Below the pieces are notes generated by a model that saw nothing but the letters and a program-made list of their open reading frames with translations, was not told the DNA's origin and did no database searches. Below, in pieces: positions 1 to 37,842 of a DNA stretch of 37,842 nt (the stretch's first letter is position 1; each line of letters opens with the position of its first letter). Source of the stretch: a virus; IMG/VR virus record IMGVR_UViG_3300027708_000165, positions 1 through 37,842 of that record; one strand, written 5' to 3'. A program made the translations under genes and the position numbers.

Positions 1-127
1 GTAGGGATAGGGGGGAATGGCCCCCCTCCCCCCTTAGTCGTTCGACTAGATTCTATTCGTACACACGTACACATGAAAAATTGTTCATGTATTATGATAC
101 ATGCAAACATATTCCATGAAATGGGGA
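1..127. repeat. Left copy of 127-bp exact terminal repeat
   Basis: These 127 bases are identical to 37716-37842. A 127-base exact overlap equals a common maximum k-mer size of de Bruijn assemblers, so it most likely marks a closed circular contig and not a packaged terminal repeat. The segment contains a G6-aatgg-C6 inverted repeat near 10-27, a TAGTC/GACTA hairpin at 35-48, and two adjacent CATG palindromes: CATGAA/TTCATG near 72-89 and CATGTAT-tatg-ATACATG near 86-103. Lying just upstream of the terminase gene across the junction, it is a plausible place for a packaging (cos or pac) site, but the real ends cannot be seen. Confidence 0.9.
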
Positions 128-261
128 AGCAGACTACCATGCCGGGGTTTGGTGGTGTGTTGGGGATCACACTGAATTGTGTTGATTTGGGGACTCGAGT
201 GTGGGACAATGCGGGGGAATTGTAGTGTGACGGACATCACATAGAATTATGTCTTTCTGGC
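128..261. other. Non-coding early-side leader with a 16-bp motif shared across the junction
   Basis: No convincing gene is seen. The motif TGTGACGGACATCACA at 226-241 recurs with one mismatch at 37525-37540 on the other side of the contig junction. The two copies lie on either side of the packaging/early control region, which fits a protein-binding site. It contains an imperfect dyad (TGTGA / TCACA). Function is inferred only. Confidence 0.4.
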
Positions 262-290
262 TTGACATCCATTCTTGGGTGGGGTAGAGT
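262..290 (+). promoter_or_regulatory. Early promoter P1 (TTGACA-17-TAGAGT)
   Basis: A consensus -35 TTGACA (262-267) is followed after exactly 17 bp by TAGAGT (285-290), a good host sigma-70/SigA-type promoter. Predicted start is near 297, just before a structured leader. It is the first strong plus-strand promoter of the early region. Confidence 0.75.
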
Positions 291-296
291 AGGTTC

Positions 297-370
297 TGTA
301 AGGATGAAGCAAGGGTTCGACAGTCACACCAAACGGGTCGCCCGGACTGTAACCTAAGTCACACCTTGCA
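297..370 (+). ncRNA. Structured leader RNA with nested stems and a possible 17-aa leader peptide
   Basis: From the predicted P1 start, the RNA can fold into a continuous nest: GCAAGG (309-314) with CCTTGC (364-369), GTT (315-317) with AAC (351-353), ACAGTC (320-325) with GACTGT (345-350), and CGGG (334-337) with CCCG (341-344) around a TCG loop. The same bases encode an ORF from ATG 304 to TAA at 355-357 (17 residues) with AAGG almost touching the start codon. With a start near 297, the ORF would be nearly leaderless. A second promoter follows directly, so this may be a small RNA, an attenuator or a leader-peptide switch. No known family is recognised. Confidence 0.45.
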
Positions 371-373
371 GGC

Positions 374-402
374 TTGACAGATAGGATGGTTTCTGATAGT
401 GT
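374..402 (+). promoter_or_regulatory. Early promoter P2 (TTGACA-17-TAGTGT)
   Basis: TTGACA (374-379) is followed 17 bp later by TAGTGT (397-402); GATAGT (395-400) at 15 bp is the alternative -10. Predicted start is near 409, about 60 bases before the first early gene. Its -35 begins right after the closing strand of the preceding RNA structure, so folding or transcription of the first element could affect this promoter. Confidence 0.6.
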
Positions 403-471
403 TCTACCTGTAAGCGGAACGGAATTAAATCGAACAGTACGAATACTTACTCTCTTGGAGGTTTACTAGTC

Positions 472-798
472 ATGTCCTCACCTTATGGGGGAGGGGGAAC
501 ACCGACGGACTTAGGGCGCGTTCCCGCTATTGCCCCACGAATTGCTCACGGATTACGTACAGCCTCTAACCCTGACGGGTGGCACCCGTCATCGGGGGAG
601 CGATACCGACCCGCTAGGGTGGCCCCTGTCAGGGTGCGTCAGACTAAGCCTAAGCCTGTCAAGGGCTTGGACCCTGCCACTAACCTAGTGGGGCCTAAGG
701 ATGATGACACGCCGATACGACGGTACGAGAGTACTACTACGACGGTCCAAGATATGGTTGGCATCGTGCCTACCATTAGGATGGGGGAATGGGTGTGA
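472..798 (+). CDS. Hypothetical early protein, 108 aa
   Basis: First gene of the early operon, unrecognised. The ATG at 472 is preceded by GGAGG about 12 bases upstream. The product is rich in Pro, Gly, Arg and Thr, with a low-complexity, basic first half (GGGGTP near residues 7-12, KPKPVKG near 59-65) and no visible catalytic motif or membrane segment. It probably contains much disordered sequence. Its stop (796-798) overlaps the GTG of the next gene, indicating translational coupling. Position after two strong promoters suggests immediate-early expression. No function can be assigned. Confidence 0.75.
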   Translation: MSSPYGGGGTPTDLGRVPAIAPRIAHGLRTASNPDGWHPSSGERYRPARVAPVRVRQTKPKPVKGLDPATNLVGPKDDDTPIRRYESTTTTVQDMVGIVPTIRMGEWV

Positions 799-923
799 AA
801 AAATACGATGAAGTAGAGCCACGTTGCGACACTTGCAACGTTCATACAGAAGAAGCAGATAAATGGTGCGGAAACTGCGGAAACTGTAGCAAGCACTGCA
901 TCGACTACGAGGGATGCGAGTGA
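795..923 (+). CDS. Cys-rich zinc-ribbon-like microprotein, 42 aa
   Basis: Starts at GTG 795, overlapping the previous stop by four bases, with a GGGGG ribosome-binding run about eight bases upstream. The 42-residue product has CDTC (11-14), then CGNCGNC (25-31) and further Cys at 35 and 41, a spacing that suits binding of one or two zinc ions. It is one of many such tiny metal-binding candidates in this operon. The specific role is unknown; nucleic-acid or protein binding would be typical of zinc ribbons. Confidence 0.65.
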   Translation: MKKYDEVEPRCDTCNVHTEEADKWCGNCGNCSKHCIDYEGCE

Positions 924-932
924 CTAGTGCGC

Positions 933-984
933 TTGACTCTAGCCTAGACTAGTGCTAGACTAGGGTCTGTCACACTAGGTGACA
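933..984 (+). promoter_or_regulatory. Promoter-hairpin module A
   Basis: TTGACT (933-938), 17-bp spacer, TAGACT (956-961), then six bases to a predicted +1 at 968. A perfect hairpin begins exactly there: TGTCAC (968-973), loop ACTAG (974-978), GTGACA (979-984). The spacer and -10 carry a dyad, TCTAGC...GCTAGA. The same architecture recurs at 1462, 1846 and, less exactly, 2333. A purine-rich leader with GAGGA leads into the GTG at 1006. Confidence 0.7.
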
Positions 985-1005
985 ACGAAACGAAATGAGG
1001 ATGCC

Positions 1006-1263
1006 GTGAAAATTAGGACGAAGTACACCGGTGCAACGAATACCCGTGGGGCTGTCATCAAGGCTTCATATGTCGGGCAACGGGGAAGCGTAACTATCCC
1101 CTATGACTACGCTAGTACAGACGTACATCGGGACGCTGTGGTCGCTCTGCTAGGCTTCGACCCTGAAAGTTGGGGAGATGGGCTAGTACGGGGACGGGCT
1201 ACCCGTTCCGGTAGGGGTTGGGTGTTTCACCTGCTTCGCACCCCGGAATGGGCGCGTGTCTGA
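1006..1263 (+). CDS. Hypothetical early protein, 85 aa
   Basis: The start is taken as GTG 1006 because GAGGA-tgcc-GTG parallels GAGGA-tgct-ATG before the gene at 1537. An upstream GTG at 979 would lie inside the 5' hairpin of the promoter module. The product opens with MKIRTKY and carries GAVIKASYVGQRGSVTIPYDY in its first half, then RSGRGWVFHL near the end; it looks like a small beta-rich protein. I recall similar short proteins from actinobacteriophage early regions, always of unknown function. The stop TGA overlaps the next ATG (TGATG). Confidence 0.75.
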   Translation: MKIRTKYTGATNTRGAVIKASYVGQRGSVTIPYDYASTDVHRDAVVALLGFDPESWGDGLVRGRATRSGRGWVFHLLRTPEWARV

Positions 1264-1424
1264 TGTCTACTATTAGTGAGCGTGGGCAGAGATTACAGCC
1301 TGTAGCGGAGCAACTACGACAGGCTAGAGAAGAAAATAATTGGACGTGGATGTATGACTTGCTTCACGAAGCGTACAATATGGGACAGTCTGACGGATTC
1401 GATAAGGCTCTAGGGTTATGGTGA
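1263..1424 (+). CDS. Helical early microprotein, 53 aa
   Basis: ATG 1263 overlaps the preceding TGA (TGATG), arguing for this start over an in-frame upstream one at 1218. The 53-residue product is predicted helical and charged; its C-terminal part, LLHEAYNMGQSDGFDKALG, resembles the AY-x2-G-x3-G helix pattern of the proteins at 3604 and 5271, so the three may form a small family. No catalytic residues are apparent and function is unknown. Confidence 0.7.
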   Translation: MSTISERGQRLQPVAEQLRQAREENNWTWMYDLLHEAYNMGQSDGFDKALGLW

Positions 1425-1461
1425 GGGGCACGAACCGTTACCGATTCGTAATCTAGTGGGC

Positions 1462-1513
1462 TTGACTCTGGCCTAGCGATAGGCTAGGCTAGGGTCTGTC
1501 CTACTAGGGGACA
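1462..1513 (+). promoter_or_regulatory. Promoter-hairpin module B
   Basis: TTGACT (1462-1467), 17-bp spacer, TAGGCT (1485-1490), six bases, then a hairpin starting at the predicted +1: TGTCCT (1497-1502), loop ACTAG (1503-1507), GGGACA (1508-1513), closed by a T-G wobble. Stem bases differ from module A but pairing and loop are kept. GCCTA-gcga-TAGGC forms a dyad over spacer and -10, a candidate operator. Confidence 0.7.
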
Positions 1514-1536
1514 TAAAATAAACGAAAGAGGATGCT

Positions 1537-1842
1537 ATGAAAATGTCAGTGGCTAATAATGCGGCTCATCAGCGTATCGCTGACCGCGACCTGTTCAAGG
1601 GAAGCAACCTGCAAGGTGTGGCGTGGCTACAGGGTACAGGCTACCTACCCGCAGAGTACCGGGACGAGTTGCTTACCGGATGGGAGAGCGGGACAGTGGA
1701 CTACGTTGTCTATTCGTACGGTACGCCTATCGCGTGGCATAGCGTGAACGACGGGTGGAATATTCCCCCGATCAAATACTCTCGCACCACGTCACGTCAT
1801 CAGAGTACGGTACGGCGAGGGGCTACACTGTACAGTCTGTAA
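1537..1842 (+). CDS. Hypothetical early protein, 101 aa
   Basis: ATG 1537 follows AAAGAGGA with seven-base-range spacing; a second ATG two codons later is possible. The product opens MKMSVANNAAHQRIADRD and has FKGSNL near residue 20, then YVVYSYGTPIAWH around 66-78 and SRTTSRHQSTV near the end. The pattern FKGSN...YVVYSYGTPIAW...YSxTTSRHQ is one I recognise as recurring in phage early and accessory proteins of unknown function across many hosts. It forms its own unit with promoter module B and is followed directly by module C. Confidence 0.8.
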   Translation: MKMSVANNAAHQRIADRDLFKGSNLQGVAWLQGTGYLPAEYRDELLTGWESGTVDYVVYSYGTPIAWHSVNDGWNIPPIKYSRTTSRHQSTVRRGATLYSL

Positions 1843-1845
1843 TGC

Positions 1846-1899
1846 TTGACTCTGGCCTAGCGTGATGCTAGGCTAGGGTTTGGCAGGATAGACCTGTCA
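1846..1899 (+). promoter_or_regulatory. Promoter-hairpin module C
   Basis: TTGACT (1846-1851), 17-bp spacer, TAGGCT (1869-1874), six bases, then a hairpin at the predicted +1: TGGCAGG (1881-1887), loop ATAGA (1888-1892), CCTGTCA (1893-1899), with one G-U pair. The spacer/-10 dyad is GCCTAGC-gtgat-GCTAGGC. The -35 lies only four bases past the stop codon of the previous gene. Confidence 0.7.
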
Positions 1900-1920
1900 A
1901 ATTGAATGAAAGGTTATACG

Positions 1921-2322
1921 ATGTCTGAGACTACAGTGGAGACAGTAAAGACAGAGTTGGAAGTTGCTCAGGATACTATCCTGTTCAACCGTATCACACT
2001 AGCGGAATTGAAGAAGAGTGTACGCTGTCTGCTTGAGGACAACTTGGACGAAGAGAGCGAAGAGATTACGATCAGCCTGTCAGATGCTAATGATTTTCTC
2101 ACGGATCAGGGTATGTCAAAGTTGGAAATTGAACGGGAATACAATGTCCGGGGTACGGTCACGTTCACGTTTGACATGACGATTCGCGCCACGTGCGAAG
2201 AGGACGCGAGAAGTACTGCAGAGAATGCGAATATTAGTCTTGACTGTTACGATGCCGACGCAATGGACTACGACTTCGACTCTATGGAAGTGAACGACGT
2301 AGAGCGAGCCGACCTGTCCTAG
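1921..2322 (+). CDS. Acidic hypothetical early protein, 133 aa
   Basis: ATG 1921 is chosen because GAAAGG lies seven bases upstream; an ATG at 1906 would sit before that site. The product is strongly acidic. Its first half is helical (VKTELEVAQDTILFNRITLAEL), and its second half has the beta-like REYNVRGTVTFTFDMTIRAT followed by an EEDARSTAENANISLD helix. This resembles a common small phage domain with an FxFxMxIxA strand followed by a helix, of unknown role. No metal-binding or catalytic motif is visible. Promoter module D follows. Confidence 0.75.
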   Translation: MSETTVETVKTELEVAQDTILFNRITLAELKKSVRCLLEDNLDEESEEITISLSDANDFLTDQGMSKLEIEREYNVRGTVTFTFDMTIRATCEEDARSTAENANISLDCYDADAMDYDFDSMEVNDVERADLS

Positions 2323-2332
2323 ACTGTCTAGT

Positions 2333-2386
2333 TTGTCTCTCCCCTAGTGAGTGTGCTAGGGTAGGGGCTGATGAGATAGCCTCATC
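2333..2386 (+). promoter_or_regulatory. Promoter-hairpin module D (diverged)
   Basis: TTGTCT (2333-2338), an 18-bp spacer and TAGGGT (2357-2362), followed by a perfect hairpin GATGAG (2370-2375), loop ATAGC, CTCATC (2381-2386), a few bases past the predicted +1. The layout matches modules A-C but spacer and stem sequences differ. An ACGAAACGAAACGGAGAAT leader then runs into ATG 2412. Confidence 0.6.
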
Positions 2387-2411
2387 TAAACGAAACGAAA
2401 CGGAGAATGTA

Positions 2412-2585
2412 ATGGACCGCTATCTAGTGCAGACTCGCAAGGTTCACGGTAAGTGGACGACTCGCTACAGTATGGAAGAAGAGGGTAAGGCCGTATTCTA
2501 CTACAGTTGCTTGAATACGTTCGGCAAATACCGTAAGCGTTTGGTTCATCCTGACGGTAGCGTCCTAGTGCGTCAGGCTTGGTGA
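2412..2585 (+). CDS. Basic early microprotein, 57 aa
   Basis: ATG 2412 is preceded by CGGAGAA seven bases upstream and ends at TGA 2583-2585. The product is basic (MDRYLVQTRKVHGKWTTRY at the start, KYRKRLVHPDGSVLVRQAW at the end) and looks like a small beta-sheet protein. No metal-binding or enzymatic motif is present. It is the first gene after promoter module D and lies four bases before the next gene. Function unknown. Confidence 0.65.
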   Translation: MDRYLVQTRKVHGKWTTRYSMEEEGKAVFYYSCLNTFGKYRKRLVHPDGSVLVRQAW

Positions 2586-2589
2586 GGTT

Positions 2590-2856
2590 ATGACTACTAA
2601 GGAAGTAAACGTGAGAGAGATTCTTGGTGGACTAGTGAGAGAGGATGGGCTGATGATGACGCAACCCCGCAAGGCTTGGTACATTGTCGGGTACACTGCC
2701 GATGCTGACGTGTGGTGCTGTTTCTGCGCTTACCGTTGGTACGGTAGGGCTGAGGGTCGGGAGGACCATCACGGTAACCCTGTGCATCCTATCTACTCTA
2801 GTGATGAGCATGATGGTATGGGCTGTAATTCTTGTGGAGAGGAATTGAAATGGTAA
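2590..2856 (+). CDS. Zinc-ribbon-like early protein, 88 aa
   Basis: Starts four bases after the previous stop with GGTGAGG just upstream. The C-terminal half has WCCFC (43-47) and CNSCGEEL (80-87), two Cys pairs separated by a His- and Tyr-rich segment, typical of a zinc ribbon with a long insert. The N-terminal half is an uncharacterised helix-strand region. The coding end AAATGGTAA holds the ATG of the following gene, so the two are probably coupled. Confidence 0.75.
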   Translation: MTTKEVNVREILGGLVREDGLMMTQPRKAWYIVGYTADADVWCCFCAYRWYGRAEGREDHHGNPVHPIYSSDEHDGMGCNSCGEELKW

Positions 2857-3167
2857 TTCATGTCCCAACGATGAAAGGATGTTACGTGGATGGTATAGCG
2901 TTCTCATCCGACTATCTGAGCGCGACCATTGTGCGCTTCGCTACAGAGTTAGGATGGGATGGTGGACAGTGGGAGGTATCGGAGATTCTAGACGCTTACG
3001 TAAGTGGAGAGCGCGATGCTGAGGGTATCTGCGTAGCGTCGGAGCCGCTGTATGACGCTAGTGAGGATGCTGTAGATTGGTTGAATGAGCAACGCGATGA
3101 TGACCTAGTGTGGATGGTCGCGGATAACTCTCTGTACCTAACGAACGTGGAGGATGAGGATGAGTAA
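2850..3167 (+). CDS. Acidic early protein, 105 aa
   Basis: ATG 2850 sits inside the previous gene's last codons (ATGGTAA) with AGAGG seven bases upstream; an upstream in-frame ATG at 2832 lacks such a site. The product is acidic (many Asp/Glu, ending NVEDEDE), without Cys pairs, membrane segments or recognisable domains. The segment LYDASEDAVDWLNEQRDDD is probably helical. Overlaps the next gene by eight bases. Function unknown; phage early acidic proteins often bind host proteins, but nothing here proves that. Confidence 0.7.
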   Translation: MVIHVPTMKGCYVDGIAFSSDYLSATIVRFATELGWDGGQWEVSEILDAYVSGERDAEGICVASEPLYDASEDAVDWLNEQRDDDLVWMVADNSLYLTNVEDEDE

Positions 3168-3327
3168 CGTGAAGGTGATCGAACAGAAGTCCACTGTCAC
3201 CTTACATAACGGGGACTGGCTAGAAGTATTGCGAGTCTTGCGAGTCCGTAACGAAGATGGACAAGCGAGCATATGGGAGAGGATGATAAAGAACGACATC
3301 GAAGAGCAGACAGGACTAGAGACATGA
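3160..3327 (+). CDS. Hypothetical early microprotein, 55 aa
   Basis: ATG 3160 lies within ATGAGTAA at the end of the previous gene, with GGATGAGGA just upstream. The 55-residue product, MSNVKVIEQKSTVTLHNGDW at the start, has alternating strand-like residues, then a charged helix (SIWERMIKNDIEEQTG). No recognised domain. Its last codons (ACATGA) hold the start codon of the next small membrane protein, so translation of these three genes is tightly linked. Confidence 0.65.
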   Translation: MSNVKVIEQKSTVTLHNGDWLEVLRVLRVRNEDGQASIWERMIKNDIEEQTGLET

Positions 3328-3416
3328 GACTAACGAATCGTGGACACATAGTTGTGGGTCTGCTATTCTTGGCACTGATGCTAGCCGCGATGGCTATCGT
3401 CGGAGGAATCGAATGA
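3324..3416 (+). CDS. Single-pass membrane microprotein, 30 aa
   Basis: ATG 3324 to TGA 3414-3416 with four-base ATGA overlaps at both ends. Residues 9-27 (IVVGLLFLALMLAAMAIVG) form one hydrophobic helix, preceded by basic MRLTNRGH and followed by a short acidic tail, predicting an N-in orientation. At 30 residues it is below most gene-finder cutoffs, but its overlaps and clean transmembrane profile support it. It could modulate the host membrane early in infection; this is inference. Confidence 0.6.
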   Translation: MRLTNRGHIVVGLLFLALMLAAMAIVGGIE

Positions 3417-3604
3417 AAGGAATGTCCACAATGATGATGACTGACCAATGCCCGGACCCTGATTGTGGAGCGTGTGAGCCACGACAGACAGACTGTTGCG
3501 AGACGAAGCGATGGGATTGTGCCACTACAGATATCTTAGATGCTGATGGTACGGTCAGTGTTACAGCGTGTCGTAACTACGTGGGATGTAATGAGGAGGC
3601 GTGA
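3413..3604 (+). CDS. Cys-rich early microprotein, 63 aa
   Basis: ATG 3413 overlaps the preceding TGA; a second ATG at 3422 is possible, and GGAGGA lies upstream of both. The product has nine or so cysteines (CPDPDCGAC, then CC, WDC, ACRNYVGC), suggesting more than one bound zinc or a compact metal-binding knot. No known domain is recognised. The Cys content places it with the other small metal-binding candidates of this operon. Confidence 0.7.
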   Translation: MKGMSTMMMTDQCPDPDCGACEPRQTDCCETKRWDCATTDILDADGTVSVTACRNYVGCNEEA

Positions 3605-3768
3605 TGACTGACTGGGATAAGTTGATCGAAGAGACAAGCGCGATAAATAGGAAACAGATCAAGGATGCCTACGAAAGGGGATACATGTGGGGGCTGATCG
3701 AAGGCAGACGGCAAGGCAACAAGGAAACGCTTTCATTCATAAAGGAGAAGATGGGATGGACGACATGA
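3604..3768 (+). CDS. Helical early microprotein, 54 aa
   Basis: ATG 3604 overlaps the previous TGA by one base. The product begins MTDWDKLIEETSAINRKQIK and continues DAYERGYMWGLIEGRRQG, a helical pattern repeated in the protein at 5271 (MIDWNKILEQD...EDAYLRGYNTGVMLT). The two look like paralogues. No catalytic motif. The coding end overlaps the next gene by 13 bases. Confidence 0.65.
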   Translation: MTDWDKLIEETSAINRKQIKDAYERGYMWGLIEGRRQGNKETLSFIKEKMGWTT

Positions 3769-4061
3769 CATGTGGCACGTGTGGCAAGACATGGGATAGT
3801 GAGAAGACTCCTACCCCTGCGGCACGATGCCCATATGAGTACGACCACGAGGTTGAAGTAGAAGTGGAGAGTCCACGATGGGAAGTCTTTATCTTCACGG
3901 AATGGGTAGATATCACAGTCTATCCTTACGCGCATAGCAAGCGGGAGGCTCTAGACGTTGCAGAGTCTCTGATTGAGGATAGTCTAGGGCTTGACAATGG
4001 ATACATGAGCAAGGTACTATACGATTACGAGGTTCGACCAATGCAAGATTCAATCAACTAA
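3756..4061 (+). CDS. Zinc-finger early protein, 101 aa
   Basis: ATG 3756, with AAGGAG about nine bases upstream, is preferred to an in-frame ATG at 3687 that would lie deep in the previous gene. Residues 6-9 (CGTC) and CPYEYDHE near 25-32 form a likely C2-CH zinc site of a kind seen in actinophage small proteins. The rest has an alpha/beta look (WEVFIFTEWVDITVYPYAHSKREALDVAESL). Function unknown; the zinc site suggests nucleic-acid or protein binding. Confidence 0.75.
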   Translation: MDDMTCGTCGKTWDSEKTPTPAARCPYEYDHEVEVEVESPRWEVFIFTEWVDITVYPYAHSKREALDVAESLIEDSLGLDNGYMSKVLYDYEVRPMQDSIN

Positions 4062-4080
4062 AAGGAAATGGAGAATAACA

Positions 4081-5079
4081 ATGGCACATATGTTGGAAGA
4101 AGGACTAAATGGTGAGATATCGTTCGCGTCATTCCGTGAACCGGCATGGCATAATCTTGGGACGGTATTCACTGAGGAAGTAGGCACATCAGAAATGTTG
4201 CGGCTCGCACACTTGGATAAGTGGAATGTGCGTACCGAATCTATCTCAGAGAATGTGTTACGGCACAATTTTGTGAGCGATGCTTACATGGTGGTGCGAG
4301 ATAACCCGTTCAATCCTGAGCAGACTGATGTCCTGTCTGTAGTGGGCAAGCGATACAAGACAGTACAGAATGAAGACCTGTTCGCGTTTGGTGACAACAT
4401 CCTTGATGGTGGTGGACGTTGGGAAACAGCAGGGTCTATCAAGAATGGGAGGATGGTGTTTGGTTCGCTCGCGTTGGAGCGTGAGACAGTGCTTGACCCT
4501 CATGGTGTGGCAGATGTTGTGAAGTCTTATCTGTTGATTCACACATCGCATGATGGGAGTACGGCGGTACAGGCTAGTGTCACCCCTGTCAGGGTGGTGT
4601 GTCAAAACACTCTAAACCTTGCGTTGGGTAACGTGAAGCAGTCGTTCAAGATTAGGCACACTGCCACTGTGGACGGTAAGATCATGGCGGCACGCGAGGC
4701 TTTGGGTGTGGCTCACAAGTACATGGACGAGTTTGATGTGCTTGCTAAGGATATGATTCAGACCCAGATTAGTAAGGCTACGTTCGATAAGATCATCACT
4801 GCCGCTTACCCGAAGCCTCCTAAAGATGTGAAGGGTGCGGATGCTAAATGGAGTACAAAGATTGAAACTGTTCAATCTATTTATCAGTCTCCTACGACTA
4901 GCATGATCGCTGGTACTGCTTGGGGTGCGTACAATGCGCTCACTGAGAGGCTTGATTGGTATCGTAAGGGACGCGGAGACAATGCTGTGGAGAATGCTAT
5001 GGCTGCTGCGTCAGGGTTCGATCCTGTGACTAACGCTGAGAAGAATCGTCTGCTCAACGTGGTCATGGCGTTTGCGTAA
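4081..5079 (+). CDS. DUF932 phage/plasmid-like protein, 332 aa
   Basis: The largest early gene, with AAGGAAATGGAGA before ATG 4081. It opens MAHMLEEGLNGEISFASFRE, followed by PAWHNLG, the hallmark of the DUF932 (TIGR03299) family found on plasmids and phages. Further family segments are the VVGKRYKTVQNEDLFAF region near residue 85-105, VCQNTL near 175-180, and IRHT near 192. Length 332 is normal for the family. The biochemical role is not established; members occur in replication or host-takeover clusters. Preceded and followed by small early genes, it has no visible promoter of its own. Confidence 0.9.
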   Translation: MAHMLEEGLNGEISFASFREPAWHNLGTVFTEEVGTSEMLRLAHLDKWNVRTESISENVLRHNFVSDAYMVVRDNPFNPEQTDVLSVVGKRYKTVQNEDLFAFGDNILDGGGRWETAGSIKNGRMVFGSLALERETVLDPHGVADVVKSYLLIHTSHDGSTAVQASVTPVRVVCQNTLNLALGNVKQSFKIRHTATVDGKIMAAREALGVAHKYMDEFDVLAKDMIQTQISKATFDKIITAAYPKPPKDVKGADAKWSTKIETVQSIYQSPTTSMIAGTAWGAYNALTERLDWYRKGRGDNAVENAMAAASGFDPVTNAEKNRLLNVVMAFA

Positions 5080-5143
5080 GGGTTGTGTCATCCTGAGTAT
5101 GATGCTAAACTGCTCACTTCAACTACTAACGGAAGGAAATAAG

Positions 5144-5278
5144 ATGTTTATCTGTATTGCGTGTAATGGTGGTGTGACTACCAATCGTTACGGTCAGGCT
5201 GACAATCACGACAATTCCCAAGGCCCGTGTGTTGGTAGCGGAATGCCTACAATGTATGAAAGGAAATACAATGATTGA
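5144..5278 (+). CDS. Small Cys-containing early protein, 44 aa
   Basis: ATG 5144 is chosen because GGAAGG lies about eight bases upstream; an in-frame upstream start at 5072 lies at the end of the DUF932 gene and gives a composition unlike a real N-terminus. The product MFICIACNGGVTTNRYGQ continues with NHDNSQGPCVGSG: one C-x2-C plus a later Cys and His, a possible metal site. Overlaps the next gene by eight bases. Confidence 0.6.
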   Translation: MFICIACNGGVTTNRYGQADNHDNSQGPCVGSGMPTMYERKYND

Positions 5279-5426
5279 CTGGAATAAGATACTGGAGCAA
5301 GACGGAGAGAGAGAGATCGACTGGACTAGGCTCATGTCGGAAGTTGATCAGGCTATCGAAGATGCCTACCTGCGTGGCTACAATACTGGAGTCATGCTGA
5401 CAGAAAAAAAAGAAAGCGGTACATGA
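5271..5426 (+). CDS. Helical early microprotein, 51 aa (paralogue of 3604 gene)
   Basis: ATG 5271 follows AAAGGAAATACA. MIDWNKILEQDGEREIDW is followed by EDAYLRGYNTGVMLTEKKE; the W-x-K-(L/I)-x-E opening and the DAY-x-RGY-x2-G helix match the 54-aa protein at 3604. Two copies in one operon suggest a duplication with retained function, perhaps as an adaptor or anti-host peptide, though nothing demonstrates this. Overlaps the following gene by four bases. Confidence 0.65.
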   Translation: MIDWNKILEQDGEREIDWTRLMSEVDQAIEDAYLRGYNTGVMLTEKKESGT

Positions 5427-5647
5427 TGAATAACTATATGATTGTTCTATACGTTCAAGACGTAGACGAATCTGCCGGTAGCCCAACGCTATGGAATTGG
5501 TCATCAGTTGCACCCTGTGTCGCTGTCCCTATGGCGTGTACTAGTGTACGTGATGACGATAGAGTCACATTCGAGGATGCTTTGCTGATGGATAGATACA
5601 CTAATAACTATATGCAATCTATCTATGATCTAATCGGAGAGAAATAG
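5423..5647 (+). CDS. Hypothetical early protein, 74 aa
   Basis: ATG 5423 (or 5426) overlaps the previous stop in ATGATGA, with AAAGCGGTAC upstream as a weak ribosome site. The first half (MMNNYMIVLYVQDVDE) is strand-like, with a Trp/Pro-rich middle and a helical acidic end. No domain is recognised. It ends six bases before a possible membrane microprotein. Confidence 0.6.
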   Translation: MMNNYMIVLYVQDVDESAGSPTLWNWSSVAPCVAVPMACTSVRDDDRVTFEDALLMDRYTNNYMQSIYDLIGEK

Positions 5648-5652
5648 AACAG

Positions 5653-5736
5653 ATGCTATCATGGATAATCAATAACATATGGTACATAATAGGAATCCCC
5701 GCAGCCATCTGGCTGTGCTGGGCAGCAGGCAACTAA
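5653..5736 (+). CDS. Membrane microprotein, 27 aa
   Basis: ATG 5653 to TAA 5734-5736. Residues 4-24 are almost entirely hydrophobic and Trp/Ile-rich (WIINNIWYIIGIPAAIWLC), predicting one membrane helix. GGAGAG lies about 12 bases upstream, so the ribosome site is only moderate. The gap it fills would otherwise be the one real break in the packed operon, supporting its reality. Function unknown. Confidence 0.45.
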   Translation: MLSWIINNIWYIIGIPAAIWLCWAAGN

Positions 5737-5752
5737 CAGAAAAGGTAACGTA

Positions 5753-5959
5753 ATGACTGACGACATGAAGAAAAACGGCGAGGCTATCGTTGCGCTCGCA
5801 CGTAAACTGTACCTGCATTACTGTGAAGAGAAGGCTTTCAACGCACGACAGTACCCTTGGTCGCCTTTGTGGGCCATGGAGTACGCGCAGATTGCCGTGA
5901 ACGCTTACGGGTTCGATGATGAAGGGTACGATGATCTCCTTAAGGAGATTGCCCCGTGA
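5753..5959 (+). CDS. Hypothetical early protein, 68 aa
   Basis: ATG 5753 follows AAAAGG by about eight bases. The product is helical with aromatic residues (KLYLHYCEEKAF, YPWSPLWAMEYAQIAVNAYGF) and a C-terminal acidic stretch. No motif is recognised. GTGA overlap links it to the WhiB gene; it may be co-translated with it. Function unknown. Confidence 0.65.
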   Translation: MTDDMKKNGEAIVALARKLYLHYCEEKAFNARQYPWSPLWAMEYAQIAVNAYGFDDEGYDDLLKEIAP

Positions 5960-6243
5960 AGTATCCTGAGTACACTGGCGATGAGGCATGTGCAGAGATT
6001 GGGGTGGAGTTCTTCTATCTTGATGAGCATTCTGGCACGCCAAGGAACATGCTAAAAATGTTTAAGGAAATGTGTATTCAATGCCCTATTTATGATGACT
6101 GTCTAGAGTGGGCTGTGCGTCACGAGAAGCATGGTCTGTGGGCAGGCACGACACCACGGACTAGAAGTAACATGCGCTATAATCGTGGTATCATAATCGA
6201 ATCCCCAGAGTACTGGGTGTTTCAAGATAGGAGTGCGTCGTGA
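5956..6243 (+). CDS. whiB: WhiB-family transcriptional regulator, 95 aa
   Basis: WhiB-like proteins are actinobacterial [4Fe-4S] regulators that bind the main sigma factor and redirect transcription. Here Cys12 (DEAC) is followed by Cys40-x2-Cys43-x5-Cys49 (CIQCPIYDDC), the four cluster ligands in family spacing. After these comes GLWAG at 60-64, the family G(V/I/L)WGG turn with Ala at the fourth position, then basic TPRTRSNMR for DNA contact. Length is normal. GTG start at 5956 overlaps the previous stop and the following gene overlaps its own stop. It points to an actinobacterial host and likely reprograms host or phage promoters, including the SigA-type promoters of this operon (inference). 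Confidence 0.93.
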   Translation: MKYPEYTGDEACAEIGVEFFYLDEHSGTPRNMLKMFKEMCIQCPIYDDCLEWAVRHEKHGLWAGTTPRTRSNMRYNRGIIIESPEYWVFQDRSAS

Positions 6244-6404
6244 TCTGTAGTAAATGCAGGACTGGCGGTACATGGAATCAGGCATGGCGTGATACGCAGT
6301 CTGATTCAGCGTTGAAGATTGCTTTAAGGTTTCACACTGATTGTGTCGGTGACTGCTGTTGCCAACACACTGTTGGTGTGGATTCTCTTAATGCGTTCAA
6401 GTGA
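6240..6404 (+). CDS. Cys-rich early microprotein, 54 aa
   Basis: GTG 6240 overlaps the WhiB stop by four bases, with ATAGGAG about nine bases upstream. MICSKCRTGGTWNQAW at the start gives C-x2-C; DCVGDCCCQH at residues 35-44 supplies four more Cys and a His, completing a probable zinc site. Its tail gives GTGA, the start of the next gene. I recall similar small Cys proteins beside WhiB genes in actinophages; function is unknown. Confidence 0.65.
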   Translation: MICSKCRTGGTWNQAWRDTQSDSALKIALRFHTDCVGDCCCQHTVGVDSLNAFK

Positions 6405-6640
6405 ATAAAGATAGGAAGGTATGGGTGGAGGCTATCCATGCTATGCCGACTGAGGGGCCAGACTACAGGTGGGCTGGTCCTACAGAAGTGTGCTTGTGTG
6501 GCTGTGATTTGTTCGCGGCTGTTGTCGCGTTCGAGGACGGTGAAGTGAGCGCGTACTTTGTGGATATGAAATGCTTGTCGTGTGGTGCGCTTGTTCTTGC
6601 ACCATGCGATGTAGAAGATGACAACTATCAGGAGGATTAG
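6401..6640 (+). CDS. Zinc-ribbon-like early protein, 79 aa
   Basis: GTG 6401 overlaps the previous stop; AGGAAGG lies downstream of it, so a later GTG is possible. Residues 31-35 (CLCGC) and 58-61 (CLSC) plus Cys68 form a two-knuckle zinc ribbon around DLFAAVVAFEDGEVSAYFVD. This CxCG...CxxCG pattern recurs in small actinophage proteins. No enzymatic motif. Two bases separate it from the next gene. Confidence 0.7.
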   Translation: MNKDRKVWVEAIHAMPTEGPDYRWAGPTEVCLCGCDLFAAVVAFEDGEVSAYFVDMKCLSCGALVLAPCDVEDDNYQED

Positions 6641-6641
6641 A

Positions 6642-6899
6642 ATGAGTGCAAGAGTTGATATGTATGTTGATTTTGTTATTGCCTTGGATGATCGTCCATG
6701 TTTGTCGGCAGGGGCTGAGATTGAATCCCCTTTGACTATTGCTGACGTAAAGCATTGGCTTAAGCAGGTAGAAGCGTTGGGTTTTGATGATGACCATATG
6801 CTTACGGAATGCCAACTCGCTATCGAAGTGCATTCGCACAACATGACTTTGCGTAAAGACATTGCGAGTTTTAATGTGCGCCACACGGAGGCCGTCTGA
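6642..6899 (+). CDS. Hypothetical early protein, 85 aa
   Basis: ATG 6642 has the best ribosome site of the operon, AGGAGG about seven bases upstream; an in-frame ATG at 6618 precedes it and is unlikely. MSARVDMYVDFVIALDDR begins a strand-rich section, followed by a helical part (ADVKHWLKQVEALGF). No recognised domain. Overlaps the next ATG by one base. Confidence 0.7.
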   Translation: MSARVDMYVDFVIALDDRPCLSAGAEIESPLTIADVKHWLKQVEALGFDDDHMLTECQLAIEVHSHNMTLRKDIASFNVRHTEAV

Positions 6900-7345
6900 T
6901 GTTGATTGCCGATATCTTCTTCGCGTCTGCCATCATGCTAGGGTTTCAGACAGATGAGCCAGTGTGTCACGATAGGTTGGCTGTCGAATTATCTAATGCG
7001 GGATGGACAGGGGAAGATAACCGTATCGCTTGGTCTATAGTGAACCGTGAATCAAATAATAAACCGACTATGATCAGTGATGATGGTGGCTATGGTTTGT
7101 TTCAGATTCAAGAATCAGTATGGTCTGCCCGCCGATGGTGGGATTGGGATACGGTATTGACTCGTGAAGGAAATATCGGTATGGCCCGCGCACTATGGGA
7201 GAAGTCAGGGTGGTCCCCTTGGGGACTAGATAAGAATGGTAACTTTGATTTCAGTTCCTATGGTGCGTGGTCCAGTGATCAACGTCAGTCGTGGATTGTT
7301 GAACCTTATCTGCGTTACTACTACAAGTATCCTTGTGAGGGATGA
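6899..7345 (+). CDS. Lytic-transglycosylase-like (SLT) protein, 148 aa
   Basis: Probable peptidoglycan-cleaving protein. The first 16 residues (MLIADIFFASAIMLGF) form a hydrophobic signal or anchor. AWSIVNRESNNKP at 44-56 and GYGLFQIQES at 64-73 match the lytic transglycosylase core: catalytic Glu51 in the (R)ES motif and the GLFQI segment. Length is close to a bare SLT domain. It is unusual that it lies in the early operon and not with the lysis cassette at 13644-14640. It could help DNA entry, prevent superinfection or remodel the wall early. Could alternatively be a structural protein expressed from this end. Start ATG 6899 overlaps the prior stop. Confidence 0.75.
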   Translation: MLIADIFFASAIMLGFQTDEPVCHDRLAVELSNAGWTGEDNRIAWSIVNRESNNKPTMISDDGGYGLFQIQESVWSARRWWDWDTVLTREGNIGMARALWEKSGWSPWGLDKNGNFDFSSYGAWSSDQRQSWIVEPYLRYYYKYPCEG

Positions 7346-7467
7346 TGGATGAAGGGACAAGTGTTGTTGTCTGCCAGCGTTGCGGTGGACGTGGCGGTAA
7401 GGTAGCATACGGTTGGACACTGTTATGCGATTCGTGTATCAGTGATGACATGAAGGAGTGGGAATGA
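7345..7467 (+). CDS. Zinc-ribbon microprotein, 40 aa
   Basis: ATG 7345 overlaps the previous TGA by one base. The 40-residue product has CQRCG at 10-14 and CDSC at 28-31, a minimal two-Cys-pair zinc ribbon separated by a GGRGGKVAYGWTLL strand-turn-strand. The end ATGA starts the next gene. No further function is evident. Confidence 0.65.
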   Translation: MDEGTSVVVCQRCGGRGGKVAYGWTLLCDSCISDDMKEWE

Positions 7468-7619
7468 ATAAAGAAATGGCTAAAGCCTTGGACAACTGGG
7501 TTACTACCCAGCCTGAGGTTAATGATTGTGAACAGTGCAAGGAGAAGTATGCTTACTGTTTCTGTGCTGCTGATGAGGAGCAGGCTTACGCTGATACGAT
7601 AGCGGAACTGCGTAGTTAG
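7464..7619 (+). CDS. Cys-rich early microprotein, 51 aa
   Basis: Last gene of the early operon. ATG 7464 overlaps the preceding stop, with AAGGAG about nine bases upstream. CEQCKEKYAYCFC (22-34) gives two close C-x2-C / C-x-C pairs flanked by helices. The stop TAG lies 12 bases before the terminator stem. Function unknown. Confidence 0.65.
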   Translation: MNKEMAKALDNWVTTQPEVNDCEQCKEKYAYCFCAADEEQAYADTIAELRS

Positions 7620-7631
7620 TAACAAGAAGAG

Positions 7632-7680
7632 GCCCCGGTCAGACACGATGGTTTGTGTCTGCCGGGGCTTTCTTTGTTTC
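7632..7680. terminator. Strong rho-independent terminator between convergent operons
   Basis: GCCCCGG (7632-7638), a one-base bulge, CAGACAC (7640-7646), an 8-base loop, GTGTCTG (7655-7661) and CCGGGGC (7662-7668): a 14-bp stem followed by TTTCTTTGTTTC on the plus strand. It ends the early operon. The minus-strand replication operon runs toward it from the right, and the stem may also help stop that transcript. Confidence 0.9.
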
Positions 7681-7685
7681 TACTG

Positions 7686-7775
7686 CTATTCGTCATCCTT
7701 ATCAAACATTCTAATGACAGACCAGATAATCATTAAACCAAGGAAGATGAAAGCAATGGTGTACGCTACGCCCAA
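7686..7775 (-). CDS. Possible membrane microprotein, 29 aa
   Basis: A TTG start at 7775, inside the last codons of the sigma-like gene, opens a 29-codon frame ending at TAG 7688-7686. Residues 4-21 (AYTIAFIFLGLMIIWSVI) form a clean membrane helix followed by the charged tail RMFDKDDE. The TTG start and weak ribosome site (AGGTGGTG about 10 bases upstream) lower confidence. It would be the last gene of the minus-strand replication operon, just before the shared terminator. Confidence 0.4.
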   Translation of the reverse strand: MGVAYTIAFIFLGLMIIWSVIRMFDKDDE

Positions 7776-8374
7776 GGTGGTTCACCACCTAATTTGTCAG
7801 ACAATTTGCGCAACGCTGTACGAATCTTGCGACGGATAGTCGATTCAGAAACCTGATAGGTTGCTGCCAGCACCTGCACATCTAGACCACCGTTAGAGAA
7901 TCTGACCCGCAACATATCCTGCTGCTCTTTAACTAATGAATCAAACGCAAACTTCACATCACACAACATTGCTAGACGAGTGTTACCTTCACCGGGTTTC
8001 GACTGGCTACGCCCATCAGTATCGTCACTGAAAGATTCCAGAGACCAGTCATCGTAGTCAAACAGGTCAGGTAGTAGTTCGTGAAGCATCGTTTCACTGT
8101 AGAAACAGTGGTCGGATACGCTAGTGCGTGTGACCCTAGCACGCTCCCTAACGGCATACTTCATGCCAGCCCGGTAGAGTGCCGTACCTAACTTCCCGCG
8201 CCCCTGCTTGCCTTCCTCGCGCCAGCGAGACACACGTGCAGTGTTCTTTACCATCCACATGTAGCATTCGCTACGGATATCATCAAAGTCTATTAGATTC
8301 CTTTGAAGATTGTGAATCTTACGCGCCACAATAGTAGCGGCACGCATCTCATAATCAGTAAATGAATCTACCAT
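7766..8374 (-). CDS. Sigma-factor-like DNA-binding protein, 202 aa
   Basis: Probable divergent sigma-70-family or sigma-like regulator. The N-terminal DFDDIRSECYMWMVKN near 29-44 resembles the sigma region-2 helix that starts (D/E)xxDxxQ(E/S)xx. The C-terminal DVQVLAATYQVSESTIRRKI (about 169-188) is a helix-turn-helix as in region 4, followed by a basic RTALRKLSDKL helix. No extracytoplasmic-type tail. It overlaps the preceding phosphoesterase gene (ATGGTAG). It may direct late transcription or act as a co-regulator with WhiB; this is inference because no distinct late promoter was recognised. Confidence 0.65.
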   Translation of the reverse strand: MVDSFTDYEMRAATIVARKIHNLQRNLIDFDDIRSECYMWMVKNTARVSRWREEGKQGRGKLGTALYRAGMKYAVRERARVTRTSVSDHCFYSETMLHELLPDLFDYDDWSLESFSDDTDGRSQSKPGEGNTRLAMLCDVKFAFDSLVKEQQDMLRVRFSNGGLDVQVLAATYQVSESTIRRKIRTALRKLSDKLGGEPPWA

Positions 8375-9108
8375 GCGTACTGCACACCCTCAACAACAAA
8401 ACTTTTATTCACTACAGGGATAGGGCAAGGCGTAACCTTGCCTTTGAAATCGTACAAGATACCAAACCCCTGCTGCCAATTATGTGTCTTGGCATACGTT
8501 GCCTTTGTCATGTCCATCAGATTCCCTACCTCGAATCCCCACAGGGTGCGGGTAGGTTTGCCGTTCACTGACGTAGTGTGGGGCACTAGGCCCATGCGAT
8601 GTGTGTGTCCACATACGATGCTCGTACCGACCTTGCGTACGAGGCCCGCTGCTGTCTGTCCTGCTACTTGACTAGTTCCAGCCTCGTCACCATGCATGGC
8701 GTGCCAGCCGGGGAGAACGGGGTAGGCTTTGTCGTGGAATTCGATACCCATTTCAGGTAGTCGTAGGAAGTTTTGTAGTTCAATCTCTGGCAAACCTAAC
8801 AGTCCCGGTATCCTGCGCATGATAGAATTGTAGAGACGGTCAGTGTGGTTGGATCGGATGACGTGCCCGACCTGTAAGTCTTGTAGTACTTGTACGGTAC
8901 GGTCACGGTCTTTACCGATGGACCGTTCCCATTCTAGGGCTGTGCCCGTGGACCAGCGACTGATTGTTTGCATATCCATTTCGTCACCGATGGTGAGAAC
9001 AATATCGGATGGCTGTTTCATGTCGCTGATGCACTGCGCTAGTGCGTCTACTGCTTTACGGTCTTCGTACGGTACTTGTAGGTCTGAGATAACCCATACT
9101 CTACGCAT
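8368..9108 (-). CDS. Calcineurin-like metallophosphoesterase, 246 aa
   Basis: A binuclear-metal phosphoesterase. Motifs in order: VISDLQVP (Asp9, with Gln11 where His is usual), GDEMD (41-45), RSNHTD (Asn87-His88), WHAMHGDE (His139), CGHTHRMG (His168, His170). The D-x-Q variant of motif I occurs in phage members. Substrates in phages are usually unknown (nucleic-acid or nucleotide phosphates are likely). It lies in the replication operon, between the hypothetical 82-aa gene and the sigma-like gene. AAGGA lies upstream of ATG 9108. Confidence 0.88.
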   Translation of the reverse strand: MRRVWVISDLQVPYEDRKAVDALAQCISDMKQPSDIVLTIGDEMDMQTISRWSTGTALEWERSIGKDRDRTVQVLQDLQVGHVIRSNHTDRLYNSIMRRIPGLLGLPEIELQNFLRLPEMGIEFHDKAYPVLPGWHAMHGDEAGTSQVAGQTAAGLVRKVGTSIVCGHTHRMGLVPHTTSVNGKPTRTLWGFEVGNLMDMTKATYAKTHNWQQGFGILYDFKGKVTPCPIPVVNKSFVVEGVQYAW

Positions 9109-9127
9109 AGTTACGTGTCCTTATAGT

Positions 9128-9376
9128 TTAGAGGAGCGTTGCCATAGGTTCGTTTGATGCTTGTATTGCTGCTACACCGTGTGAGAATAGAATTAGATAA
9201 CCGCCTTTGCCGTCTGCGAGGTACGCGAATCCAAACTTGCCTAGCCTGCTTGATAGTTCCATGATGGAGATATCGTTTAATGATATCCTATCCCCACCAA
9301 CTAGGTAGACAATAACATAAGGGTCTATTATTGTCATGTCGTCGGGCAGGTCTTCAGTGGTCACGACTTGGGCCAC
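9128..9376 (-). CDS. Hypothetical protein, 82 aa
   Basis: GTG 9376 lies within the end of the upstream DUF1599-like gene, overlapping it by 16 bases with AGGA close before it; a GTG at 9364, forming GTGA with the upstream stop, is an alternative start. The product is strand-rich: TIIDPYVIVYLVGGDRISL, then FGFAYLADGKGGYLILFSHG. No catalytic motif or membrane helix is recognised. Genes on both sides suggest a nucleotide or regulatory role, unproven. Confidence 0.6.
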   Translation of the reverse strand: MAQVVTTEDLPDDMTIIDPYVIVYLVGGDRISLNDISIMELSSRLGKFGFAYLADGKGGYLILFSHGVAAIQASNEPMATLL

Positions 9377-9816
9377 TGCTTCCTGAGAACAAGAATGGCA
9401 ATCGCAGAATAGTTAAGCATATCCATGAACGTATCTTCAAGAGACTCATAGTTTGCACTAGTATCCTTGCTAATCAAATGAATGGCACGAGCCTGCTTAT
9501 CGTGCAAGCGTACAAGCAAGCCTACGAGAGGGCCAAGAGGAGACTTATTAATGTTGTCAGGACCATAGTCCTGATGCTTCTTCAACAGTAGTTCCTCAGC
9601 CTCATCAAGAATACAGGCTAGGTCAAGCGTTAGACTTGAATGGTTTTCATCAACCATTTCTTTAGTCTTCATGTACTGTTTGTACGATTCTTTCATGTTC
9701 TCGTAGGTGGTATCTGCACCATAATAGTACCCTGCTGTTGGTCGATAGTTACTACCTTTAGCCCCATAGACCTTATCATTCTTAGAAGGTTTTCCCAGTC
9801 CTGCGGTTCCACTCAC
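9361..9816 (-). CDS. DUF1599-like (nucleotide-modification-associated) protein, 151 aa
   Basis: The C-terminal half, with KKHQDYGPDNI near 78-88, GLLVRLHDKQARAIHL near 99-114 and SLEDTFMDMLNYSAIAILVL near 124-143, fits the DUF1599 / nucleotide-modification-associated domain (distantly all-alpha NTP-pyrophosphohydrolase/MazG-like). The N-terminal ~50 residues are Gly/Tyr/Lys-rich and look disordered. Acidic residues in these helices could bind metal. It may act on nucleotides for phage DNA synthesis. GTG 9816 overlaps the primase stop (GTGA) with GGAG upstream. Confidence 0.75.
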   Translation of the reverse strand: MSGTAGLGKPSKNDKVYGAKGSNYRPTAGYYYGADTTYENMKESYKQYMKTKEMVDENHSSLTLDLACILDEAEELLLKKHQDYGPDNINKSPLGPLVGLLVRLHDKQARAIHLISKDTSANYESLEDTFMDMLNYSAIAILVLRKQWPKS

Positions 9817-10430
9817 AACTCCACACTCCTTAACACGGCATCCTTGCCACCGGATAGGTATACGTCATTCACATCCATGCCAGTAGGCATGGACACAGAG
9901 ATTGCTGTATCTACTTCTTTACACACTGCTCTACCAAACTGTCTACCGGCTTCGTCACCGTCACACAGTACCACAACTTTGCGGTAATCTTGCATAAGTA
10001 GTTTGAAATGTGGCTGCCAGTTGTTCGCACCGGGAACACCAACAGTAGGTAGGCCGCAGATGGATGAGGCAATAATGGTATCCATCTCCCCTTCAGTAAC
10101 GTACAAGATACTGGACTCTAGGTTCAGGTCTTTAACATTAAACAGTTTAGTTTTTGCTCCGGGACGGGACAGATACTTGGGTCCGTCACCCATAAGGGCA
10201 CGATAACGGATATCTACTACCCCAGATGGGGTAACATATGGAATGGCAAGCCTGTCACCGTAGTCTGAGTCTCCGGGATGGTCCCCTTTAACGTAGCCTA
10301 GCCGGAACGTACGTGCCGCTTCCTCCGTTATCCCTCTCCCTGCTAGGTACGAAGCCACCTCGCTTAGGTTCTGCTCGTACCGGGCGGCTGTCTCCTCCAA
10401 CAATGTCCTTGCAGCGTCTGTAAGCCTCAT
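9813..10430 (-). CDS. Primase, TOPRIM catalytic part, 205 aa
   Basis: Catalytic half of a DnaG-type primase. After ATG 10430, which has GGAGGGGAG just upstream, come the DnaG-like helices LLEETAARYEQNLSEVASYL and GRGITEEAARTFRLGY (residues 10-46), then the TOPRIM motifs TEGEMD (112-117, metal Glu) and CDGDEAG (156-162, DxD). It lacks its own zinc domain and the C-terminal helicase-binding domain of cellular DnaG. Residues 1-47 are encoded in DNA that also encodes the end of the zinc-domain gene in another frame (overlap 143 bases). It presumably works together with that protein to make RNA primers. Confidence 0.88.
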   Translation of the reverse strand: MRLTDAARTLLEETAARYEQNLSEVASYLAGRGITEEAARTFRLGYVKGDHPGDSDYGDRLAIPYVTPSGVVDIRYRALMGDGPKYLSRPGAKTKLFNVKDLNLESSILYVTEGEMDTIIASSICGLPTVGVPGANNWQPHFKLLMQDYRKVVVLCDGDEAGRQFGRAVCKEVDTAISVSMPTGMDVNDVYLSGGKDAVLRSVEL

Positions 10431-10671
10431 TCCACTCCCCTCCATCCACATGTTTGACAAGCCCAACTGCGTCGCCCTTCATGCCACAAGACATGCACAT
10501 CATCCCACCCGTCGTGTTGTTTACCCGACAGGACGGTTTCTTGTCCGTGTGTAGACCACATTTTATAGTCTGCCACCCCGGTTTCGGTGCTGGTAATGAC
10601 CACCCGTAGTGGGTCAAAATCTTCCATAGGTCACCTGCCTTGTAGACATAGGATGAGTTCGACAAGTTCAC
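10288..10671 (-). CDS. Primase zinc-binding (CHC2-type) protein, 127 aa
   Basis: DnaG-type zinc-binding domain on its own polypeptide: Cys38-x2-His41, Cys59-x2-Cys62 around HTDKKPSCRVNN and MCMSCGMKGDAV, followed by the typical helix GGEWNEAYRRCKDIV. This domain selects template start sites in primases. Residues after about 90 (Arg/Gly/Pro-rich) lie in the 143-base overlap with the TOPRIM gene and look unlike a conserved fold. The GTG at 10671 sits only three bases after GGAGG; a TTG at 10665 would have better spacing (nine bases). Confidence 0.82.
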   Translation of the reverse strand: MNLSNSSYVYKAGDLWKILTHYGWSLPAPKPGWQTIKCGLHTDKKPSCRVNNTTGGMMCMSCGMKGDAVGLVKHVDGGEWNEAYRRCKDIVGGDSRPVRAEPKRGGFVPSRERDNGGSGTYVPARLR

Positions 10672-11026
10672 TCACCTCCATAACTGCATATGATTTGTCT
10701 ATGCCACTGTTTCTACGTTTAACTATTGCTACACCTATAGCATGTTCAGGATAGTTTACGTCATGTACCCTGTGTGCTTGATAGTTTAACGCTTCAACTT
10801 TGGCTTCTTGTACATAGGATGACAGCGTAATCGCTGCCTCATTCTTGCATTCTACTATGAGGGCAGTATCTGATGTGATACGTAGCACGAGGTCACCTTC
10901 ATCTTCCCGGCCTTTCTTGGTGAGCCTTTCGGTGGGAAAGATTTTCGCTAGGTATTCGTGCATGTCTATCTCGAATTCTGCACCTCTACGCTTGTTTGCT
11001 TTGTTACGCTTGGACAGGTCGGTCAT
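10631..11026 (-). CDS. Resolvase-like PD-(D/E)XK nuclease, 131 aa
   Basis: Resembles Holliday-junction resolvase / small phage nucleases: KRRGAEFEIDMHEYLAK (Glu17 or Glu19), EDEGDLVLRI with Asp45, and LIVECKN with Glu59-x-Lys61 make a PD-(D/E)XK metal-binding core. Length (131) suits an Hjc-like fold. It would cut branched DNA during replication or before packaging. The start ATG 11026 is overlapped by the small zinc gene ahead of it and its end overlaps the primase zinc gene by 41 bases. Confidence 0.72.
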   Translation of the reverse strand: MTDLSKRNKANKRRGAEFEIDMHEYLAKIFPTERLTKKGREDEGDLVLRITSDTALIVECKNEAAITLSSYVQEAKVEALNYQAHRVHDVNYPEHAIGVAIVKRRNSGIDKSYAVMEVSELVELILCLQGR

Positions 11027-11138
11027 CGTAAGTTACCTTGTCCCTCTCGTCCTGACGCACTTTGGCTATCACCCTGCATAGGGTGCATTCTTCAGCGAAC
11101 TGTAACGGAACGTTGATGCACAGTGGGTCGTGGCTCAT
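11004..11138 (-). CDS. Cys-containing microprotein, 44 aa
   Basis: ATG 11138 overlaps the stop of the ATPase gene (ATGA). MSHDPLCINVPLQFAEECTLC, then RVIAKVRQDERDKV: the HDPLC...C-x2-C then a basic-acidic helix is a pattern I recognise from many small actinophage proteins, usually located near replication genes, role unknown. The Cys and His may hold one zinc ion. It overlaps the nuclease gene by 23 bases. Confidence 0.7.
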   Translation of the reverse strand: MSHDPLCINVPLQFAEECTLCRVIAKVRQDERDKVTYDDRPVQA

Positions 11139-11914
11139 CGTGTCTCCATGTCGCCCAAGTGCATACGTGCAGGCTCATACACTAACCAAGTAACGTTAGT
11201 ACCAGAAGGATCAGCAGGCCCGTAACGATTCTTTACAGGGGCAACACACATGAAACCCTCAGTCGTATTCGCTACAGTGAGGATGAGCGCAGGAGTCTGA
11301 GCAACCTTACCCTGAATTGCACTACGTGGGGGAGCAGGGTTGCCGCTCACCGCTTCAGACGTATGATGCAGTACAAGGAATGCTGCGCCAGTCTCCCGCG
11401 CCCACCATTTAAACTCACGAAGCAGGCTACGCATAGAAGCCCACTCATCACCATCAGTGTGCGTACAGTCAAGCAGGTTGTCCACTACCACGAGTTCAGG
11501 GTATTGCCCATTCAACTCGTAGAATGCTTCAATCTCTAACTCAATATCAGCGAGGGATGGTGCTGACTCGAAACACCACTTTATGTGTGATGCTCTAGAG
11601 ATAACGTCTGATGCCCACGCGGAGTCGGACATCATCGGTTCAATGACTTGCTGTTCTGTGTCTGTAATCATGGACGCTAAGCGTAGGCTCATCGTGAATT
11701 CGTGTGTGTCGGCAGAGAAGTACAGTGTCGGCCTGTTTGCTAACCATGCCCAGTGAAGAGCGAGTGTAGATTTTCCTGCTCCGGGAGGTCCAGCAATCAT
11801 GGATACTTCACCACGGCGGGGGTGTATCTGTCGTGCTGCTAACGAATTGTATACTGGCGGCAAAGTAGCCGCTGATCTGTTGTTTGTTAGGATTGTTCTA
11901 TGTAGGCTCCGCAT
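11135..11914 (-). CDS. RecA/DnaB-type ATPase (helicase or recombinase), 259 aa
   Basis: A single RecA-fold ATPase. Walker A GPPGAGKST at 42-50; LYFSADT near 64-70; Walker B LVVVDN at 141-146; LVLHHTSE near 182-189 as the sensor motif; the segment around 203-215 (SAIQGKVAQTPAL) may be an L2-like loop. Related actinophage proteins are called DnaB-like helicase or RecA-like ATPase; the short N-terminus lacks the DnaB N-terminal domain. With primase, resolvase and Cas4-like nuclease it would form the replication/recombination module. ATG 11914 with a modest GGTGA site. Confidence 0.85.
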   Translation of the reverse strand: MRSLHRTILTNNRSAATLPPVYNSLAARQIHPRRGEVSMIAGPPGAGKSTLALHWAWLANRPTLYFSADTHEFTMSLRLASMITDTEQQVIEPMMSDSAWASDVISRASHIKWCFESAPSLADIELEIEAFYELNGQYPELVVVDNLLDCTHTDGDEWASMRSLLREFKWWARETGAAFLVLHHTSEAVSGNPAPPRSAIQGKVAQTPALILTVANTTEGFMCVAPVKNRYGPADPSGTNVTWLVYEPARMHLGDMETR

Positions 11915-11999
11915 TATGGGTCACCGTTTCTTCTAACATTCTAGTGTGGTGCATTGCTGTGCAGCCTGATCGCCGAAAATCAAACTGCACAGCATCCAC
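11898..11999 (-). CDS. Possible microprotein, 33 aa
   Basis: A GTG at 11999 with AAGGA seven bases upstream opens a 33-codon frame ending at TAG 11900-11898, overlapping the ATPase start. The product MDAVQFDFRRSGCTAMHHTR then LEETVTHNAEPT has no known motif. It fills the only real gap of this operon; the 9-bp inverted repeat GCTGTGCAG / CTGCACAGC (11956-11964, 11985-11993) lies inside it. A non-coding hairpin spacer is the alternative reading. Confidence 0.4.
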   Translation of the reverse strand: MDAVQFDFRRSGCTAMHHTRMLEETVTHNAEPT

Positions 12000-12014
12000 G
12001 CATTAGTCCTTAAA

Positions 12015-12446
12015 CTAAACGGCTACTGTCTTCTTGCACTGCGATTCCTGTGAAGGATTAGCACAGCAGTAGAAAGCCTTGAAAGGCTTCCCGGTACGCT
12101 TCGATACACCAGCGGGGACCAACTTCATAGGCTGACCATGCTCACACAATGGTGCAGCCTGTTGCGGTGCAGCCCACGGATTAGCGGGAGCAGTCGGCGT
12201 TACAGGTGCAGGTGGTTCCGATGGAGTCCACTGATTAACTGGCTCCTCAATGATAGTACCACCAAGGGTAGTAGCGGCGAACTCTGTGTTCAAGTTTTGA
12301 ATCATGTTCACAGCCATAGCAAACGTTGGGTCAGTGACTGCTGCATCGGCTAACGCAACAAACTCTGCTGGTGTGCTTGCACGAAACGTAAGCAAGTCAC
12401 CGTTAATCTTCGTGGTAAAACTGATAGGTGCTTCTTGATGAGTCAT
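12015..12446 (-). CDS. C-terminal zinc-ribbon protein, 143 aa (possible ssDNA-binding role)
   Basis: ATG 12446 follows AGGAG. The N-terminal ~75 residues are an uncharacterised alpha/beta part; about 76-100 are Pro/Ala-rich linker. The C-terminus holds CEHGQPMKLVPAGVSK, KTGKPFKAFYCC and QCKK, four Cys and a His arranged as a zinc ribbon like those at the ends of topoisomerase or ssDNA-associated proteins. Its place right after the Cas4-like exonuclease gene suggests it binds DNA with it. The role is inference. Confidence 0.7.
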   Translation of the reverse strand: MTHQEAPISFTTKINGDLLTFRASTPAEFVALADAAVTDPTFAMAVNMIQNLNTEFAATTLGGTIIEEPVNQWTPSEPPAPVTPTAPANPWAAPQQAAPLCEHGQPMKLVPAGVSKRTGKPFKAFYCCANPSQESQCKKTVAV

Positions 12447-12458
12447 ATCTACTCCTGA

Positions 12459-13298
12459 TTATTTTTGAAATGGAAGGGCGTAAGGGGCACTACCACCAAC
12501 AGCATAGCATGAAGGTGCAACCATACATGACTGGCACATTGATGAGACGTTAGGAATAAACCTTTCATCACGGACAGAATCGGCAAACGAACCAAGCCAG
12601 TAGGCAAGCATCTCTGGCGTGTAATGAATGAGCGAACGGTTAGCGGAAGGCTCTCCCTTGCGGGACATGTAGTAGCAGCCCAACATGGGTGATACTCCAC
12701 CACGCTGACCCATAGCCATAGCGTATGTGCCTAACTGTGTGGTAGAGGCAGGCTCACGACTGCCAGTTTTTAGATCGCACACGATTAATTCACCTTCAGG
12801 ATTAACAAACACCCTGTCAATGAATCCTTTGACGGCAACCTCATCTTTGCCTTCACGGGCTAAGGATATAGTGAATTCCCATTCAACAAATGGGACACCA
12901 TTGTCTGTATAGATTTCCCAACCTGATGTGTCACGCCATTTCACATAGTCTTCGACCATCTTGGGTCCATGATCGTTCCACCATGCAGCGTTCTCCTTAT
13001 CGGGGTACGCTTTAGTTGCTCGCCCACCTGCACGAATATCTTTAGTAGTATCCAATTTTTCTGTAGCCTTGTCCCATGCACCTTTCCAGATTTCTGGAAT
13101 AGTGTGTGCATCTCCAAGGTCGTACCATTCTGCTGCGGTGTGGAACGCTGTCCCACCGTAGAACCACCATGCGTCGCTTTCTTCCACTCGTAGAACACGG
13201 GTGAGTCGGAACTTTTCTCCGCACTGCTGGTATGTGTCGAAACTGCTGTAGGATACGTGGTTCCTACCTGTTAATTCTTTAAGTGTCGGCTTGTCCAT
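12459..13298 (-). CDS. Cas4/RecB-like PD-(D/E)XK exonuclease with Fe-S cluster, 279 aa
   Basis: Cas4-type nuclease. VSYSSFDTYQQCGEKFRL opens with Cys26; the core has GFIDRVF (Asp), GELIVCDLKTG (Asp-x-Lys) and a helix QLGTYAMAMG, giving the D...DxK active site of RecB-like nucleases. The end has Cys255-x2-Cys258-x5-Cys264 (CQSCMVAPSC), which with Cys26 completes a [4Fe-4S] site. Length is normal. It is the first gene of the replication operon; there is no Shine-Dalgarno, and a promoter sits so close that the mRNA should begin at the ATG (leaderless). Probably resects DNA ends for recombination or degrades host DNA. Confidence 0.88.
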   Translation of the reverse strand: MDKPTLKELTGRNHVSYSSFDTYQQCGEKFRLTRVLRVEESDAWWFYGGTAFHTAAEWYDLGDAHTIPEIWKGAWDKATEKLDTTKDIRAGGRATKAYPDKENAAWWNDHGPKMVEDYVKWRDTSGWEIYTDNGVPFVEWEFTISLAREGKDEVAVKGFIDRVFVNPEGELIVCDLKTGSREPASTTQLGTYAMAMGQRGGVSPMLGCYYMSRKGEPSANRSLIHYTPEMLAYWLGSFADSVRDERFIPNVSSMCQSCMVAPSCYAVGGSAPYALPFQK

Positions 13299-13304
13299 GT
13301 CGGT

Positions 13305-13332
13305 AACATAGCATGGTAGGCTGACATTGCAA
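13305..13332 (-). promoter_or_regulatory. Leaderless promoter for the replication operon
   Basis: On the minus strand, TTGCAA (13332-13327), a 16-bp spacer and TATGTT (13310-13305) end six bases before the ATG at 13298. The predicted +1 therefore falls on the A of the start codon, which explains the absence of a ribosome site. Leaderless mRNAs are common in actinobacteria. Confidence 0.65.
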
Positions 13333-13349
13333 GGACCGACAGTTTATTG

Positions 13350-13369
13350 GGCGTGTCGTCGGCGTGTCG
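13350..13369. repeat. Tandem 9-bp direct repeat, 11-bp period (candidate operator)
   Basis: GGCGTGTCG occurs at 13350-13358 and 13361-13369, one helical turn apart, ending two bases before the plus-strand -35 at 13372 and lying between the two divergent promoters. Such tandem sites commonly bind an activator or repressor on one DNA face. The regulator is not identified. Confidence 0.4.
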
Positions 13370-13371
13370 CC

Positions 13372-13400
13372 TTGACAGGTGGCTGTTTGGTTGCTAGAAT
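13372..13400 (+). promoter_or_regulatory. Strong plus-strand promoter in a minus-strand region (TTGACA-17-TAGAAT)
   Basis: Near-consensus TTGACA (13372-13377), exactly 17 bp, TAGAAT (13395-13400); predicted start near 13407. No plus-strand gene follows: the RNA would run into an AT-rich stretch, then five hairpins, and would be antisense to the 3' end of the late operon. It could make a regulatory RNA or an origin primer. Confidence 0.7.
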
Positions 13401-13406
13401 GTCAGG

Positions 13407-13625
13407 GTGTTTGTATGGTGGGGTTTAATGTTTTTTAAATACATAAATAATATATAGACCCGTGAGGGTCACAGACATACACACACTACAATGCCCCTTA
13501 AAGGCCCATAGAGGGGCCGTACAACGACAAAAAGACCCCCACTGGTATGTCCAGTAGGGGTCAATCTGTCAGAGCCTTAGAATGGCTCTATAAGTTACTA
13601 CTCAGTAACCTATTATTCTTATTTA
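13407..13625 (+). ncRNA. Candidate hairpin-array RNA / AT-rich control region
   Basis: No gene is seen in 13299-13643. From the promoter above, the RNA crosses an AT-rich run (about 13428-13456) and then five hairpins: GACCC-gtga-GGGTC (13457-13470), GCCCCT/AGGGGC (13492-13516), GACCCC..ACTGG/CCAGT..GGGGTC (13533-13561), AGAGCC/GGCTCT (13571-13589) and GTTACT-actc-AGTAAC (13594-13609), the last followed by the T-rich CTATTATTCTTATTT. Could be a small RNA, a replication origin with its primer, or simply a set of terminators from the opposite strand. Confidence 0.4.
13528..13561 (-). terminator. Late-operon terminator
   Basis: Read on the minus strand, the stem GACCCC..ACTGG/CCAGT..GGGGTC (13561-13533) is followed immediately by TTTTTG (13532-13527). 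It lies 80 bases beyond the endolysin stop and is a typical rho-independent terminator for the structural operon. A second, weaker GACCC/GGGTC stem with a T/A-rich tail lies at 13470-13457. Confidence 0.8.
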
Positions 13626-13643
13626 ATTCATATATCATAATAG

Positions 13644-14174
13644 TCAGATAGGGTTGCCGTGCTTATCATGGCGAATCCCATTCTTGTCAATACGCAAAGC
13701 ACGAATCACCTGCTGACAATCAGCAATAGTTGTACCAGAACGGCAAGCCCAATGCATCCAATCAAACCAGCCCGGATTGTAATCGCCACCACACTCAACA
13801 GCACCACCCCAATAAAGCACCTTATAGCGGCGCTTCAAACGGGCAGCCTTCACTGCGCGACCAGCAGACTTCCACCAAGACATAGGGCTAGTTCCCGTAG
13901 CACCCTCAGCATCACCATTGATGTCCACCGCAGACCCAGAACTATGATCAGACCATGCTGAACCAGTCCTAATAGAACGGTAATCGTAACCATCCGAAAC
14001 ATGAACATGCTTAATAGTATTATGATAGTCACGAATAAGAGAAGCAAACAAAGGCCACAACTCTTCACGAACCCACAGTTTTGTACCCACACCCGGAACA
14101 ATCCCGTCACGCAAACGAGAATCACCCCAAGCAGGATTATCTAAAACCTCATACCCGTTAGTAGAAACAGGCAT
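13644..14174 (-). CDS. Endolysin, peptidase M15 (VanY-type) family, 176 aa
   Basis: Zinc peptidase that cleaves peptidoglycan stem or cross-bridge peptides. SDHSSGSAVDIN at 76-87 is the SxHxxGxAxD motif (zinc ligands His77 and Asp84), and DWMHW at 138-142 supplies His141. The N-terminal part (DSRLRDGIVPGVGTKLWVR) is typical of phage M15 enzymes. No separate wall-binding domain is obvious; about 25 C-terminal residues are basic. ATG 14174 overlaps the holin stop as TGATG; a GTG at 14177 is possible. Last gene of the late operon. Confidence 0.9.
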   Translation of the reverse strand: MPVSTNGYEVLDNPAWGDSRLRDGIVPGVGTKLWVREELWPLFASLIRDYHNTIKHVHVSDGYDYRSIRTGSAWSDHSSGSAVDINGDAEGATGTSPMSWWKSAGRAVKAARLKRRYKVLYWGGAVECGGDYNPGWFDWMHWACRSGTTIADCQQVIRALRIDKNGIRHDKHGNPI

Positions 14175-14398
14175 CACTTACCTGCCTTAAGACCATAACG
14201 AAGGTCTTTCTTATTCAAAGAATTAATAACAACAGGAAGAGCAGCACCCAGCGCGGCATACAACCACGTCTGCCAATGCCCAAAATTAATACCACCAGTA
14301 GCAACCTCATCAAGAACCAAAGACAACACCACAGCAAGCGCAGACTTCAACGCAGTGCCCAATGGTGACGAAGCAAGCCAACTACCAAATGATCCCAC
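14174..14398 (-). CDS. Holin-like membrane protein, 74 aa
   Basis: GTG 14398 follows GAGGAG. Two hydrophobic stretches, TALKSALAVVLSLVLDEVA (15-33) and TWLYAALGAALPVVINSL (44-61), with a short loop and basic tail LNKKDLRYGLKAGK, fit a small two-helix holin. It lies directly before the endolysin gene. It would time lysis by forming membrane lesions. The family is not named; the assignment rests on topology and place. Confidence 0.75.
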   Translation of the reverse strand: MGSFGSWLASSPLGTALKSALAVVLSLVLDEVATGGINFGHWQTWLYAALGAALPVVINSLNKKDLRYGLKAGK

Positions 14399-14409
14399 AA
14401 TAATCTCCT

Positions 14410-14640
14410 CTACCTATTATCCAAATGCCACTCAATATGGCCATCAATCTTGTTCTCTACAACATCCAACTTGCGTTCAATACGATCCAGTGCATCACGG
14501 GTAGAAGAACCACCGTTAGGACGAAACTCTTTAGACATCATTACGTGTGACCTAATAAGCCAAGACAATGCAGACAAGCATGCTCCCGCGATTAGAAGGA
14601 CAGTAAGAATTTCACCCGGAGAATTCAACCAGTCCGGCAT
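14410..14640 (-). CDS. DUF2746-like membrane protein of the lysis cassette, 76 aa
   Basis: ATG 14640 overlaps the stop of the preceding tail gene (TGATG). One membrane helix (EILTVLLIAGACLSALSWLI, about 9-28) is followed by a charged coiled-coil-like tail RDALDRIERKLDVVENKIDG and a final HIEWHLDNR. This one-helix-plus-amphipathic-tail pattern matches DUF2746-like proteins beside phage lysis genes; a holin partner, antiholin or spanin-like role is possible but not shown. Confidence 0.7.
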   Translation of the reverse strand: MPDWLNSPGEILTVLLIAGACLSALSWLIRSHVMMSKEFRPNGGSSTRDALDRIERKLDVVENKIDGHIEWHLDNR

Positions 14641-16568
14641 CACAACTCCCGACATTCAATAACAGCAACGCCACCAAAACCTGAAGCATTACGTGGAGGA
14701 GAAGTTTGCACAAACTGCACATCCTCCACAAGAACCGTATAAGACTCTTTACCAACCAAATCCTGCAACAGTACAGGCAAACCATTCAACAAAGAAGCAC
14801 GCAAAGACTGATACCTTTGAATAGCACTACCAACACCACCAGCCTTATTACCAAAACGATCCTGCTCATTATCAAAACACAACACAGGAATACGCCACTG
14901 CTGCTTACGAGTAACCGCAGGCAAAGCCTTAGTTTGCCAACCACGAAGAATCGGACCCTTAGTAGCATCAGTACTAGACCTAGAAAGATCAAAACGCAAA
15001 GTCACATACTCTGTAGGTGCAGTTTCAGCAAACCCAAACTCTGCCGAACTAGCAGAAGACAACGTGTAAAGAGAAGTACTAAAACCAGAATAGTCAGTAG
15101 AATAAACAGCAACAGAACCATTAACAGTGTCACCCTTAACGGATGCCAACTGAAAAGTTTTAGGTTCAAGAGTGCTATAACGCACACTAGAAGCAACAAT
15201 TTGACCAGCAGAAACAACACGAGTAGCACTAGACTGATACAAGCCACTACTATTTATGGCAATAAGAACACGACTAGTAGTGCCAAACATGTACACGGCA
15301 TCAACGTCACCAGTTACACCAGTATCAACATCATTAGCCCAAGCGTAACGGCCAGCAGGATCAGGTTCAGAAAGGTCAATACGAATACAGCCAGCAGTAC
15401 CATTACCCACATCTGAAGCACCAACATAAATGAAACGATCATATGCGGCAGTATCGCCATACACTGTACTATTAGAATAAGTTAAAGGACCATAGTTTAC
15501 TGTGCCGTCGGCGGCAACAGTACCCACACGCACACCAGCACTAGTAACAATAGTAAGATACGTGCCAAGATATACACGAATACCTTTGATCACTTCACCA
15601 TTAGGCATTTCAGCAACAGTCACTGGCGCAGCAAGCGCATCAACACTACCGTCAGCCTTAAGGGTAAAACTGAAGATAGCAGACCTAGAACCACGGTAGC
15701 CTGAAGCAAGAATTGCACCCGGGGCAGCAGTCACACCAGTCCACGTCCAACTACCCTCACCCTGCCAGATGCGGTAAGAAGTAGTAAGACTATAAGGAGC
15801 AGAACCTGTAGGACCATTCAAAGGAAGTTCATACAAGTCAGAACCAAATGCCGCAATAATACGTTCCTTTACCCACCAGCCAGTAGCGGCACCAAGACTA
15901 TGAGTCCACTGAGGAGTGAAAGAAGAACCACTAGCAAGAGCAATATCAATACCACTTGTATGAAAACCTAAAACAGCGTTACCTGTACTGGCGAGAGAAG
16001 TGGGAACATTTGAAGAGTATCCGGCAACAGTAGTGACAGTTGTACCATCCCAACGCTTCACCTGCGTACTCGCCACACCAGTACCAGTCAAGCCGTACAC
16101 GTACGTGGTGCTGCCGTTATCGGCAGACACAATATCCATGACACCAACACTAGTGAAACCAGAAACAAGACTCATTTCAGGAAGCAAAGAAGCCTTACCC
16201 GGAGTCCACACATCCACACCATACGACGTATTGAAACGTCTCATAACACGCTGATCACTAGCAATATCGTAAGCATTATGTGTAGTTTCAAAAAATGTTT
16301 GACCAGCACCACAACTAAAATCACGTTGTGAACGAATCCACCAACCAGTCAAACTATGTTCACCCGGATCGGGACGAGAATCAAACTGATCTTTGTTTAC
16401 TTGAACAAAAGAACGAATCATTTGATATTGATCGGATGCGACAGACAGGAAAGGTTTACCTGCTAAAGCCCACTCATATTTGAAACCGCTGTTAGTCCAA
16501 ACGTCTACAGCAGTTGACCCGTAACCTATCCCAAATACTGGGTCTTCACTGATATCGTAAGTTGCCAT
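14640..16568 (-). CDS. Minor tail / distal tail protein, 642 aa
   Basis: A large beta-rich protein with many G/T/S/V repeats of the type DGTVNYGPLTYSNSTVYG and WDGTTVTTVAGYSS, consistent with beta-propeller or beta-sandwich tail structure. It begins MATYDISEDPVFGIGYGSTA, without signal peptide. C-terminal region near 555-640 has VTRKQQWRIPVLCFDNEQDRFG and VLVEDVQFVQTSP, resembling the ends of phage tail components that bind partners. Placed between the fibre gene and the lysis genes. It may bind receptor or form the tail tip; exact role is unproven. Confidence 0.7.
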   Translation of the reverse strand: MATYDISEDPVFGIGYGSTAVDVWTNSGFKYEWALAGKPFLSVASDQYQMIRSFVQVNKDQFDSRPDPGEHSLTGWWIRSQRDFSCGAGQTFFETTHNAYDIASDQRVMRRFNTSYGVDVWTPGKASLLPEMSLVSGFTSVGVMDIVSADNGSTTYVYGLTGTGVASTQVKRWDGTTVTTVAGYSSNVPTSLASTGNAVLGFHTSGIDIALASGSSFTPQWTHSLGAATGWWVKERIIAAFGSDLYELPLNGPTGSAPYSLTTSYRIWQGEGSWTWTGVTAAPGAILASGYRGSRSAIFSFTLKADGSVDALAAPVTVAEMPNGEVIKGIRVYLGTYLTIVTSAGVRVGTVAADGTVNYGPLTYSNSTVYGDTAAYDRFIYVGASDVGNGTAGCIRIDLSEPDPAGRYAWANDVDTGVTGDVDAVYMFGTTSRVLIAINSSGLYQSSATRVVSAGQIVASSVRYSTLEPKTFQLASVKGDTVNGSVAVYSTDYSGFSTSLYTLSSASSAEFGFAETAPTEYVTLRFDLSRSSTDATKGPILRGWQTKALPAVTRKQQWRIPVLCFDNEQDRFGNKAGGVGSAIQRYQSLRASLLNGLPVLLQDLVGKESYTVLVEDVQFVQTSPPRNASGFGGVAVIECREL

Positions 16569-18148
16569 TATGAAGTAACCATTGCAATCCAGTACACAGT
16601 CACAGTAGTAGATGCAGAAGTTCCATCAATATGACGCACACCATAAGTGAATCCGCTAGTTGAAGTTGCTGAAACGTTACAGTTATACACGGCTGCATCT
16701 GCGGTAACAACAACGTTAGGCGCACTACCAAATGCAGTGCCAAAAGTAACAGCCTTAGAACCGCTTGCTGCGGAAGACAAAGTAATAGAGTTAGTTCCAG
16801 ACTGTATGGGTGTGGATACCGCTGAAGCATTGCTCAACGTGACTGCGCCAGCAACCGGGGCACCAGTACCGTCGAACTTAAGAACCTGCTGGGCAGTGCC
16901 AGTAACGCCTGCGGTAAGAGAGCCACCACTGCCAGTAACAGAAACAGCAGAGTTAGAAAAAGAAGTACGTCCCGTACCACCCTGACCAATAGTTAGAGCA
17001 GTGGTAAGACCAGTAAGTGAAGTAATGTCAGAGTTAGCGCCAGAAGCAGCAGCACTAAGACTAGAACGAGCAGTCGCAGCAGTAGTACCAGCAGTACCAC
17101 CCTGCGCTACAGAAAGCGCAGTAGTCAAACCAGTTAAAGCAGTAATATCACTGTTGCTGCCAGACGCAGCAGCACTTAAACTAGTTCTAGCAGCAGAAGC
17201 AGTGGAAGCATTAGTTCCACCATTAGCAACAGGAAGGATACTAGAACCTACATCAGCAGTCAATGAGACTGCACCAAATGTAGGAGCAGAAGAAGTATTT
17301 CCCTTCAACACCTGACCCGTAGTGCCAGCAGCAGTAGCAGTTACAGCAATGCCACCAAGAAGAACGCCATTAGAAGTAAGAGAATTAACACCAGTGCCAC
17401 CTTGACCAACACTAAGCGCACTAGTCAAACCACTAAGTGAAGTGATATCAGAGTTGCTGCCAGAAGCAGCAGCACTAAGACTAGCCCTAGCACCAGAAGC
17501 AGTAGTGGCATTAGTGCCACCGTTGGCCACGGGAAGAATGCTTGAACCAACATCGGCAGTTAAGGAGACCGCACCGAATACTGGTGCAGAAGAAGTAACA
17601 GCCTTAAGAACTTGACCAGTCGTGCCAACAGCAGTAGAAACAGTAGTATTAGCGCCATTAGCAACAACAACACCATTGACAGTCATGTTGGCAGTATTAG
17701 TTACAGCATTCTGAGAACCGCGCTGCAACGTAGTTGCATTAACTGTTCCACCAGTAATAGTCTTATTTGTCAACGGCTGCGTATCAGTAGTACCCACAAC
17801 AGAACCAGACACACCATGCACACCAGTAGAAGCATTAATATGAGAATTAGGCTCATCAAAATCACGAGCAGACACACCATGCTTAACCGCAGCACCAGCA
17901 GAATGGCTCACAGCAGTAGTACCATCAGAACCACGAGTTACAGTAAACGAAATATTAGAAACACCATACGTGGCGGCAGTAACCTCACACACCTCTTCCT
18001 TACCTGACACGTTATCGTCAATAATAATCGTGAAAGGAACAGAAGGCCAACCAGTAGTAAGAACAACAGTACAAGTAACATCAGTACTATTCAACAAAGA
18101 AGACAAAGAACTAGAAACAGCATTAGAAGAATAATAACGGCGAGCCAC
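16568..18148 (-). CDS. Repetitive tail fibre protein, 526 aa
   Basis: Begins MARRYYSSNAVSSSLSSLLN and has an N-terminal beta domain ending near VKHGVSARDFDEPNSHINA (residue ~85-108), typical of attachment to the tail. It then has two ~100-residue repeats (about 178-280 and 280-395), each containing TTGQVLK, SSAP, FGAVSLTADVGSSILPVANGGTN, LSAAASGSNSDIT and QGGTG. These are Gly/Thr/Ala-rich fibre repeats of the ANGGTNA/QGGTG class seen in many phage fibres. The C-terminus is a beta knob-like domain (VTFGTAFGSAPNVVVTADAA near 470-490) as at fibre tips. ATG overlap ties it to the next gene. Receptor binding is likely. Confidence 0.82.
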   Translation of the reverse strand: MARRYYSSNAVSSSLSSLLNSTDVTCTVVLTTGWPSVPFTIIIDDNVSGKEEVCEVTAATYGVSNISFTVTRGSDGTTAVSHSAGAAVKHGVSARDFDEPNSHINASTGVHGVSGSVVGTTDTQPLTNKTITGGTVNATTLQRGSQNAVTNTANMTVNGVVVANGANTTVSTAVGTTGQVLKAVTSSAPVFGAVSLTADVGSSILPVANGGTNATTASGARASLSAAASGSNSDITSLSGLTSALSVGQGGTGVNSLTSNGVLLGGIAVTATAAGTTGQVLKGNTSSAPTFGAVSLTADVGSSILPVANGGTNASTASAARTSLSAAASGSNSDITALTGLTTALSVAQGGTAGTTAATARSSLSAAASGANSDITSLTGLTTALTIGQGGTGRTSFSNSAVSVTGSGGSLTAGVTGTAQQVLKFDGTGAPVAGAVTLSNASAVSTPIQSGTNSITLSSAASGSKAVTFGTAFGSAPNVVVTADAAVYNCNVSATSTSGFTYGVRHIDGTSASTTVTVYWIAMVTS

Positions 18149-18151
18149 GAG

Positions 18152-19039
18152 TTACCTCCGGTAATGAACAGGTGTCGGGTACTGATCGCGGAAACGGTCA
18201 ATCTCTTCAGAAAGCCGTTGCTGATACAGTGCATAAATAGTACGGGCAACAGTAGAACCAGAACCCGGCTGACGCTTCTCATCAAAGAAACCAGCAGCCA
18301 CAGAATTCTGATCAAGAAGCGAAGCATCAACAGCAGACAACAGTTTTGCTACCGCCCCAAGAACAACAACATCACGACAATAAACAGGAAGACCAGCAGT
18401 ACCCTCAAGCGTGTCAGCACCATCAGACAAAGAAGTAGGCAAAGCAAAATAGTTTACCTGAACAGTACGCCCCGGAGTAATCGAATCAAAAATGTCAATC
18501 GTCTTACCCGTAGGCCACGCAGTAGTATTAGCAACCTGATTAAAAGTCCAACGCTTGACCTTAGACCACAAACGGGAAGGACCAACAACCTGCCACGACA
18601 CCTCAGACACTGCATTAGTTCCAGCAGGCAAAGCGTACGTAGTACGCGGTGCAACAAAAGAAAAAGTAGTAGAAGAAGGATTTTGAATTTCTTTACCAAC
18701 AGCCTGAATAGTGTTATTGATTTGAGTTTTCACTTGGCTACGAGGAAACAGTGGAGTAAACGTAACCTTAGCATTAGCGGCATGAGTAGCAGCAGTAGTG
18801 CCATCCACACCACGCCCCCAAGGGGCAAGAGACACAGTAGAACCACTAATCGAATCAACAAACACTAACTCGTCATCAATCTCCACACGGCCCATACCAA
18901 TCCTTGCACCGTTATTAACAGTCAAAGTAGTATCAGAACTTGTGGCAGAAGAAGTCAACCAAGTAGTTTGCTCCTGATTACGTACGTAACCATGCAGCAT
19001 AGTTAGTGCATCGTTAATAAGGTCATTAAACGTAGTCAC
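18152..19039 (-). CDS. Connector / tail adaptor protein, 295 aa
   Basis: MTTFNDLINDALTMLHGYVR at the start and TLTVNNGARIGMGRVEIDDE with SLAPWGRGVDGTTAATHAAN near 70-90 resemble head-tail adaptor or tail-neck proteins of short-tailed phages. PRSQVKTQINNTIQAVGKEI and the helical end LYQQRLSEEIDRFRD follow. No enzymatic motif. Its location after the coat and FN3 genes and before the fibre gene supports a tail-neck role. SD and ATG 19039 are normal; nine bases separate it from the gene ahead. Confidence 0.65.
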   Translation of the reverse strand: MTTFNDLINDALTMLHGYVRNQEQTTWLTSSATSSDTTLTVNNGARIGMGRVEIDDELVFVDSISGSTVSLAPWGRGVDGTTAATHAANAKVTFTPLFPRSQVKTQINNTIQAVGKEIQNPSSTTFSFVAPRTTYALPAGTNAVSEVSWQVVGPSRLWSKVKRWTFNQVANTTAWPTGKTIDIFDSITPGRTVQVNYFALPTSLSDGADTLEGTAGLPVYCRDVVVLGAVAKLLSAVDASLLDQNSVAAGFFDEKRQPGSGSTVARTIYALYQQRLSEEIDRFRDQYPTPVHYRR

Positions 19040-19047
19040 AGAAACTC

Positions 19048-19302
19048 CTAAACCGTTTCAATCAGATAGCCGTAACCGGCAGCAACAAGATCGTCATACT
19101 CTGCTGTAGTAAGTTCATACTCGTGTCCACCCAGATAGTACGAGTCAGCCTCTTCAAGCAGAAGAACATCAGGAAAATCAATCTCATCCCATACACCATC
19201 AGTCTTTACTAGACTGATACCGCGACGGTTACCATGCCACCACAAGGCGTAAGGCCGACCGACTTTTTCTTCCACTGTCGGTGGACGCAGAATGTATGTC
19301 AT
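19048..19302 (-). CDS. Hypothetical virion-region protein, 84 aa
   Basis: ATG 19302 is favoured because it overlaps the 23-codon frame's stop as TGATG; a GTG at 19305 is the alternative. MTYILRPPTVEEKVGRPYAL, then WWHGNRRGISLVKTDGVWDEI and LLLEEADSYYLGGHEYELT form an alpha/beta protein with a Tyr/Gly-rich end (VAAGYGYLIETV). Similar short proteins accompany connector genes in related phages as I recall, with no known role. Likely a minor structural or assembly protein. Confidence 0.65.
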   Translation of the reverse strand: MTYILRPPTVEEKVGRPYALWWHGNRRGISLVKTDGVWDEIDFPDVLLLEEADSYYLGGHEYELTTAEYDDLVAAGYGYLIETV

Positions 19303-19373
19303 CACTCATCAAAAATTTGGCCAGTGCCAGCACTAAACGTGGCAGTTGAATATCCGTTATGGAGTACGCGCAT
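19302..19373 (-). CDS. Possible 23-aa microprotein between FN3 and 84-aa genes
   Basis: ATG 19373 overlaps the FN3 gene's stop as TGATG, and its own stop overlaps the next ATG as TGATG again. The product is MRVLHNGYSTATFSAGTGQI plus FDE. Both overlaps suggest it is really translated or at least used for re-initiation. The sequence is like the ends of small tail proteins; no function can be given. Confidence 0.4.
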   Translation of the reverse strand: MRVLHNGYSTATFSAGTGQIFDE

Positions 19374-20290
19374 CAGGATCCTCCGCCGGTGTTGAAGAAG
19401 TAGGTTCCAGCCGATCCGGTGCCCACTGAATTGACGGCTCGCACAGTAACCGTGTATCCGTAATTGCCTTCGACCCAGCGCGGTTGACTTCCGACTAAGG
19501 CGCTGTCAGGTCGGGCAGAAACCAATGCTTCCGCGATGCTGTACGAGGTTCCGGCTTGAGAGGACGTGGTTAGCGTGATGTCATATGTTTGTCCCACATC
19601 ATCGGAGACCCATTTATAGGTTATTGAGTAAGAGGTAATCGCGGCCCCACCATTATTGGGGGCAGTCCACGAGACCACGCTTGGACCCGAGCCGATCACA
19701 GCGTTCTGATTTGTCTGAGCAAAAACGGAAGGGGCAGCAGGCACTGTTGTTACGCTCACGACGACTGAACCGCTCGTCCCGTACGAGCCTGTCCCAATAG
19801 AGTTCGTTGCAGCAACCCGATACGTGTACGTTCCGTTCGCTTGCGACGTAAGAGTCGCGCTGGCATTTGTTGCGTTGCCATCCGTGTCAGAAACAGTTGT
19901 CCAGTTTGTGCCATCAGAAGAACGCTGCACCGTGTACGACGTGATCGCTGAACCACCATTAGACGGGGCAGTCCAAGTCACAGTCACAGTAGAACTAGCA
20001 GCAGAAGCAGAAACACTAGTCGGCGCACCCGGAGCCGTAGCAGAACTCACATTAGAATACGCAAGCGCAGCAGCAGCAACATCAAGACCCGAAGTACCAG
20101 CCAACTTATTCAACACACCAGCAAGATCAATACCAGTAGAAGAATTCAAAGAATTCAAAGCACCAACAAGAGACTTACCAGTAGAAGACGCAAGAAGATT
20201 AGCGGCAGCAGTAGCAGTAACCGTAGGAACACCACCCACAATCTTACTAGCCTTAATGTTTAAAGCCCTCACAAGAGTTTCACCAGCCAT
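19373..20290 (-). CDS. FN3-domain virion protein, 305 aa
   Basis: The N-terminal ~85 residues are helical and Ala/Leu/Ser-rich (LLASSTGKSLVGALNSLNSS). Two fibronectin-III domains follow: about 92-183 (PGAPTSVSASAASSTVTVTW, SNGGSAITSYTVQRSSDG, GTYTYRVAATNSIG) and about 187-295 (PAAPSVFAQ, VVSWTAPNNGGAAITSYSIT, YTVTVRAVNSVG). Phage FN3 domains decorate capsids or tails and aid weak carbohydrate adhesion. Codon choice shifts partway through the first FN3 domain: U-ending codons upstream, many C/G-ending codons downstream, suggesting that this part was acquired. Located just after a small basic protein and the coat gene. Confidence 0.85.
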   Translation of the reverse strand: MAGETLVRALNIKASKIVGGVPTVTATAAANLLASSTGKSLVGALNSLNSSTGIDLAGVLNKLAGTSGLDVAAAALAYSNVSSATAPGAPTSVSASAASSTVTVTWTAPSNGGSAITSYTVQRSSDGTNWTTVSDTDGNATNASATLTSQANGTYTYRVAATNSIGTGSYGTSGSVVVSVTTVPAAPSVFAQTNQNAVIGSGPSVVSWTAPNNGGAAITSYSITYKWVSDDVGQTYDITLTTSSQAGTSYSIAEALVSARPDSALVGSQPRWVEGNYGYTVTVRAVNSVGTGSAGTYFFNTGGGS

Positions 20291-20607
20291 TAAAATTTCA
20301 CCACCGTATCAGTCTTAGGGGAATAGTAAGCACCATTAGAAAACGTATTAGTAGAAGCATCAAACGCTGCACCAGCCTTCTCACTAATCTCCATAGCCTT
20401 ACGAATCTGAGAAGTCTTAGTACCCGCAGGCTGCACCCCAGCAGACCTAGCCTCACGGTACAAATCAAGTTCCTTATCCCACCGCTTCTGCTTAGTAGCA
20501 TCCTGACCATTAGCAGAATTTGAATACGCGATCTTAACCCCAGAACCACGCAAACATTCCGAATACGAAGAATGATCCTTCGTTACACAACCAGTCCTAC
20601 AAGCCAT
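20290..20607 (-). CDS. Hypothetical protein next to coat gene, 105 aa
   Basis: Starts MACRTGCVTKDHSSYSECLR, with Cys at 3, 7 and 18, continues GVKIAYSNSANGQDATKQ and a helical WDKELDLYREARSAGVQPAG. The opening CRTGC-x(2)-DH-x-SY-x-ECLR is a pattern I recall from small proteins beside capsid genes of actinophages and environmental phages; role unknown, possibly a head-associated protein. Overlaps the FN3 gene by one base. A hairpin (GGGG..CACA/TGTG..CCCC) lies in the 69-base gap between the coat gene and this gene. Confidence 0.7.
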   Translation of the reverse strand: MACRTGCVTKDHSSYSECLRGSGVKIAYSNSANGQDATKQKRWDKELDLYREARSAGVQPAGTKTSQIRKAMEISEKAGAAFDASTNTFSNGAYYSPKTDTVVKF

Positions 20608-20633
20608 AACCTAAACCTTTCCAAATGTGTGTA

Positions 20634-20664
20634 GGGGCCACAACCACAATATGCTGTGACCCCC
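20634..20664. terminator. Weak hairpin between coat gene and downstream genes
   Basis: In the 69-base gap after the coat gene, GGGG (20634-20637) faces CCCCC (20660-20664) around CACA-atatgc-TGTG (20645-20658). No T-tract follows on the minus strand, so full termination is unlikely. It may act as an attenuator or protect the abundant coat mRNA 3' end. Confidence 0.3.
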
Positions 20665-20676
20665 ACGCAACATCAA

Positions 20677-21624
20677 CTAGGAGTTGTTGATCGAAGACGT
20701 AGACTCAAGACGGTACAGAGCCGCCTCACGGTAACGTGCCCAACCAAGAACGCCATACCAACCGATAGGACGGTGACGCATCAACTTGTCAACAATCGGA
20801 CCCACAACGGTGTGTGGCTCTTCCGCAACAGCCTCAGCAAGCGCCTGCTTACCGGCAAGGATCGTACGGTAAACGCGAGCAGACGAAAGACCGTCAGTCG
20901 TGTTGTACATACGCGGGGTCTCGACAAAATAAGCCCCTTCATAAGTCCCAATGAATCCCGGCCAAAAATTTTCTGACGCATCATACTTGTGCAGGTCTTG
21001 GAACCCACCCGAACCAGTCTCTGCACGAAGATCGTGCGAAACCTCAGGGTGAATGTAGCAAGCGTAAAGCGAGCCAAGACGGGGCACAGCAAGACCGGCA
21101 CGCAACTTCGCAACACCCTTACGGATATTAGACGTAGCAAGCGTCATAGAGTTAGAGACCGTTGCAGTGCTAGTTGCACTGCTTGCGTAAATAACGTTAG
21201 AGCCACCACGCAACGTAGTCATTGCGACAGCGTCAAGCGAATCTGCAAGGTTGTAGGCGATGATGTCGGCAGCAGCCGGATCAACGTCAGACAACGAGAA
21301 CAGACCCAACTTGCGGGTAAGCAGTGCAGCGTTGCCGTACTCAGCAAGCGTTACAGTTACCGTAGAAGTGTTGGAAAGCGCGACCGCATCAGGGTCAACG
21401 TTTTCTGTAAGGGTTGACGTAGCCTGTGCCAGATCGTTGTAAATCTGGAACACGACGGACGAACCCGGCATAGCCTGCTGCACAGGGCGCTTGTCTGCAA
21501 TATCACGGACGAGCGGCTGCGAACGCAGAGCCATTTCAACGTAACGATCATAAGCAGTCTGGACGACGTTAGTCATACCAGTCTGGTTAGAGATAGTCGC
21601 TGTACCTGTATAGGTATTAGCCAT
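20677..21624 (-). CDS. Major capsid protein, N4-gp56-like, 315 aa
   Basis: The coat protein. MANTYTGTATISNQTG is followed by YVEMALRSQPLVRDIADKR, the start of the N4-gp56 coat family; SVVFQIYNDL, the VTVTLAEYGNAALLTRKL segment near 90-107, VDPAAADIIAYNLADSLD, a helix-rich middle and YACYIHPEVSHDLRAE near 188-203 also match. PRMYNTTDG and GWYGVLGWARYREAALYRLE at the end fit the HK97-like fold of this family. Length 315 is normal. GAAGGTGA lies before ATG 21624. It follows the scaffold-like gene in the usual order. Confidence 0.9.
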   Translation of the reverse strand: MANTYTGTATISNQTGMTNVVQTAYDRYVEMALRSQPLVRDIADKRPVQQAMPGSSVVFQIYNDLAQATSTLTENVDPDAVALSNTSTVTVTLAEYGNAALLTRKLGLFSLSDVDPAAADIIAYNLADSLDAVAMTTLRGGSNVIYASSATSTATVSNSMTLATSNIRKGVAKLRAGLAVPRLGSLYACYIHPEVSHDLRAETGSGGFQDLHKYDASENFWPGFIGTYEGAYFVETPRMYNTTDGLSSARVYRTILAGKQALAEAVAEEPHTVVGPIVDKLMRHRPIGWYGVLGWARYREAALYRLESTSSINNS

Positions 21625-21671
21625 AGTTGTTCACCTTCTTTCGAAATAGAAATGTATGTGTGAATCAGGGA

Positions 21672-22151
21672 TTAATAGACTGACGGACCCGATTCGTTAC
21701 CGAAAATAAGCCGATTCAATTCGGCAGGAGTAGTTGCTGCACGAATCTGTGCCATAATCTGCTCCTCACCACCCGGAACATCCTCGCCCACTGACAGAAC
21801 GTCAGACATGCGAGAAGCGTTTGCTGGTGGAACAACCTTGTCAGGGTAATCGTTCTGCTGTTGCGACGGGGCACTTGTGACCCCAGCAAACACGTCAGCA
21901 CGTTCCTCAATCCAACGGTTAATATCATCAGCGTTACGCAAATCCGAAGGAATCAAATCTGCAATCTTAGGATTCATTCCACGAGCGTTCAGAACGTCCG
22001 TGACACTGCGAACACGTTCACCAGATCGGAAGTGATCAAGTTCCTGATCCTGCTCCTTCATCCGTTTCTGTGCGGCCTTCAAAGCAGAACGTAATTGCTT
22101 AATGCCATCAGAATCATTCATGTCCTGATCGTCATCTTCGTAGTAATCCAT
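21672..22151 (-). CDS. Scaffolding protein candidate, 159 aa
   Basis: Acidic, Gln/Asp/Glu-rich and mostly helical: MDYYEDDDQDMNDSDGIKQ, then LRSALKAAQKRMKEQDQELD and HFRSGERVRSV (a coiled coil of about 25 residues), a middle NARGMNPKIADLIPSDLRNA, and AQIRAATTPAELNRLIFG at the end. Length, acidity and location immediately before the coat gene match phage scaffolds, which template capsid assembly and then leave. Gene family not recognised by sequence alone. GAAAGGG lies before the ATG. The TLD-like RNA sits about 120 bases upstream. Confidence 0.72.
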   Translation of the reverse strand: MDYYEDDDQDMNDSDGIKQLRSALKAAQKRMKEQDQELDHFRSGERVRSVTDVLNARGMNPKIADLIPSDLRNADDINRWIEERADVFAGVTSAPSQQQNDYPDKVVPPANASRMSDVLSVGEDVPGGEEQIMAQIRAATTPAELNRLIFGNESGPSVY

Positions 22152-22275
22152 GATGTGTAATACACCCTTTCGCTCATCTTAGAGTTGCATAGCCCACATA
22201 ACTAGTCGGGGAACTAACTATGGCTGCTACTACCGGACTTATGGCGCACACAAGGGCCGGTCGATCTGTGTGGAG

Positions 22276-22354
22276 TGGAGCATCACGGAATCGAACCGTG
22301 GTCCTACTGACTACCCTCGTGGGGTCCTAACAGTAGTCGATACCTTCATGCCCC
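22276..22354 (-). ncRNA. tmRNA tRNA-like-domain-like RNA lacking the tag domain
   Basis: Read on the minus strand from 22354: GGGGCAT (22354-22348) pairs with ATGCTCC (22283-22277) as a 7-bp acceptor with one G-U pair at the third position, as in tmRNAs. Next come GA and A-GGTATCGAC, matching the tmRNA D-loop pattern GA..GGNNTCGAC, which lacks a normal D stem. CTACTG (22336-22331) pairs with CAGTAG (22309-22304), like helix P2, enclosing ACCC-CACGA-GGGT. The T arm is perfect: CACGG (22300-22296), TTCGATT, CCGTG (22288-22284). Discriminator A and CTCCA follow; CCA is not precisely encoded. No normal anticodon arm can be drawn and there is no room for a tag ORF. Co-transcribed with the late operon. 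Confidence 0.65.
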
Positions 22355-22372
22355 CGAAACCTACAGGTTTCG
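22355..22372 (-). promoter_or_regulatory. Hairpin abutting the tmRNA-like RNA 5' end
   Basis: CGAAACC (22372-22366 on the minus strand), loop TGTA and GGTTTCG (22361-22355) form a perfect 7-bp hairpin. Its last base touches the first base (22354) of the acceptor stem, and its loop holds the TAG stop of the upstream gene. It could mark the RNA-processing site or shield the mRNA end after cleavage. No T-run, so it is not a classical terminator. Confidence 0.5.
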
Positions 22373-23305
22373 ATTAACGCTTAACGAACCTTGCTGAATA
22401 CCTGACGTGCCACCAAAACGTGCTTTCTCACGCTCAGCACGTTTCTTAGAAAGAAGAGTTGCATCAGTATTGTTTGCAACATCAGCATTCAAAGCCTCAA
22501 ACGAATTGTATGCCGTGTTATCGAAACCTGAAAGGCGACTATCTTCCTTGGCCCTAGCCTCAGCAAGATGTGTACGGCGAGCAATTTCAGCATCAACCTG
22601 TGTAGCACTGTATCCAGTAAATTCGGAAGCAACCTGATCAGAAATTAATTTAGATTCAGCAGCATCAATGTTGATACCCTTTTGTGCAGCGCGAGTAGAA
22701 ATATCAATCTGTCGCAAGAAATCAGCAGAAGCCTGATCTGCAAGAAGTTTACCTTTTTCAGGATCAACAATGAAAGCAATCTGATAATCTGTAGTCACAC
22801 CAGCATCATTCAAAGCCTTCTTATAGGCATCAGGTGCAGCAGCATGAAGATTATAGGCAAGAGCCAGACGGTCACCAACTTCACTAACAGAAACATTGTT
22901 ATTGATAAGGTCAGCAATATTTGCGTTAGTTGAAAAAGTTGGTGCAGCGCCACCAAGATACTTTGACATCTTATCTTTATAGCCTTGCTCTAAAGCCTTA
23001 TACTCTCTAACATTACTTACAGCACCAGAAGAATATGCTGTATCAAAACCACCAAAACGTGTCTGAAAACTAGAAAAAGTTCTGATAAGATCAAACGCTT
23101 CAGTCAAACTAGAATCTGGAATACTGAGAAGATTTTTAATCTGAGTCTTCTCATTCTGTGTAAGAGGCACACCAGCCGCTATAAGATTATTCATCCACCT
23201 AGTTTCCGCAGCAGTAAACTCCGGGGCAGGTGTAATAGGTGCAGCAGTTGGTTTAGTGGTAGTAACAGGAACAGGAACAGTAGGCTTAACTGGGGTCTTT
23301 GCCAT
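22361..23305 (-). CDS. Internal virion protein candidate, 314 aa
   Basis: Begins MAKTPVKPTVPVPVTTTKPT, a Pro/Thr/Val-rich disordered start (~30 residues), then helical and Ala/Asn-rich, with LAEARAKEDSRLSGFDNTAY and KKRAEREKARFGGTSG near the end. No enzymatic motif. One of three Ala/Gln-rich proteins (with 23308 and 24276) that follow the giant gene; such sets in short-tailed phages are internal or ejected proteins. Its stop lies in the hairpin preceding the tmRNA-like RNA. Confidence 0.65.
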   Translation of the reverse strand: MAKTPVKPTVPVPVTTTKPTAAPITPAPEFTAAETRWMNNLIAAGVPLTQNEKTQIKNLLSIPDSSLTEAFDLIRTFSSFQTRFGGFDTAYSSGAVSNVREYKALEQGYKDKMSKYLGGAAPTFSTNANIADLINNNVSVSEVGDRLALAYNLHAAAPDAYKKALNDAGVTTDYQIAFIVDPEKGKLLADQASADFLRQIDISTRAAQKGINIDAAESKLISDQVASEFTGYSATQVDAEIARRTHLAEARAKEDSRLSGFDNTAYNSFEALNADVANNTDATLLSKKRAEREKARFGGTSGIQQGSLSVNRNL

Positions 23306-23307
23306 AA

Positions 23308-24273
23308 TTATATTCCAAACTCGCTAGAAACATAGTCAGCAAACCTGTTATTAACAGCCTGACCCTCAGAAGAAGAAGCCCACCGCTTATCCTGACGGAT
23401 AGCAACATCAAGATCATACAAAGACATTGGAGCCGGATTGCCTTTAGCATCTTTACCACCAAGAAGAGCCTTCTTAAAAAGGTCATCTTTCAAAGTAATA
23501 GTAGAAGGATCAGCAATACCAAGACCCTGAGCAATATGTGTAATATAAGGCTGAGCAGCGTCACGAACTGTTACATAATTTTGACCTTGAATACCAACTT
23601 GATCAGCAAGAGCAGGAAAAAAATGCTTAGCCTGTCTAGTTAAATAATCGTAAGAATCTTGCTCAGTAAACGTATCATTAGGATCAAGAATTTTTAGAGT
23701 CTCAGCATTATACCACTCTTTACTTTGACCCACACCATTCTTTTCAGCAATATCCTTCAAAGCATTAAATGTAAGCAAGTACTGGCCACGAGGCTTATCA
23801 ACTTTACCATCAAGACCCTTAAAGTTTTTTACACCACCAGAACCCTTAACACCAGCCATGTCTTCTGTAGTGATACCGTTATCGCCAGAACCACGCACAA
23901 GAGCATTAGTAAGATCGGCAGTAGACCAACCATTGTAAACACTTAAACGAGCAAGAGCAGTCTTCTGAGTATTGTTAAGACTAACACCAAGATTAGTAGC
24001 AGCAGTAAGAACAGCCTGTTCAGCATCAGGAAGAGTTTTTTTAATCCACGTCTTATCGCCAGTAAACTCTAACTTAAAAGCAGCCTTCCAAGGTCCACTA
24101 CTCTTAGACCACCAGTCAGTCTGTTTTAATGCAGCAAGAAAAGCAGGAGCAGCAAGTTCTTTATTAGTGGCATCTGCAAATAAATTAGTAAGATCATCAG
24201 ACTGTTTTACAGTCTGCCAAGCAAAACCATACTGTTCAGCAAAAGCCTTAGCATCAAAAGTATCTGTAGCCAT
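23308..24273 (-). CDS. Internal virion protein candidate, 321 aa
   Basis: Start MATDTFDAKAFAEQYGFAWQ, helical with WWSKSSGPWKAAFKLEF near 54-70, a Gly-rich middle (VKGSGGVKNFKGLDGK), and helical end. Repeated motif-like segments SLNNTQKTALARLSVYNGWS and LGIADPSTITLKDDLFKKALL suggest many amphipathic helices, fitting a membrane- or DNA-interacting ejection protein. No known domain. Two bases separate it from both neighbours, indicating tight co-translation. Confidence 0.65.
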   Translation of the reverse strand: MATDTFDAKAFAEQYGFAWQTVKQSDDLTNLFADATNKELAAPAFLAALKQTDWWSKSSGPWKAAFKLEFTGDKTWIKKTLPDAEQAVLTAATNLGVSLNNTQKTALARLSVYNGWSTADLTNALVRGSGDNGITTEDMAGVKGSGGVKNFKGLDGKVDKPRGQYLLTFNALKDIAEKNGVGQSKEWYNAETLKILDPNDTFTEQDSYDYLTRQAKHFFPALADQVGIQGQNYVTVRDAAQPYITHIAQGLGIADPSTITLKDDLFKKALLGGKDAKGNPAPMSLYDLDVAIRQDKRWASSSEGQAVNNRFADYVSSEFGI

Positions 24274-24275
24274 AA

Positions 24276-25073
24276 TTAACCCAACGCTCCAAGAAACAGA
24301 TCAAGATATTTAGTAGCACCCTGATACTCTGCATAGTCCGGTTGAGACTTAGCATAATTTTCAGCAAACGCATTCACGTCAAGGCCAGTAGTAGACACGC
24401 GACTACTTTGATCTGTAGTAGATACGGAAGGTTGATTGCCTTGAGCAGTATGCAAAGCCTGATAGAAATTAGACTTTTCTTCATCAGTTGCAGCACGACC
24501 AAGATAAGATTGCAAAGCATTATTAACTAAACTATTAGCAGAGTCTTCAGAAAGATAATCTGTAGCAGTGATGGTAGTAGGACCACTACCATCACCAAGA
24601 GCCGCCATAGTGGATGCAATGCTTTGAACTTGATCAAAAGATTGAACTCCAGCAAGACGAAGCATTTGATCGCTTACGCTAATATTGTTTTGATTTGCCA
24701 TTATGCTTGCATTCATCAAAAAACTGAGAGCACCAGCAGGAGAAGTAAGAGACTTTTGGCCACTGTACAAAGAAGCAAGAGCCTGAATTGCTAACTGCTT
24801 ATCGGGGGTAAGCCCTCCGGGTGCATTCCACATGGCAACAAGATTGCCAATACTGTTGATAGAATTAGCAAATGCGGAAGAACCACCAATGGCTGTAGGA
24901 AAACCAACAGCAGGTGGAGTAAATTCACCTAGGTTGACATAGATTTGGTAAGGGTCTGTGGTATCAGCAGTTGCACCTATGGGGATTGGGTTAAAACCAT
25001 TAGGTTGCGTATAAGCCGCTGCACCAGTTCCCCAATTTGGAAATTGACCGATATCTTCTGGGTTATAAGCCAC
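24276..25073 (-). CDS. Internal virion protein candidate, 265 aa
   Basis: GTG 25073 is preferred: it lies inside the giant gene's last codons (overlap 11 bases) with AGGG about nine bases upstream; a longer N-terminus would lie in that gene. MAYNPEDIGQFPNWGTGAAA at the start; later helical SALQ-like stretches, and LQSYLGRAATDEEKSNFYQA followed by LHTAQGNQPS, a helical repeat of the YLGRxAT class known from environmental phage virion proteins as I recall. Ends DYAEYQGATKYLDLFLGALG. Likely internal/ejection protein. Confidence 0.65.
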   Translation of the reverse strand: MAYNPEDIGQFPNWGTGAAAYTQPNGFNPIPIGATADTTDPYQIYVNLGEFTPPAVGFPTAIGGSSAFANSINSIGNLVAMWNAPGGLTPDKQLAIQALASLYSGQKSLTSPAGALSFLMNASIMANQNNISVSDQMLRLAGVQSFDQVQSIASTMAALGDGSGPTTITATDYLSEDSANSLVNNALQSYLGRAATDEEKSNFYQALHTAQGNQPSVSTTDQSSRVSTTGLDVNAFAENYAKSQPDYAEYQGATKYLDLFLGALG

Positions 25074-28000
25074 TGTTAAACACCCTACTTCCCATAGAAA
25101 TATCTCTTCCATCATTAAAGTATCTAGTGTACCAATTACTCATAGAAGTACTAGCAGAAAGGAAATTGTTTTGAACATAGTCTTGCCACTGCTGTGCAAT
25201 AGAAATCTTTTGCTCAACAGTGTCAACACTCTTATATGCCACACGAGCCTTTTCAAGATCAGTTAAATAATCTTTAACAATTCTATAAGTAGGATCAGAT
25301 GTACTAGTCTGCATAAAATTCTTGTCATTAACAATATATTGCAATCCAAGAATAAGCCTATTTGCACGATCATTATCGGGAGACATAAAGTCCGCCCTCC
25401 AAGCAGCATTATTAGGTTCTTGCTTGAAAGGTTCAAGCCAAGCATGCCACTGTGCATACAACCAAGCACTAGCCCCAATAGCAGACAAAGACTTGTAACC
25501 GTACTGTTTCATTGTTGCATCAAGAACAGCCTTAGCAGGAATATATGTATTCCAAGACTGCTGTTTCAAAAATGCTGTAGTCAACTCTTCAGGAGTACGT
25601 TGAGAACGAATAGACTTATTCTCGCCCGGAAGAGAATTCTCATACAAGTTATCGTAAACAGCACTGCTAAACTCTCCATCAGTACCACCAAACATTAACG
25701 ACACAGCATCCTGCGGATCATTAGGATTCAAAGACATTAATTTTTTGGCAAGGTCTTGATTAGATTGCAAACGATTGTAGGCATCAAGATTTGAAGGAAT
25801 ACCAGCACGATTATTAGAAGTACTAACAAAGAAAGCATCACCCGGAACACCATGAAGACTAAGAAAAACTTGAGTCTGCTTCACAATATCGTCAGGGTAC
25901 GCTTGTTCAATCTTGCGAGTCTCATCACGATAAAACTGTCCAACAGTATTTAACCCAATACCGCCAGACCAAAAAAACTTAGTAGCAAAACGAAGTTTGA
26001 AAAAGTTTGTAGCATCTTCTTGAGCCTTTATGGGATCAGGAACTGGACCCTTTTTACCATTCTTTTGCCATTCAAACAAACGATACTGTTGAATTTGTGC
26101 AGCAACTTTAAGAGAATCCTCATCTATTGATCCCAATGCTTTCTTCATGTCATAAAAATATGAAGGAGCAAAAGAATCAAAACTAACAGCACCAGCAAAA
26201 CTTGTTTGAGGTTTACCAAGAGGAAACAAAAAATTGTAAGTATCTTCTGGAAGATTTTCTTTAAACCAAGGATCAAGATTAGGGTTTGCTTTAATCAAAG
26301 TAGTAACTGGGATAGTTGCATACATAGTAGCGGAAGGTTCCTGTGTAGCAAACTCCCAACTTTTAACACTTAACACAATCTTGTTATCAACAGGAAGATT
26401 TAATTTCTTGAATAATCCCTCAGGAACTCTAAAAACTACAGCCTGAGCATCCTTCCAATCTTTAACAGGATCACCATTCTTGTCAATACCAAAAGTTGTG
26501 TATGTAGAAGTCCAAGCATGGCTTAGCAGATAAGTGCGGCCCGGATTCTTGTACGCTAAACGAGCGTAACGATACATAGAGTTAAAGTATGCTGCAGGGA
26601 AGTATGTGAACCAGCGCATAGCATATGCAGGATTAGACACACGCCTAATATTATAGAATGTTTGTTCTGCTTCTTTAATAGCCCTAGCCATGGCGTTAGG
26701 GCGGGCATTATTAATCACATCACCAGTAATGGGAATGCCTTGCTCGTGAAGTAAACGCAAATCAGACTTCATATTGGCTTCAAACTGGCGTTGCGTCCAC
26801 GGCCAACGGTATATGCGTGACTCAGGATTAGCCATAAGACCACGCCAAATAGCATCCATACTTTTACTATAAATATTTAATAGTTGTCCAAAACCTGTAC
26901 TATTAAACTGCAAAGTTCCAGCATGAACTGGAACAAGATCAGTTCTGTCACCAAGAAGTTTACGAAGTTGAGAAGGATTAACATCCTTCCCACCAAGAAC
27001 AAGATTTCTAACTTCAGGAGTTGGAAAGTAAGTTAAAATTGCTTGACGGTTTTGAGCAATTAATGAATCAATATACTCTGGAACTTCAACAACACCTTCA
27101 GGTGATCCAACAGACTTTTTAATTGTTGGTCGCATATCGCGCTTAGTCCAACCCATATCTTTTGCATACCTTTGACCGGCAGGCTTGTTAAGCAACCAAT
27201 CATAAAGCCACTGATTATCTTTACCCTGCAAAACATATTCAGCAAAAGCATCATTACGAATTTGTTGGTTAGCAATATGTGTCAACTCATCCCAGTATCC
27301 TTGAGCCGTGGGTTGAATTAAATCATCATCACCAGTACGTTGCCAACGTGAAACAGAAAGACGACCAGTATTAGAAGGATTCAAAGTAAGTTTAGCAGTC
27401 AAGTTAGCACTGGCCTCTGCACGCATAGCAGAACCAAACTGTGCCTCATCATAAGCACCTTGAGCAATAACAACATCACCATCAAGGTCAATATAAAAAG
27501 GCTTTTCTCCACCAAAAATACGCTTACGTGCAGCCTCACGGCGTGCCTCGCGGGAAGCCATCTTAGGTTGAAGACCAGCAATCTTTTTCTCAGTATCTTT
27601 CAACTGCTCAAGAAGATCAAGACGAGTGTCCATAGAAGTACCACTTGCACCTTGAATTTTTTCACGCAAAATGTTTTGCATCGCACGCAAATTAACAAGT
27701 TCGTCAGCAATAGAAGTATCTCCAGCAGCAACTTTGTCATACACGCCAATTTGCAAACGATGAGATGCAAGATACTCTTGTTCAAGTGCAGAGTATTTTG
27801 TTTTAATCACACCATCTTTATCAACAAGTTCAGATGCCTTCAGATTAATATCATCAATCTTATTAAGAACAGATTTCTGTTCAATAATTAAATTACTTCT
27901 ATCAATCATCAACTGTGAAACTTCTTGTTGATCTAAAGTTCCAGATTTAATTTTATCACTAACTTCAGAAATTTTAACGTCAATAGATTCAGAAGAATTC

Positions 28001-30537
28001 TTTAACGCAATTATTTCATCATTTAGTTTTGCTACATTTTTAGCAGTACGTTTAGCGGCTTTAGATTCAATACGAGGAATCTTCACGCGCAAAGAATCAA
28101 TGTACTCAGGAGTAGCAGTAATTGCTTGATCAATAAGATCAATTTTAGTAGACATTTCATGGTACGAAGGAACTGGTTCAATTTCACGCCAGATAGGATC
28201 AATCGTATCAATCTGTGCTTCAATATCTTTCAAATCTTTAGACAACTGTCTGCGTTCTTCAATGGCAATTTCTAGATTCTTTGCCCTCTTGGAAGGTGAA
28301 GTAGTTTTGCTTACAAGCGTGTCAATAAAAGATGACTGCAATTCAAGTTGTTCACGTATATCCATACGCTTTACATGCAATTCTTTTATTTGTCTACTTA
28401 AACGTGAAATACTTCCGGGACCACGCCATGCTAAATCTTTAAGTTTAAAACCAACAGACGCAGCAAACCTAGCCCGGTTCTGCAAAAAATGTCCAGCAAC
28501 AGAAGCAAGACCGTCAGGAGCAATGATTGTTCCATGGGAAAGTAAAGAAGCAAGAGCAGGTTCAGCAATAGAGTTCTTAAAAATGTATCCTATTTTTGCA
28601 AGTTGTGCTGTACGGAACCATTGCTGAATGCTTTCATTGAGACGACTAGCGCCTCTTACTAATGTTGCAACACCTTTTGAACGATTAGCAAACTGTGAAG
28701 TACCCTCTGCTCTAAGAAAATAATCAAGACGCTTAAGATCAAGAAGTAGCAGTCTATCAGCCAACATGCGACGAGTACCATTATCAACAATTACGCGAGC
28801 GGAACGAGTATCATCCCAGAACATTCCATTTTCTTCTATAGACTTTTGTCCTTCAGCGCGTGCGCCTTTAAGGGCAGCAATAATTTTATTTGCTTCAACT
28901 AAATCAGGTTCATACTTATTAATAATTCCACTAATAAGTTCTTCTTGAAGAGTCTCAACAACATCTTTTACAGCGTTGTCTCCACCAGTTTTTGCCGCAT
29001 TAGCAATACGTTGCTGAGCAGTAACACGCCACTGTGAAGCAGTAATAGATTGTTTAACTTGCATACCATCAGCATTGACAGTATTAATAAATGTTGAACG
29101 ATTGCCCTTCCAGACGCGAGAAGAAGCACTATATGCCATCATTTCATCAATGACTTCATTAGGTCGAGTGCCAGAAAAAGTTACAGAATTAAGAGGCTTA
29201 CGTCCACCAACCCACTGAAGAAGAACAGTAGCAGGAGCATTCTTGCCAGCAACACCAAGACGAATATCAATCCATTGACCTGCTGTACCATTGCGTGCAA
29301 GTTCACGCTGATGATACAACCAGTTCTGTGCTTTACCAGCAACACCCTGCATGGGTAGAGTAGTGCTATTGACAGTAGTGTTAGTTATAAGGCCAGTGTT
29401 TGCGTCTACTGGTTCCCAGCCATGCTCAGTCTGAGTAAAAATCTTTTTAACAGTATCGTAGAATTCATCTCTGGCAAGATGCGAATCAAAAGACTGATTG
29501 AAACGTCTAGCCTCTTCAGGAGTAAATGCTTTATCTCCATACTGTGCAAGACGGACACGCATTCCTTGATTCATGTCTGTCATAGACCATACAACGTCTG
29601 GTGCTCTTTGGAACAAACGTCCTACAGCAGAAACGTCACCTTTGTCTGCAAGAATAATATCTGCAATAAGGCGAGGATTAGTTAATGGATGAATAAGTTC
29701 GGCAATATCTCTTTGATGTGTAGAAACAAGTTTGCTGCCACCGTTAATCATTGGGTTAGAATATGTTTTAGACCAGTCTGTAGTATTTTTGGACAAATCC
29801 ATAAGAAGATCGCCCCACACGCTACGCTTACCTTCAGTACCGTTAGTTTCTGCATGTTTAATTGCATCATCAAAAGTTTTAGAAAGGTTGCTAAGATCGC
29901 GTGCGCCACGAACTTCAGTTGCTAAACCGGCAGCACGTTTCAAACCAGTACCTACAAGGTTTACGCCTTTTACTCCACCAACGTAGTTCCAGCCAGTATC
30001 ATATAGGCCAGAGTTGATTGTTCCAAGAACACTATCGTCCCAAAGTTTTTCTACCTGATCAGCATTCATGCCGCCAGATTCAGGATAAGGATTATATCCA
30101 GAAAGATAGTTAAACTTATTTAGGCCAGTTTGTTCATTTATTTTATACTGTCCCGCCGTAGCGCCAGTAGTTTGCAAAGTTTCAAGTGAACGCCCAACAG
30201 AAAGATACTCTGAAGCATTAAACATTTGACGGAAATCATCCCACTGCAAACCATCCTTGTACAGCGGGTTAGCGGCATTTACTGCCTGCAAAATAGTAGA
30301 AGTAGGACGGTTAAGTCCATAGTTTACTGCCGTGTCAAGATACTCAATACCTTTACTTACAGTAGTTGCGCCAGCGCCAGAAAGAGGCATAACTTTAGCA
30401 GCAACACCCAAAAATGTTCGTATAGGGTTAGTAGGATCAGGAACAATAGTATCCAGAGCGCCAGCGATACCGCCATCACTCTCACCTGTTTTTGCATTGG
30501 GTGTACCAAAAATAAACTCTTCAATAAAATTAGCCAT
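25063..30537 (-). CDS. Giant internal/ejection protein, 1824 aa
   Basis: Largest gene, 14% of the genome. ATG 30537 (MANFIEEFIFGTPNAKTGES) is preferred over a few codons earlier because GTGAGG lies before it. N-terminal third is mixed helix; about 770-1050 is a long charged coiled coil (IAIEERRQLSKDLKDIEAQI, KISEVSDKIKSGTLDQQEVS, NILREKIQGASG). C-terminal third is rich in aromatic and basic residues (YAMRWFTYFPAAYFNSMYRY, RYARLAYKNPGRTYLLSHAW). No RNA polymerase, transglycosylase or protease active site was recognised. Location after the portal-region small proteins and length fit a large internal protein injected with DNA in podoviruses. Codon use is somewhat more AT-rich than early genes. 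Confidence 0.72.
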   Translation of the reverse strand: MANFIEEFIFGTPNAKTGESDGGIAGALDTIVPDPTNPIRTFLGVAAKVMPLSGAGATTVSKGIEYLDTAVNYGLNRPTSTILQAVNAANPLYKDGLQWDDFRQMFNASEYLSVGRSLETLQTTGATAGQYKINEQTGLNKFNYLSGYNPYPESGGMNADQVEKLWDDSVLGTINSGLYDTGWNYVGGVKGVNLVGTGLKRAAGLATEVRGARDLSNLSKTFDDAIKHAETNGTEGKRSVWGDLLMDLSKNTTDWSKTYSNPMINGGSKLVSTHQRDIAELIHPLTNPRLIADIILADKGDVSAVGRLFQRAPDVVWSMTDMNQGMRVRLAQYGDKAFTPEEARRFNQSFDSHLARDEFYDTVKKIFTQTEHGWEPVDANTGLITNTTVNSTTLPMQGVAGKAQNWLYHQRELARNGTAGQWIDIRLGVAGKNAPATVLLQWVGGRKPLNSVTFSGTRPNEVIDEMMAYSASSRVWKGNRSTFINTVNADGMQVKQSITASQWRVTAQQRIANAAKTGGDNAVKDVVETLQEELISGIINKYEPDLVEANKIIAALKGARAEGQKSIEENGMFWDDTRSARVIVDNGTRRMLADRLLLLDLKRLDYFLRAEGTSQFANRSKGVATLVRGASRLNESIQQWFRTAQLAKIGYIFKNSIAEPALASLLSHGTIIAPDGLASVAGHFLQNRARFAASVGFKLKDLAWRGPGSISRLSRQIKELHVKRMDIREQLELQSSFIDTLVSKTTSPSKRAKNLEIAIEERRQLSKDLKDIEAQIDTIDPIWREIEPVPSYHEMSTKIDLIDQAITATPEYIDSLRVKIPRIESKAAKRTAKNVAKLNDEIIALKNSSESIDVKISEVSDKIKSGTLDQQEVSQLMIDRSNLIIEQKSVLNKIDDINLKASELVDKDGVIKTKYSALEQEYLASHRLQIGVYDKVAAGDTSIADELVNLRAMQNILREKIQGASGTSMDTRLDLLEQLKDTEKKIAGLQPKMASREARREAARKRIFGGEKPFYIDLDGDVVIAQGAYDEAQFGSAMRAEASANLTAKLTLNPSNTGRLSVSRWQRTGDDDLIQPTAQGYWDELTHIANQQIRNDAFAEYVLQGKDNQWLYDWLLNKPAGQRYAKDMGWTKRDMRPTIKKSVGSPEGVVEVPEYIDSLIAQNRQAILTYFPTPEVRNLVLGGKDVNPSQLRKLLGDRTDLVPVHAGTLQFNSTGFGQLLNIYSKSMDAIWRGLMANPESRIYRWPWTQRQFEANMKSDLRLLHEQGIPITGDVINNARPNAMARAIKEAEQTFYNIRRVSNPAYAMRWFTYFPAAYFNSMYRYARLAYKNPGRTYLLSHAWTSTYTTFGIDKNGDPVKDWKDAQAVVFRVPEGLFKKLNLPVDNKIVLSVKSWEFATQEPSATMYATIPVTTLIKANPNLDPWFKENLPEDTYNFLFPLGKPQTSFAGAVSFDSFAPSYFYDMKKALGSIDEDSLKVAAQIQQYRLFEWQKNGKKGPVPDPIKAQEDATNFFKLRFATKFFWSGGIGLNTVGQFYRDETRKIEQAYPDDIVKQTQVFLSLHGVPGDAFFVSTSNNRAGIPSNLDAYNRLQSNQDLAKKLMSLNPNDPQDAVSLMFGGTDGEFSSAVYDNLYENSLPGENKSIRSQRTPEELTTAFLKQQSWNTYIPAKAVLDATMKQYGYKSLSAIGASAWLYAQWHAWLEPFKQEPNNAAWRADFMSPDNDRANRLILGLQYIVNDKNFMQTSTSDPTYRIVKDYLTDLEKARVAYKSVDTVEQKISIAQQWQDYVQNNFLSASTSMSNWYTRYFNDGRDISMGSRVFNSGL

Positions 30538-30715
30538 TAATAACCTCACGACTAGGAATGGCTGTTAAAAGAGAAAGGAACTCTTCACGCTGATCTACAC
30601 TGTCCCATTGGACACGGGCAAGACCCCAAGCAATATCAAGATTATTTAAACCAACAGCATCTGCTGATGCTGAAAGATTATCTAGAAAAGAACCAGCAAC
30701 CCAATTCTTTCTCAT
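30530..30715 (-). CDS. Small late protein, 61 aa
   Basis: ATG 30715 overlaps the preceding stop (ATGA), and its end overlaps the giant gene by eight bases. MRKNWVAGSFLDNLSASADA continues VGLNNLDIAWGLARVQWDSV and DQREEFLSLL: helical, no Cys, no motif. Both overlaps support its reality. Likely a virion assembly or minor structural protein. Confidence 0.65.
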   Translation of the reverse strand: MRKNWVAGSFLDNLSASADAVGLNNLDIAWGLARVQWDSVDQREEFLSLLTAIPSREVING

Positions 30716-31179
30716 CGTGGCTGCCCCTGAAGATAGCGCACAAGAGCCTTAAACGTGTCAGGAGTATCAGGCCAGCGGGTAGCCTCCTGCAACATGGGCA
30801 AATATGGCATGATCGTAGAAAGCCTGTCAGCGTTCTGTGAGGCCACAGGAGTATACCCCGGTCCCACAGTAGCCCCATCCGTTACAGGCTCGTTAGGACG
30901 CTGCGTAGGGGCGAACAAAGGCACTGCGGCACTAGCCGCAGGTGCGCCTGAACTAGAAGGTGTAGAACCAGAAGACATGGGAGAAACCTGAGGCGCAGAA
31001 ACAGCCTCACTCATAGGAGCAGAAGTCTGCAAATCCATGTTCATCTTCCCATCACCATACTGGTCACCAGAAATCCAGCGGGCAGGCTGCCTACCATCAG
31101 TACGCTGAGACAAAGCACCCGGACCAGACACAGAAGCAGGATTAGCAGGAGTACGGGGACCACCCTGACCATTAGCCAT
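30712..31179 (-). CDS. Pro/Ser-rich late protein, 155 aa
   Basis: First 20 residues MANGQGGPRTPANPASVSGP and the following GALSQRTDGRQPARWISGDQ recall a PxNPxxVSGPGxLSxRTDG motif I know from structural-region proteins of actinophages and environmental phages. A Ser/Ala/Pro-rich linker (about 70-100) separates it from a helical C-terminus, LSTIMPYLPMLQEATRWPDT. Function unknown, probably virion-associated. TAATG overlap with the gene ahead; GGGAGG before the start. Confidence 0.7.
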   Translation of the reverse strand: MANGQGGPRTPANPASVSGPGALSQRTDGRQPARWISGDQYGDGKMNMDLQTSAPMSEAVSAPQVSPMSSGSTPSSSGAPAASAAVPLFAPTQRPNEPVTDGATVGPGYTPVASQNADRLSTIMPYLPMLQEATRWPDTPDTFKALVRYLQGQPR

Positions 31180-31448
31180 TACTCGCCTCCCTCACTCAAC
31201 TTCTTAATAATAGAATCCGCGTCCGTCATAAACTCAATCTTGTCAATAGTTTTAGCGTCACGACCAGCCTCGCCAAGAGCAAGACGGTTCATGGAGTCAA
31301 AAAACTCTGACGTAACCGTAGCCATACCAGAAGCATACTTAAATACAGCAGCAACAGTATCATTGTTAGTCCAAGGCGAAGCCTCAACAATATCGGCTTC
31401 CTCAGCCTCTTCGGTTTCCTCAAGAATATCCTCATCTTCATAGTCCAT
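31179..31448 (-). CDS. Acidic late protein, 89 aa
   Basis: ATG 31448 is favoured over an upstream in-frame start because GGAGG lies just before it. MDYEDEDILEETEEAEEADI is extremely acidic (about half Asp/Glu), then helical VAAVFKYASGMATVTSEFFD and MTDADSIIKKLSEGGE. An acidic N-terminus beside basic neighbours suggests binding to those basic proteins or DNA mimicry during assembly; this is inference. Confidence 0.65.
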   Translation of the reverse strand: MDYEDEDILEETEEAEEADIVEASPWTNNDTVAAVFKYASGMATVTSEFFDSMNRLALGEAGRDAKTIDKIEFMTDADSIIKKLSEGGE

Positions 31449-31462
31449 TAGAAACCTCCGAT

Positions 31463-31744
31463 CTACCATTTAACTTTATTAGCCCAATATGCCGCAGACA
31501 TTTTGCCCTTAGCAATGTTTTTTGCATGACGTGCCTTAAACGCTTCACGACGCTTACGGTAAGCCTCAGATTCACCAGCCTTACGTGGCGAACCAGACAC
31601 CCCCTGCTGACCAAAACGAATAGTCTTAATATGTGTGCCTTCTTTAGCAACCACAACATGAGACTTAGTAGGATGATTAGGAGTACGCTTAGGTTGATTG
31701 AAACCGGAAACACCAGCACGCTCAAGCCTAGAATCCTTCACCAT
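31463..31744 (-). CDS. Basic late protein, 93 aa (family seen in environmental phages)
   Basis: ATG 31744 is preferred over an earlier TTG. HPTKSHVVVAKEGTHIKTIR, FGQQGVSGSPRKAGESEAYR and KRREAFKARHAKNIAKGKMS then AAYWANKVKW: the pattern HVVxxxEGxxxKxIRFGQQ...RRxxFxARHxxxIxxxKxSAxYWxxKxxW is one I recognise from short-tailed marine and environmental phages, where proteins of unknown function lie near the connector genes. Likely virion or head-completion associated. Very basic, may touch DNA. Confidence 0.75.
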   Translation of the reverse strand: MVKDSRLERAGVSGFNQPKRTPNHPTKSHVVVAKEGTHIKTIRFGQQGVSGSPRKAGESEAYRKRREAFKARHAKNIAKGKMSAAYWANKVKW

Positions 31745-31746
31745 TA

Positions 31747-31899
31747 TTACCAATTATCCAGTTGATGCTTGACCATACGTTTATACTCTTTAGTCGTGCC
31801 ACGCCAAACAGGTGCTTGTGGAATATACTTGCGAACCTTAGGAGCAGACTTAGGCTTAACTACAGGCTTCTTATTAGAAAGATTATCCTTAGGCAACAT
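31747..31899 (-). CDS. Basic late microprotein, 50 aa
   Basis: ATG 31899 to TAA 31749-31747. The product is rich in Lys/Pro (MLPKDNLSNKKPVVKPKSAP, then KVRKYIPQAPVWRGTTKEYK), ending in RMVKHQLDNW. Three bases separate it from the next gene. No motif. It lies in a run of basic small proteins that may coat DNA or bind the capsid interior. Real gene status is likely given the tight packing. Confidence 0.6.
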   Translation of the reverse strand: MLPKDNLSNKKPVVKPKSAPKVRKYIPQAPVWRGTTKEYKRMVKHQLDNW

Positions 31900-31901
31900 A
31901 A

Positions 31902-32639
31902 TTAACTCTTCTTCTTCTTTGGCACAGCAGCAAAGGCAGCACCAAGAGCCTTGCCTTCCCTACGTGCAGCAGCCTTTGTCTTAGCAGACGGACGAGGAGT
32001 AGGAATTTTAAAATCTGAATTAGCCCTACCCGGATTATTACTAGTCTTAGTCTTGTAAGGAGAAAATCCAGCCCTAGTAGCAGCATCATAACTACCATAC
32101 TTATCCAACAAAGCACGATTATAGCCACGCGAACGTGCAGGAAACGTAGATTTATCAGCAGAATTAGTTCCAGTTACACCAGTATCTTTACGTGTAGGCC
32201 CAGTGCCAGAACTATTTGTACTTAAGCCAATTCTCCTGTAACCATTATCTTTCTGGGTATCCCCGCCATAACGAGTAACTGCATTCTTGCCTAAAGCATA
32301 AGCACTTTTAGAACCATAACTAGTGTTGTAAGTCTTATCCCTACGACCCATGCCAGAAGCATCAGTACGCTTAGGATTCAAACGTTCAGCACGTTCCTGA
32401 GTAGTAACAGCAAGATTCTGCAACCTCTTATTGCCCGGATTCTTAGCAAGAGCAGCCTTAGCCTGACGATGCACAGTCTTAGCCTGCTTAAACTTATCTG
32501 CTTGAATACTAGATGCAGTTGTTGAAGAAGCCGTAACCTTTGGAAGTTTAGGCTTAAGCACGCCAGTAGTAAGTCTTGTTAAAGAATTTGATGCAGTACC
32601 AGTAGTTCTACCACCAGTTTTATTTGGTGCAATCTTCAT
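31902..32639 (-). CDS. Basic Lys/Ala/Thr-rich late protein, 245 aa
   Basis: AAAGGGGAAA precedes ATG 32639. MKIAPNKTGGRTTGTASNSL, a helical ADKFKQAKTVHRQAKAALAK and NKRLQNLAVTTQERAERLNP (about 47-85), then a Gly/Ser/Thr/Arg-rich middle (SSGTGPTRKDTGVTGT) and a Lys-rich tail (KALGAAFAAVPKKKKS). High pI, low complexity, no catalytic motif. Possibly a histone-like or DNA-condensing virion protein. Confidence 0.65.
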   Translation of the reverse strand: MKIAPNKTGGRTTGTASNSLTRLTTGVLKPKLPKVTASSTTASSIQADKFKQAKTVHRQAKAALAKNPGNKRLQNLAVTTQERAERLNPKRTDASGMGRRDKTYNTSYGSKSAYALGKNAVTRYGGDTQKDNGYRRIGLSTNSSGTGPTRKDTGVTGTNSADKSTFPARSRGYNRALLDKYGSYDAATRAGFSPYKTKTSNNPGRANSDFKIPTPRPSAKTKAAARREGKALGAAFAAVPKKKKS

Positions 32640-32668
32640 GCTAGTTTCCCCTTTAAGGAATAGGTAGA

Positions 32669-32980
32669 CTACTTAGCCTTCTTCTTAGCGGCATACATTT
32701 TTGCTCGCTGGGAATTAGCACCTGCAAGAGCACTAGGTCCAACCTTCGCAAACTTCTTCAAAGTCGCAGTCTTTGCTTGAGCAGATGCCTTGGCGTAAGA
32801 ACTCTTAGGTCCACGACTTGTTGTTTTAGCAGACTGAGGCTGTACAGCCCTGTAATTTGCCATGTCAGACTTTGGCTTGGCTGCTTTTGCCGCAGCGCGA
32901 TCCGCAGCGGCACCGCCCATGCGAAGATTATTTGTGGGCTTAGAACTTGCATTTCCGTTACTTCCGGGATTTACTCGCAT
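32669..32980 (-). CDS. Basic Ala/Lys-rich protein, 103 aa
   Basis: GGAGAAGT precedes ATG 32980. MRVNPGSNGNASSKPTNNLR, then AAADRAAAKAAKPKSDMANY and ATLKKFAKVGPSALAGANSQ with a KMYAAKKKAK tail. Low-complexity, Ala/Lys-rich like H1-type proteins. No domain. Suggested role: DNA or capsid lining; inferred from charge and context only. Confidence 0.65.
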   Translation of the reverse strand: MRVNPGSNGNASSKPTNNLRMGGAAADRAAAKAAKPKSDMANYRAVQPQSAKTTSRGPKSSYAKASAQAKTATLKKFAKVGPSALAGANSQRAKMYAAKKKAK

Positions 32981-32982
32981 GA

Positions 32983-33117
32983 TTACTTCTCCAACTTTAC
33001 AATTTTAGGAATAGACTTAGTGGGAGCATTACCGCCCTTAACACCAGTCTGCTTAACAGGGGAACCACTAGTTCCCTTAATGCCGGGAGAACCCTGACAA
33101 TTACAGAAAGTACACAT
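32983..33117 (-). CDS. Basic Cys-starting microprotein, 44 aa
   Basis: ATG 33117 overlaps the previous TAA (TAATG); TAA lies at 32985-32983. MCTFCNCQGSPGIKGTSGSP then VKQTGVKGGNAPTKSIPKIV plus KLEK. Three Cys in the first seven residues could chelate metal or form disulfides; the rest is basic and Gly/Thr-rich. No known family. Confidence 0.55.
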   Translation of the reverse strand: MCTFCNCQGSPGIKGTSGSPVKQTGVKGGNAPTKSIPKIVKLEK

Positions 33118-33329
33118 TACTTCATTCCCTTCTTAGGAGAGCCATACTCACGCTTACGATCAACAGCAGACTCAGACTTCTCATGCTTCATCATCGCGGC
33201 CTTAGAAGCATAACGCTCCCCAGTACGCTTCTCAACAATGCCCTTACCAGTACCACGCTTACCAACAGTAGGCTTATTCGTTACAGCCTTCTTAATAGCA
33301 CCACGCGCAGTACCCTTAGCAACAGCCAT
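33117..33329 (-). CDS. Very basic late protein, 70 aa
   Basis: ATG 33329 overlaps the preceding TGA (TGATG). MAVAKGTARGAIKKAVTNKP then TVGKRGTGKGIVEKRTGERY and KAAMMKHEKSESAVDRKREY, ending GSPKKGMK. Highly basic, Lys/Arg/Gly-rich. Resembles DNA-binding tails and small head proteins in phages; no motif to name it. One of a set of small basic neighbours. Confidence 0.65.
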   Translation of the reverse strand: MAVAKGTARGAIKKAVTNKPTVGKRGTGKGIVEKRTGERYASKAAMMKHEKSESAVDRKREYGSPKKGMK

Positions 33330-33577
33330 CAGGAAGCGCCATTACCTGAACCGCCATACCCACCGGGAGGCGTTGTCTCACCATGTGCTTGCCAGTTATT
33401 GTCAAGCGATGCAAACTGGTAAGGCATGTTGTTAGTGTTCATAACATTGGGAGCGCCTTCAGTATTGTCAAAACCTGTCATGTATGGAAGACCTTGAGCA
33501 AGAGGCTGCGTGTAAGAAGCAGCATTACTACCTTGATTTGCGGGCTTCGGCGGTGCACCAGCAGGCATCTGTGCCAT
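33329..33577 (-). CDS. Gly/Asn-rich late protein, 82 aa
   Basis: ATG 33577 with GGAGAAATATT before it is preferred over a longer in-frame start. MAQMPAGAPPKPANQGSNAA, then SYTQPLAQGLPYMTGFDNTE, and WQAHGETTPPGGYGGSGNGA plus S. Low complexity, Gly/Pro/Asn-rich, no catalytic motif; perhaps a flexible structural protein. Ends overlapping the basic 70-aa gene, starts 11 bases after the portal gene. Confidence 0.6.
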   Translation of the reverse strand: MAQMPAGAPPKPANQGSNAASYTQPLAQGLPYMTGFDNTEGAPNVMNTNNMPYQFASLDNNWQAHGETTPPGGYGGSGNGAS

Positions 33578-33587
33578 AATATTTCTC

Positions 33588-35375
33588 CTATTGGATCGGA
33601 CCACGGCGCGAAATGTTCGCACTCAGGTTAGCATTACCATTACTAGATAAACCCGCAAGCAACGTAGCCATGTCGGGTCGTGTGCCCGCAGGCGCGGGAG
33701 GCATTCCTTGAGGTAGTCCTGATGTCGGTGGAACCATACCGGGAGCCTCAGATGGGGTATTGGCTTCAACCGTGTTGTCAACACCGACATCAGGCATCTT
33801 AGGAGGAGCAAACGCAGAAACAACAAGTTCCTCAATAGGCTTGTTTTTCAAACGCCCCTCAATGATTAAAGCAATCTTGCCAAGAACCTCACTAGGGTCT
33901 TGACCATTCTGTGCAAGCATAGGAATAGATTGTGCATACACACTAACTGCCTGACGCAAAGTTTGACGCAAATCTTCTACGTCAAGTTTCTGCTCTTCCT
34001 CAGTAGCATTCAAAGAGAAAGGAAGTTGGCGGCGAAGCCAATCTTGTGAAATAAGACGGTCGCCACGGGCCTGCAATCCAAATACCAGAGCGCGGTTAGG
34101 ATCAAGGCCCGCCATAAGTCCGTATTGAACGTCAACCGAATGATCACCATTGATGTCTTTTTCCGGTGTGTACGAAATTTCAAACGGAGTACCATTATCA
34201 TTTCCTCTAACAGTCTTCTTGACCTGAGGCCAACAAGTGTCTTCAACAAGGAAACAAAGTTTAATAAGATCAGTAAATGCTTCAGCAAACATTGCGTGCG
34301 CTGTACGCACCTGCGTATCAAAACCACCCATGAGTGCTTGCACACCACGACCAGTAACAATACTTGCATCCGTGTTACCGCCACGAACCTCCGGGTAACG
34401 GGAACCCTGACGTAGTTCCTGATCAAGCAGACCTTGCTCCGCAAACGTAGATGAAGGAACCTCAAGACCAATACGGCGAATCTTTTCCGGTTGCGAAGAA
34501 CGCAACACAGAATCTGCACCCATAGCCAGTTCTTGTACATCCTGCGGCAAAGCAATAGGAGCCTGAACTGCTTTCTGTGCAGCCTCAAGACCAAGCAAAG
34601 CAAAACGTGCCTTAGCCACCTGAACAGCAAGCACGTCATCAAACTGTCCACGAGCCTCATCACCAAGACCCGGACGCTTAACCTCAACCGCTAAACATAC
34701 ACCAACAGGATTAACAGTACGCATAAGTTCAAAACCGGAATGACCCGGAAGGAACATAATGTCCCAATCCTTGTCATGGTAACGAACAACCTCAATACGA
34801 GTAGACTGCGGTCCCGCATACTTTTCAATAGCCTTAGCCAGTTCAGGAAACTTAGCAATCAGTTCATCAACCTGATACCAGATAGTTTGAAAAAGAACCT
34901 TAACCTTGTCGCGCTTATCCTTCAACGTGTACACGCCAGTGCAATCAAGCCACTTAATGCGAGGCATATACTCGTCCCAGTCAATCTCCACGATTGCTGG
35001 GACAAAACCATAAGACACGTAGCGGTCTGATGCTGTAAACATTTGCCGTTGTGTGTTTGAGTATATGATGTAGTTACCTGCGATGCGGGTACGCTTCTCG
35101 GCAAATTGACGGGCACGATCCGATACGGATGTTGAACTTGAGCAGTTGAAGGATGGTAGTGGTGCAATGACTTCTGCAAGGTCGCGGGCCGCGACATCAA
35201 TCATATTTGCTACGATAGGGCGTGTGAACGGCCCATCTTCGGGAAACATTTCAGGAAACACGTAACCCATTTGTCCTGCACGTACCTGCTTAACGTCCAT
35301 CATTCTTTGGTCGCGCTCGCCATTGGCGTGCTTCAGCCGGTTGTATAGTGCAGCAATGTCGCTAGTGCTAGTCAC
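33588..35375 (-). CDS. Portal protein candidate, 595 aa
   Basis: Second late gene, following the terminase gene by nine bases. GTG 35375 has GGAGG nine bases upstream. MTSTSDIAALYNRLKHANGE, PEMFPEDGPFTRPIVANMID with RDLAEVIAPLPSF (40-75), VSYGFVPAIVEIDWDEYMPR and WYQVDELIAKFPELAKAIE resemble portal proteins of short-tailed phages. SRYPEVRGGNTDASIVTGRG and VQALMGGFDTQV near 330-360 are typical portal wing/stem helices. The ~60-residue Pro/Gly-rich C-terminus (PPTSGLPQGMPPAPAGTRPD) is disordered. Portal forms the ring through which DNA is packaged. Confidence 0.78.
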   Translation of the reverse strand: MTSTSDIAALYNRLKHANGERDQRMMDVKQVRAGQMGYVFPEMFPEDGPFTRPIVANMIDVAARDLAEVIAPLPSFNCSSSTSVSDRARQFAEKRTRIAGNYIIYSNTQRQMFTASDRYVSYGFVPAIVEIDWDEYMPRIKWLDCTGVYTLKDKRDKVKVLFQTIWYQVDELIAKFPELAKAIEKYAGPQSTRIEVVRYHDKDWDIMFLPGHSGFELMRTVNPVGVCLAVEVKRPGLGDEARGQFDDVLAVQVAKARFALLGLEAAQKAVQAPIALPQDVQELAMGADSVLRSSQPEKIRRIGLEVPSSTFAEQGLLDQELRQGSRYPEVRGGNTDASIVTGRGVQALMGGFDTQVRTAHAMFAEAFTDLIKLCFLVEDTCWPQVKKTVRGNDNGTPFEISYTPEKDINGDHSVDVQYGLMAGLDPNRALVFGLQARGDRLISQDWLRRQLPFSLNATEEEQKLDVEDLRQTLRQAVSVYAQSIPMLAQNGQDPSEVLGKIALIIEGRLKNKPIEELVVSAFAPPKMPDVGVDNTVEANTPSEAPGMVPPTSGLPQGMPPAPAGTRPDMATLLAGLSSNGNANLSANISRRGPIQ

Positions 35376-35383
35376 GGAACCTC

Positions 35384-37261
35384 CTACGCGCCAATAAAGA
35401 TTGTGTCGCGTTCAATTTCTGAAAGATTGACAGTGGTGCGGTTGCCTACATCCCAGCGTGTAGCAAAAATGTTTTTTACGTGGGAACGTGAGTATCCGCT
35501 CATGGATGCGATACGGTCACGGCAGGCTAGTTCAGCAAACCATAAAGCCATAACGCAGTCAGTCTTCTGGGTCTTTGGTGCGGCAGGATGCCAAGTAACT
35601 AACTGCTCTACTAGAGCCTTAGTTGCTTCTGATGCGTGAGTTGATGGCAACTCTATAACTTGTAGTTTGTCTTTCCATCCACCAAACAGGGTGGTCATGG
35701 AGGCTACGCCAAAATCTGAGTCGTGCTTGTTTGCACCTGTGAAGTGTTCTCGTAGGATTGAGCCGGACGCGGCAAGATATTCTCTTACCTCACGGTCCTG
35801 TGTCAGCATTGATTGGAAAGCGTTTTTTTCTACTCGCCACTCGCCTACAGAATACTTGCTAGTAAAGTCGTAGATCATTTCACGTATCTGATCTGGGGTT
35901 TGTCCCGGACGGTTGAACACGTCTAGGACGTACCGTTTCTGGGTAACCGGGTCTAAACCTATACATACTGCTGATGTGTGCCCTGCCATAGCAGGGTCCA
36001 GACCGGCAACAACAATTAGCCCATCCATGCCGTTGGGTCGGCAGTTTACCATTCCGCGAGGAATAATACCTGCTAGACGGTTTCCGTTGATTGCGGAACG
36101 TACAGCATCCGGGTGGAACACGGCATCATCAGACACCTGCTGCTGCATGTACACCATAGCCCACGTACGGGGCGACATTCTGGAACGTTTCTTTGCTAGA
36201 CGGGGACCGTCCCATTTAGGAAAGAAGCCATCCTTATCAGGTTCCATGTCTTTTCCTTTAGCCGTCACCTCATGGATGTTGGTTTTAGGCCACAAGGTTA
36301 CCCAGTCTTTCGGGTCATCCCTCATATCTAGTACGGCAGGCATTGACAAGTATGACCACGGGGATTCCTCATCCGGGTAGCGGGACGGCTGCCGCAACTC
36401 CACATACAAGTCTTTAGACGAAAGGCGAGTCCCTACCGCCAGAAGCATCCCATTGTTAGACAGACGAGACATTACCTCAGCCTGAATCCAGTCAATCTGC
36501 TTCTCATACTCGTGAGCGTTTGTCATATCCACGCAGTCATCCAAGATGACAATATCGGCGCGAGCGCCATACACGTGGCCACGGATACCCAAAGCCTGAA
36601 TCGTCGGGTCTTTCTCACCACTGTCACGGCCCTCAGACGACACGTAAATTAAGTCTTGAGTCCAACTAGCGTCCGTACCCTCGAACCCACCAGCAGGACT
36701 ATAGGCTGCATGCATCTCCGCATAACGAGGATGAGTCAACCTAGTCTTAATCGCATACAAAAACTTACGGGCCATAGCCTGAGTCTTAGACACAATAATA
36801 ATACGAATGTTCGGGTCCAAAGCGACCCGATACGTCACATAGTTAATAGTCAAAGTCATTGACTTACCATGCTCAGGAGGCATGTTCACAATCGCCAGAT
36901 CACGCTCACCCGGCTCCCACACGATACCCGGAGGTTGCCAAGCAGGTTCCCGGCCCTCCATAATATCCACAACATTCTGCATGTGAGGAAAAACCGTCAC
37001 CCCAAGGAACCTACTAGAAAACTCGTGGAACTCCATCTCGGCAGACTCAGACCGTTGCGCCTCACGAGCCACAGACCTACGCCCACGCAGTTCATCCACA
37101 CGCCCAGCAAACTGGGCATCCTTACGCCGCCACTGCTCATACGTAGAAATAGACCTGCCAACCCGCGCAACCGCGTCAGCAACCGTCTCACCCTTAGCAA
37201 TAGAAGCCAAAACATTCTTCTTCAACTCGGCAAGAGGAATCGCCTTAGACTGACCAGCCAT
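35384..37261 (-). CDS. terL: Terminase large subunit with N-terminal HTH region, 625 aa
   Basis: DNA-packaging motor. ATG 37261 has GGAGG just ahead; an upstream in-frame start at 37318 lacks one. Residues about 8-60 (AIPLAELKKNVLASIAKGET, VADAVARVGRSISTYEQWRR) form a helix-turn-helix like a small-terminase or homing DNA-binding domain fused to the ATPase. Walker A NMPPEHGKS at 126-134, Walker B DIVILDD at 236-242, and RNase-H-like nuclease GLDPAM (about 420-430) with DCVMALWFAE near the end. No separate small terminase gene was found, so this domain may recognise the packaging site. First gene of the late operon. Confidence 0.92.
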   Translation of the reverse strand: MAGQSKAIPLAELKKNVLASIAKGETVADAVARVGRSISTYEQWRRKDAQFAGRVDELRGRRSVAREAQRSESAEMEFHEFSSRFLGVTVFPHMQNVVDIMEGREPAWQPPGIVWEPGERDLAIVNMPPEHGKSMTLTINYVTYRVALDPNIRIIIVSKTQAMARKFLYAIKTRLTHPRYAEMHAAYSPAGGFEGTDASWTQDLIYVSSEGRDSGEKDPTIQALGIRGHVYGARADIVILDDCVDMTNAHEYEKQIDWIQAEVMSRLSNNGMLLAVGTRLSSKDLYVELRQPSRYPDEESPWSYLSMPAVLDMRDDPKDWVTLWPKTNIHEVTAKGKDMEPDKDGFFPKWDGPRLAKKRSRMSPRTWAMVYMQQQVSDDAVFHPDAVRSAINGNRLAGIIPRGMVNCRPNGMDGLIVVAGLDPAMAGHTSAVCIGLDPVTQKRYVLDVFNRPGQTPDQIREMIYDFTSKYSVGEWRVEKNAFQSMLTQDREVREYLAASGSILREHFTGANKHDSDFGVASMTTLFGGWKDKLQVIELPSTHASEATKALVEQLVTWHPAAPKTQKTDCVMALWFAELACRDRIASMSGYSRSHVKNIFATRWDVGNRTTVNLSEIERDTIFIGA

Positions 37262-37715
37262 CACACACCTCCAATGGTACAATAGAGGGGTGAACAAATA
37301 CAGGGACCCCAAATACATGACGCGGCACTAGTCAGGTCTAAAAGACCGTGAAAGACACTACACCAACAGACACATATATAAATATAACCGCGCCCCAAAG
37401 GCGCACATAAACATCTATTAAGCACCCCCCTGAGGGGTGCATGTGTTAAGCACACTCACTAACGTTCATGTACTTAACTATACATATATATAGTGCCTGA
37501 CCGAGATACCATGCCAGTCACCATTGTGACCGACATCACACAAAAAACCCACGACACGCCGTAAAACAGCACTTTATCCACACCCTATCCCCCCAAATAG
37601 CGAAAAAATTACAACACGTGTATATATATATGTGTGTGGTCGTGGTTTAACACCGTGGGGTCATGTTGTCTACTATTTTGGTATGGAATGGGGGGTAGGT
37701 ATGTATACAATTCTG
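37262..37715. other. Non-coding terminase-side control region with DnaA-box-like site
   Basis: No credible gene in 37262-37715. Seen here: hairpins GCGCC/GGCGC (37390-37404) and GCACCCC/GGGGTGC (37422-37440); TA-rich runs near 37360-37385, 37478-37494 and 37620-37634; a perfect TTATCCACA DnaA-box-like site at 37574-37582; and the second copy of the 16-bp motif (37525-37540). These fit an origin or packaging/control region. A minus-strand promoter for terL must lie here but no clear -35/-10 pair was found; the phage sigma-like factor could direct it. Confidence 0.5.
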
Positions 37716-37842
37716 GTAGGGATAGGGGGGAATGGCCCCCCTCCCCCCTTAGTCGTTCGACTAGATTCTATTCGTACACACGTACACATGAAAAATTGTT
37801 CATGTATTATGATACATGCAAACATATTCCATGAAATGGGGA
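37716..37842. repeat. Right copy of 127-bp exact terminal repeat
   Basis: Identical to 1-127; see the left copy. Remove one copy when counting genome length (37,715 bp). The junction is intergenic, so no gene is broken by it. Confidence 0.9.

Follow-up and report, generated by a model that had tools for sequence, protein, structure and literature searches.

At the level of sequence, the stretch from 22276 to 22354 on the minus strand of the window was confirmed as a stand-alone tRNA-like domain (TLD) of tmRNA, and such TLD-only RNAs are nearly restricted to phages. The window is the whole stretch of DNA that was analysed, 37,842 nucleotides in length, and corresponds to positions 1 to 37,842 of the IMG/VR record IMGVR_UViG_3300027708_000165.

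Structure of the TLD-only RNA

The whole RNA of 79 nt (22276–22354, minus strand) was delimited with the covariance models R1 and R2, and starts 6 nt past the stop codon of the upstream gene. Read on the minus strand from 22354 to 22276, it is GGGGCAT GAAGGTATCGA CTACTG TTAGGA CCC CACGA GGG TAGT CAGTAG GAC CACGG TTCGATT CCGTG ATGCTCC A, and its parts follow one another in the order acceptor (7 bp, with G.U as the third pair), D-loop, P2, small hairpin, T arm, acceptor, and A. All parts lie on the minus strand. The 5′ strand of the acceptor stem, GGGGCAU (22348–22354), was assigned from the sequence, pair counts, and an acceptor-unbiased test, and has G3 of the G3.U70 pair at 22352. The 3′ strand, AUGCUCC, was assigned from the sequence and spans 22276–22283 together with the discriminator base, with U70 at 22279 and A73 at 22276. 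The letters directly after A73 are CUCCA, so no CCA is directly encoded there. The D-loop region GAAGGUAUCGA (22337–22347) was recognised from the sequence; the D-loop itself reads GGUAUCGAC and, in context after the acceptor, GAA-GGUAUCGA. Two features of tmRNA, the 7-bp acceptor with G3.U70 and A73 and the D-loop signature GGNNUCGA(C) without a D stem, are present in the window.

A third tmRNA feature, the P2 helix between the D-loop region and the T arm, is present as well and is backed by covariation; it is formed by the 5′ strand CUACUG (22331–22336) and the 3′ strand CAGUAG (22304–22309). The T arm CACGG-UUCGAUU-CCGUG (22284–22300) was assigned from the sequence and from pair counts in both alignments. 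In place of the tag ORF and the pseudoknots there are a purine-rich internal loop and a capping hairpin, CCC-CACGA-GGG (22310–22330). A tag reading frame with a resume codon is absent from the window's RNA, which has only 21 nt inside P2, and PK1–PK4 are also absent between the P2 strands, where only the 3-bp hairpin is found. ARAGORN found no tRNA with an anticodon arm (5 bp, 7-nt loop) and a D stem in the window, and the consensus structure contains neither. The first-pass annotation had described a 79-nt element with a tmRNA acceptor, D-loop signature, P2-like helix, and T arm and had read it as a tmRNA TLD without a tag ORF, and both the description and the reading held.

Covariation of the helices

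In an alignment of 15 phage sequences, 99.4% of the cells at 21 pairs were paired, and 12 pairs had changed on both sides. The covariation score was 0.651, compared with a shuffle mean of 0.127, so that the compensatory changes that the first-pass annotation had proposed to look for in related phages were found, and RNAalifold recovered the same structure unaided. For 88 additional sequences, which were aligned by fitting them to the model, 98.1% of the cells were paired and the score was 0.689 versus 0.124 when shuffled. Compensatory changes occurred in all four helices. Five of the six P2 pairs covaried, and P2 was part of no search pattern. The capping hairpin was 100% paired in alignment A2, and its third pair covaried. 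A two-state switch between P2 and a GACTAC/GTAGTC pairing, which had been suggested earlier, was rejected: the alternative pairing is not conserved and stayed at the shuffle level (46.7% paired vs 47.2% in shuffles).

Pieces of tmRNA or tRNA are frequent at attachment sites in phages, and the RNA could accordingly be a functionless, decaying remnant of a tmRNA or tRNA, for example from such a site. However, the compensatory changes in four helices, the conserved synteny, and the occurrence in many unrelated phages make this extremely unlikely, and the captured remnant offered as one option by the first-pass annotation was abandoned on the same grounds.

Detection by models and annotation tools

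The TLD structure was absent from the single-sequence minimum-free-energy fold (z −0.44). Since this fold is uninformative, the case for the TLD rests on comparison. Model R2, a covariance model built from 12 phage sequences, all outside the window's group, matched exactly 22276–22354 with 79.2 bits (E 5.7e-16), whereas the controls gave no more than about 28 bits for ordinary tRNAs and 32.5 bits for a full tmRNA. Model R1 gave 85.7 bits on the window, which is one of its own training members. Phage tRNAs scored at most 29 bits versus 48–96 bits for typical members of the TLD family. ARAGORN called no gene at the element in the window, and cmscan with Rfam at its cut-offs made no call there; RF00023 reached 46.4 bits in a whole-record search, below its gathering cut-off of 47, a score passed by 40 of 55 records. 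The thresholds of ARAGORN and Rfam miss many such genes in the window and the other records that were checked, or the stretch is unannotated. Across the many unrelated phages that carry it, the RNA almost always lacks annotation.

An ordinary tRNA was ruled out by the lack of an ARAGORN call and by the R2 scores, which bears out the earlier remark that no normal anticodon arm can be drawn. A permuted (two-piece) tmRNA was ruled out in the window, as the 5′ half precedes the 3′ half and ARAGORN makes no call. In three relatives ARAGORN did call tmRNA* genes (L003 543–1278, L008 4257–4992, and L044 1781–2516), which fuse the TLD to a portion of the scaffold gene. These permuted-tmRNA calls were rejected as probably false; they place the tag in the scaffold-gene region, and no such call is made in the window or in other relatives.

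The same locus in related phages

Related loci were collected with the major capsid protein gene (phrog_1357; 20677–21624, minus strand) as the probe, which gave 80 viral loci. The window's RNA lies between a gene of unknown function in an internal-protein-like position upstream (phrog_8424; 22361–23305, minus strand) and a scaffold-type gene downstream (phrog_7813; 21672–22151, minus strand), and the latter has a syntenic counterpart in Streptomyces phage Dennebes that carries the annotation "scaffolding protein". These neighbours agree with the late-operon position between internal-protein and scaffold genes that was read from the sequence alone. Of the 69 relatives with at least 800 nt upstream, R1 found a TLD ahead of the scaffold and capsid genes in 43, thus recovering the same spot in related phages as the first-pass annotation had advised, and in 43 of 51 when only the closest relatives (L001–L057) with at least 800 nt upstream were counted.

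In most close relatives the T arm is about 650–720 nt before the capsid start, and the stems differ in sequence and stay complementary. The alignment of the relatives showed conservation of the whole TLD and of a stretch after it. In the window's group, which was picked by capsid synteny, the acceptors vary (the types include GGGGCAU/AUGCUCC, GGGGGUG/CACCUCC, GGGGCUG/CAGCUCC, and GGGUGUG/CACAUCC) and G3.U70 and A73 are kept. The GGNNUCGAC D-loop signature has been lost from several members of the group, and in some close relatives of the window the TLD is replaced or lost. A gene for a WhiB-like regulator is found elsewhere in the window (5956–6243, plus strand); together with the Streptomyces relatives, it hints at an actinobacterial host for this phage.

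A separate leader module downstream of the RNA

The conserved stretch after the TLD contains an H-type pseudoknot (22232–22272, minus strand), with S1 CACACA/UGUGUG and S2 ACCGG/CCGGU, and a second hairpin, AUAGUUAGU/ACUAGUUAU with the loop UCCCCG, plus GUGGG (22193–22221, minus strand). Both covary, S2 being 97.5% paired with compensatory changes, and the module reaches the start of the scaffold gene. It also occurs 3′ of tRNA arrays in the Streptomyces phages Manuel, Abafar, and Dennebes, and these arrays of 14–22 tRNAs are exactly at the TLD position (L082 1473–3338, L083 2094–3339, and L084 1292–3339, respectively). In ct2KA10, the pseudoknot module is present with nothing tRNA-like before the pseudoknot. 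In L021, a short tRNA-Trp of 69 nt (4273–4341), whose D arm is seemingly reduced, lies between the TLD and the pseudoknot, and ARAGORN misnames the TLD of this locus as tRNA-Pro. In L027 (also L028, L029, and L054), L048, and L049, a small three-way junction occupies the TLD position before the pseudoknot; it consists of an acceptor-like stem, a 4-bp hairpin, and a T-arm-like hairpin with the loop UUCGUGR, and has no G3.U70. Because the pseudoknot occurs after tRNA arrays, alone in ct2KA10, and split from the TLD of L021 by the tRNA-Trp, the comparison identifies it as a leader element separate from the TLD. The region 22193–22272 (minus strand) has the appearance of a so far unreported 5′ UTR element before the scaffold gene, and the tRNA-like structure that precedes the pseudoknot possibly has a processing role at this locus.

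Such a role could be carried further, to an RNA that punctuates the late mRNA. It would offer a site for RNase P (and the 3′ tRNA endonuclease) at which the upstream gene is split from the scaffold/capsid message, and the downstream pseudoknot would be left at the new 5′ end of that message. This is consistent with the tRNA array of the Streptomyces relatives that ends at the same pseudoknot, the replacement of the TLD in L027 and L048 by a three-way junction without G3.U70, the tRNA-Trp placed before the pseudoknot in L021, and the conservation of the pseudoknot module. However, punctuation alone would neither hold G3.U70 and A73 invariant nor account for the presence of the RNA within tRNA arrays and in several operons of other kinds among unrelated phages, and the pseudoknot of ct2KA10 lacks any tRNA-like structure before it. 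We consider punctuation unlikely as the explanation of the RNA; the late-mRNA processing put forward in the first-pass annotation is possible as a local side function.

Distribution among phages and genomic contexts

Altogether, 180 distinct full-length members of the family were collected, and they fall into about 67 clusters; the counts are approximate, as a few low-scoring rows (35–45 bits) may be unusual tRNAs. The D-loop signature is present in 43 of the 67 clusters, which were partly chosen by this signature. A DNA pattern matched at least 120 viral contigs, and most of the matches were not tRNAs according to ARAGORN. This first pattern demanded G3.U70, and its G3.U70 counts were left out of the evidence. 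A stricter pattern matched 100 viral contigs versus 4 stretches in 84,980 prokaryote genomes. Two of these four stretches adjoin head or terminase genes of phages, and each of the four genomes has, in addition, a separate full-length tmRNA-like match. With stricter filters, R1 matched 1 of 296 actinobacterial genomes, which was the genome used as the centre/seed.

Some single records were seen alongside this survey. The Cellulomonas massiliensis chromosome (L210 779–858) carries a TLD close to genes for a tRNA-Arg and a helicase; the site may be a mobile island or a prophage remnant. A 340-kb phage contig (L119 and L356) seems to encode a full tmRNA (87.8 bits) as well as a TLD-like element at a different site. 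A weak match of 24 bits in Pseudomonas PA_L9 was left out of the counts.

The cultured carriers in which the RNA is unannotated include the Streptomyces phages LuckySocke, GiJojo, pSt2308, Alone3, BRock, and Shaeky and the Stenotrophomonas phage Jojan60; in GiJojo and Jojan60 the TLD match touches a predicted hypothetical protein. The TLD lies within the tRNA arrays of LuckySocke, Shaeky, and BRock. Other recurrent sites are the gap between the head maturation protease and capsid genes, the gap between the terminase and portal genes, and the position before a DnaB-type helicase gene, and in unrelated phages the TLD is found directly before capsid or portal genes. Several of the operons are late and highly expressed, from which many copies would be expected late in infection. 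An SmpB gene was detected in ten bacterial control genomes and in none of the 51 phage records searched, the majority of which carry a TLD, indicating that SmpB must come from the host.

Conservation of alanine identity

G3.U70 is the established main identity element for alanyl-tRNA synthetase (AlaRS). An acceptor-unbiased search, which avoids circularity, used only the letters of the D-loop and T arm and kept matches with at least 6 of 7 acceptor pairs. G3.U70 was present in 84 of the 86 distinct matches and A73 in all 86, and acceptor pairs 4, 5, and 6 used all four Watson–Crick combinations. The two exceptions to G3.U70 resemble an incorrectly placed T stem and an adjacent tRNA. CCA is encoded directly after A73 in 20 of the 86. 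Given that the invariant G3.U70 is the main AlaRS identity element, selection for alanine charging, or at least for recognition by AlaRS, is likely on these counts.

An RNA that targets AlaRS or EF-Tu, or that serves as an alanine carrier proof against anticodon nucleases, with no involvement of SmpB, would also be expected to have an invariant alanine identity and no anticodon, and some members of the window's group keep the alanine identity without the D-loop signature. But most clusters, which were partly selected by the signature, keep both the D-loop signature and P2, and AlaRS needs neither. We regard such a role as very unlikely.

Possible function in ribosome rescue

In view of its spread among many unrelated phages and its scarcity in bacterial chromosomes, the RNA probably disrupts or takes the place of ribosome rescue in the infected host. 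The best current reading is a decoy that titrates SmpB, and a published similar molecule fits it. Hudson, Lau and Williams (2014) list the tmRNA of mycobacteriophage DS6A as "TLD only" (PMC4131195), a precedent that contradicts the first-pass statement that no TLD-only tmRNA had been described. Citing Mao et al. 2009, the same paper reports a similar molecule to be a strong inhibitor of tmRNA regardless of its ability to be charged, an effect that may come from titration of SmpB (PMC4131195). Inhibition of tmRNA by the phage TLD is inferred from this report by analogy.

The tag-less phage tmRNA keeps the parts read by alanyl-tRNA synthetase and, by analogy, those read by SmpB, EF-Tu, and RNase P, and lacks the template part of tmRNA. 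Most likely, tRNA-processing enzymes excise it from the late scaffold/capsid transcript, which is abundant; it would then receive a CCA end, be charged with alanine by the host, and be bound by host SmpB. In this state it would rival the host tmRNA for both SmpB and stalled ribosomes, so that proteins of the phage or the host caught on these ribosomes would not be marked for degradation late in infection. That the alanine-charged RNA takes host SmpB and stalled ribosomes and thereby blocks tagging is the most likely mechanism, at about even odds. The loss of the D-loop signature from several members of the window's group, the replacement or loss of the TLD in some close relatives, and the lack of an encoded CCA end in the window count against it.

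The alanine identity is invariant although the reported inhibition does not require charging, which suggests more than titration, and for this reason there may be real room for an active, tag-free role in rescue. The alanine-charged TLD and host SmpB would take over the nascent chain and release it untagged, as a service to the phage. Members of the family sit among functional tRNAs in arrays, and mitochondrial tmRNAs without a tag frame persist together with SmpB (PMC11915505). However, normal release would need a stop codon or a template, neither of which the RNA provides, and the similar molecule reportedly inhibited tmRNA (PMC4131195); tag-free release is, in our view, rather unlikely as the main role. 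That many phages of different bacteria have independently kept a charged, tag-less tmRNA for tag-free rescue with host SmpB, as a common and overlooked class, is offered as a tentative proposal, well short of an even chance.

If the decoy or the rescue role is true, interference with trans-translation by a tiny RNA, or its takeover, is common among phages and has so far been missed. LuckySocke, Shaeky, and BRock, as cultured Streptomyces phages, make the question of whether phages disarm ribosome rescue directly testable, and the natural variants amount to a set of minimal TLDs on which the requirements of SmpB and AlaRS can be studied.

Comparison with known systems

The window's RNA belongs to the known TLD-only kind. 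In the literature searched, no description of a broad TLD-only family was found; what appears new relative to that literature is how widely the family is spread, that its P2 is capped, that its alanine identity is invariant, and that its genomic contexts recur. The 2025 tmRNA database has only 9 "standard, no CDS" entries among 97,179 sequences (PMC11915505).

Standard tmRNA (ssrA, RF00023) shares with the phage RNA the acceptor with G3.U70 and A73, the stemless D-loop GGNNUCGAC, P2, and the T arm. Unlike standard tmRNA, the phage RNA has no tag frame and no PK1–PK4, is 79 nt rather than about 350 nt long, and usually does not encode CCA. Phage tRNA-Ala has the same alanine identity elements and a place in phage tRNA arrays, but the TLD-only RNA differs from it in having no anticodon arm and no D stem. 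The CDS-less organelle tmRNAs, which include permuted mitochondrial genes and two ~65-bp plastid genes of Mallomonadaceae, are likewise TLDs without a tag frame; they differ in being organellar, the mitochondrial genes are mostly permuted, and a capped P2 is not reported for them in the available part of PMC11915505. The TLD-only tmRNA of DS6A (PMC4131195) has been described as an isolated example, whereas the RNA described here occurs in ~67 clusters, with a capped P2 and recurrent genomic contexts.
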